Shown one piece after another: positions 1 through 38,515 of a DNA stretch of 38,515 bases. Position 1 is the stretch's first letter, and each line of letters starts with the position of its first letter. The notes beneath the pieces are model-generated. The model searched no databases. It was not told where the DNA came from and worked only from the letters and a program-made list of their open reading frames with translations. The translations under genes were made by a program, and so were the position numbers. Origin of the DNA: Candidatus Cybelea tumulisoli (GTDB lineage: Bacteria > Vulcanimicrobiota > Vulcanimicrobiia > Vulcanimicrobiales > Vulcanimicrobiaceae); assembly GCA_003167155.1 (NCBI GenBank), contig PMTY01000124.1, forward strand, positions 28,472 to 66,986. Reading direction: 5' to 3'.

Positions 1-16
1 GTTTGGGGCTGGTTCC

Positions 17-64
17 CTATAATCAGTGGCCGTGGATTATAGTTTGACGGCCTCAAACTATAAT
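17..64. promoter_or_regulatory. Nested palindromes with TATAAT words
   Basis: Two overlapping inverted repeats are visible. CTATAATC (17-24) pairs with GATTATAG (35-42) across 10 bases. ATTATAGTTTGA (36-47) pairs perfectly with TCAAACTATAAT (53-64) across 5 bases. TATAAT therefore occurs twice on the plus strand (18-23, 59-64) and once on the minus strand. There is no T-tract, so an operator or promoter is more likely than a terminator. The site lies beyond the 3' end of the leftward receptor gene and may serve a gene outside the window. No well-spaced -35 box is visible. The binding protein is unknown. Confidence 0.5.
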
Positions 65-123
65 GATCAACCACGCGTCCTGGCAGAACTCACGGTCCGC
101 GGCTAATCAAAGAGTTGGCAGCG

Positions 124-1980
124 TCACTGACCGCCGAAGCGTAGGCCTACGTCGAGAAAGGTTCGTCGCAGGCGGTCCTCAACGCCGGAATACCAGCGAA
201 GCCCACTTCCAATGGGTCCCGAGAGATCGCCATCCACGTGATAGAACGGCGCGCCGTCGAGCAAATCTCGCCGGTAAATTGCATCGAGCCTGATCCCGCG
301 GTTGGCATCATAGGTTAGCCAAAACGCGTTGACGGTGGGCGCCATGTTCCCATCGTAAGCCGTCGTCTCTCCATAGGCCGGGACCGTGTCGGTCACGTGC
401 ATCGTCCAGGCGCGAAGCGCGATCGCCGGCGCGACCTGCCAGATCGCGGAAAGGCCCAAAGAGGTGATGGTGCCGGACGATGCGCCGGCCACGCGCTGCG
501 TCGCCTGCTCGAGCGAGACTCGCAAGCGCGCCTGGTCGGTATACGTAAGCGCCTCGGCGAGAAGGGCGTTGCGCTCGTACTCCACCGCGTTTACATTTTC
601 GGAGTACGCGTATTCGTCGACAAAGGTCGGGAGCGTAAAAGAACCGCTGTCCTGGAGATCGACGCTCCATCTTTGATTTGGAAAGAGCTGCGCCTGAATC
701 GAAGGGAGCGCTAGCACGGCCTTTGCAGGCTGCGAAACTCCGCTCGCGCCGCCGGCGTAATCGATCCAGAAGGTTCCGACGCCCGCGGTGACGTCGTAAG
801 CTTGGCCGCTGGCATTCACTCCGGCGTCGGCTCGCGTCTGCGTCAGGTTCGCGCCGACGGTCAGGGGGTAGTACTCCTCTGGCTGGTACTGCTGGTAGTA
901 GAGCCCGCTCGAGGAGCGAATGCCGAGGTCCGCAAACGCCGATACCGCCCCGCTAGAGCGAACGCCGAGGTTCAGGCCTGAGTCCGACCAGGCCGCGATC
1001 GAGGCATCTTCGCCGGTGCCGAGCGCGTAGTTGCCGCGATCGAGAACGGCCGAAACGTACAAGTTCGCGAGTTGCGGATCGGCGAACGTCGCGTCGGCAA
1101 AGGAAAAGCTGCCGGCATACTGCGACCTCCCCAGTGCAAACGTACGCCCTTGCTCGCTGCCGGCTGCAAAGGCGAGCGATTGGCCGGCGCCCGGAGAGAA
1201 GCTCGCCGAAAGATCTGCGCGTTGGCGCGACTCCTCATCGTTGGAAAACGATCCAAGAACGGCCGCGAGATTATCCGTGCCGATCTGCGCGCGCGCGATT
1301 GCATCGCTTCCAAGCGTCCCTACCTGCCAGTTCGAATCGCTTCCAAAGGGATTTGCATTCACGATGCCGCCGCCGGCCTGATCGCCGTAGAGATAGGCGT
1401 TGCTCGCGTCGCTCATGGCTGTCGTTCGTTCGTACTGCGCCGGCACGAGCTCGTAAGGCGAGGTCCCGTCGACGATATCGTAGTTGGCGGCCCCGTCGTC
1501 GACCAGCAGCGAGCCGGTCGGCGACAGCCCACGATCGCTCAACCGGGAGCCTGGGTACGCGTCGACACTCTGCTGGAGCAGGGTAAAGGGGCGGAGCGCT
1601 AATGCCGATTCGACGTGCGCGTACGGCAGGCTCTCGAGATCCGCCGAGGAGGGCGAATCCGCGGCCAGCGCTTCGTAACGCTCGACGATCACGACGACCG
1701 GCTCTCCCGGACGTACGGAGGCGACCGCCGGACCGCAGTAGCGGCAGGTGACCAGGACCGAATCGACCCCCGAGGCAGCCAGCGCGAAGGTACCTGACGC
1801 ATCCGTCGTCGTGCGAAGAGGCGCTTGGTTCCCCCGGTGCCCGAGGACCGCGGCTCCGGCTACGGCAACCCCGCGCTGATCCCTCACGGCGCCGACGACC
1901 AGCGGCGTCTGAGCTCGCGCCGGCGCCGCGACGAACGTAGTCAAGAGCAGCGCCGTCGCGCACATCAGCCGGCGATTCAC
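124..1980 (-). CDS. TonB-dependent receptor-like outer-membrane protein
   Basis: This 618-residue protein looks like an outer-membrane beta-barrel of the carboxypeptidase-regulatory/TonB-receptor-like type. The GTG at 1980 is chosen because it gives a good signal peptide (MNRRLMCATALLL... ending APARAQ); an ATG at 1965 is an alternative. Residues of about 25-100 resemble a carboxypeptidase regulatory-like beta-sandwich (VVGAVRDQRGVAVAGAAV) with a CRYC pair. A plug-like stretch follows (GSLLVDDGAANYDIVDGTSP), then alternating aromatic and polar strands to the terminal FLDVGLRFGGQ. It is short for a full 22-strand receptor and no TonB box is obvious, so the substrate is unknown and it may be a non-transporting relative. 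The reading frame stays open to 2316, but that extension has no signal-peptide logic and runs antisense to the next genes. Confidence 0.7.
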   Translation of the reverse strand: MNRRLMCATALLLTTFVAAPARAQTPLVVGAVRDQRGVAVAGAAVLGHRGNQAPLRTTTDASGTFALAASGVDSVLVTCRYCGPAVASVRPGEPVVVIVERYEALAADSPSSADLESLPYAHVESALALRPFTLLQQSVDAYPGSRLSDRGLSPTGSLLVDDGAANYDIVDGTSPYELVPAQYERTTAMSDASNAYLYGDQAGGGIVNANPFGSDSNWQVGTLGSDAIARAQIGTDNLAAVLGSFSNDEESRQRADLSASFSPGAGQSLAFAAGSEQGRTFALGRSQYAGSFSFADATFADPQLANLYVSAVLDRGNYALGTGEDASIAAWSDSGLNLGVRSSGAVSAFADLGIRSSSGLYYQQYQPEEYYPLTVGANLTQTRADAGVNASGQAYDVTAGVGTFWIDYAGGASGVSQPAKAVLALPSIQAQLFPNQRWSVDLQDSGSFTLPTFVDEYAYSENVNAVEYERNALLAEALTYTDQARLRVSLEQATQRVAGASSGTITSLGLSAIWQVAPAIALRAWTMHVTDTVPAYGETTAYDGNMAPTVNAFWLTYDANRGIRLDAIYRRDLLDGAPFYHVDGDLSGPIGSGLRWYSGVEDRLRRTFLDVGLRFGGQ

Positions 1981-2014
1981 GGATTCTTTAGACTTTCGGC
2001 TATGATAAGAGTAA

Positions 2015-2272
2015 GTGTCAAGAACCCTCGTCCGCCCAGTCCTCGTCGCAGCGCTGCTCGCCCTTCTAATGATTTGCGGGCGCTTCACCGTGGCCGGCGC
2101 CGCCTCACTAGAGGATGCGCTCACCGGGGCCCTGGCGCCTTCGGCAGCCCCCTCGCTGTTGGGGCCGATTACCTCGGCAGGGCGCGTCGGCTGGGAATGC
2201 AAGCCGGAGCGGTCGGCGGCATCCGCCGGGTGGCACGACGCTGAGTTGCCTCGCGGCCCCTTTGGTCCTTGA
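2015..2272 (+). CDS. Small putative secreted protein
   Basis: An 85-residue frame starts with GTG at 2015. Its N-terminus is a convincing export signal: a short basic start (MSRTLVRP), a hydrophobic core (VLVAALLALLMICG) and small residues before AGAA. The rest is rich in Ala, Pro and Gly, with one tryptophan-cysteine patch (VGWECKPE) and no recognised domain. It stops at 2272, three bases before the ATG of the TPR gene, so co-transcription is plausible. It is divergent from the receptor-like gene, with 34 bases between the two GTG codons. The frame is short and lies opposite an open antisense frame, so it could be spurious; the signal-like start and tight spacing are the only support. Confidence 0.38.
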   Translation: MSRTLVRPVLVAALLALLMICGRFTVAGAASLEDALTGALAPSAAPSLLGPITSAGRVGWECKPERSAASAGWHDAELPRGPFGP

Positions 2273-2275
2273 CCG

Positions 2276-3088
2276 ATGCGTCTGCCGCTGGCCGTCGCCA
2301 TCATCTGGGGACTCATGGCGGCTGGCGCAGCGGCACAGAGCTATTCGCCGCAACGGCCGCTTCCGAGAACGACCTCCATGCCTGCGCTGCGCGCTTTGGC
2401 CGCGCAACGCGAGGTCGAGGAGCGCTTTAAGCTTGGAATCGATGCCGAAGCGCGCGGCGACTGGACCACCGCCGTTGCCGAATTCAAACGCATCGTCGTC
2501 CTAAATCCCCCCGAACCAAAAGGTTCGACCGCGCGCTACGATCTTGCCATCGCCTACGCGAATCTTGGCCGATATGACGACGCCGCCGGGGAGCTGCGCG
2601 CCGCCATCGCGCTCGATCCCGCCTTCTTAGCGGCGATGGCGAATCTCGTCTCCGTCGATCTTTCTCGGGGCGATCTTGCTGAAGCGCGCCAGATCGCCGA
2701 TCGCTACATAATGTTGGATCCGGACTCGGCGCGCGCGCTCTACTCGCGCGGCATCGTGGCGCTTCGGACCGGCGATGCCGCCACCGCTCGCGAAGATTTC
2801 GGAAAGCTGCTCCACAACAACGCGTCCTATGCCGTCGCGCATTACGATCTCGCGTTGGCCGAAGAACGTTTGGGCCACTACGAGTCCGCGGAACGCGAGT
2901 TGCGTACGGCGCTAACGCTGGCGCCGGCCTATGCGCGCGCGCGATTCGCGCTTGGCGTCGTTCTTCTGCGGGAAGGAGAGCACGGCGCGGCAAGAAACGA
3001 GTTCCAGCAAGCGACGGTCGACGCCGCGGGCGACCCCGCCCTGCAAAATATTGCTGCGGCGGCTCGCGATTCGATCCCGGCTCCGTAG
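2276..3088 (+). CDS. Exported TPR-repeat protein
   Basis: A 270-residue protein with an N-terminal signal (MRLPLAVAIIWGLMAAGAAAQ) followed by about six tetratricopeptide repeats from residue ~55 to the end. Typical TPR cores are visible: YDLAIAYANLGRYDDAAGEL, YSRGIVALRTGDAATAREDF and YDLALAEERLGHYESAEREL. Such proteins are periplasmic scaffolds for protein-protein contacts; no enzymatic motif is present. The gene follows a possible small secreted protein by three bases and ends 73 bases before the first cupredoxin gene, so it may be transcribed with that block or form a separate unit. Partners are unknown. Confidence 0.8.
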   Translation: MRLPLAVAIIWGLMAAGAAAQSYSPQRPLPRTTSMPALRALAAQREVEERFKLGIDAEARGDWTTAVAEFKRIVVLNPPEPKGSTARYDLAIAYANLGRYDDAAGELRAAIALDPAFLAAMANLVSVDLSRGDLAEARQIADRYIMLDPDSARALYSRGIVALRTGDAATAREDFGKLLHNNASYAVAHYDLALAEERLGHYESAERELRTALTLAPAYARARFALGVVLLREGEHGAARNEFQQATVDAAGDPALQNIAAAARDSIPAP

Positions 3089-3161
3089 AGCGACAGCCTT
3101 TAGACTTTCTTCATCCGGCCCCGTTAGGATAACGGCACAAAGCAAGCTTTTTGGAGGTTCC

Positions 3162-3743
3162 ATGTCAAAACGAATCGCCGCTCTCTCATTGGCGGCTGTC
3201 GCCGCCGGACTCGCCGCCTGCGCCGGACGCGACGCGAACCAGGCCGGCGGAAACTCTTTCGCGCTTCCATCCTTTAGTAAAAGCGTGTCGATCACCGCAA
3301 CGCTGCCGAAGGATACCATCGGCGAAGAACTGCCGACCGAAGGCGTCGGAACGGTCGACGACACCTATTGGAAGGCAACGCTGGGCGGATTCACGCAGTC
3401 GAAGTATGCCCAAGCTCTCGGCTTTCCGCCCGGTACCAAGCTTACGCTGATGAATCTTTCGGCGGACATCACGCACACGCTCGACTACGTTAAGAAAATT
3501 AAAAAGCCGCCGGCAAACTTCCCGAACAATCCCAACCTCCCGGTCACGGCCTCAGGCGGCAAATTTGGCAAAGGCTACGCCAGCGGCCCCATTTCACCAG
3601 GCAAATCCGTAACCATCATGTTGGCGAAAGCCGGCATTTACTTGATTGGCTGCGCCTTCCATTATGGTGAAGGCATGCACACGGTGTTGGTCATCAATAA
3701 GAACGCAACGCCGGGACCCGAAGGCACGCCGCCAGCGCAGTGA
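3162..3743 (+). CDS. Cupredoxin-fold lipoprotein (first of three)
   Basis: A 193-residue predicted lipoprotein. ATG 3162 is set by the GGAGG at 3153-3157 and by the lipobox LAAC (Cys20). The C-terminal half is a plastocyanin-like module: His105 in ITHTLDY, then GCAFHYGEGM with Cys164, His167 and Met172. The Cys-x2-His-x4-Met spacing equals that of plastocyanin, so all four type 1 copper ligands are present. The family carries single electrons or binds copper in the periplasm. The frame is open back to 2931, but that part lacks a signal and overlaps the TPR gene. A weak -10-like TAGGAT lies at 3125-3130. The stop overlaps the next start (GTGA), so translation is probably coupled to the cupredoxin-SCO gene. 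It could be an electron carrier or a copper-binding chaperone. Confidence 0.85.
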   Translation: MSKRIAALSLAAVAAGLAACAGRDANQAGGNSFALPSFSKSVSITATLPKDTIGEELPTEGVGTVDDTYWKATLGGFTQSKYAQALGFPPGTKLTLMNLSADITHTLDYVKKIKKPPANFPNNPNLPVTASGGKFGKGYASGPISPGKSVTIMLAKAGIYLIGCAFHYGEGMHTVLVINKNATPGPEGTPPAQ

Positions 3744-4828
3744 AGTCGGCAAAACTCGCGATCGCTCTCGCGATCGTTGCGCTCGGCGCGGCCGCGGCGT
3801 GTACGAACGGCGGAGGGCTGGGCAGCATTAATAGCGGTGGAGGCGGGACGCCTTCACCGCTCCCTTCGGGCGGAATCGGGGTCGCCATCCCGACCGGGAA
3901 GATCGGCGTTGAAAACGATCCGGTCTGGGGAACCGTCAGCGGATACACGCAAGAGCAGACATCGCAAATCATGGCGTTTCCGCCCGGTGCAACCGTGACG
4001 ATTACGAATCTGTCGTCAACGACTCCGCATACGCTCAACGTAATCGGAGTAGGCGGCACGCCGCCGCCGAACTGGCCGCAAAACCCCAGTCTTTCGTTCT
4101 CCCCAAGTGGAAACGGGGTCATGGGCGCGGACTATGCGACCGGCTCGCTCAATCCCGGCAGCAGCGTCAAAGTCAAGTTGAGCAATCCGGGCATCTATCT
4201 CCTCGGCTGCGCGTACCACTACATTGAGTTCAGCATGCGCGACGTCATCCAGGTTGTAGCCGGCGCAACGCCCGGGCCGACGGCATCTCCAGGTCCCGGC
4301 GGATACGCGCCGCCGGTGAGGAAGGCGCGACCCGCCCTAACGCAACGCGAACCGCATCTGATCGACCAGCGCGGACATCGCTTCACGCTTTCGTCGCTGC
4401 GCGGAGAACCATTGATCGTGACGTTCGTCTCGGCACACTGCACCGACGCCTGCCCTTTAATCAACGCCCAGTTCGCGCAGGCCGCGCAGCGCATCGAGCA
4501 CGATCGTCTTGCGGCGAGGCTGCTGACGATTACTTTGGATCCGGAGCACGATTCCCCGCAAACGATGCGCGAGCTGGCGCAACGATTCGATGCGGACCCA
4601 CGCCACTGGCTGGTAGCGGGCGGTTCGCGCTCGGACGTGCACGCCGTGATGCGCGCGTTCGGCGTCATCTCGATTGAAGGAAAGCCCGGTTCCAACGATC
4701 GTCACACGACCTTCATCTACGCCATCGACCCCAACGGCAATCTCGCGCAAACGCTTTTGGCCAATACCGCAACGCGGGACGACATCCTCGACGGACTTCG
4801 TACCGGACGTTGGAGAACGCACGCATGA
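3740..4828 (+). CDS. Cupredoxin-SCO1/SenC fusion protein
   Basis: A 362-residue exported two-domain protein starting with GTG at 3740, which overlaps the upstream stop. Residues 1-21 form a signal with a possible but weak lipobox (AAAC, Cys21). Residues of about 45-173 are a cupredoxin module with His97 and GCAYHYIEFSM (Cys157, His160, Met166). Here Cys-x2-His-x5-Met is one residue longer than in plastocyanin. A Pro/Gly linker (about 175-200) leads to a thioredoxin-like SCO1/SenC domain with CTDAC (Cys234, Cys238) and the distal His322 in DRHTTFIY. These are the copper ligands of SCO proteins, which deliver copper to cytochrome oxidase CuA or act as thiol-disulfide copper chaperones. The fusion suggests direct copper transfer or electron exchange between the domains. 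No oxidase genes occur in the window. Confidence 0.88.
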   Translation: MKSAKLAIALAIVALGAAAACTNGGGLGSINSGGGGTPSPLPSGGIGVAIPTGKIGVENDPVWGTVSGYTQEQTSQIMAFPPGATVTITNLSSTTPHTLNVIGVGGTPPPNWPQNPSLSFSPSGNGVMGADYATGSLNPGSSVKVKLSNPGIYLLGCAYHYIEFSMRDVIQVVAGATPGPTASPGPGGYAPPVRKARPALTQREPHLIDQRGHRFTLSSLRGEPLIVTFVSAHCTDACPLINAQFAQAAQRIEHDRLAARLLTITLDPEHDSPQTMRELAQRFDADPRHWLVAGGSRSDVHAVMRAFGVISIEGKPGSNDRHTTFIYAIDPNGNLAQTLLANTATRDDILDGLRTGRWRTHA

Positions 4829-5283
4829 CGCGACAAACCTGGACGACGCTCCCCTTGATGCTGCTCGCCGCGTGCACCGCGGGAGGCATTCCAACCTCCT
4901 CGGGCGGCGCCGGCGGAGTAACGATCGACATCAACCTGACGCTGAGTCAGCCCGTGCAGACACCGTATGGTTTAAGCGGCGGATTTACGCCGGCGATCGT
5001 TACCGTGCCCGTCGGCTCGCAGTTTCACTTCACGAACACCGATAGTTTCGCGCACACGGGGTCGTATCTCGGGAGCCAATTCACGCAGTTCCCCGCCGGC
5101 TCCCCGCTCACGCAAAAAGCGACGACGCAGTTCGGCAGTACGCTCTCGGGCGGGTTCAGCAGCGGCGCTCTGCAGGCGGGCACATCGTCGCAGACGATTA
5201 CGGCCGACCGGGCGGGAACGTATCTGTTCGGGTGCTTCTTCCATTACGGCGCGCCGATGCGGGGGGCGATCATTGCGCAGTAA
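4825..5283 (+). CDS. Cupredoxin-fold lipoprotein (third module)
   Basis: A 152-residue predicted lipoprotein. ATG 4825 overlaps the upstream TGA (ATGA), and the lipobox LAAC gives Cys17 as the lipidated residue. An alternative TTG at 4810 would add five residues. The mature part is one cupredoxin domain: a conserved PVGSQFHFTN strand, His77 in FAHTGS, and GCFFHYGAPM with Cys137, His140 and Met145, again with Cys-x2-His-x4-Met spacing. It is shorter than the first cupredoxin and ends soon after the last ligand strand (RGAIIAQ). The three modules look like diverged paralogues from local duplication. The gene overlaps the following cytochrome-porin gene by 11 bases, which argues for one transcript and a shared role in copper-based electron transfer. 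Confidence 0.83.
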   Translation: MTRQTWTTLPLMLLAACTAGGIPTSSGGAGGVTIDINLTLSQPVQTPYGLSGGFTPAIVTVPVGSQFHFTNTDSFAHTGSYLGSQFTQFPAGSPLTQKATTQFGSTLSGGFSSGALQAGTSSQTITADRAGTYLFGCFFHYGAPMRGAIIAQ

Positions 5284-6403
5284 GGCTGCCGCCGCAGGGC
5301 TTGCGGTGCTCTTCCTCGCGCTGGCCTGCGCGCCGGCCCGCGCGATTCCGATCTTCGCGCAACGCTACCACTTCAAGTGCGGCCAGTGCCACAGCGTGCT
5401 ACCCGAACTTAATGCGTTCGGGCGTTATTTTCGCTCGCACGGTTACCGGCTGCCGTTGCCCGAGCACGGAACGACGATCTTCGCGTTGCGCTACCAGTTG
5501 GAATACGACAAAGAGCCGGCAGCCGGGTCGCGGGAGTTTACACCCGGCGGCATCATTTTGGGCAGCGCGAACGTCGGACCGATCACCGCGTATCTCCACT
5601 ACGGCTTAGGAGCGGGCGGGGGGCCGGGTGGAGTATTCTTGCTCTTTGCGGCCGGCTACGATGCACACACGCAGACCCTCGTTCGCGGCGGGTTGATCGA
5701 GCTTCCGCTCGCGCAATCGCCGGGTGAACGCCTCGACGATCTGCAGCAATACGGATATTACGGCGCACACGTGGGCCTGAATAACGTGCCGCTCTCCTCG
5801 AACCGCTGGGGCCTGCAAATCGAACGGACCTTCGGGCACCTGACGGTGGACGGCGTGGCGGCGTTCGGGGCTTATCAGGGCGCGGCGTACGGCGGGAAAC
5901 CCGTACCGACGGGCGAGACGACGTGGTTTCGCACACCGGAGCTGAGCGCGTGGCTCAAAGACACGCTCGTGCAAGGGCACTACGGTGAGTTCGACATCGG
6001 AGGAACCGCCATGGGCGGAACGCTCGGCGTTTTGCCGACGGGGCGGCTACCCTTCGCCGACCTCTACGAACGCTACGGCCTGCTCGCGCACGCCACCTAC
6101 GACAATCTCGATCTTCAGGCCGAGCAATGGTACGGTGACGACCACGATTCCGACGGGCTTCTGACCAATCAGTCTTCCAGAGGAGGCTACGTGCGGTTGA
6201 AATACTATCCGATCCCGCACGCGTATTTCGGCCTCCGTTACGATGCGTATGCCAATCCCTACATCACTCGCGATTTCGTCTACTACGCGGCGGTGCAGAT
6301 CGCTCCGTGCCGCGTTCTGATGCAAGAGGTTCAGTCGCCGGGCCAGCACCCGTACCTCAGCGGCGCGTTCACGATCGCGATTCCACCGCCGTTGAAAAAC
6401 TAG
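5273..6403 (+). CDS. Cyc2-like monohaem cytochrome-porin fusion
   Basis: A 376-residue protein starting with TTG at 5273, inside the end of the upstream gene and just after a G-run. A signal peptide ends near ARA (residue 24). Next comes IPIFAQRYHFKCGQCH with one c-type haem motif CGQCH (Cys36, Cys39, His40), then LPELNAFGRYFRSHGYRLP. This order of FA(R/Q), CXXCH, P-x-L-x-x-FGR-x-F-x-x-x-GY is typical of Cyc2-type fused cytochrome-porins and of a broader uncharacterised family sharing the same N-terminus. The remaining ~310 residues alternate aromatic and polar residues with Gly-rich turns, as expected for an outer-membrane barrel. Cyc2 proteins pass electrons from extracellular Fe(II) to periplasmic carriers. 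Three cupredoxin modules upstream would be suitable partners. Iron oxidation is inference; the barrel could equally serve another redox substrate or copper. Confidence 0.72.
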   Translation: MRSKAAAAGLAVLFLALACAPARAIPIFAQRYHFKCGQCHSVLPELNAFGRYFRSHGYRLPLPEHGTTIFALRYQLEYDKEPAAGSREFTPGGIILGSANVGPITAYLHYGLGAGGGPGGVFLLFAAGYDAHTQTLVRGGLIELPLAQSPGERLDDLQQYGYYGAHVGLNNVPLSSNRWGLQIERTFGHLTVDGVAAFGAYQGAAYGGKPVPTGETTWFRTPELSAWLKDTLVQGHYGEFDIGGTAMGGTLGVLPTGRLPFADLYERYGLLAHATYDNLDLQAEQWYGDDHDSDGLLTNQSSRGGYVRLKYYPIPHAYFGLRYDAYANPYITRDFVYYAAVQIAPCRVLMQEVQSPGQHPYLSGAFTIAIPPPLKN

Positions 6404-6415
6404 GAGAGACAGACG

Positions 6416-7084
6416 ATGCGAGTGCTCGTGGTTGAAGACAATGCCGCCGTCGGCGATTCCATCGTGCGGATGCTGGAAGCGCGACGATATGCGGCCAACG
6501 TCGTCTCCGACGGTGAAACAGGCCTCGATCACTTGGTGAGCCGCAGCTACGACGTTGCGGTCGTCGACGTAGGACTGCCCGGCATCGACGGCTTCACGTT
6601 GGCGCGAAATGCTCGAGCGGCCGGAGTTCAGACGCCGATTCTGATGCTCACCGCGCGCGATGCAGTCGAGGATCGCGTGGCCGGACTCGAGTGCGGCGCC
6701 GACGACTATTTGGTTAAGCCGTTCGTTGAAGAAGAGCTCATCGCTCGCGTCGGCGCGATCCTTCGCCGCGCCGACCGCCCGCTGCTCGGAGTGCTCGAAG
6801 TCGGAGGGCTGCGCGTGGATCTCCCCGCTCGGAGCGTGACCTACGAGGGCAAACCAGTGGCATTGGGGGCGACGGAGTTTCGGCTCTTGGAGTTCCTAGC
6901 CCGCAACGCCGGCATGGCGCTCTCCCGCGCGCACATCGTCGAGCGTATCTGGGATTACGACTTCGATGGCTCGAGCAACATCGTCGACGTCTACGTCAGC
7001 CAACTACGGCGCAAGCTGGGAAAACTCGGTGCGAGTGGTATCATCGAAACGGTATGGGGAATCGGTTACCGCATAAAAGCTTGA
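6416..7084 (+). CDS. OmpR/PhoB-family response regulator
   Basis: A 222-residue DNA-binding response regulator. The receiver domain (about 1-115) has the acidic pair Glu7-Asp8, phosphoacceptor Asp51 (VVDVGLPGIDG), Thr79 and Lys101 (YLVKPF). The C-terminal winged helix (about 125-220) has the usual ATEFRLLEFLARNAG, the recognition-helix stretch NIVDVYVSQLRRKLG and the wing ETVWGIGYRIKA. ATG 6416 follows a GGAGAG ribosome site. The gene begins 12 bases after the cytochrome-porin gene and overlaps the kinase gene by four bases. It therefore probably belongs to the same transcript and controls the cupredoxin/cytochrome block, although no operator repeat was identified. It resembles the QseB/CusR type in layout; the signal is unknown. 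Confidence 0.93.
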   Translation: MRVLVVEDNAAVGDSIVRMLEARRYAANVVSDGETGLDHLVSRSYDVAVVDVGLPGIDGFTLARNARAAGVQTPILMLTARDAVEDRVAGLECGADDYLVKPFVEEELIARVGAILRRADRPLLGVLEVGGLRVDLPARSVTYEGKPVALGATEFRLLEFLARNAGMALSRAHIVERIWDYDFDGSSNIVDVYVSQLRRKLGKLGASGIIETVWGIGYRIKA

Positions 7085-8001
7085 TCGCTCGCACGGCTGC
7101 CCTCTACCTCTGCGTTTTCGTCTGCGTCCTGGCCGCACTTAGTATCGGCGCCTATGAGTTTGTGGCGCGCGAATACGCATCGTTGCTCGCACCTGCACTG
7201 AGCACGCCCGAAGGAGCCGGTGCGTTGAGGACGGCGATGCATCGGGTCGCCGTCACGATCGCCGAAATCGACGCACCGCTCGTCATCGTCGTCGCAATCG
7301 CATCGTACTTCTTAGCCCGCACCGCGATCGCGCCGCTGGCAGCGGCGCGCCAACGAGAGCGGCGCTTCTCGGCCGATGCCGCGCACGAGTTGCGCTCTCC
7401 GTTGACGGCCATTGCAGCCGTCGCGCAGGCCGCGCGTGCGGGCGCGACGGAGCAGAGTCGCGCCTCGTTCGAAGCGATCGCGCGCAGCGCGCTCGAAGCC
7501 TCGGCCGTCGTGACCGACCTGCTGACGCTGGCCCGCGATCCGGCGCGACGCGCGTTGCAATGCGAGCCGGTCGACTTAGCGGCGATCGTCACTCTCGCCT
7601 CGCGCGATACGCAGCCGCTCGCGGACGCGCGCAACGTGCGGCTCGACGTCGCGCCGGGTAGCGCGATCGTCGACGGCGACGAACGGCGTTTGCGCGAACT
7701 CTCGGTGAACTTGCTCGACAACGCCATTCGTCACGCCCGTCGGGGCGTGCGCATCAGCTCTCGCCGCGCGGGCCGCCTCTGCGAAATCGTCGTCGAAGAC
7801 GATGGCGACGGCATCCCCCCAAGCGAGCGCGAGCGGGTCTTCGAACGCTTTTATCGCCGTTCGAATGACGGCTCGGGCACGGGACTCGGCCTCCCGATCG
7901 TGCGCTGGATCGCATCCGCCCACGGCGGCGCGGTCGAGATCGATCGATCTTCCGACGGCGGGGCGCGGTTTGTCGCAGCCTTTCCCGCGCGCGAGTCCTA
8001 G
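7081..8001 (+). CDS. Membrane sensor histidine kinase
   Basis: A 306-residue kinase paired with the preceding regulator. The TTG at 7081 makes a TTGA overlap with the regulator stop; an in-frame ATG at 7054 would add nine residues. TM1 spans about 5-25 and TM2 about 65-82, enclosing a short ~40-residue periplasmic loop without Cys or Met/His clusters, so it is not an obvious metal sensor. A degenerate HAMP-like TAIAPLAAARQRERR leads to the H-box FSADAAHELRSPL (His102). The ATPase domain has an N-box (NLLDNAIRHA), G1 (DDGDGIP), an F-box (FERFYR) and G2 (GTGLGLPIV), so it should be active. Its stop codon lies within the left arm of the palindrome at 7997-8166. It probably senses a membrane or redox cue through the transmembrane helices or a partner protein. 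Confidence 0.9.
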   Translation: MIARTAALYLCVFVCVLAALSIGAYEFVAREYASLLAPALSTPEGAGALRTAMHRVAVTIAEIDAPLVIVVAIASYFLARTAIAPLAAARQRERRFSADAAHELRSPLTAIAAVAQAARAGATEQSRASFEAIARSALEASAVVTDLLTLARDPARRALQCEPVDLAAIVTLASRDTQPLADARNVRLDVAPGSAIVDGDERRLRELSVNLLDNAIRHARRGVRISSRRAGRLCEIVVEDDGDGIPPSERERVFERFYRRSNDGSGTGLGLPIVRWIASAHGGAVEIDRSSDGGARFVAAFPARES

Positions 8002-8166
8002 GAGCCTGTAGGGTTATGGCCATTTTCGGATTCGTCCCGGATTTTGTTCGAAGACGAGGCGCGATGAGGGAGCGAAGCCGTAGCTTCGTGACCGAAGAGC
8101 AACGAAGTATTCGGACAAAAGACGGGACGAAGACGGAAATGAGCCATAGCCCTACAGGCTCCTAGG
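7997..8166. repeat. Long imperfect inverted repeat (MITE/REP-like)
   Basis: Arms of about 57 bases at 7997-8053 and 8110-8166 are inverted copies with a few mismatches. The outer 19 bases (CCTAGGAGCCTGTAGGG...) match perfectly, and the inner parts share TTCGTCCCG and TTTTGT-CGAA. The 56-base centre contains a second perfect hairpin, CGAAGC-CGTA-GCTTCG (8073-8088). A partial third copy of the end (GGAGCCTGT) lies at 8166-8174. There is no reading frame of note. The left arm includes the kinase stop codon, so the element abuts or was inserted at the gene end. The shape fits a non-autonomous mobile element or an extragenic palindromic repeat that could also end transcription in both directions. 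No clear target-site duplication was seen. Confidence 0.75.
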
Positions 8167-8218
8167 GAGCCTGTTACGTAAGGCGGATACCGCCCACCGT
8201 GCGCATAAGCACGACGCT

Positions 8219-9730
8219 ATGCCATTCCGATCGCTTCGAGCGTTCGTCGACGCGTTGCGCAAGGCCGGCGAGCTTCACGTCATCTCGGCCAGCGTCGACC
8301 CCCGGCTAGAAGTAAGCGAAATCACGAACCGGGTCGTCAAGGCCGGCGGGCCGGCCCTGCTCTTTTCCGACGTCGCGGGCTCGGAGTTCCCCGTGCTCAC
8401 CAACCAATTCGGCACGCATCGGCGGATGGCGATGGCTTTAGGGGCGCAGAGCCTGGACGAAGTGGCGGGCCGCATTCGAGCCCTTCTCGACTTCAAACCG
8501 CCGTCGGGTTCCGCGTTAGAAAAACTGACGGGCGCGCTGCACTTCGCACCGCTGGCCAATGCAATTCCAAAAATCGTTCGCGACGGCAGCGTTCATGAAG
8601 TCGTGATCGAGCAGCCCGATCTCACGAAGTTGCCGGTCTTGACGACGTGGCCGTTGGATGCCGGACCGTTCATCACGCTGCCGCTGGTCATTACCAAAGA
8701 TCCGCGCAGCGGGCGCTCGAACGTCGGAATGTACCGGATGCAGGTCTATAACGCGACGCAGACCGGGATGCACTGGCAGCGACACAAACACGGGCGCGCG
8801 CATGCCGACGCGTGGGGCCGATCGGTTCCGGTCGCCGTCGCAATCGGGACCGATCCGGCGCTCACGTATGCAGCGACCGCCCCGCTTCCGCCGATGCTCG
8901 ACGAGTTCGCATTTGCGGGTTTTTTGCGGGGAAAGCCGGTGGAACTGACGCCGGCAAAAACCGTCGAGCTGATGGTTCCGGCCGACGCCGAGTTCGTGCT
9001 CGAAGGATACGTCGACAATGAGGATCTTCGGATCGAGGGACCGTTCGGCGATCACACCGGCGTCTATAGTTTGGCGGACCGCTATCCAACCTTTCACGTA
9101 ACGTGCATCACGCACCGCCGCAATCCAATTTATCCCGCGACCGTCGTCGGCAGGCCGCCGATGGAGGACGCGTGGCTTGGCAAAGCAACGGAGCGTATCT
9201 TCTTGCCGTTGCTGCAAGCGATGCTTCCCGAGGTCGTCGACATGAATCTGCCGGTTGAAGGCGGATTTCACAATCTTGCGATCGTCTCGATTCGCAAGTC
9301 CTATCCGGGCCACGCGAAAAAGGTCATGAACGCGCTTTGGGGGCTCGGTCACATGATGATGCTGACGCGAACGCTCGTCATCGTCGATGCCGATATCGAC
9401 GTGGCGGACCCCCGCGAGGTCGCATGGTACGTGCTCAACAATCTCGCGCCGGAGCGCGATATCGTGATGATGCCCGGTCCGGTAGACGACCTCGATCACG
9501 GCTCCTACAACATCGCGTACGGCACGAAGATCGGCGTCGACGCCACCCGCAAAGATGCGTCGGAGGGTTACACGCGCGAGTGGCCTCCCGACATGGTCAT
9601 GGACCCCCAGACGCGCCGCCTGGTCAGCGAGCGTTGGCGCGACTACGGGCTCGATACCATCGCACGCTCGCTCTGCGCAAACGATTGGTCGGGACAGGGG
9701 CCGGCCGCCTACGCCCGGCTGATGAAATGA
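8219..9730 (+). CDS. ubiD: UbiD-family decarboxylase
   Basis: A 503-residue member of the UbiD family of prenylated-FMN-dependent (de)carboxylases, of the usual length for the family. Visible hallmarks are the cofactor/metal-binding stretch SNVGMYRMQVYNATQTGMHW, the following HKHGRAH, and the acidic catalytic region EDLRIEGPFGDHTGVYS, with the EGPFG-D/E-x-TG signature. The C-terminal part has the family DDLDHGSYN and a conserved KIGVDATRK stretch. The next gene encodes a UbiA prenyltransferase with ATGA overlap, so the pair probably acts in quinone synthesis, either on polyprenyl-hydroxybenzoate or in the futalosine-type menaquinone route (MqnL/MqnP-like). No UbiX flavin prenyltransferase is present in the window. 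An unrelated aromatic-acid decarboxylase role remains possible. Confidence 0.92.
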   Translation: MPFRSLRAFVDALRKAGELHVISASVDPRLEVSEITNRVVKAGGPALLFSDVAGSEFPVLTNQFGTHRRMAMALGAQSLDEVAGRIRALLDFKPPSGSALEKLTGALHFAPLANAIPKIVRDGSVHEVVIEQPDLTKLPVLTTWPLDAGPFITLPLVITKDPRSGRSNVGMYRMQVYNATQTGMHWQRHKHGRAHADAWGRSVPVAVAIGTDPALTYAATAPLPPMLDEFAFAGFLRGKPVELTPAKTVELMVPADAEFVLEGYVDNEDLRIEGPFGDHTGVYSLADRYPTFHVTCITHRRNPIYPATVVGRPPMEDAWLGKATERIFLPLLQAMLPEVVDMNLPVEGGFHNLAIVSIRKSYPGHAKKVMNALWGLGHMMMLTRTLVIVDADIDVADPREVAWYVLNNLAPERDIVMMPGPVDDLDHGSYNIAYGTKIGVDATRKDASEGYTREWPPDMVMDPQTRRLVSERWRDYGLDTIARSLCANDWSGQGPAAYARLMK

Positions 9731-10575
9731 GAGCCGTCGCCTTATTCTTGCGCGAGATTCGCCTCGAGCACACGCTCTTCGCGCTGCCCTTTGCCTACGT
9801 CGGCGCAATCCTGGCGGCCCACGGCCTCCCGACCCCGGCGCAACTCGGATGGATAACGCTTGCCGTGCTCGGCGCTCGAACGGCGGCGATGGCGGCGAAC
9901 CGCTTTCTCGACCGCGAAATCGACGCCCGCAATCCGCGCACGGCGCGGCGAGCGCTGGCGAGCGGTACGCTGCCTTCCTCGACGATGCTCTGGGCGACCG
10001 TAGCCGGACTCAGCATTCTTTTATGGGCAGCATGGATGCTCAATCCATTGTGTTTGAAGCTCTTGCCGATTGCCGTCGTCCTTTTGCTGATCTATCCGCT
10101 TTGCAAGCGCTTCACGTGGCTCACCCATTTTGTGCTGGGCGCAGTCGATGGTTTGGCACCGCTGGGAGCCTACGTCGCGATCGCCGGAAAGATCACGCTG
10201 CCCGCCCTTGCGCTCTTCGCGGCGGTCACGATCTGGGTTGCGGGGTTCGACATCGTCTATGCGCTCATGGACCTGTCCGTCGATCGCGAGCAAGGGATTT
10301 CGTCGCTCCCGGTACGTTTTGGCGAGCGCAGCGGACGCTTCGTGCCGATCCTGCTGCACCTGGCCATGCTCGCGCTGCTCACCGCGGCCGGACTCCTCGA
10401 CGGCGCCGGCCGGCCGTACTATCTCGGCATCGCCGCCCTGGGGATTCTCATCGTGTATGAAGAGCATCTCTTTCGCAGCGGCGCCAATCTGTTCGTCATC
10501 AACGAACGGATCTTTCGCTCGAACATGGCGTTTTCGGTCGTCTTCTTGCTGACGACATTGGGAGCGTACCGATGA
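9727..10575 (+). CDS. ubiA: UbiA-family prenyltransferase
   Basis: A 282-residue polytopic membrane enzyme that joins a polyprenyl chain to an aromatic ring. The ATG at 9727 overlaps the UbiD stop; a longer frame from 9337 lies inside ubiD and is rejected. Both diphosphate/Mg-binding motifs are present: NRFLDREID (Asn58, Asp62, Asp66) and DLSVD (Asp182, Asp186), with about eight to nine hydrophobic helices between and around them. The (E)HTLFALPFAYVGAIL start is typical of 4-hydroxybenzoate polyprenyltransferases and of MqnP. With UbiD upstream, the substrate is a hydroxybenzoate-like or naphthoate-like acid. The gene is translationally coupled to the next gene by another ATGA overlap, an unusual partner for quinone synthesis. 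Confidence 0.92.
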   Translation: MRAVALFLREIRLEHTLFALPFAYVGAILAAHGLPTPAQLGWITLAVLGARTAAMAANRFLDREIDARNPRTARRALASGTLPSSTMLWATVAGLSILLWAAWMLNPLCLKLLPIAVVLLLIYPLCKRFTWLTHFVLGAVDGLAPLGAYVAIAGKITLPALALFAAVTIWVAGFDIVYALMDLSVDREQGISSLPVRFGERSGRFVPILLHLAMLALLTAAGLLDGAGRPYYLGIAALGILIVYEEHLFRSGANLFVINERIFRSNMAFSVVFLLTTLGAYR

Positions 10576-11759
10576 AGCGTCGCGCGTTTATCGCCGCCGC
10601 GGGCGCGGGCGCGGCCGCCGCCGGCACGAGGCACGCGGTGGCGCAGACGATTCCGGGCCAGCCGTTCAACCCCCTCAACCAACAGTTCTTTCCGCAGCTT
10701 AGCATCGCGGTCAACGTCACGCTCTCCGGCGCATTGGGTAAGTACGGGCAGGAGGTCGTCAAAGGCGTTCAGGCGGCCGTCGACGAGCAGAATCGTTTTA
10801 ACGCGCAGATCTCGCACGTCTGGGGATGGCGCGCCCTCGACGACCGTAACGATCCGGGCCTTGCCGGCTCCAACGCCAACGTCGCGCAGGCCGACTCGAC
10901 GGTGATCGCAATAGTCGGCAATCTAACGGCTCCGATGACGCTCGCGGCGCTTTCGCACTATGCGAACACCGGTTTTGCCGTCATCGTCCCGACCGTCACC
11001 GCCGATGCGGTCACCAATCGTGGTTACCACAACGTGTACCGTCTTCCGGCCAGGGACAGCCAGTCGGGGCGGCTTTTTGCCGGCGCCGCACTCGAAGGTA
11101 AGCGAGGCGTCCCGACGATCGCGGTCGCCTTCGACGGTGATTATGGTTACGACGTCGCGCGCGGATTCGTCACGGCCGCTCAGGCGAGCCACCATGCCTC
11201 GGACGTTCTGCTCTTTCCGGCCGACAAAACCGACCCCGCGGAGGCGGCGCGAACCGTACTGGACCGCAGTCCCGGATACGTCTTTCTTGCCGGAAAGACG
11301 GCCGAGCTGGGACCGGTCGCCGAAGCGATGCGCCTCGCCGGCTACACGGGCGAGTTCGGCGCGGCCGACGGATTCTATAACACCGATACGATTACCACCT
11401 ACGCAAAGACGCTCGACGGCGCGTACGTCGCATCGTCGATGCCGCCGCTCGACCGGATCCCCAGCGCGGCGCAGCTCGTTACCGATTTTCAGCGCGAGGT
11501 CACGCAAATCACGACCTTCTCGGCTTACGGCTACGCGGCCGCGCAGCTCATCATTTCGGCTTCGCAGCGCGGCTTCGCCGCGACCCGTTCTGCACTATTG
11601 ACCGAGCTGCAGCGCGGCGGCACGTTTACGGCGCTCATCGGACAGTTTGACTTCAACGTCAGCGGCGATCCGCTGATTCCCAACATCTATCTGTACACGA
11701 TCGGCAGCGACGGATTCAAGTACGCTCGCCCGGCGATCCGAACCGGTTTTGTTCTGTAG
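10572..11759 (+). CDS. Periplasmic substrate-binding protein (LivJ type)
   Basis: A 395-residue type I periplasmic binding protein of the branched-chain amino acid/amide family (Peripla_BP_6). The N-terminus MKRRAFIAAAGAGAAAAG...AVAQ has a twin-arginine-like KRRAF motif before the hydrophobic stretch, so Tat export is possible. Typical features are an early SIAVNVTLSGALGKYGQEVVKG-like segment, AIVGNLTAPMTLA, GYHNVYRLPARD and VAFDGDYGYDVARGF. No permease or ATPase genes are adjacent, so it may feed a transporter encoded elsewhere or act as a ligand sensor. The ATGA overlap with ubiA makes it the third gene of that operon. Its 3' end overlaps the convergent lipid kinase gene by 44 bases. Confidence 0.86.
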   Translation: MKRRAFIAAAGAGAAAAGTRHAVAQTIPGQPFNPLNQQFFPQLSIAVNVTLSGALGKYGQEVVKGVQAAVDEQNRFNAQISHVWGWRALDDRNDPGLAGSNANVAQADSTVIAIVGNLTAPMTLAALSHYANTGFAVIVPTVTADAVTNRGYHNVYRLPARDSQSGRLFAGAALEGKRGVPTIAVAFDGDYGYDVARGFVTAAQASHHASDVLLFPADKTDPAEAARTVLDRSPGYVFLAGKTAELGPVAEAMRLAGYTGEFGAADGFYNTDTITTYAKTLDGAYVASSMPPLDRIPSAAQLVTDFQREVTQITTFSAYGYAAAQLIISASQRGFAATRSALLTELQRGGTFTALIGQFDFNVSGDPLIPNIYLYTIGSDGFKYARPAIRTGFVL

Positions 11760-12576
11760 CAAAGACGCGTAGGGCCGCGGGTAGTATCTCGAAGCGAGCC
11801 GGCGTCGTCCCGGCCGGCTCTCCATCGGCGGTGATGCGGTGCCGGCGCCGGGTGCTTACGGAAAACGCGGTCGAACGAAAGGTGCGCACGCCTTCGGCCG
11901 ATCGTCCCTGGCGCGTGACGATCGCGGCCAGAACTCGGATCGCCGGCCAAAGCCCTACCGCGTCGACGGCGTAGAGGTCGAGCCAGCCGTCATCGATTGC
12001 GGCATCGTTCACAGTGATGAAGCCGCCGAAACTTTGGCTGTTGGCCACCGTTAGCTGGATGGTTTTTACGCTCGCGCACCCACCGTCGTAGGTAATTTCG
12101 GCGCGAAATGGGCGTACGAAACGAACCGCTCGCAGAACGCTGAGCGCAACGGCGACGAATCCAAAACGCTGCTTGTCCCCAGATTTCTGCAGTCTCGCAA
12201 TGCGGCTCGAGATGCCGACGCTCGCCTCAGTCGCATAATAGAGGCCGTTGACGCGAGCTACGTCAATCCGCCGAGTCTTACCCGACGCGATCAACGCGCA
12301 TGCCTCGTCGAGATCCAATGGAATCGCAAGCGTGCGTGCAAGGTCGTTGAAGGTACCCAGCGGCACGATGCCGATCGGCACGTCGAGGTCAATGGCACGG
12401 GAGATGTAGCGCGCAACCGTGCCGTCACCCCCGGCGACGACGATCGCATCGATAGGGCCGCCCGCGGTGCTCTCTGCGACGGGCTCGATTCCGTTGCGCG
12501 TAAGTTGCAGGCGCACGGCCGCGCCGAGCCGGCGTCCGCGCCGCGAGCGCGGATTGACGAAGAGCAAGACGCGCAT
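11716..12576 (-). CDS. Diacylglycerol kinase-family lipid kinase
   Basis: A 286-residue soluble lipid kinase of the YegS/BmrU/DagK type. ATG 12576 begins the expected MRVLLFVNPRSRRG; the frame is open to 12924 but the extra part overlaps other genes. The nucleotide-binding loop VVAGGDGTVARY (GGDGT at about 49-53) and PLGTFNDLART are clear. The C-terminal beta-sandwich ends with a typical TADGEPAGTTPARFEILP segment. The enzyme phosphorylates diacylglycerol or related lipids at the inner membrane, feeding phosphatidate back to phospholipid synthesis; the exact lipid cannot be read from sequence. It starts two bases after the stop of the small membrane-protein gene, so the two are co-transcribed. 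Its 3' end runs 44 bases into the convergent binding-protein gene. Confidence 0.9.
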   Translation of the reverse strand: MRVLLFVNPRSRRGRRLGAAVRLQLTRNGIEPVAESTAGGPIDAIVVAGGDGTVARYISRAIDLDVPIGIVPLGTFNDLARTLAIPLDLDEACALIASGKTRRIDVARVNGLYYATEASVGISSRIARLQKSGDKQRFGFVAVALSVLRAVRFVRPFRAEITYDGGCASVKTIQLTVANSQSFGGFITVNDAAIDDGWLDLYAVDAVGLWPAIRVLAAIVTRQGRSAEGVRTFRSTAFSVSTRRRHRITADGEPAGTTPARFEILPAALRVFATEQNRFGSPGERT

Positions 12577-12578
12577 CG

Positions 12579-12845
12579 TTACCGGCGGGGAACGATCAAA
12601 AGGCGAAGCAGCTGGATTGCCGACCACGCCGCAATGGCCGCCAAAATAACCGTGCCGCCGATCATCACGAAGTACCCCAGCGTGATGCCCATTTGAGTCA
12701 CCGGATCGACATAGCCGACCGCTTTTTCGGTGATGCTCAAGTTTTCGTAGACGCCGTGGAAGACAAACCAGACGATCGCCGCAGCCGGCGCCGAGAGTAC
12801 GAGCATCGTCAGATAATGTTGCAGCAGCTCCTTCCGACGATTCAC
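12579..12845 (-). CDS. Small two-helix membrane protein
   Basis: An 88-residue frame read from a GTG at 12845 (MNRRKELLQHYLTMLVL). It has two hydrophobic helices, about 13-35 and 53-82, joined by ENLSITEKAVGYVDPVTQMG, and ends LLIVPRR. The frame is open up to 12920, but a start there would run into the divergent MFS gene, and the added residues are not membrane-like. It lies two bases upstream of the lipid kinase gene in the same direction and may anchor or regulate that kinase or simply share its promoter. No named family is recognised. Confidence 0.6.
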   Translation of the reverse strand: MNRRKELLQHYLTMLVLSAPAAAIVWFVFHGVYENLSITEKAVGYVDPVTQMGITLGYFVMIGGTVILAAIAAWSAIQLLRLLIVPRR

Positions 12846-12889
12846 GAAACAGAGCTTCGCCGCGGTGCGCCGAAGAGACCCTCCTCGAG

Positions 12890-14137
12890 ATGCATTCCCC
12901 CAAGCGCCGGCCCAGACCACACAACCCGATGCCCGAATCGCGCTACGAGGTGCTCGCGCTCTTCACCGGCGCGATGATCGGTGCTTCGCTTTGCATCATG
13001 TCGACGGGCGCGCTCATGCCTTTTTTTAAGTCGGCCCTTCACCTCGACCAGGCACAACTTGGATGGCTGCTCTCCATCCAGTTCATCGGATCGGTCGCGA
13101 TGACGTCGGTCGCCGGCCTCCTGACCGACCGCTTCGGCGACAAGACGGTCGTGCGTTGGACCGGACTGCTCATGGGCCTGTCGCTCATTGCAGCCTCCCT
13201 GGTTGCGAGCTTTTCTTGGCTCCTGGCCTGGCTGTTCGTCTACGGAATCGGCTACGCCGCGGTAACGCCCGCGGGTTGCCACGCCATCATTTTCTTTTTT
13301 AAAAAGGCCGACCGCGGCCTCGCCATGGGGATTCGCCAGTGCGGGGTTCCGATCGCCGGCGTTATTGGTTCGCTGCTGCTGCCGGCGATAGCGCTGCGCT
13401 CCGACTATCGCGAGGCCCTCGCCGCCGCCGGCGTGTTTACGCTGATCGCAACCGCGATCGCTTCGCAGTTTTATCGCGAGCCGCACGAGTTGGAGGGCGA
13501 GCGCGTATCGCTGCGCACCATGCTAGCCGAAATGGTGCAGATCGCTCGGGAATCTCGTCTCATCCTGTTGACGCTTACGTCGATGATCTTGATCGCCGGT
13601 CAGCTCGCTCTGATCGGATTCCTTACTTTGACGCTCGTGCATCGCGCCGGTTATCCGTTGAGCTTAGCGCTGGGGCTCTTCACGCTTTCGCAAGTCGCGG
13701 CAATCTTCGGCAGGCTCTCGTGGGGATGGTTGAGCGACCATCTCTTTGCGGGAAGCCGGGCGCTGCCGCTCGCGACGGTCTGCGTGCTCGTTGCGGCGAT
13801 CGCGTTTGCATTCGCTTCGGTCACCGCGGGAACGCCGGTGTGGTGGGCCGCGTTCTTGGCGGCCGCGCTGGGTTTTACCGCGGAAGGCTGGCTTGGCGTG
13901 AGCGTCATCGGCTTTGCGGAGATCGGCGGCGAGGAACGCTCGGGCAGCGCGCTCGGCGTGGGCCTGACGTGGACGCTGCTGGCGGCCTTTGCAACGCCGG
14001 CGCTCTTCGGAGCGCTGGCGCAAGTGCACGGATTCGAGGTTGCCTGGCGCTGCTTGGCGATACTTCAGCTACTCGGCGTCGTGCCCGCGTTACTTGCCAG
14101 CCGCGGCGTAATGCCGCTGCCTTCTACGGAAAGCTAA
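12890..14137 (+). CDS. MFS transporter
   Basis: A 415-residue major facilitator with 12 predicted helices. The first two helices ([40 protein letters not shown]) flank a motif-A loop [15 protein letters not shown], the usual D-R-x-G signature between TM2 and TM3. A second copy-like loop [15 protein letters not shown] sits mid-protein. ATG 12890 gives a basic, Pro-rich leader; ATG 12929 ([12 protein letters not shown]) is an equally possible start, and neither has a strong ribosome site. The overall pattern resembles the CynX/NarK-like anion and small-molecule porters, but the substrate cannot be assigned. It is divergent from the small membrane protein, leaving 44 bases for a shared promoter region, and its stop overlaps the convergent phosphoesterase gene by four bases. 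Confidence 0.9.
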
Positions 14138-15486
14138 TAGTCGACGTTCTCGGACGAATCCGGCTGTTTGAGAAAGTAGCTTCTGGAGAGTGGCGCCTCG
14201 ATCGGCTTGAACGGCATGGGCGCCTGGTTAAAGTCGAAACAGTCGGAGAGGTCGTCGGACCGGACGTCGGTTGTGCCCAGCGAGGGCAACCCGAACGCCT
14301 CCTCGACGAACTTTAGCATGCTGCCGAACTCGTGCTGCGCGTGAGAGACGTAGTGTTGCTTTGCGTACGGAGATATGACGACCAGCGGTACGCGAAACCC
14401 GAGCTCGTACGAGTTGTATTGCGGCGGCGCAACGTGGTCGTACCAGCCGCCCCAGTCGTCCCACGTCAAGAAAATTGCCGTATGGTCCCAATACGGGCTC
14501 TCGCCGATGGCATTGACGACGGATGCGACCCACGACGGCCCGGTCCCGTTGGTACCCCCGGCGTGGTCCGAAGCTTTCCCCGTGGGTGTCAGCCACACGA
14601 CGTCGGCGAGCCGTCCCGCGGCGATGTCGGTGAGAATCGTCTTGGGTGGAGCGACGACGCGCGTTGCGAACTCCTTGCTGTTCCGAAGATGTAAGATCGC
14701 ATCCGGCGCCTCCCAGAGCCCGGCTCCCAGGTGCTCTTCGTAGTAACGCCAGCTCAGCGACTTACGGTCGAGCAAGTCCATGAGCGTCAGCCGGTTGAAA
14801 CACGGATAAGTCCCCTGGTCCTCGTGTCCGGACGGATCGATTAGCAACACATACGAGCCGGGTGGCGAATCGCAACCGCCGGTAAATCCGCCCGCTGGTG
14901 AGAGCGGGTTTGAGGCCGCGCGCAGCTGCGATCCGTTGCTAACCGTGGAGGTTCCGCTGATCATGTACTGGTGTGCCGGAAAACTCGGGCCTTCGTTGGT
15001 TTCGAACATTCGATCTCCAAACGTATATCGCAAGGCCATCTCGAAGTACGGCTCGACTTCCTCGCGCGGCACGTATCCATAGGCGCGGAGATCGGGAGGA
15101 GGACAGCTCTTTCCCAGGTGGCATGAGGATCTCACCTCGTTAAAGCCGTTGAGCTCGCCGTTGGCGCGTTCGATGAGATACGCGCTGTGCGAGTGACTGA
15201 TATCGTAAGGGGCGGTAAGCGCTACCCGCCTAAGAGTGACGCTCTCTCCTTGAGAGTTTTTACCGCTCCGCACGGTGTCGGCACCACGAAGCCCGTTGAA
15301 GAGATCGTCGGGCGTGCGGTTCTCCTGAACGATGATGACGACGTGCGTGATCTTTGATGCTCCGCCGAATCTTGCTGCCGCCAAGCTCGGAATCAGTGAG
15401 CCGCCGGGCACGTTGGTTTGCGTGGTCCAGCGATCTCCGCAGCCGCAGAGCGCTAGCGCGGCGGTAACGGCCGCAAGCAGCTTCAT
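14134..15486 (-). CDS. Phosphoesterase-family lipoprotein
   Basis: A 450-residue predicted lipoprotein ([16 protein letters not shown], lipobox LCGC, Cys15) of the phosphoesterase superfamily that includes bacterial phospholipase C and acid phosphatase AcpA. The N-terminal [19 protein letters not shown] carries the metal-binding Glu-Asn of the family. Later signatures are [31 protein letters not shown] and [20 protein letters not shown], containing the Asp and His residues that bind the active-site metals. It would hydrolyse phosphate esters at the cell surface or in the periplasm, with unknown substrate. Its ATG overlaps the stop of the upstream GloVer-repeat gene (15483-15486), so the two form an operon. 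A second, longer family member lies divergently at 16943. Confidence 0.86.
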
Positions 15487-16712
15487 CGCGTCTTTACTCC
15501 CGGCAGTGCGAACGAAAAAATGCTTCCCTCACTCTTGGCGCCGCCCGAAACGGTCGTTCCGTAAAGCTTTGGGCGCTCGAGGATCAGGCTCGACCAGGGG
15601 TTGGCGCCATCGGGCGTGCCTTTGAACTTGTAGAGCACCTCCTCTTGGCCCGACGTCGTGACGCTGAAGATGATTCCGCAACCAGCGACGCCCCGGCCGC
15701 ATCCTTGTTTTGAGTCTCCGCCATACTGCGTTGTGCCGTAGAGCACGCCGTCGACGTCGGTCAGCCGATCGTAGGGAACCGCGCCGTCGGGATAACCTTT
15801 GAAGCTGTGAAGCACGCGCTCCGTTCCGGCGTTGCTCAGCGCAAAGACGGTGCCCGAATCGTCATACGCCCCTCCGAGCGCCGTCGTTCCGTACAGGGTC
15901 CCGTCGTGGTTTACGACGCCGGCGTACGGGACGGCGCCGTCCGGGTATCCTTTGAAACTATAAAGCGTTTGCAGCGCGCCGGCACTTATTTTAAAGACGC
16001 TGCCGCTGCCGTAGGCTCCGCCAAAGGCCGTCGTGCCATACAACGCACCATTTACGTCGATGAGCGATCCGACGGGACTCGCTCCGTCACGCTTCCCCGC
16101 AAACCGATGGAGCACTTTTTCCGTGCCGAAGGTCGTGACCGAAAAGACGATTCCGCAGCCGGCACTGCCGTGGATCTGGCATTTCGAGTCGCCGCCTGCG
16201 CTGGTCGTGCCGTCGAGGGTGCCGTTCGCAACGACCAGCGTGCCTAGAATCGGCGTCGCACCATCCGTGCCGCCTTTGAAGCTATAGATTACTCGCTCGA
16301 CGCCCGCGGTGCTGACCTCGAAGACCGTTCCATCCCCACTTGCTCCACCGTATCCCGTCGTTCCGTAGAGATTGCCGTCTAGGGCAACTAAAGCACCCTC
16401 GGGCTCGGCGCCATCCTTGCCGCCTTTGAAGTCATAGAGCATTCGCACGCCCGATGAGTTTCGGACGAAGACGCTGCCGAACGTATGAGTGCCGCCGTCG
16501 GCGGCCGTGCCGTAGAACGCGCCTTGGAACGCCGTTAGACCGGTCGGCGTCGCGCCCGACGGATGGCCCTTAAAGCTGTATAGCACGTGGTCATCGGCTT
16601 GAGGCGATACGACGTTGGGGGAAAGTTCCGCGGGAAGCGGCGTCGAGCTGCCCGCGTGCGCACAACCGGCAAGCATGACGCTGCAAAGAGCCGCAATATT
16701 TGTGCGCCGCAT
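15483..16712 (-). CDS. GloVer-repeat lipoprotein
   Basis: A 409-residue exported protein, probably lipid-anchored (LAGC, Cys17). It is built of seven tandem units of about 45-55 residues. Each unit has a v-l-y-s-F-K-G-x-x-D-G-A-x-P element ([40 protein letters not shown] and others) followed by LYGTT-x-x-GG and G-x-V-F. This is the choice-of-anchor GloVer repeat known from secreted proteins of environmental bacteria, probably a beta-propeller. The function of the repeat is not established; surface binding is a reasonable guess. Two units carry extra paired cysteines ([23 protein letters not shown]). It heads an operon with the phosphoesterase downstream. One decayed copy of the same repeat occurs at 27418-27594. 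Confidence 0.85.
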
Positions 16713-16942
16713 CGATCCCCTAAGCTTCGCTGCGACGAGGCCCCTTCTTTTTGCCTCGCATTACGATGTCATTAACCGCCCTAAGAAAACCAAGTAGGCT
16801 AAGCTTAAGTTCTCCCAGGAGAAACTTAAGATGCGATTAGCAAAAGTCGCTCCTTCTCCTCATTGTGTGCCAGCTTGCGTCTTTGCTAATTTTGAAAGCA
16901 TACGCGCCCTCACTTTTTAGAAAACCGGAAGGTGGTAACATA
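16713..16942. promoter_or_regulatory. Divergent promoter region with CTTAAG palindrome
   Basis: These 230 bases separate two divergently transcribed lipoprotein genes (starts at 16712 minus and 16943 plus). At 16804-16830, CTTAAGTTCTCC is followed by an inverted copy GGAGAAACTTAAG with one extra base in the right arm, giving a near-perfect dyad centred at about 16817. The position suits a shared operator, or a hairpin in a leader. A ribosome site (GGAAGGTGG) lies at 16928-16936, before ATG 16943. No convincing -35/-10 pair could be fixed by eye, and no small gene is evident. Confidence 0.5.
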
Positions 16943-18853
16943 ATGCGTCGTTTCGTGTCGTACATCGTAATCCTGACGGCATCGTGGGCATTGGCGGGAT
17001 GTGGAGGGCCCAGCGGAGCCTCCTCGGTCGCGCCGGTGACATCGCAGAATACCGCGGATGCTGCAGCTCGGCTCAGGATTGCAGCCTTGGTACACGGCAA
17101 GGTCAAGCACGTTTTCGTGCTCATTCAAGAGAACCACACCTTCGATCAAATCTTTGGACTCTTTCCCGGCGTCAACGGCCAGTACGTCGAAAACCTCGGG
17201 ACGTACCTCGCGCAAGAAACCGATTGCCAGTACGATCCCGAAACGCTAGGCTGTCAGCGTCCGTTCCTGATCTCGCCGAACACCAACAGCCCCAACTACG
17301 TCGCGGATGCGCCCGATATCACCGGCGGCAACAACGGTCGATACGACCAAGAGGTGTCGATTGACCGCGGCAAGATGGACGATTTTCTCGTCGATGCCGA
17401 GGCCGGCCAGCCGGTGCTCGGGCCGACCCCGAGCCCACAGCAGGTCGAAGCGCACAACGAGTCGATCGGCATCGAAGGCGTCTATGACTGCGATACCGTC
17501 CCATACCTCTGGTACTACGCGAGAAGCTTTACGCTCTTCGATCACTACTTCCAGGCCAACACGGGAGACTCGACGCCGAGCAACATTCAGCTCTTCTCGG
17601 GTCAAATCGGACAGACTGAGGCCGCGGCGGGCGAAGGCACACTCTCCCAGCCGTTAGCCAGCGGTGGTTATACGGATGGCGTGCCGATCTCGAACGACGA
17701 CAATCCGCCCCCGGCGGACCTGCGATTCCCAATTACATCGTATAGCGGGGATAGCGGCACCTTCCAAAGTTATGCCACGATGCCGGTGCTGCTCAACCCG
17801 AATATGGATCGCCTAGCCGAACAGAAAAGGGTCGTCGGCTACGAGGGTCGCGACATCACGAAGGAAGGGAACACGAACCGCCAGTCTGTCCCCTGGGCCT
17901 GGTATGAAGAAGGACTCACTACCGCAAACGCTGGCTTCTCCGCGCATCATACCGCGCCGCTCTACTTCGATTACATCAATAACCCCGGTTCTGGGTTCGT
18001 GAACAAGAAAACGCTGCGCGATAACGTCGAAAACAACGGTTTCATTTCGGACATCAAAGGCGGGAAGCTTCCGGCCTCGGGAGTCTTCTGGGTCAAAGGC
18101 GGAAATGAAAACACCTACGGCTTAGTGCCGGCCGACCCGATCTTCACGCAAAACTCTTCCGGCAGTAAGTATTACGTCGGCGACGACGATCACCCCGGCA
18201 GCGGCAGCTCCGACCATCAGGTAGCTGAGGCTTATCTCGCCGAAGTTATCAACGCGATTGCGCAGAGCAAATACTGGAAGGACTCGGTCATCGTCGTAAC
18301 GTGGGACGACAGCGGCGGTTTCTACGATCACCTGCCGCCGCCGGGCTTCGGACAGACGTGTCCGCAGGATAAGAGTGGCTCGGAAGAGGGCTACCCGTGT
18401 GGCGATGGCGTTCGCTTGCCGGCCATGGTAATCTCGCCGTTCTCCAAGACGGGAGTCGTCGTTCACGATCTCGCCGATCACGGCTCGGTCTTAAAACTGA
18501 TCGAAGCGGTCTTTGGCTTGCCGACGTTTGCCTCGTTACCGGATGAAGCTAAGGGCGTCTCGGTCGGTTTGTCGCCCGCGGACGGCGATAGCGCGAGCTC
18601 AAACTTGTTGGATGCGCTCGACGAAAGCAAGCTCCAAGGCGGCGGGCTGAACCCTCCGAGGCTGGCGGAGATTTCCTCGCCGGCCGTTCCGCCGAGCATG
18701 AGTTGCTCCTCGCTGGGAATCACCCCGATCCCCTCACCCACATCGCTTCCGAGCCAATACGGTTCGTACGAGACGGCCGGATGGTACCTGGCACAGACGC
18801 TCAAGGCGAACCGCAAGGTTAAGCTGCCTCCAAGCAAGGACGATGGCGATTAG
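16943..18853 (+). CDS. Phosphoesterase-family lipoprotein (phospholipase C-like)
   Basis: A 636-residue predicted lipoprotein. ATG 16943 is supported by GGAAGGTGG upstream and by the signal MRRFVSYIVILTASWALAGC, where LAGC is the lipobox (Cys20). The catalytic frame of the phospholipase C/acid phosphatase superfamily is visible: HVFVLIQENHTFDQIFGLFP, DHYFQANTGDSTPSNIQLFS, VIVVTWDDSGGFYDHLPPPG and LPAMVISPFSKTGVVVHDLA, followed by DHGSVLKLIEAVFGLP. It is longer than the relative at 14134 because of insertions in the middle and an extended C-terminus rich in Pro and Ser. It is likely to act on phospho-substrates at the surface or periplasm; true phospholipase C activity is not shown. It is divergent from the GloVer/phosphoesterase operon and ends 22 bases before a strong hairpin terminator. 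Confidence 0.87.
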   Translation: MRRFVSYIVILTASWALAGCGGPSGASSVAPVTSQNTADAAARLRIAALVHGKVKHVFVLIQENHTFDQIFGLFPGVNGQYVENLGTYLAQETDCQYDPETLGCQRPFLISPNTNSPNYVADAPDITGGNNGRYDQEVSIDRGKMDDFLVDAEAGQPVLGPTPSPQQVEAHNESIGIEGVYDCDTVPYLWYYARSFTLFDHYFQANTGDSTPSNIQLFSGQIGQTEAAAGEGTLSQPLASGGYTDGVPISNDDNPPPADLRFPITSYSGDSGTFQSYATMPVLLNPNMDRLAEQKRVVGYEGRDITKEGNTNRQSVPWAWYEEGLTTANAGFSAHHTAPLYFDYINNPGSGFVNKKTLRDNVENNGFISDIKGGKLPASGVFWVKGGNENTYGLVPADPIFTQNSSGSKYYVGDDDHPGSGSSDHQVAEAYLAEVINAIAQSKYWKDSVIVVTWDDSGGFYDHLPPPGFGQTCPQDKSGSEEGYPCGDGVRLPAMVISPFSKTGVVVHDLADHGSVLKLIEAVFGLPTFASLPDEAKGVSVGLSPADGDSASSNLLDALDESKLQGGGLNPPRLAEISSPAVPPSMSCSSLGITPIPSPTSLPSQYGSYETAGWYLAQTLKANRKVKLPPSKDDGD

Positions 18854-18874
18854 GATCCTTTAAATCGCCGATGC

Positions 18875-18905
18875 AACGAGCCCGAAGCGTCGCTTCGGGC
18901 TCGTT
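18875..18905. terminator. Bidirectional hairpin terminator
   Basis: AACGAGCCCGAAGC at 18875-18888 is followed by loop GTC and its perfect complement GCTTCGGGCTCGTT at 18892-18905, a 14-bp GC-rich stem. The T-content afterwards is modest (AACTTT). It sits between the end of the phosphoesterase gene (18853, plus) and the 3' end of tRNA-Leu (18929, minus), so it probably terminates both convergent transcripts. Confidence 0.8.
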
Positions 18906-18928
18906 AACTTTCGCGCCGAAATTCCAAC

Positions 18929-19012
18929 TGCCCAGAAAGGGACTCGAACCCCCACGATGTTGCCACCACTGATACCTGAAACCAGCGCGTCTACCAATTC
19001 CGCCATCTGGGC
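18929..19012 (-). tRNA. tRNA-Leu (anticodon CAG)
   Basis: On the minus strand an 84-nt class II tRNA folds completely. The acceptor stem is GCCCAGA/TCTGGGC with discriminator A at 18929. The D arm contains GCGGAATTGGTAGACGC. The anticodon stem is CTGGT/ATCAG with loop TTCAGGT, so the anticodon is CAG. The long variable arm is TGGTG-GCAA-CATCG, and the T arm has loop TTCGAGT. The long variable arm and anticodon both indicate leucine. The 3' CCA is not encoded (GTT follows). Two G-T pairs weaken the outer T stem. Confidence 0.95.
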
Positions 19013-19551
19013 GCGGGTAAAGCTGCGTTCGCGATAGTCGCCGCAGCACCCCGCTGCCCCGCCACCCCAAGGGGTGACGGGCGGTTTGGAGTGATTCGTC
19101 GTGTGTGCCTTACTGCGCAATCTGCGTGGTAACCGGTTCCTCACCGGCATGCGGCCCACTCATGAGCAGCGACTCTGCTCACCCTGCTCACTCCGGCTTG
19201 CGCCTTTGAGCGCGGCTGTCGTCCGAGTGCGAGTGTTCGCCTTTCCCGTCGACATAGTACAAGTTATCGCGCCGAAGTGCCATACGCCTGACACACACCT
19301 TTGTCAAGTTGTCCGATCATCCGTGCGGTACTCGATCTGGCTGCCACCGACCTCGAGCTTCCAACAGCCATTTAGCACGCGGCTTGTTGCATCGGCGCCA
19401 ACACCGCAATGTTAGTTTGCTTACGGTGGACCAGCCTGGATTTTGGGACTGCAACGCGCATTTGCTCGGGAGCCGTGATTAAGCTCGTACTGAATGCACC
19501 TCGATGGGCACCTGCAACCGCCGGCGCTGCCCCTGGTTCTGAGAACAAACG
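19013..19551. other. 539-bp stretch with no recognised gene
   Basis: Between the 5' end of tRNA-Leu (minus) and the HtrA-type gene (plus) I find no convincing gene. The only sizeable plus frame (19101-19415) has no ribosome site, signal or recognisable domain. Two small palindromes are visible: CACCCC-AA-GGGGTG at 19063-19076, upstream of the tRNA, and TGAGCAG-CGACT-CTGCTCA at 19163-19181. The region should hold the tRNA promoter and the HtrA promoter or leader, but neither could be fixed. A structured RNA cannot be excluded. Confidence 0.6.
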
Positions 19552-20493
19552 ATGTCCCTTGCAGTCCTCGGGCCCCAGCTGCCGATCGATCCCTATTCGC
19601 AAGCGGTAACCGCGGCGGCCGAACGGGTCAGCCCGGCGGTCGTCTGCATCGAAGTGCGCAACGGCCGGCGGGGCGGCAACGGCAGCGGCTTCGTCTTTAC
19701 GCCGGACGGCTTCATCATCACGAACAGCCACGTGGTCCACGACGCAGAGCGGATCAGCGTTGCGTTGCTCGACGGACGCGAGTTCCCGGCAACGCTCATG
19801 GGCGATGATCCACACTCGGATTTGGCGGTGCTTCGCGTCGATGCCCCCGATCTTACGCACGCGTCGCTCGGCGACTCGGCGTCGCTGCGGCCGGGTCAGC
19901 TCGTCGTCGCCGTCGGTAACCCGTACGGGCTTGCCTATACCGTAACGGCGGGCGTCGTGAGCGCGCTGGGACGAACCTTGCGGTCGCAGTCCGGACGCCT
20001 GATGGACAACATCGTTCAAACCGACGCGGCGCTCAACCCGGGGAACTCCGGCGGTCCGCTCGTTGCTGCAAGCGGCGACGTCATCGGGGTGAACACGGCG
20101 GTGCTCCCGGGCCAGGGTCTGTGCTTTGCAATCGCGATCAACACCGCCAAGCATATCGCGAGCCTCTTGATGCGCGACGGCCGCGTGCGGCGCGGCTACC
20201 TCGGCATCGCCGCGCAAGACGTCGTGCTCGCACCATCGTATGCCCGGCGCCTCGAACTGCCGGACCGCCGCGCGATCGTGATCGACTCCGTCGAGCCCGG
20301 GAGCCCGGCCGATACTGCCCAGTTGAAAAACGGCGACGTGCTGCTTTCCTTTGAGGGCCAGCCGCTGCGCGGCGTCGACGCACTGCACAAGGTCCTGACC
20401 AGCATCGACCTCAGCCGTCCGTACCGGATAGAGCTATTGCGGCGCAGCGAGCGCCTCTCGCGAATCGTCTTGCCGGTAGAATCCCCCGAGTAG
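19552..20493 (+). CDS. HtrA/Deg-type serine protease without signal peptide
   Basis: A 313-residue S1C (HtrA/Deg) protease. The catalytic triad is His60 (TNSHVV), Asp90 (HSDLAVL) and Ser166 (NPGNSGGPL). The chymotrypsin-like domain spans about 14-190, and one PDZ domain covers about 193-300 ([10 protein letters not shown]..., [20 protein letters not shown]). Unlike typical DegP/DegS/HtrA proteins it has no signal peptide or membrane anchor at ATG 19552 ([16 protein letters not shown]). No in-frame start with a signal is evident upstream. It would therefore act in the cytoplasm, or its true start lies elsewhere. With one PDZ domain it resembles small soluble HtrA proteins. The MFS pump gene follows 21 bases after it on the same strand. 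Confidence 0.9.
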
Positions 20494-20514
20494 CCGTCGA
20501 ATGGGCGGTGGAGC

Positions 20515-21717
20515 ATGATTCGTAAGCTTCTACCGATTCTCGGTGTGACGTTCATCGATATCGTCGGCTTCAGCATGCTGATCCCGATGCTGCCGTATTT
20601 CGTAACGCACTTCGGCGCCTCGCCCTACGTCGTCGGTCTGATCGTTGCGACCTTTTCCTTCTGTCAGTTCGTCTCGGCGCCGCTCTGGGGCAGCATCTCC
20701 GACCGAATCGGCCGCAAGCAGGTTCTCATCATCAGTCAGATCGGCGCTACGATCGGCTGGGCGATGCTCGGTCTTGCGCCGAATATTGCCGCCGCGCTTT
20801 CGCTTGCGCCGATCGCGGTCGTCTTCGTCGCGCGCGCCCTCGAAGGCGTCTCGGGTGGAAATATCAGCATCACGCAAGCCTACGTTGCGGATCTCGTCGA
20901 GCCGCGCGAGCGGTCGCGCGCCTTCGGATTGATCGGCGCCATGTTTGCCGCCGGTATGGTCTTCGGTCCGGCAGGCGGCGGGCTTCTCTACTCACACTAC
21001 GGGTTTGCCGTTCCGTTTCTGGTCGCCGCCGCACTGCAGTTTGCGACCTTGATCATCACGATCGTCATGCTCCCGGAATCCCGCGCGCGGATGGACGATG
21101 CGGACCGCTTCTCGATCGCGGCACTCTTGGCGAGCTTCGCCAAACCGCACCTCGGGCGCATTCTCTGGCAAAAACTCGCGATCGCGCTGGCGCTCTACGG
21201 ATGGTTTGCGGTCTTTGCCCTCTACCTGCAGCGGCAACTCGGATTCTCGCTGACACAGACCGACTATCTCTTTTCAATCTTTGCAATCTTCAACGTCTTC
21301 ATGAACGTCTTCATGGTCGGACGCGTCTCGGCGCGTCTGGGCGATCGCTGGATGTCCAACGTCGGCTTGACGTCGCTCGTCGCCGGTTTTGCGATCGTAC
21401 CGTTCATTCACAACATCCTGCTGCTCTCCGCATTGATGCTGCTCTTTGCCTTCGGAATAGCGCTCACCAACACGGGCATCACCGCGCTGATCAGCAATGC
21501 CGCGTCGGATCGCGATCAGGGAATGGTGCTCGGCACGAGCTCGTCGCTCGATTCGCTCTCGGGAATTCTCGCGCCGCCGGTCTCCACCGGTCTGCTGTCG
21601 GGATTCGGATCCCCCTTTGCCGGCGTGGAGTCACTGGTGCTCGCGGGCGTCGCGCTAGTGATGGGTTTGCGAGGCGCGCGCGGTGAAGAGGCGGAGCGCT
21701 CTCCGGCGGTCTCCTAG
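20515..21717 (+). CDS. MFS efflux transporter (TetA-like)
   Basis: A 400-residue 12-helix major facilitator of the drug:proton antiporter class. The first helix TFIDIVGFSMLIPMLPYFV resembles the IDxxGFGLIIPVLP start of TetA-type pumps. The TM2-TM3 loop is a full motif A (GSISDRIGRKQVLII), and TM5 carries a motif-C-like Gly-rich run (GAMFAAGMVFGPAGGGLL). ATG 20515 is preceded by GGTGGAG, a good ribosome site. Similar chromosomal proteins are annotated as tetracycline-resistance MFS transporters, but real specificity cannot be inferred. It is 21 bases downstream of the HtrA-type gene and ends with a four-base overlap onto the convergent ku gene (GTCTCCTAG/CTA). Confidence 0.88.
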   Translation: MIRKLLPILGVTFIDIVGFSMLIPMLPYFVTHFGASPYVVGLIVATFSFCQFVSAPLWGSISDRIGRKQVLIISQIGATIGWAMLGLAPNIAAALSLAPIAVVFVARALEGVSGGNISITQAYVADLVEPRERSRAFGLIGAMFAAGMVFGPAGGGLLYSHYGFAVPFLVAAALQFATLIITIVMLPESRARMDDADRFSIAALLASFAKPHLGRILWQKLAIALALYGWFAVFALYLQRQLGFSLTQTDYLFSIFAIFNVFMNVFMVGRVSARLGDRWMSNVGLTSLVAGFAIVPFIHNILLLSALMLLFAFGIALTNTGITALISNAASDRDQGMVLGTSSSLDSLSGILAPPVSTGLLSGFGSPFAGVESLVLAGVALVMGLRGARGEEAERSPAVS

Positions 21718-22559
21718 GCGGCGGTCTTTTTCCGCCGCTTTGCGGCGGCCGGTTTGCCGTTTCCGGCGGAGGCGGCGGTGCGGCGTTTCTTGCTCTCTTC
21801 GAGGCTCTTCGCCAGGACGTCCATGAGATTGACGACCTTCGATCGCGCGGGCGCCTTCTTTGCTTTCGGCAACTCCTTGCCTGCGGCGCGCGCTTCGATC
21901 ATCGTCATGAGCTCGTCGCGATACTTGTTGGTGAACTTTTCGGGCTCGAACTCGTCGACGCTCATCGTCTCGATGAGCATGCGTGCCATCTGCATCTCTT
22001 TCTCCGGCAGCTCCTCGCTTTTGGGCAGTTCGAGCGTCTCGGAGGCGACGATCTCGTTTGCCCAGTGCATCAACTCCAGAACGAGCGCTCCGTCGATCGG
22101 CTTTACCGCGGCGATGTACTCCTTAGTGCGAATGACGACGCGCGCAATCGCGACCCGATTGCTCTCCGCGAGCGCCTCGCGCAGAAGCGCGTATGCGTGG
22201 CGACCTTGTTTGGTCGGTTCGAGATAGTACGGTTTGTCGAAGAACATCGGACTGATTTTGTCGAGCTCGACGAACTCGACGATGTCGACCGATTGCGTTG
22301 CCTCGGGATTGACCTTTGCGAAATCCTCGTCGGTCAGCAGGACGTACTGACCCTTTTCGTACTCGTACCCCTTGACGATCTCGTCCCAGGGAACGGGTTT
22401 ACCGTCAACGCTGCAGACGCGGTCGTATTTGATGCGCCCATCGTCCTTCTTGTGCAGCAGGTTGAAGGAGAGATCGTCGGTCTTTACCGCCGTGAAGAGC
22501 TTGACCGGAATAGTGACGAGCCCGAAGTTGATGGCTCCCGACCAGATTGCATGCGCCAT
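21714..22559 (-). CDS. ku: Ku protein (bacterial NHEJ)
   Basis: A 281-residue bacterial Ku, the homodimeric ring that binds DNA ends and recruits LigD for non-homologous end joining. The start MAHAIWSGAINFGLVTIPVKLFTAV is diagnostic. Also visible are CSVDGKPVPWDEIVKGYEYEKG and YYLEPTKQGRHAYALLREAL. The C-terminus from about 235 is a basic tail (KKAPARSK, KKRRTAAS, AAKRRKKTAA) of the kind that aids DNA binding and end bridging. It is the last gene of the ligase, polymerase and Ku series, 36 bases downstream of the polymerase gene. A TAGAAT box nine bases before the ATG may give it its own leaderless transcript. Confidence 0.97.
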   Translation of the reverse strand: MAHAIWSGAINFGLVTIPVKLFTAVKTDDLSFNLLHKKDDGRIKYDRVCSVDGKPVPWDEIVKGYEYEKGQYVLLTDEDFAKVNPEATQSVDIVEFVELDKISPMFFDKPYYLEPTKQGRHAYALLREALAESNRVAIARVVIRTKEYIAAVKPIDGALVLELMHWANEIVASETLELPKSEELPEKEMQMARMLIETMSVDEFEPEKFTNKYRDELMTMIEARAAGKELPKAKKAPARSKVVNLMDVLAKSLEESKKRRTAASAGNGKPAAAKRRKKTAA

Positions 22560-22574
22560 AGCCCGACTATTCTA
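22560..22574 (-). promoter_or_regulatory. Possible -10 box of ku
   Basis: On the minus strand TAGAAT (22574-22569) ends nine bases before the ku ATG, with no Shine-Dalgarno sequence between. The spacing would place the transcription start at or next to the start codon, suggesting a leaderless mRNA from inside the NHEJ operon. No strong -35 box is seen, so this is tentative. Confidence 0.35.
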
Positions 22575-22595
22575 CCCAACGGGCACGGCTGTTTG

Positions 22596-23567
22596 CTACC
22601 CCTCTTCCCGCCAAAGCCGATTGGCCTTGGCGCTCGGCCCCTCGAGCCGCTGCTTCTTCCAGCTTTTCGGCCCCCAGAGGTCCCCTTCGCGCGCCAGGCG
22701 GGCGGGCGTCGTGCGGATCGTGAGCTTGGCGAACTCGTCGGCCGGCGCCATGCCTGAGCGCCGGCGGCCAAAGGCTTCGATCTCGGCCCAATGCAGCGGG
22801 GTCGAGACCGGCGCGCCGTCCCGGGCACGCACCGAGTAGGGCGCCACGATGGTCTTCCCAAGTCCCACCTGCACGTAGTCGATGTAGACCGCGGTCTGCG
22901 GGCGCTTGGCGATCGTGCGCTGCAACGACGCAAGCTCGCCCAACTCCGCCGCCGCCTGGCGCGCGACGATTTCGGCAAAGACCTTGGCCGTCTCGTACGA
23001 GTAGCCGGCGGCAAGCGGCACGACGACGTGCACGCCATAACCGCCGGTACTCTTGACCAACGGCTTCAGGCCGATCTCGTTCAAGCAATCGCGCACCTGC
23101 AGCGCCACGCGCGCGAGCGTCTGCAGCGTGCACTTCTCGCCCGGGTCCAAGTCGAAGAGAACGAAGTCCGGCTCGTCGAGCGCCAGCACGCCCGACGTCC
23201 AGACATGCAAGACGATCGCCGCGAGATTCGCGAAATAGACGAGGCTCGGCTCGTCGTTGCAGAGCGGAAAGGTGACGTGACTGCGCGACCCGCCGGGCGT
23301 CGGAACCGTGATGCGTTCGATCCATTCCGGCATGCCCTTGGGCATCTGTTTTTCAAAGAAACTCTGCGCGTCGATGCCGTTGGGATAGCGCTGTAGCGTC
23401 AGCGGGCGTCCTTTCAAATGTGCCACCGCCGGCTCGGCGACGCTGCGATAATAGCCGATCAGATCTCCCTTGGTATAACCGTCGCGCGGCCACAGCACTT
23501 TTTCCAGATTGGAGAGGGAGAGCGTGAGCCCACCGATGCTGACGCTCGAACGTTCTTTCGCGCTCAT
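22596..23567 (-). CDS. ligD: LigD-type primase-polymerase (separate protein)
   Basis: A 323-residue stand-alone version of the LigD polymerase domain, an archaeo-eukaryotic primase-fold enzyme that fills gaps with (ribo)nucleotides during end joining. Family marks are LSNLEKVLWPRDGYTKGDLI, the catalytic DLDP in FVLFDLDPGE, the STGGYGVHVVVP stretch with its His, and VGLGKTIVAPYSVRA. ATG 23567 (MSAKERSSVSIGG) overlaps the PE-ligase stop; a longer frame to 23954 lies within that gene and is rejected. In Pseudomonas and Mycobacterium the polymerase is fused to the ligase; here it is a separate, translationally coupled polypeptide. STGGYGVH has Tyr where most homologues have Lys, a small departure at the nucleotide-binding site. 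Confidence 0.92.
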   Translation of the reverse strand: MSAKERSSVSIGGLTLSLSNLEKVLWPRDGYTKGDLIGYYRSVAEPAVAHLKGRPLTLQRYPNGIDAQSFFEKQMPKGMPEWIERITVPTPGGSRSHVTFPLCNDEPSLVYFANLAAIVLHVWTSGVLALDEPDFVLFDLDPGEKCTLQTLARVALQVRDCLNEIGLKPLVKSTGGYGVHVVVPLAAGYSYETAKVFAEIVARQAAAELGELASLQRTIAKRPQTAVYIDYVQVGLGKTIVAPYSVRARDGAPVSTPLHWAEIEAFGRRRSGMAPADEFAKLTIRTTPARLAREGDLWGPKSWKKQRLEGPSAKANRLWREEG

Positions 23568-25171
23568 GCCTCCACCGGGATTTCCGCGACGACGTCGGCG
23601 GGCTGCTTGTCGACGCGAAGGCCGAGGTAGGCGGGCTGGCGCAGATAACCGTCGCGCGTCCACTCGGCAAACCGCACTTCGACGACGAGCTGTGGCGAGC
23701 ACCAGTGCGCCGGCGCATTTGCATCGACGGCGTTGAAGAACGGCGTACTCTTGCGCTCGATCTTCTGGAGCCGCGCGTAAAGTTCGGAAAGCTTTTTTAC
23801 CGTAAAGCCCGTTCCGACCGAGCCGACATACCGGAGCCGCTTTTTTTCGTAAACGCCGAGCAGCAGGGCGCCGAAGCCTTTGCGGCTGCCTTTGGGCTCG
23901 GTCCAGCCGCCGACGACGAACTCTTGCTCGAAACTCGTCTTGATTTTGACCCAATCGCGGCTGCGCCGTTCTTGATACGTCGAGTCGCGGCGCTTTCCGA
24001 TGATGCCTTCCAGCTGCTTTTTGCGCGCGACCTCGAAGAGCTCTTTGCCTTGGCCGACGACGTGCTTGGAGTAGAGTACGAGGGTGTCGTCTTTGATCAG
24101 TCGTTCCAGCAGCGCTTTACGCTCTTCCAGCGGGGTCGAGCGCAGATCTTTGCCATCGGCATAGAGCAGATCGAAGACCGCATAGGTCAACCCGGCCGGT
24201 TTCTTTTGCGATTCCTGCAGACGCTGAAATGCCGAGCGCCCTTGCGCGTCGAGGCTGACGATCTCGCCATCGACCGCGACCGGCACGCTGGCAAACGCGC
24301 CTGAGAGCTCGGCGAGCCCCGGAAAGCGTTGGAGCATGTCGAGCCCGTTGCGCGAGACGAGCGTAAGCTCGTTCTTTTCATCGATCGTGCAGAGCGCGCG
24401 ATATCCGTCCCACTTGATCTCGAAGAGCCACGCGGGATCATCGAATGGTTCGGGGACGAGCGTGGCGAGCATCAGCGCTTTGGGATGGGGAATCGGATCG
24501 CGTTTCGCGAGGCGCTTGCGCGGCGGTGCGGCCGCGTAGCGTGCGGCCGGTTTGGATTGCCACGTTTCGGCCCGCGGATCGGCAGCGATATCCGCCAGCG
24601 TCTTGCCGCTCTTGACCGATTCGGGATGATCGGCCGGATCGTATTTCGGGTCGGCGTACTCGTCGCGGTCTTTGAGCAAGAGCCACGGCTCGCCGTGCTC
24701 GCCCTCGCGGGCCTTGATCTTGACCAGCGTGAACTCGCCCCGCAGCTTTTTGCCGCGCAGGATGAACTTGATTTTGCCGTTGGCGATCTCCGCAGCCGGG
24801 TCGGTGCCTTCGACCAGTGTGTAGGTACCGCGATCCCAAACGATCACGCTGCCCGCGCCGTACTGCTTCGCCGGAATGTTGCCCTCGAAATCCCGGTAGT
24901 CCATCGGATGGTCTTCAACGTGCATTGCAAGCCGGCGGTCGAGTGGAACGAGGGTCGGTCCCTTGGGGACCGCCCAGGAAGCGAGCACGCCTCCGGCTTC
25001 CAGACGGAAATCGTAATGCAAGCGCGTGGCACGATGCATCTGCACGACGAATCGCAGCTTCTTGGGCGCCCTCTCCTTCCGGCCGCTCGGTTCGGGCGTG
25101 GCCTTGAAGTCGCGCTTCTTTCGGTAGGTCTCAAGCGACCCCGGACGCACGCCCGGCTTTTTTGCGGCCAT
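23564..25171 (-). CDS. ligD: LigD phosphoesterase-ligase
   Basis: A 535-residue ATP-dependent DNA ligase with an N-terminal 3'-phosphoesterase (PE) domain. ATG 25171 (MAAKKPGVRPGSLETYRKKRDF) is chosen over 25216, which would cover the divergent promoter. The PE domain (about 38-155) has QMHRATRLHYDFRLE and HVEDHPMDYRDFEG, which supply the metal-binding His and Asp residues. The ligase nucleotidyl-transfer motif I is FEIKWDGYRA with catalytic Lys253, followed by GEIVSLD, AVFDLLYADG, EGIIGKR and DWVKIK. The OB domain occupies about 430-535. The enzyme cleans 3' ends and seals breaks held by Ku. The gene heads the operon and overlaps the polymerase gene by four bases. Together the two genes equal a split LigD. 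Confidence 0.95.
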   Translation of the reverse strand: MAAKKPGVRPGSLETYRKKRDFKATPEPSGRKERAPKKLRFVVQMHRATRLHYDFRLEAGGVLASWAVPKGPTLVPLDRRLAMHVEDHPMDYRDFEGNIPAKQYGAGSVIVWDRGTYTLVEGTDPAAEIANGKIKFILRGKKLRGEFTLVKIKAREGEHGEPWLLLKDRDEYADPKYDPADHPESVKSGKTLADIAADPRAETWQSKPAARYAAAPPRKRLAKRDPIPHPKALMLATLVPEPFDDPAWLFEIKWDGYRALCTIDEKNELTLVSRNGLDMLQRFPGLAELSGAFASVPVAVDGEIVSLDAQGRSAFQRLQESQKKPAGLTYAVFDLLYADGKDLRSTPLEERKALLERLIKDDTLVLYSKHVVGQGKELFEVARKKQLEGIIGKRRDSTYQERRSRDWVKIKTSFEQEFVVGGWTEPKGSRKGFGALLLGVYEKKRLRYVGSVGTGFTVKKLSELYARLQKIERKSTPFFNAVDANAPAHWCSPQLVVEVRFAEWTRDGYLRQPAYLGLRVDKQPADVVAEIPVEA

Positions 25172-25214
25172 CGTGCTTGGCCTTCGACGGCGCGGCGAGC
25201 TATTCTTAGACTCC
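25172..25214. promoter_or_regulatory. Divergent promoter, ligD / small membrane protein
   Basis: Only 43 bases separate the two divergent start codons. On the plus strand TATTCT (25201-25206) lies eight bases before ATG 25215, with TTGGCC about 18 bases upstream of it, a plausible promoter giving a leaderless mRNA. The minus-strand promoter for the NHEJ operon could not be placed and may lie inside the membrane-protein gene. Confidence 0.35.
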
Positions 25215-25499
25215 ATGATTTATAGCATCGCCGGCCTGGTACTGGCGCTCGGTGTCGCGGCCGCGGCCTGGCAGCGCAGCCGCAGCCCGGGTGGTTTCTA
25301 CGACGCGCAGATTTACGGAATGGATCGCGCCACGCACCGGCGCTACTGCGCGATCAGCCTTGGATTTGCCGCCTTCTTCGCGCTGGTGTGTGCGCTGCAT
25401 CTCTACGGCGCAGGCATCGCGGCACTGACGCTGTACGTCTTGGTCGCCGTGTTTTACGCCACATCGTTCCTGAGGGGCGCCGCCGACGCCGATGAGTGA
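25215..25499 (+). CDS. Small membrane protein
   Basis: A 94-residue protein with three hydrophobic helices at about 1-20, 48-66 and 68-88. A soluble loop RSRSPGGFYDAQIYGMDRATHRRY follows the first helix. ATG 25215 is chosen because the first helix starts at once (MIYSIAGLVLALGVAAAAW); the open frame to 25173 adds unlikely residues. Its end overlaps the DUF255 gene by eight bases, so the two are co-transcribed. No family is recognised. It may be a membrane partner of the DUF255 protein or simply share its transcript. Confidence 0.65.
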   Translation: MIYSIAGLVLALGVAAAAWQRSRSPGGFYDAQIYGMDRATHRRYCAISLGFAAFFALVCALHLYGAGIAALTLYVLVAVFYATSFLRGAADADE

Positions 25500-27270
25500 T
25501 GACTTTCGTTTCTCGCCGCGACCCAATCGCGCGGCCGAAATCGCCTGGCTGCCGTGGGATGCGCAGACGTTCGCTCGCGCGGCGGAGGAAGACCGGCCGA
25601 TCCTGCTCTCGATCTCGGCCGTGTGGTGCCATTGGTGTCACGTAATGGACGAGACGACCTACTCCGATCCGAGCATCATCGAAACCATCAACCGCCGTTT
25701 CGTTCCCGTTCGCGTCGACAATGACAAGCGCCCCGACATCAACGCGCGCTATAACATGGGCGGCTGGCCGACGACGGCATTTCTGACCCCCGATGGACGG
25801 ACGCTAACCGGCGCGACCTATCTGCCGCCGGCACAGATGCATCGCGCACTCGACGAGATCGCGCGCTTTTACCACGAGCGAAAGAACGAGATCGCCGAGC
25901 TTCCGGCAACATCGCGCTCGCACGACGCGCTGCGCGAATCCGCTTCGGCCGGCAATCTCAGCGACGCACCGATCGCGCGGCTGCTCGCAAATCTCGAAAG
26001 CAACTACGATGAGGAGTTCGGCGGCTTCGGCGACGAGCCGAAGTTTCCGCAGCCTGAAGTGCTCGAGTTCCTGCTCTCAGAGTGGCGCGTTTCGGGTAAT
26101 CAGCGCTACTACGCGATGGTGGCGCAGACGATGCGCGGCATGTCGCGGGGCGGCATGTACGACCACGTCGAGGGTGGTTTCTTTCGCTACTCGACCACGC
26201 GCGATTGGAGCGTCCCGCACTTTGAAAAGATGGCCGAAGACCACGCTGGACTGCTGCGCGTCCTTGCTACGCTTTCGATCTTCGCGCCGACCGACGACGT
26301 TCACGCAACGCTAGTATCGGCGACGAACTACGTTCGCAACGTTCTGCTCGATCCGCAGACGGGATTCTTTGGCGGCAGTCAGGATGCCGACGAAGCGTAC
26401 TTCGCGCTGCCGCTCGAAGAACGCCGCCGCCTAATCGCTCCATTCGTCGATCGCACGTCGTACACCAATTGGGCCTGCGCGCTCGCGGGCGCGTTCTTTC
26501 AGGTTGCGCGCGCACTCGACGACGATGCGCTGCTCGCGCAAGCCGTCACGACCCTCGATAACGTGGCGGAGCGCCTGGTCGGTGCTGACGGCTTGCTCTA
26601 TCACGTTCTGGTGCCGGGCGGCGAGCCCGAGGTGCGCGGGTTGCTCGCCGATCACGTCGCCTACCTTCGCGCGCTGCTCGACGCGCACGAAGTAAGCGGC
26701 GAACGACGCTTCTTGGAGCGCGCGCGCGCGCTTGCTCGAACGACGATCGAGAGTTTCGAAGCGCCCGATGGCGGCTTTTACGACCGCGTTGCCGACAGCG
26801 AATCCTTCGGCAATCTCGCGTATCCCGATCGTCCGATCGTGGAGAACGGCCTGCTAGCCGACGCGCTCTTACGATTAGATGCGCTCACCGCGGAGTCGGC
26901 AAATCGCGATCGCGTGAAGCAAACGCTGGCGATCTACGCGGCTACGGCCGCAAATGCGGGATCCTTTGCGGCAACCTTTGCGCGCGCCCTACGGCGGTAT
27001 CTCTCCCCCGAGGTTGTCGTTCGCATCGTCGGTGATGCAAAGGCGACTGACGAGTTTCGGGAAGCTTCGCAGCGGCTGCCGACGCCGTTTGCTTCGGTTC
27101 GCACGTTATCGCTGCACGAAGCGGTGGCGCAGGCATTGCCGGCGGAGCCGCATCCTGCGGCCTACGTGTGCGTCGGGACGGTTTGCGGAGCGCCGGTGAC
27201 GCGAGCTTCAGATCTGCGCGCGACCTACGACCGCACCACCGTTGGGTCAGACCTGGCGGACCGCAGCTAG
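25492..27270 (+). CDS. DUF255 thioredoxin-fold protein (YyaL/SPATA20 type)
   Basis: A 592-residue protein of the widespread family with an N-terminal thioredoxin-like DUF255 domain and a C-terminal (alpha/alpha)6-barrel-like part similar to N-acylglucosamine 2-epimerase and glycosidase folds. Residues 18-120 contain WLPWDAQTFARAAEEDRPI, VWCHWCHVMDE with Cys46 and Cys49 in the CHWC motif, and GGWPTTAFLTPDG. Downstream, DEEFGGFGDEPKFPQPEVL and GGMYDHVEGGFFRYSTT are family signatures. Its biochemical role is not established. It is about 80 residues shorter than many homologues, mostly at the C-terminus. It overlaps the small membrane-protein gene by eight bases and has no signal peptide, so it is probably cytoplasmic. 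Confidence 0.9.
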   Translation: MSDDFRFSPRPNRAAEIAWLPWDAQTFARAAEEDRPILLSISAVWCHWCHVMDETTYSDPSIIETINRRFVPVRVDNDKRPDINARYNMGGWPTTAFLTPDGRTLTGATYLPPAQMHRALDEIARFYHERKNEIAELPATSRSHDALRESASAGNLSDAPIARLLANLESNYDEEFGGFGDEPKFPQPEVLEFLLSEWRVSGNQRYYAMVAQTMRGMSRGGMYDHVEGGFFRYSTTRDWSVPHFEKMAEDHAGLLRVLATLSIFAPTDDVHATLVSATNYVRNVLLDPQTGFFGGSQDADEAYFALPLEERRRLIAPFVDRTSYTNWACALAGAFFQVARALDDDALLAQAVTTLDNVAERLVGADGLLYHVLVPGGEPEVRGLLADHVAYLRALLDAHEVSGERRFLERARALARTTIESFEAPDGGFYDRVADSESFGNLAYPDRPIVENGLLADALLRLDALTAESANRDRVKQTLAIYAATAANAGSFAATFARALRRYLSPEVVVRIVGDAKATDEFREASQRLPTPFASVRTLSLHEAVAQALPAEPHPAAYVCVGTVCGAPVTRASDLRATYDRTTVGSDLADRS

Positions 27271-27438
27271 GGCTTCACCTTCGGCTATCTCCGGCGTCGG
27301 AGCTGACGGCAAAACCACACCTCGCCGGCGCAAGGCCTCCCTGCCAGGATCGCAAGTACGCTGCTCAGTCGTCTCTCGCTCGAAGCCTTCGCGCGACAGC
27401 CATTGATCGACGTATGAAAGCAAGAGCTGGTGCTGCAC
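27247..27438 (-). CDS. Hypothetical short frame, doubtful
   Basis: A 63-residue minus-strand frame from GTG 27438, with composition that looks fairly protein-like (SYVDQWLSREGFERET, VLPSAPTPEIAEGEALAAV). It overlaps the end of the DUF255 gene by 24 bases and the GloVer remnant by a few bases. No domain, ribosome site or partner gene is evident. It may be the remnant of a longer gene or a chance frame within a decaying intergenic patch. Confidence 0.2.
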   Translation of the reverse strand: MQHQLLLSYVDQWLSREGFERETTEQRTCDPGREALRRRGVVLPSAPTPEIAEGEALAAVRQV

Positions 27439-27594
27439 AGTTTCAAGGGTTCGCGTAAGGATGGTCAGTCGCCGGAGGCGGGCTTAGCGCTCGGCACGGC
27501 AGGCCAACTGTACGATTCGACGGAGTACGGCGGCGGCGCAACGTCGTTATGCAGCTCCGGCTGCGGTACGGTTTTTACCCTGACGGCGCCGTAG
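27418..27594 (+). pseudogene. Orphan GloVer-repeat fragment
   Basis: This plus-strand stretch reads ELVLHSFKG, DGQSPEAGLALG, LYDSTEYGGG, then SSGCGTVFTLTAP and a TAG stop. That is one complete GloVer repeat unit, of the same kind as those in the lipoprotein at 15483-16712 (LHSFKG...DGA.P...LYGTT..GG...GTVF). An in-frame TGA at 27415-27417 lies immediately upstream, and there is no start codon with a ribosome site or signal peptide, so this is the C-terminal remnant of a lost gene. It sits on the opposite strand to the glycosyltransferase gene, whose stop is five bases away. Confidence 0.7.
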
Positions 27595-27598
27595 CAGC

Positions 27599-28768
27599 CT
27601 ACGAGCGTAGGAAAGTCAGCCAGTACCAGCAGCCCCAGAGTCCTACTACGTCTGAGTAGGTGATCAGCACGTAGCCCCAGAGCGGGAAGCGATCGCGCAC
27701 GGCGAGCATCATGAGTGCGATGAGAAACGGCTCGAAATCGAGCGCGTGGCGCATGCCGAACTGCGCGAACCCGTTGACGTAATAGAGGAAGTTCGGGAGC
27801 GCAACCAGGATCGCGGCGGCCCACAGCGCGAGCACCCAACGAACGGGCGAACGCGCGAAGAACGCGAGTATCAGTGCGGGCGACGTCCACGTTAACGCGA
27901 CGCCCGAGAACTCGGGGCGCAGCCATGGAAAGGTTGGCAAAAATGTTGGTAGCTGTGCGAAGAACGATTGCAGCTGATACGGCAGGTAGATCAGGCGAAA
28001 CGGCGAGCCCGTCGGCATTCCAACTTGATCTTGATGGTACCAAGCCGCATAGCCGATGTCGTTCCACGTTCCCCAGCGCGCTTCGTTATAGAGAATCCAC
28101 AAGATGCCGATTGGAATGAGAACTGCGATGAAGGATACTAGCTGTGTCGTCCTTCGACTGCGCTCAGGATGACAAGGGTGGGCCGGCGCGAGCATAAGGT
28201 AGAGATAGACGGGTAGCGCGGCGATCATTGAAAAGCGTGATTCGAAGGCGCATGCGGCAAAGAGTGCCACGAGCCAGCCTCGCCGTTTGCCGGCAAGCTC
28301 GACCAGTGCCAGTAAGGTAAAGCAGACGGCGGAGACGTGCGCGAGGAACCAGACGTCGCCGAGCATCGCGCACCACAGAAGATCGGTTCCCGCCAAGAGA
28401 AAGGCACAGATCCACGCGATGCTCGAGCGACTTAAGCCAAAGCGCTCGCCAAGCTCCCATGCCGCACCGACAGCGACGGCGGCGAGCACGACCGCCAGTC
28501 CAGTTTGGTTTGCTTGCGATCCGAAGAGCGCGACCATCGGCATCAGCAGCAACGCCGGCAGCGGCCCTTCAATGACGAAATAATGGCCGTTATAGGGCAG
28601 CGCATCAATATAGCCGCCGGGCCAGTCGATCCATGCATGGCCGCCCAACAGCGCCTGCGCCAACAGCACGAAGTTGTTATACGGCGTCGCGCGGAGATGT
28701 GACACGAGCGCCATTACCACGAAGGCGACGAAGGCGGCGACGTACGCCGGCCTAATTCGTGAGATCAA
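27599..28768 (-). CDS. GT39/PMT-like membrane glycosyltransferase
   Basis: A 389-residue polytopic protein with about ten hydrophobic helices. The luminal-type first loop HAWIDWPGGYIDALPYNGHY, then EGPLPALLLMP, resembles the acidic first loop of ArnT/PMT-like (GT-C fold) enzymes that transfer sugars from lipid carriers. Sugar and acceptor are unknown. The TTG at 28768 overlaps the upstream stop (TTGA) and begins just before the first helix (MISRIRPAYVAAFVAFVVM); the frame open to 28921 overlaps the preceding gene and is not used. At residues of about 199-206 the peptide CHPERSRR is encoded by a short dispersed-repeat word (28150-28173) inserted in a loop. It is the last gene of the long leftward series that includes alaS. 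Confidence 0.65.
   Translation of the reverse strand: MISRIRPAYVAAFVAFVVMALVSHLRATPYNNFVLLAQALLGGHAWIDWPGGYIDALPYNGHYFVIEGPLPALLLMPMVALFGSQANQTGLAVVLAAVAVGAAWELGERFGLSRSSIAWICAFLLAGTDLLWCAMLGDVWFLAHVSAVCFTLLALVELAGKRRGWLVALFAACAFESRFSMIAALPVYLYLMLAPAHPCHPERSRRTTQLVSFIAVLIPIGILWILYNEARWGTWNDIGYAAWYHQDQVGMPTGSPFRLIYLPYQLQSFFAQLPTFLPTFPWLRPEFSGVALTWTSPALILAFFARSPVRWVLALWAAAILVALPNFLYYVNGFAQFGMRHALDFEPFLIALMMLAVRDRFPLWGYVLITYSDVVGLWGCWYWLTFLRS
28150..28173. repeat. Dispersed repeat word within glycosyltransferase gene
   Basis: The plus-strand word starting TCCTTCGACTGCGCTCAGG and ending ATGAC, read from the minus strand, encodes CHPERSRR. This word and its relatives recur as short interspersed repeats in many environmental bacterial genomes, where annotated proteins often carry a tell-tale CHPERS peptide. 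Here it is in frame and lies in a loop between predicted helices. Identification rests on recognising the word; only one copy is in the window. Confidence 0.55.
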
Positions 28769-29451
28769 ATGGTGGGGAGCGTCGAGTGCGGGAGCGGTTG
28801 AGGCGCCTGGAAGGTTGAGGGCGGTAAGCTCTGCGGGAAGCGGTAGTCGCTCCAGCCGATCCGCTCGCGCGCCGGCTTTCCGCCGACTTGCGCCGCGGCG
28901 TCGGCAAGGACCGGCATCCAATACTTCCCGAACGGCCCGAACTCGACCTCACCGCTGCCTTCGACGCCTGCGCCGCCGCTATGAAAGTGAACGATGCGCG
29001 GAAGGAAGTTCGCACCGTCGATCGTCAAGCGGTCGATCCACGTGCCGGATGTACGGTTCAAAGGCGTCGTTTCGTACACGTAGTCGAGATGCCGGCCATC
29101 TTTGACGGTTCCGAGAAAGAGCAGTTCGTACGAACCGCTGCTGGGCGCAAAGCGCGCGACCGCATAACGATCCACGTGCTTGGAGATTCGCACCACCTTG
29201 CGAAGCAGCGTTATTCCATCGACTGAAAGCGTATCGTCCCGAACGTCGAGCCCGCTGCGATAAATTCGATGGTGCTGTTCGATGTTGCTCGGCCCAACTT
29301 GAGAGACGGTGTACGAGAAGACTACGACTTTCGGTGCGGAGGCTGCTGCAAGCGCCAGAGCATACCGCTGCAAGACGTACTGCGAGTCAAGGCGACTCGC
29401 GCCCAGCGAGGCTAGCAGCAGCAGCATCGAGACGGCTCGCAAACGACTCAC
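28765..29451 (-). CDS. Secreted protein of unknown function
   Basis: A 228-residue protein starting with GTG 29451, which overlaps the alaS stop. A signal-like N-terminus (MSRLRAVSMLLLLASLGASRL) is followed by a mostly beta-strand domain: VVVFSYTVSQVGP, HHRIYRSGLDVRDDTLSVDG, YELLFLGTVKDGRHLDYVYE and TWIDRLTIDGANFLPRIVHF. This strand-rich layout loosely recalls LolA-like outer-membrane lipoprotein-sorting folds, but no motif proves it. The C-terminus is Pro-rich (SLPPSTFQAPQPLPHS) and overlaps the next gene by four bases. Its position between alaS and a membrane glycosyltransferase says little about function. Confidence 0.62.
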   Translation of the reverse strand: MSRLRAVSMLLLLASLGASRLDSQYVLQRYALALAAASAPKVVVFSYTVSQVGPSNIEQHHRIYRSGLDVRDDTLSVDGITLLRKVVRISKHVDRYAVARFAPSSGSYELLFLGTVKDGRHLDYVYETTPLNRTSGTWIDRLTIDGANFLPRIVHFHSGGAGVEGSGEVEFGPFGKYWMPVLADAAAQVGGKPARERIGWSDYRFPQSLPPSTFQAPQPLPHSTLPTI

Positions 29452-32081
29452 GTCAGCACGGCGTCGCGAATCGCATCGAGCGCGGCTTGCGCGCCGTCCG
29501 TCCTCGTTCCGCCGCCCTGAGCCATCGCAGCCTGGCCACCGCCCTTGCCGCCGACGAGCGGCGCGGCGAGCTTCACGAGATTCCCGGAATGCAGCCCGGC
29601 TTTTACGAGATCGTCGCTCGTGCTTACCACCAAACTCACTGTGCCGTTGTCGATCCCGGCCAGCGCGACGACACCACTGGGCAACCGATGCCGTATCGCA
29701 CTGCTCAAATGGCGAAGCGCTTCGCCGTCGGCCTCACGTACGACAGCGCCGACAAACGCGCGGTCGCCGTTTCGCTGCGCATTTTCGACGTACGAGGCTG
29801 CGTCGACCGCAGCCATCCGAGCCTTCAGCTGGCCGAGCGCCGTTTGCAAATCCTTCACATCGCGCTGCATCTTCTCGAAACGCTCGAGCAGCTCGTCGGG
29901 TGCCGCCGACATCGAGGCCGAGAGCGTGCCGATGAGATCGCTCTGCTTGCCGGTGTGTTCCTCGGCCGCGGCTGAAACGCACGACTCGATTCGGCGAATA
30001 CCGCTTCCGATCGACGACTCCGAGAGAATAACGAACATTCCCAGCTCTCCGGTTGAGTGGGAATGCGTGCCGCCACAAAACTCGATGGAAGGCCCCGCCT
30101 GCACGACGCGAATCATATCGCCGTACTTTTCTCCGGCCATCCAAATCGCTCCGGTGTTTCTCGCCTCCTCGAGCGGCAGGACGCGCGTAACCAGATGCGC
30201 GTCGTCGCGGATCATTTCGTTCACGCGATGCGCGACGGCGCGCCGTTGCTCGGGCGTCAGTGCGCCTTGCGGCCAGCGGAAGTCGAAGCGCATGCGGGCG
30301 ATCCCGACCCACGAACCGGCTTGATTGACCTCGTCACCGAGCACCTCTTTGAGCGCCCGCTGCAAAAGGTGCGCCGACGTATGGTGCCGGCGAATCTCGC
30401 GGCGCCACGATTCAAAGACGCCGGCGCGCACTCGATCCCCGGCCGCAAACTCTCCCTCGACGACGCTGCCGTAATGCGCGATCGCTTCGCCTATGTACTG
30501 GGTATCGCGCACGTCGAAGAGCGCGCTACCCTGCACTGAGCCTGTCGAAGTGCGCAGGATTCGGCCGCGATCGCCGATCTGACCGCCGCGCTCGGCATAG
30601 AACGGCGTGCGATCCAAAATCAGGACGCCTTCGTCTCCTTGCGATAATGAAGCAACGGGCTTTCCGTCTTTGAGCAGCGCTACGACCTCGCCGTCCGCTT
30701 CGAGCCCCTCGTCGTAGCCGGTGAAGCCGCTGCGCATCGCGGGCAGATCGGTTAAAGCCACCACCTCGCGCTTTGCGGAAGCGTCGCGGCGCGCGCGTTC
30801 GCGCTGCTCCTCCATCAAACGGTCGAACGCGACGGTATCAACGACCGCACCGCGCTCGCCCGCGATCTCACGCGTAAGCTCGAGAGGAAACCCGAACGTA
30901 TCGTGCAGCAGAAACGCTTCTTCTCCGCCGATGACCCTGCCAGGCCGCTCGATCGCCTCGTCGATGACTCGCTCGAGCATCGTCATTCCGCGCTCCAGCG
31001 TCCGGTCGAAGGTCCGTTCTTCTTGACGGAGCGCCGTCGTTATCCGCGCCGCGCTTTCGCCAAGCTCCGGATAGCCGGGCTCGAGCGATTTTACCGCCGC
31101 GGGCACCAGCTCGGAGAAAAACCCGTCGGGATAGCCGAGCAGCCGTCCGTTGCGAATCGCGCGGCGAATCAAAAAGCGCAGCACGAACCCACGGTCCGTA
31201 TTCGACGGATAGACGCCATCGTTGATCAAGAACGTCGCCGAGCGAAGGTGATCCGCAATAATATTCTGCCTCGCCCGTTGCTCGCGCGGTTCGAGCGTCG
31301 TATGCCCGATCGGCGGCTGCGCCGCGACTAGATCGGTGAAGAGGTCGGTCTGATACATCGAGGCAAAGCCATTACGGACTGCCAGCATCCGTTCCAACCC
31401 GGCACCCGTGTCGATGGACTTGCGCGGCAAATCTTCGAGCGTACCGTCAGCCGTTCGATTGTACTGTTGAAAAACGACGTTCCAGATCTCGACATACCGA
31501 TCTCCGAGATTGGGACCCAAATCACCGGAGCCGCTCGCATGCTCCGCGCCCGTATCGTAAAAAATCTCGGTACACGGCCCGCACGGACCCGTCGCGCCCA
31601 TCGTCCAGAAGTTATCTTCGTCAAACCGCGTAATGCGCGCCGGATCAAGGCCAACTTCACCGCTCCAAATCCGCGCCGCCTCATCATCATCGGTATGAAC
31701 GGTGACGTACAGCCGCGCCGGATCCAGGCGAAGCACTTGCGTCACAAACTCCCACGCCCACGCGATCGCTTCACGCTTGTAATAGTCGCCGAAGCTAAAG
31801 TTGCCCAGCATCTCCAAAAAAGTGCCGTGCCGCCCCGTCCTCCCAACGCTCTCGATATCGCTCTTCGCACCGGCGACGCGCAGGCAGCGTTGCACCGTCA
31901 CGACCCGTGGCGCCGGAGCCGGCTGCTCGCCAAGAAAAACGGGCACGAACTGCTCCATCCCCGCAATCGTAAACAGCGTCGTCGACATCTCATGCGGCAC
32001 CAGACTGGCCGGCGCAAGCAGCTTATGCCCCCTGCCGACCCAGAAGTCAATCCACGCCCGCCTAAGCTCCTGACTCTTCAT
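29448..32081 (-). CDS. alaS: Alanyl-tRNA synthetase
   Basis: An 877-residue class II synthetase, the usual length, which charges tRNA-Ala and hydrolyses mischarged Ser/Gly-tRNA. The N-terminal catalytic core shows LRRAWIDFWVGRGHKLLAPASLVP, FTIAGMEQFVPVFLG, a GTFLEMLGNFSFGDYYK motif 2 region and FVLRFLIRRAIRNGRLLG. The editing domain contains the zinc-site HHTSAHLLQRAL and FCGGTHSHSTGELGMF. The C-terminal DHHA1-like part carries the Gly-rich GGKGGGQAAMAQGGG. ATG 32081 is seven bases after a perfect TATAAT, so the mRNA is probably leaderless. At about residues 510-516 a short dispersed-repeat word encodes TSTGSVQ. The gene lies downstream of sigB with a 58-base gap. Confidence 0.97.
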   Translation of the reverse strand: MKSQELRRAWIDFWVGRGHKLLAPASLVPHEMSTTLFTIAGMEQFVPVFLGEQPAPAPRVVTVQRCLRVAGAKSDIESVGRTGRHGTFLEMLGNFSFGDYYKREAIAWAWEFVTQVLRLDPARLYVTVHTDDDEAARIWSGEVGLDPARITRFDEDNFWTMGATGPCGPCTEIFYDTGAEHASGSGDLGPNLGDRYVEIWNVVFQQYNRTADGTLEDLPRKSIDTGAGLERMLAVRNGFASMYQTDLFTDLVAAQPPIGHTTLEPREQRARQNIIADHLRSATFLINDGVYPSNTDRGFVLRFLIRRAIRNGRLLGYPDGFFSELVPAAVKSLEPGYPELGESAARITTALRQEERTFDRTLERGMTMLERVIDEAIERPGRVIGGEEAFLLHDTFGFPLELTREIAGERGAVVDTVAFDRLMEEQRERARRDASAKREVVALTDLPAMRSGFTGYDEGLEADGEVVALLKDGKPVASLSQGDEGVLILDRTPFYAERGGQIGDRGRILRTSTGSVQGSALFDVRDTQYIGEAIAHYGSVVEGEFAAGDRVRAGVFESWRREIRRHHTSAHLLQRALKEVLGDEVNQAGSWVGIARMRFDFRWPQGALTPEQRRAVAHRVNEMIRDDAHLVTRVLPLEEARNTGAIWMAGEKYGDMIRVVQAGPSIEFCGGTHSHSTGELGMFVILSESSIGSGIRRIESCVSAAAEEHTGKQSDLIGTLSASMSAAPDELLERFEKMQRDVKDLQTALGQLKARMAAVDAASYVENAQRNGDRAFVGAVVREADGEALRHLSSAIRHRLPSGVVALAGIDNGTVSLVVSTSDDLVKAGLHSGNLVKLAAPLVGGKGGGQAAMAQGGGTRTDGAQAALDAIRDAVLT
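30534..30553. repeat. Dispersed repeat word within alaS
   Basis: CACTGAGCCTGTCGAAGTGC, an imperfect palindrome with CACT/AGTG ends, lies in frame within alaS and encodes part of TSTGSVQ (about residues 510-516). Words of the CTTCGACAGGCTCAG type are familiar as short interspersed repeats in many bacterial genomes. The insertion is in the linker before the editing domain, where length variation may be tolerated. Only one copy is in the window, so repeat status is from recognition of the word. Confidence 0.5.
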
Positions 32082-32094
32082 CGTTGCGATTATA
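32082..32094 (-). promoter_or_regulatory. Leaderless alaS promoter (-10 TATAAT)
   Basis: On the minus strand TATAAT (32094-32089) is followed by seven bases (CGCAACG) and then the alaS ATG. This spacing places transcription start at the initiation codon. No ribosome site exists between them. A -35 box is not clear. A perfect CCGCTGC-A-GCAGCGG palindrome at 32113-32127 lies further upstream, in the gap after sigB. Confidence 0.55.
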
Positions 32095-32139
32095 ACAGGG
32101 ACGGCGTAGCAGCCGCTGCAGCAGCGGTCAGGGGCCCGC

Positions 32140-32943
32140 CTAGTCGGCTAGGACTGCTCTCAACTTCTCCAGAGCCTTCGCCTGCAGCCGAGAGACATGC
32201 ATCTGCGAGACGTTGAGGCGCTTGGCGATCTCCGTCTGCGAGACCGACTCGTAAAAGCGAAGGTAGATGATCACGCGCTCGCGCCCGGAGAGGACCTCGA
32301 AGGCTTGCTCGAGATTCGCACGGTCTTCGAGGAGTTCGAGGCCGGCGTCGGCGACCCCGACGGTGTCGGCGAGCGTCTGGGACTTTTTATCCGTCTCGCC
32401 GGAGGCTTCGCTATCGAGCGAGAGCAGGTTGTAAGCCTGACCCAGTTCCTGCGCCTCCAAGATTTCGTCTTCGCCGGCTCGGAGGTGTGTGGCCAACTCC
32501 GTCACCGTCGGGCTGCGCCCGAGCGTTATCGCAAGCTTGTCACTGGCGCGGTTGACCGCGAGGTTGAGCTCCTGAAGGCGGCGAGGAACCTTCACCGCCC
32601 AGCCCTTATCGCGAAAGTATCGCTTGATCTCGCCGACGATCGTCGGCGTCGCGTAGGTCGTGAATTCGACGCCGCGTTCGAGGTCGAAACGGTCGATCGC
32701 CTTGAGCAGGCCCACGGTGCCGACTTGCACCAAGTCGTCGAGCGGCTCGCCGCGATTGGCAAATCTCACGGCGAGAAAACGAACGAGATTGAGGTGAACG
32801 ACGACGAGCTCGTCGCGCAGCTGCTCGTATTCGGAATCCGGTGTTTGGTTGGATTGCGCATGCCGCTCGCGCCGCTCGATGAAGCGTTCGAAAAGGGCGC
32901 GCGTCCGCTTTCGGTCGCGTCGCGCTTGCTCCCGTTCCTGCAC
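32140..32943 (-). CDS. sigB: SigB/SigF-type sigma factor
   Basis: A 267-residue group 3 sigma factor of the SigB/SigF/SigG class. Region 2 is visible as LVVVHLNLVRFLAVRFANRG, then DLVQVGTVGLLKAIDRFD and RGVEFTTYATPTIVGEIKRYF. Region 3 follows (VPRRLQELNLAVNRASDKL, LGRSPTVTELATHL). Region 4 ends with LSGRERVIIYLRFYESVSQTEIAKRLNVSQMHVSRLQAKAL, a full helix-turn-helix. These factors drive general-stress or developmental genes and are held by an RsbW-type anti-sigma factor. The GTG start at 32943 overlaps the rsbW TAG by one base, so the order rsbV-rsbW-sigB with tight coupling matches Bacillus. The true regulon is unknown. Confidence 0.94.
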   Translation of the reverse strand: MQEREQARRDRKRTRALFERFIERRERHAQSNQTPDSEYEQLRDELVVVHLNLVRFLAVRFANRGEPLDDLVQVGTVGLLKAIDRFDLERGVEFTTYATPTIVGEIKRYFRDKGWAVKVPRRLQELNLAVNRASDKLAITLGRSPTVTELATHLRAGEDEILEAQELGQAYNLLSLDSEASGETDKKSQTLADTVGVADAGLELLEDRANLEQAFEVLSGRERVIIYLRFYESVSQTEIAKRLNVSQMHVSRLQAKALEKLRAVLAD

Positions 32944-33383
32944 TAATGATCCGTCGGGCTGGTCAGCCTCTTGACCATCAGCAAGTCCGTCCCCATCTGC
33001 GGACTGACGTCATAGCTAACTTCGTCCATCAACGTCCGAATGAGGAAAACGCCAAGGCCGGCGATGCGAGCTTCATCGAAGTTCATGTTCGGCGCTTCGG
33101 CGCGTTGGAGGCCGTGGCGTCCACTGTCGCGCACGCGAATGCGTAACAAATCGGAGAGCGCTTCGCAGGTCAAGTCGATGAATTCACCGTGTCCGTCATG
33201 CTGAATCACGGCCGTGCACGCTTCCGCGACCGCCAGCTTCACGTCTTCGATCTCTTCGATCGAAAAGTGCAGGCGGTTGGCAACGGTGGCAGCGGCTAGG
33301 CGGGCGAGTGCGACCCATTCGGGCCGGGAGGGAATGCGCAGCTCGACGAGCTCCTTATCAGAGGGCTCGACGGCTGGATTCAT
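32943..33383 (-). CDS. rsbW: RsbW-type anti-sigma factor with altered N-box
   Basis: A 146-residue GHKL-fold protein in the position of the SigB anti-sigma kinase RsbW. RsbW binds SigB and phosphorylates RsbV to control release of the sigma factor. It has the N-box helix VKLAVAEACTAVIQHDG (Glu54 to His62), G1-like RVRDSGRHG and the G2 motif AGLGVFLIRTLMDEV. In the usual EACTNAxxH the asparagine contacts the Mg-ATP; here the corresponding residue is Ala58. The second Gly of the D-x-G-x-G pattern is also absent, as in some RsbW relatives. Binding of the sigma factor and RsbV may remain, but kinase activity is uncertain. ATG 33383 overlaps the rsbV stop, and the TAG overlaps the sigB GTG by one base. 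Confidence 0.9.
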   Translation of the reverse strand: MNPAVEPSDKELVELRIPSRPEWVALARLAAATVANRLHFSIEEIEDVKLAVAEACTAVIQHDGHGEFIDLTCEALSDLLRIRVRDSGRHGLQRAEAPNMNFDEARIAGLGVFLIRTLMDEVSYDVSPQMGTDLLMVKRLTSPTDH

Positions 33384-33724
33384 ACCAACGCTTTCATCGC
33401 CGCGTCTTCACTTTCGAAGATACCGAAGATCTTAACCAATCCCGTGATGTCGAAGATCTTCTTAATCTGCGGGTTGGTGCAAACGAGATTGACCGACCCG
33501 CCGTGCTCGCGCACGCGTTTGAGTCCGCCGATCAAGACGCCCAGACCGGTAGAGTCGATATATCGGACCTTTTCCAAATTGATGACGAGGAAGTAGACGC
33601 CCCGGTCGATCAGCTCGCCGATTGCGTCCTTCACTTTCGGTGACGTGTAGACGTCGATTTCGCCGCTGAGGTCGATCACGTAACAGTCGCCGGGAGCCTC
33701 CCGCACGTTCACCTTGATATCCAT
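33380..33724 (-). CDS. rsbV: RsbV-type anti-anti-sigma factor
   Basis: A 114-residue STAS-domain protein, the typical length for RsbV/SpoIIAA. ATG 33724 (MDIKVNVREAPG) is preceded by GAGGGG; the longer open frame to 33925 reads through the YtxH gene region and is rejected. The regulatory loop RYIDSTGLGVLIG contains Ser58, the expected phosphorylation site of RsbW-type kinases. Earlier strands include VIDLSGEIDVYTSPKVKDAI. Unphosphorylated RsbV binds RsbW and frees SigB. It overlaps rsbW by four bases and starts one base after the YtxH stop, so it belongs to a single unit. No RsbU-type phosphatase gene is visible in the window. Confidence 0.93.
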   Translation of the reverse strand: MDIKVNVREAPGDCYVIDLSGEIDVYTSPKVKDAIGELIDRGVYFLVINLEKVRYIDSTGLGVLIGGLKRVREHGGSVNLVCTNPQIKKIFDITGLVKIFGIFESEDAAMKALV

Positions 33725-33725
33725 G

Positions 33726-34064
33726 CTACCCCTCGGCCTTGCGTTGAAGTTCGTCGCGCGTCTCTTGCGCCATCGTCTGCCCCTCGACGACTGCGGCATC
33801 GAGATTTGAACGAGCGCTCTCGACGACTTGGCGGCCGCGTTCGTAAAGCTCCGATACGCTCGATTGCCATTGGGATGTAACGCCGCCAACCTTTTCGCGA
33901 AGGTCGCCGGTCGCGTCCATCGCAAAGTTTCCCGCCTCGCGGGCCTTTCCGGCGAGGCGATCGCGCGTCTCTTCTTGCGTCAAGAACGTGGCCGCCGCCA
34001 CACCAGCAACCGCACCGATGAGAAAACCTGCGAGGAACCGACCCCCGCCATTGCCACTGCCCAT
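33726..34064 (-). CDS. YtxH-domain stress protein
   Basis: A 112-residue protein with a Gly-rich N-terminal membrane helix (RFLAGFLIGAVAGVAAATFL) and then an amphipathic, charged helical tail (about 30-112), rich in Glu, Arg, Gln and Ala. This layout and the LTQEETRDRLAGKA segment are typical of YtxH (gas-vesicle-like general-stress) proteins. These are often SigB-controlled; here the gene sits directly before rsbV. A clear ribosome site (GAGGGAG) precedes ATG 34064. Its biochemical role is unknown. It starts 18 bases after the DUF948 stop. Confidence 0.82.
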   Translation of the reverse strand: MGSGNGGGRFLAGFLIGAVAGVAAATFLTQEETRDRLAGKAREAGNFAMDATGDLREKVGGVTSQWQSSVSELYERGRQVVESARSNLDAAVVEGQTMAQETRDELQRKAEG

Positions 34065-34082
34065 AATTGAATTACTCCCTCG

Positions 34083-34436
34083 TTATTGACTCTTTCCCGT
34101 AACCAAGCGCCGTAAACCGGCGGTGATGCCGCTCAACGCAGCGCCGACGTTGATGATGGCCGGCGTAAGTGCACTCTTGGTAAGGTCGGCGGTGCGCGAA
34201 AGGGTGCCTGCCGTTTCTTCGAGAGACTTCGTAACTTCATCAACGTGCGCCAGTGTGTTGCTCACCGGGGTACCGATGTTTTCGAGTTGCTTGTCCACCT
34301 CGTCGAGCGTGATCCGTGCTCGGCCCAGCGTCTTAGCCACCGCCAACGAGGCAACAAAAATTCCGATGCCGACCAGCAGAATGCCGACGCCCGCAAGGAC
34401 GTCGAGGATTAGTGGACCATACTCCGTTCCGTTCAA
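34083..34436 (-). CDS. DUF948 membrane protein
   Basis: A 117-residue protein with one N-terminal helix (LAGVGILLVGIGIFVASLAVA) and a coiled-coil-like tail (RITLDEVDKQLENIGTPVSNTLAHVDEVTKSLEETAGTL is the region at about 41-79; key features are regularly spaced Leu and Glu/Asp). This matches DUF948, often found next to YtxH in stress operons. The start overlaps the iscS stop by four bases, so it is coupled to iscS. Function is unknown; a role in membrane-associated stress response is inferred from the neighbours. Confidence 0.78.
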   Translation of the reverse strand: MNGTEYGPLILDVLAGVGILLVGIGIFVASLAVAKTLGRARITLDEVDKQLENIGTPVSNTLAHVDEVTKSLEETAGTLSRTADLTKSALTPAIINVGAALSGITAGLRRLVTGKSQ

Positions 34437-35650
34437 GCTCCTGCCTCCAGCCGCGCGCGGTTCGTTTCGAGTCTACCCATTCCCCCCGCGAATGCGACCG
34501 GGGGAGCCAAAGCGCGTAAATCCGCGATCACAGCCGGGACGATAGCCACGACGCGCTCCACCTCCGCGGGCGTCGTGGCCGTGCCGAGCGAGAACCGAAC
34601 GCCGCTCGCAGGGCCGCCGCCCTCCGCAGCCATGGCGGCCAGTACGTGGCTGGGCTCAAGCGTACCCGAAGTGCAAGCGCTTCCTACCGAGGCGGAGACG
34701 CCCGCAAGGTCGAGCGCGATGATAAGCGCCGCCGGGTCGACCCCTGCGAAGCTCAGGTTGCAACAGTTGGCCAACCTGGAGGCGCCGCCGGCGTTCACGC
34801 TAGCGCCGGGTACCCGCGAGCGGATCCCCGCTTCCAAGCAATCTCGCAGGGCCGCGACCTCTCGCGACATTTGCGCGCGTTCCGCTACGGCCAACTCGAG
34901 CGCACGAGCCATGCCGACGATGCCCGCTAGGTTCTCCGTACCGGCGCGCCGCCCCGACTCTTGCCCGCCGCCGGCAGTCAGCGGAGCGAGCGGCACCCCA
35001 CGGCGGACGTAGAGCAACCCAACGCCTTTTGGACCGTAAAACTTATGCGCCGAGATCGAGAGCAGATCGACGCCAAGCGCGCTCACGTCGATCGGCAGCC
35101 AGCATGGAACCGCTACTGCATCGGTGTGGAAGAGCGCGCCTCGATGGCGAGCGATCTCCGAAAGCTCGGCGATCGGCTGAACGGTCCCGACCTCGTTGTT
35201 CGCATACATGATCGAAGCCAGCACGGTGTGGGGCCCGAGCGAGCGCTCGAACCCCGCCGGATCGACTCGTCCCTCCCGGTCCACCGGTACTAAACTCGTT
35301 TCGAAACCCTCCTCGCGCAACCGGTCGAGGGCCGCAAGAACCGCGTGATGTTCGATCGCCGAAGCCACGACGTGTGCCGGGCGAGGGGCGGCTCGCACTG
35401 CACCGAGCAGCGCCAGATTGCCGGCCTCGGTTCCGCCGGATGTAAACACGATCTCGTCACGGTTCGACCCGATGGCCGCGGCCACGCGGTCGCGCGCGGC
35501 GTCGAGCGCGGCGCGCGCCCGCCTCCCCTCAAAGTGCAGCGAACTTGGATTAAAATTAGATTGATCGGCGGCATCGCGCATCGCATCCGCGACCTCGCGG
35601 CGCACCGGCGTTGTGGCGGCGTGGTCGAAGTAAATTCGAATTGAATTCAC
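34433..35650 (-). CDS. iscS: Cysteine desulfurase (IscS/NifS family)
   Basis: A 405-residue PLP enzyme that removes sulfur from cysteine for Fe-S clusters and thiolated tRNA. The GTG at 35650 is chosen by MNSIRIYFDHAATTPVRREV and a GGAG upstream; the frame open to 35902 runs through noncoding sequence. Visible sites are SGGTEAGNLALLG, His101-His102, Lys203 in ISAHKFYGPKG (Schiff base) and Cys326 in GSACTSGTLEPSHVL. After the PLP-binding Asp177 the usual DAVQAAGK appears as DAVAVPCW, so the glutamine that normally contacts PLP is replaced by Ala180. It is coupled to DUF948 and heads the stress-gene series, unlike an isc operon. No IscU or IscR gene is nearby, so tRNA thiolation is a possible role. 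Confidence 0.93.
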   Translation of the reverse strand: MNSIRIYFDHAATTPVRREVADAMRDAADQSNFNPSSLHFEGRRARAALDAARDRVAAAIGSNRDEIVFTSGGTEAGNLALLGAVRAAPRPAHVVASAIEHHAVLAALDRLREEGFETSLVPVDREGRVDPAGFERSLGPHTVLASIMYANNEVGTVQPIAELSEIARHRGALFHTDAVAVPCWLPIDVSALGVDLLSISAHKFYGPKGVGLLYVRRGVPLAPLTAGGGQESGRRAGTENLAGIVGMARALELAVAERAQMSREVAALRDCLEAGIRSRVPGASVNAGGASRLANCCNLSFAGVDPAALIIALDLAGVSASVGSACTSGTLEPSHVLAAMAAEGGGPASGVRFSLGTATTPAEVERVVAIVPAVIADLRALAPPVAFAGGMGRLETNRARLEAGA

Positions 35651-35682
35651 AGAATGCTCCAAGTTTGCTGCTCTAGTATTGG

Positions 35683-35707
35683 GTTGTGCGAAGCTCCAAC
35701 GCACAAC
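35683..35707. promoter_or_regulatory. 8-bp dyad upstream of iscS
   Basis: GTTGTGCG (35683-35690) and CGCACAAC (35700-35707) form a perfect inverted repeat with a nine-base centre, in the 94-base gap between the rarA stop and the iscS start. It may be an operator for iscS or part of the end of the rarA transcript; there is no T-tract. On the minus strand TTGGAG and TACTAG lie nearby with a 15-base spacing, a weak promoter candidate overlapping the dyad. Confidence 0.4.
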
Positions 35708-35744
35708 TCCGAGAAGTAGCAACGGGAAACTGGCGGTTCGAGTA

Positions 35745-37034
35745 TCACTCGGGCCGCCTTCTTTTATCCGCCTCGCGCTCTGCGATGATCCGTTCGGCCC
35801 CCTGCTTCCGCGCAACGTAATACTGCCGGTCGGCCAAGCTGGGCGGCAGGTTGAGTTGCGTGACGTCATAGTCGTCATGCGAGTAATGGTAACCCTCGCC
35901 ATAGCCGAGCTGACGCATCAAGTGGGTGGGCGCGTTTCGCAGGTGCAGAGGAACGGGATCGTTGCGCGTTTCCAAAACGTCGGCCATGGCGGCGCCGTAG
36001 CTCGCGCCGACGCTGTTGCTCTTCGGTGCCGTGGCAAGATAGAGCGTCGCGTGAGCGAGCGGAAAGTGCCCTTCGGGCATTCCCAGGAAGTGCACCGCCT
36101 GGTGCGCCGCGACTGCTACTTGCAACGCGGTCGAATCCGCAAGCCCGACATCTTCCGACGCCAGGATCACCAATCTTCGCGCGATAAAAAGCGGTTCTTC
36201 GCCGCCTTCGATCAACCGCGCGAGCCAGTACAGCGACGCGTCGGCATCGCTTGCGCGAATGGACTTGATCAGCGCGCTGATCGTATCGTAATGCATCTCG
36301 CCGCTCTTGTCGTAGCGGGCGTTGCGACGCTGCATCGCTTCGCGCACGACCGCTACGTCGATGTGCGGCGGCTCTCCGCGTGCCGACGCGGCGGCAAGCT
36401 CCAGGGAACTCAGAGCCGCGCGCGCGTCGCCATTTGCAAGCCCGACCAAGAGCGCTCGAGCCTCCTCGTCGATTCGAAGCTCCTTCGCGCCCAGGCCGCG
36501 CTCCGCATCACCCAACGCCCGGTCGACGATCGTTCCCACTTCCTCGTCGGATAGCGCGTCGAGCACAAAGACTCGCGCTCGCGAGAGCAGGGCCGAGTTC
36601 ACTTCGAACGATGGATTCTCCGTCGTTGCGCCGATGAGCGTAACCGTGCCATCCTCGACGAAGGGCAAGACGACATCCTGTTGAGCTTTATTGAACCGAT
36701 GGATCTCGTCGATAAAGAGGATCGTCGGTTTGCCGGAGCGCCGCCGTATTCGCGCTTCGTTGAGAACGCGCCGAAGATCGCCGACGCCGGCACTCACGGC
36801 CGACATTCGCTCGAAATGGGCGCCGGTCTGACCGGCAATGATTTCGGCCAGCGTCGTCTTGCCGCTGCCGGGCGGACCCCACAAGATCATCGACGGCACC
36901 GCGTCGCGTTCGATCGCGGCGCGCAGCGCGCGCCCCGGTCCTAACAACTCTCGCTGTCCAACGAACTCGTCGAGCGTGCGGGGCCGCATTCGCGCGGCCA
37001 ACGGCGTTGTTAGTGCCGGGAAATCGAAGAGCAC
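35745..37034 (-). CDS. rarA: Replication-associated AAA+ ATPase RarA/MgsA
   Basis: A 429-residue AAA+ protein of the RarA/MgsA/WRNIP1 family, which acts at stalled replication forks and DNA gaps. The start MLFDFPALTTPLAARMRPRTLDEFVGQ (GTG 37034) is typical; the open frame to 37130 overlaps the LptA-like gene. Walker A is GPPGSGKT (about 53-60), Walker B LFIDEIHRFNKAQQD, sensor 1 IGATTENPSFEVNSALLSRA. The C-terminal tetramerisation part includes GEMHYDTISALIKSIRASD, YWLARLIEGGEEPLFIARR and LPLHLRNAPTHLM-like sequence, ending with the Arg/Glu-rich tail. It begins 13 bases after the LptA-like gene stop, so it is in the same transcript as tsaC and lptA. Confidence 0.95.
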   Translation of the reverse strand: MLFDFPALTTPLAARMRPRTLDEFVGQRELLGPGRALRAAIERDAVPSMILWGPPGSGKTTLAEIIAGQTGAHFERMSAVSAGVGDLRRVLNEARIRRRSGKPTILFIDEIHRFNKAQQDVVLPFVEDGTVTLIGATTENPSFEVNSALLSRARVFVLDALSDEEVGTIVDRALGDAERGLGAKELRIDEEARALLVGLANGDARAALSSLELAAASARGEPPHIDVAVVREAMQRRNARYDKSGEMHYDTISALIKSIRASDADASLYWLARLIEGGEEPLFIARRLVILASEDVGLADSTALQVAVAAHQAVHFLGMPEGHFPLAHATLYLATAPKSNSVGASYGAAMADVLETRNDPVPLHLRNAPTHLMRQLGYGEGYHYSHDDYDVTQLNLPPSLADRQYYVARKQGAERIIAEREADKRRRPE

Positions 37035-37047
37035 GTCGGCGCCGCCA

Positions 37048-37803
37048 TTACGGTGGGCCCGGTATCTTGAGCGGCTTGGGCGTCGCCAGTTTCCGGTGGA
37101 ACTCGCCGGGAAACTGCATGGTGACATCACCTTCGGCGTGAGCGGTCCCGCTCGCGGTATTGTAGAGCACTCTGCCGGCGCTCATCTTTCGCGTTCCCGA
37201 AACGATATGTACGGCGCCTTGCAGGAGCAGGGTGTGCGCTTGGTCGTCCAGCGTACCGTTATTTGCGGTCACGTTGGTGTCGGCTTGCACGTAGTGGACG
37301 TTTCCGGTGGCGGTGTAAACTTTGGCGTGGCCATCGATCTGCGCTTTATCGGCGGTAAGCGTCGAGGGACCCGACTGACGAGAATCCCCACCGCCGCCCG
37401 TCAGGTTTCCGGCGCCGCCTTGGGAGTCGTGCATGACGACGTGGCCGTTGAGATAGAGCATTTGCTTTTTGTAGTTGCCGTTGGCTCGATCGGCAGTAAC
37501 GTCGCCGCCGACCCGCGTCATAACGACCTTGGCCGGCGTGCTAAAGTCGCCGGTTTTAAAGTTTGCGTCCAGCGAGCTAGCGTGAACCGTCCAAACGCCG
37601 AGATCGAATGCCGCCGGAGCGGCGTTCGGCGAGGCCTTTGCATTCGGCGGCCTCGGAGAGCCCCCCGGCTGTGGCAACTGCGAGGCGCCCGGTTGTGGCG
37701 ATTGCGAGGCGCTCGGCGGCGCCGAGGGCGAGGGCGAGGGAGTAGGCTTGGCCAGCGCGAGGAGCGCCAAGGTCCCAACGAGCAGCGCGAGAGAGCGAAT
37801 CAT
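37048..37803 (-). CDS. lptA: LptA/OstA-like periplasmic protein
   Basis: A 251-residue exported protein with a signal (MIRSLALLVGTLALLALA) and a long Pro/Ser/Gln-rich linker (about 20-62). Its C-terminal domain has the repeated short strands of the LptA/OstA beta-jellyroll, which moves lipopolysaccharide or a similar lipid across the periplasm. Strand motifs are TADRANGNYKKQMLYLNGHV, LTADKAQIDGHAKVYTATG and AHAEGDVTMQFPG, with typical D/N-G turns. The linker suggests spacing from the membrane. The start overlaps the tsaC stop by four bases. The assignment to a LptA-like fold is good; the transported lipid is not known. Confidence 0.75.
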   Translation of the reverse strand: MIRSLALLVGTLALLALAKPTPSPSPSAPPSASQSPQPGASQLPQPGGSPRPPNAKASPNAAPAAFDLGVWTVHASSLDANFKTGDFSTPAKVVMTRVGGDVTADRANGNYKKQMLYLNGHVVMHDSQGGAGNLTGGGGDSRQSGPSTLTADKAQIDGHAKVYTATGNVHYVQADTNVTANNGTLDDQAHTLLLQGAVHIVSGTRKMSAGRVLYNTASGTAHAEGDVTMQFPGEFHRKLATPKPLKIPGPP

Positions 37804-38474
37804 ACTATTTGCGTACGTACCTTTACCGAAGGACGCTCAATCGGTCCAAGGAGCGCTGCGATCCGGCTCTCCGAAACCGCGCCCTCTCGCAGCAGCCGGG
37901 GACGCGCGCCCGAAAGATCGATGATGGAAGATTCGACGGGATAGGGAACTGGCCCGTGCGCGACGAGCAGATCCGCTGGGGGAAGCATCGAGGCATCTTC
38001 ATCGCCAAGATATGCCGGACCGCCCGGCCGGATTGCCGTCGTGCCGGCGATCGGTCCGCAGCGTTCGAGCAACGCGCGCGCAAAGGGCTCGTCCGGCACG
38101 CGAAAAGCGAGCGTATGCAAGCCTGCGGCCAACTCGTCGCTGATGAACGCCGGCTTGCGAATCAATACGATCACGGGACCCGGAAGGAGCCGTTTGGCGA
38201 CGGTGACAGCCAGCGGATTTTCGAATGCGTACTCGAGAAACTCTTGGGCGGAGGAGACGTGCATCGTGAGCGGCCGGCTGTCCGGCCGCCCTTTTGCCGC
38301 GTAAATCCTATCGATAGCACCCGAGTCGTAGGGATCGCAGCCGATGAAATAACTCGTGTCGTTGGGTAAGATAACCGTCCCGCCGGAGAAGACCGTACGC
38401 GCGACCTCTTCGGCAACATCCTCAAGCCGGGCGGCACGTGCATCGATAACGCGCCCCACGCAATCTAGAGCCAT
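37800..38474 (-). CDS. tsaC: Threonylcarbamoyl-AMP synthase (YrdC/Sua5 family)
   Basis: A 224-residue YrdC-domain enzyme that makes threonylcarbamoyl-AMP from threonine, bicarbonate and ATP for the t6A37 modification of ANN-decoding tRNAs. Motifs are the N-terminal GGTVILPNDTSYFIGCDP, KGRPDSRPLTMHV and, near the C-terminus, TTAIRPGGPA followed by SSIIDLSGARPRLLREGAV. It lacks the extra C-terminal domain of full Sua5, so it is TsaC-length. ATG 38474 is the only sensible start; its promoter is near or beyond the window edge. It begins the leftward gene series with lptA and rarA. Confidence 0.9.
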   Translation of the reverse strand: MALDCVGRVIDARAARLEDVAEEVARTVFSGGTVILPNDTSYFIGCDPYDSGAIDRIYAAKGRPDSRPLTMHVSSAQEFLEYAFENPLAVTVAKRLLPGPVIVLIRKPAFISDELAAGLHTLAFRVPDEPFARALLERCGPIAGTTAIRPGGPAYLGDEDASMLPPADLLVAHGPVPYPVESSIIDLSGARPRLLREGAVSESRIAALLGPIERPSVKVRTQIV

Positions 38475-38515
38475 CCCCCCATCATTCCTCCCCGACCCGA
38501 GTCTTCGCTGTGCCA

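Follow-up and report, generated by a model that had tools for sequence, protein, structure and literature searches.

A cupredoxin-SCO1/SenC fusion protein in a conserved operon of cupredoxins and a predicted cytochrome-porin in Eremiobacterota

The canonical role of SCO proteins is in assembly of the CuA site of cytochrome oxidase (PMC9145763); little is known of SCO clients other than this enzyme. The PCuAC signature, H(M)x10Mx21HxM, is carried on a cupredoxin fold (PMC9145763), and in blue and red cupredoxins the gap between the ligand Cys and the following His is two to four residues (PMC4059628). The rus operon of Acidithiobacillus has the order cyc2-cyc1-cup-coxBACD-rus (PMC10654088, PMC4059628). 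Cyc2, a fused cytochrome-porin of Fe(II) oxidizers, is described by the motif AXPXFAR[QK][TY], a single CXXCH, a PXL four residues further on, a length of at least 365 residues, and a 16-strand barrel that has been likened to OprO/OprP (PMC8406198). A Cyc2-like protein was reported by BLAST from an acid mine drainage genome of Eremiobacterota (PMC8357290), and may belong to the family of the barrel protein described below. The Eremiobacterota are a phylum of soil and peat with almost no cultured members, Vulcanimicrobium alpinus being one that has been cultured (PMC9758169).

Our analysis concerns a window of 38,515 nucleotides from Candidatus Cybelea tumulisoli (contig PMTY01000124.1 of assembly GCA_003167155.1, positions 28,472 to 66,986), in which a cupredoxin and an SCO domain are encoded as one protein within a cluster of copper-protein candidates. 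The order of the genes is cupredoxin 1, fusion, cupredoxin 3, CxxCH/barrel protein, response regulator, and kinase, and the features of the region are as follows.

124..2316, minus strand: divergent protein of outer-membrane type, with CarboxypepD_reg and Plug matches that fall below the Pfam cut-off; syntenic
2276..3088, plus strand: TPR protein, first gene of the plus-strand cluster; syntenic
3162..3743, plus strand: cupredoxin 1, lipoprotein (LAAC lipobox), CAFHYGEGM; stop overlaps the start of the fusion
3740..4828, plus strand: fusion gene, 362 aa in one open frame (lipoprotein signal, cupredoxin, linker, SCO1/SenC)
3740..3802, plus strand: lipoprotein signal peptide to the lipobox C21 predicted from sequence (...GAAAAC-TNGGGL)
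3872..4267, plus strand: cupredoxin domain, residues 45-176, ligands H97, C157, H160, M166 (alignment, AlphaFold2, profile comparison)
4268..4348, plus strand: linker, residues 177-203, consisting of the old cupredoxin C-terminus TPGPTASPGPGGY and then a segment replacing the SCO signal peptide
4349..4807, plus strand: SCO1/SenC domain, residues 204-356, C234-x3-C238 and H322 (PF02630, PDB matches, alignment)
4825..5283, plus strand: cupredoxin 3, lipoprotein with CFFHYGAPM; above the PF00127 cut-off; always the next gene after SCO
5273..6403, plus strand: monoheme CxxCH and predicted 16-strand beta-barrel protein (cytochrome-porin type), 376 aa, TTG start
5378..5392, plus strand: heme-binding motif CGQCH, with AIPIFAQRY before it and PEL after it
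6416..7084, plus strand: OmpR-type response regulator; syntenic
7054..8001, plus strand: sensor histidine kinase (HisKA and HATPase_c) with no sensor domain recognised; syntenic

The frame from 3740 to 4828 is open throughout, which bears out the sequence-only reading that had placed a cupredoxin and an SCO1/SenC domain on a single polypeptide, and every metal-site residue named in that reading (H97, C157, H160, M166, C234, C238, and H322) is exact in the alignment. The fusion starts at a GTG that shares bases with the stop codon of the cupredoxin gene before it (GTGA). The protein has four cysteines in all: C21 of the lipobox, C157 of the type 1 copper site, and C234 and C238 of the SCO domain. 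Wherever the N-terminus is readable, the fused and split members of the genus share the sequence ACTNGGGL around C21. Sequence and AlphaFold2 also agree on the Pro/Gly linker that had been described between two domains with intact metal sites; the model shows the two domains, with residues 178-201 between them at low confidence. All seven metal ligands are invariant in the aligned rows that have the respective domain. Values of dN/dS against three close relatives were 0.07-0.11 for the cupredoxin domain, 0.15-0.28 for the SCO domain, and 0.25-0.75 for the linker, the low values for the two domains indicating that both are under purifying selection. A scan for promoters and terminators found nothing above chance.

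Assignment of the SCO half is unambiguous. PF02630 matches it with an E value of 7.6e-21 and 74.9 bits (cut-off 22.8) over model positions 5-133 of 134, its PDB sequence matches are SCO proteins, and the CxxxC and distal His (C234, C238, H322) are invariant in 31 of 31 rows, so that the SCO site is complete, as had been proposed. The best Foldseek matches of the fusion are human SCO1 and the Arabidopsis and Bradyrhizobium ScoI proteins (TMt about 0.74-0.81), which have the thioredoxin fold. The statement that SCO proteins normally stand alone holds for direct relatives but not for the phylum, in which a CusF-SCO fusion was found: in this relative (L075:1837-2796, minus strand) the SCO domain lies behind a CusF-type domain (PF11604, 39.9 bits), and there is a hydrophobic C-terminal segment. 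The genome of the window has a second SCO gene (L062:5365-6471), whose product is extended at the N-terminus by about 150 residues that have no assigned family. The window itself also encodes a 592-residue protein with a DUF255/DsbH-type thioredoxin domain (PF03190; 25492-27270, plus strand) and, close together on opposite strands, two genes of the PF04185 phosphoesterase family (14134-15486, minus; 16865-18853, plus).

The cupredoxin half is more divergent. Taken alone it has no Pfam or NCBIfam match above the curated cut-offs, and ten of 20 relatives of the domain match PF00127 weakly, at E values up to 1 (best 4e-4). Profile comparison by hhalign showed it to be homologous to cupredoxin 3 (probability 98.7, E 2e-16), which does pass PF00127, and its profile weakly finds the type 1 copper protein 6kol (E 0.0054), with pseudoazurins and plastocyanins matched only at 0.045 and above. 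AlphaFold2 places a beta domain at 77-172 with strands at moderate pLDDT, and the listed Foldseek matches were all taken by the SCO half. The His, Cys, His, Met set of type 1 ligands is present in order and is invariant in 28 of 28 rows. The Cys-x2-His-x5-Met spacing that had been called unusual is real but is not exceptional, as it varies from x4 to x6 between His and Met among orthologs with the ligands unchanged; x5 thus represents natural variation and is no sign of a lost site. The two residues between Cys and His lie within the range given above for blue and red cupredoxins. The PCuAC signature is absent from the domain, which has only two His (97 and 160) and no HxM. On these sequence comparisons, this half appears to be a real but divergent cupredoxin with a predicted type 1 copper site.

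The genes from cupredoxin 1 through the CxxCH-barrel gene overlap in the same direction by four, four, and 11 bases, and the gene block is conserved across Eremiobacterota loci. Cupredoxin 3 is the next gene after SCO in all 31 distinct loci, and the CxxCH-barrel gene then follows in 29, with a second copy of cupredoxin 3 intervening in the other two; tandem duplicates of cupredoxin 3 at this position were seen in some members of the genus (L012:7523-8429, L033:2577-3480, L034:577-1480). An upstream cupredoxin is present in 25 of the 31 loci, and none was detected upstream in six. Since SCO keeps cupredoxin 3 and the cytochrome-porin even where the upstream cupredoxin is lacking, its original client was probably outside the polypeptide to which it is now fused. 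Cupredoxin 3 and the barrel protein would then be the oldest partners of SCO, the fused cupredoxin having joined later on its 5' side; loss of the upstream cupredoxin from the six loci would give a similar pattern. Directly after the two-component system, and syntenic in many relatives, lie two genes (8219-10575) that we take from their translations to be UbiD-like and UbiA-like, so that a pair for quinone synthesis may adjoin the operon. A second cluster in the same genome (contig C86, L060:12555-14802) contains a cupredoxin 1 paralog, a further member of the CxxCH-barrel family (13297-14445), and a free 116-residue CuA-like protein (COX2 match, motif CQMFCGPGHESM), and adjoins a sigma/anti-sigma-like pair.

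The barrel protein at 5273-6403 shares several traits with Cyc2 (PMC8406198): a single CxxCH near the N-terminus, a PEL four residues downstream (CGQCH-SVL-PEL), a length above the 365-residue minimum, 16 predicted strands, and AxPxFA. These strands come from a low-confidence AlphaFold2 model (mean pLDDT 65), the Foldseek matches of which are porins, and weak Porin_O_P and Cytochrom_C matches were found in some members of the family; a PDB profile search with the cytochrome-porin returned no relative, plasmids gave no match to it, and the operon-type protein falls in no Pfam or NCBIfam family. Unlike in Cyc2, the diagnostic FAR[QK][TY] reads FAQRY, which is invariant in 29 aligned operon orthologs, and the operon has no cyc1 or cox genes. 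Because its diagnostic motif reads AIPIFAQRY, we have not filed the protein as Cyc2, and it appears instead to be a monoheme cytochrome-porin of Cyc2-like build; for the same reason, iron oxidation by it is only a lead. The canonical AXPXFAR[QK][TY] was found in no locus fetched. Of 149 Eremiobacterota genomes, 116 encode related CxxCH and barrel proteins, frequently more than one each, and many of these proteins in the phylum carry AxPxFAQ[QRAS]Y.

The distribution of the fusion was examined in the same 149 genomes and in genome contigs. Of 17 genomes of the genus with a detected locus, 15 carry the fusion and two have separate adjacent genes; one more genome of the genus, 65% complete, gave matches to paralogs only. 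The genomes with the fusion belong to different species, with identities as low as about 65%, and the sharing of the fusion by 15 genomes rules out an assembly artefact. Among the relatives examined outside the genus no fusion was found, the cupredoxin and SCO being encoded there by separate adjacent genes. Equal open-frame lengths had hinted at independent fusions in two genomes (G124 and G130); these were ruled out, as the reading frames are separate. On plasmids, no place covered 80% of the fusion, and among the matches listed only the SCO half aligned.

The fusion is the joining of two neighboring operon genes, and the steps from split to fused form can be followed. In the two split members of the genus (L014/L043 and L015/L044) the cupredoxin ends in TPGPTASPGxGGY and a stop, right after which follows a separate SCO gene in another frame and with its own signal peptide. 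In another genus (L013/L042/L065), cupredoxin and SCO share a reading frame that is interrupted by one TAA. The cupredoxin tail TPGPTASPGPGGY persists in most fused proteins, followed by linker at the place of the former SCO signal peptide, and as the SCO domain has no signal peptide of its own it now depends on the export signal of the cupredoxin. In a tree built from SCO, cupredoxin 3, and cytochrome-porin, a single change divides fused from split rows, but with low branch support (56/65), and monophyly of the fusion is therefore weakly supported. The split, single-stop, and fused forms make a clean case of operon neighbors turning into domains.

The reading that we favor, at even confidence, is that the protein is a lipid-anchored chimera whose SCO domain matures the copper proteins of the operon, whose cupredoxin carries electrons, and whose fusion serves mainly as a tether. 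It would act in the periplasm with the two other cupredoxin lipoproteins and the outer-membrane monoheme cytochrome-porin, the SCO domain maturing the copper (possibly also the heme) proteins, with cupredoxin 3 as its likely original client, and the fused cupredoxin carrying electrons between cytochrome-porin and periplasm; through the lipid anchor of the cupredoxin, the SCO chaperone would be held beside its clients. What we infer here, namely copper loading, membrane location, the SCO client, and the donor and direction of electron flow, would make up a dedicated copper-dependent electron-transfer chain, as the conserved operon suggests. This reading is supported by the invariant sites, the constrained domains, the overlapping genes, the constant order of SCO and cupredoxin 3, and the split-to-fused series, and is weakened by the lack of a curated family for the cupredoxin half, the presence of COX1 and COX2 elsewhere, the low confidence of the barrel model, and the weak monophyly of the fusion.

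Other readings overlap with this one, and the confidence given to each need not add up to a whole. The fusion may be neutral, a stop codon having been lost between two proteins that continue to work independently. This would fit the loosely constrained linker, the split form retained in two genomes of the genus, and the earlier adjacency of the genes; persistence of the fusion across different species, together with the reliance of SCO on the export signal of its neighbor, makes such a neutral origin unlikely. Direct coupling of the domains, in which the cupredoxin hands copper to SCO in the manner of PCuAC or SCO loads the cupredoxin tethered to it, would make use of two copper sites on one chain and a flexible linker of about 27 residues. 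We consider such intramolecular transfer quite improbable, given that the six SCO loci with no detected upstream cupredoxin nevertheless always have cupredoxin 3 downstream and that the domain has type 1 ligands rather than the HxM signature of PCuAC (PMC9145763).

SCO has a thioredoxin fold and may be both reductant and chaperone (PMC9145763), and with the cytochrome-porin following in 29 of the 31 loci it could act as a thiol-disulfide reductant that keeps the cysteines of the CxxCH, or of a cupredoxin, reduced for cofactor attachment; the distal copper-binding His would be superfluous in a pure reductase yet is invariant in 31 of 31 rows, and the cupredoxin that always accompanies SCO likewise points to copper, so that this role seems distinctly unlikely. 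The canonical role in CuA assembly, with the operon location incidental, finds a possible client in the COX2 and COX1 genes on another contig of the genome. It is very unlikely here, however, as this SCO has no link to cox genes and, wherever the locus was examined, accompanies cupredoxin 3 and the cytochrome-porin; the genome also has its second SCO gene. A system for copper stress or copper homeostasis, with CopI-like plastocyanins and a copper-sensing two-component system, would fit the syntenic response regulator and kinase, and in Rubrivivax copper induces the plastocyanin-like periplasmic CopI (PMC7558416). Among the operon genes searched we recognized neither a copper exporter nor a multicopper oxidase nor a known copper sensor domain, and a heme-bearing barrel is no known part of copper resistance, which leaves this explanation highly improbable.

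Three cupredoxins, an SCO protein, a cytochrome-porin, and a two-component system form a compact candidate electron-transfer system, and an operon that ties SCO to specific cupredoxins points to a testable client other than an oxidase. A wider proposal, rather improbable at present, is that a copper-dependent outer-membrane chain with its own SCO maturation factor is widespread in the Eremiobacterota and oxidizes an extracellular donor such as Fe(II), the maturation factor having become part of the carrier in one genus. If so, metal loading and electron transfer would be united on one molecule in that genus.

Comparison of the fusion with described proteins and systems shows both shared and distinct elements. 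Like SCO1/SenC/PrrC proteins (PF02630), its SCO domain has the thioredoxin fold, the CxxxC and distal His, and a full-length family match, but it is fused to an N-terminal cupredoxin, is exported by a cupredoxin lipoprotein signal, and has cupredoxins and a cytochrome-porin, not cox genes, as its neighbors. With the plastocyanin and pseudoazurin cupredoxins (PF00127) the fused domain shares the His...Cys-x2-His-xn-Met arrangement, a modelled beta domain, and a weak profile match to 6kol and pseudoazurins; it differs in the x5 (x4-x6) spacing from His to Met, in falling below Pfam cut-offs, and in having SCO attached. In the rus operon an outer-membrane cytochrome-porin is likewise encoded with periplasmic cupredoxins, whereas here there are three cupredoxin lipoproteins and a dedicated SCO with no oxidase genes alongside, and iron is at most a possible substrate. 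SCO fusions with cytochrome c domains were reportedly described by Banci et al. in 2007. No cupredoxin-SCO architecture turned up in the open papers searched, the sequence search having covered the phylum and plasmids. In the CusF-SCO fusion of the same phylum, SCO likewise follows a small copper-binding domain, but CusF is a copper-trafficking domain and not an electron-transfer cupredoxin, and lineage and context are separate. Each domain belongs to a known family, and what sets the protein apart is the pairing of cupredoxin with SCO inside this operon.
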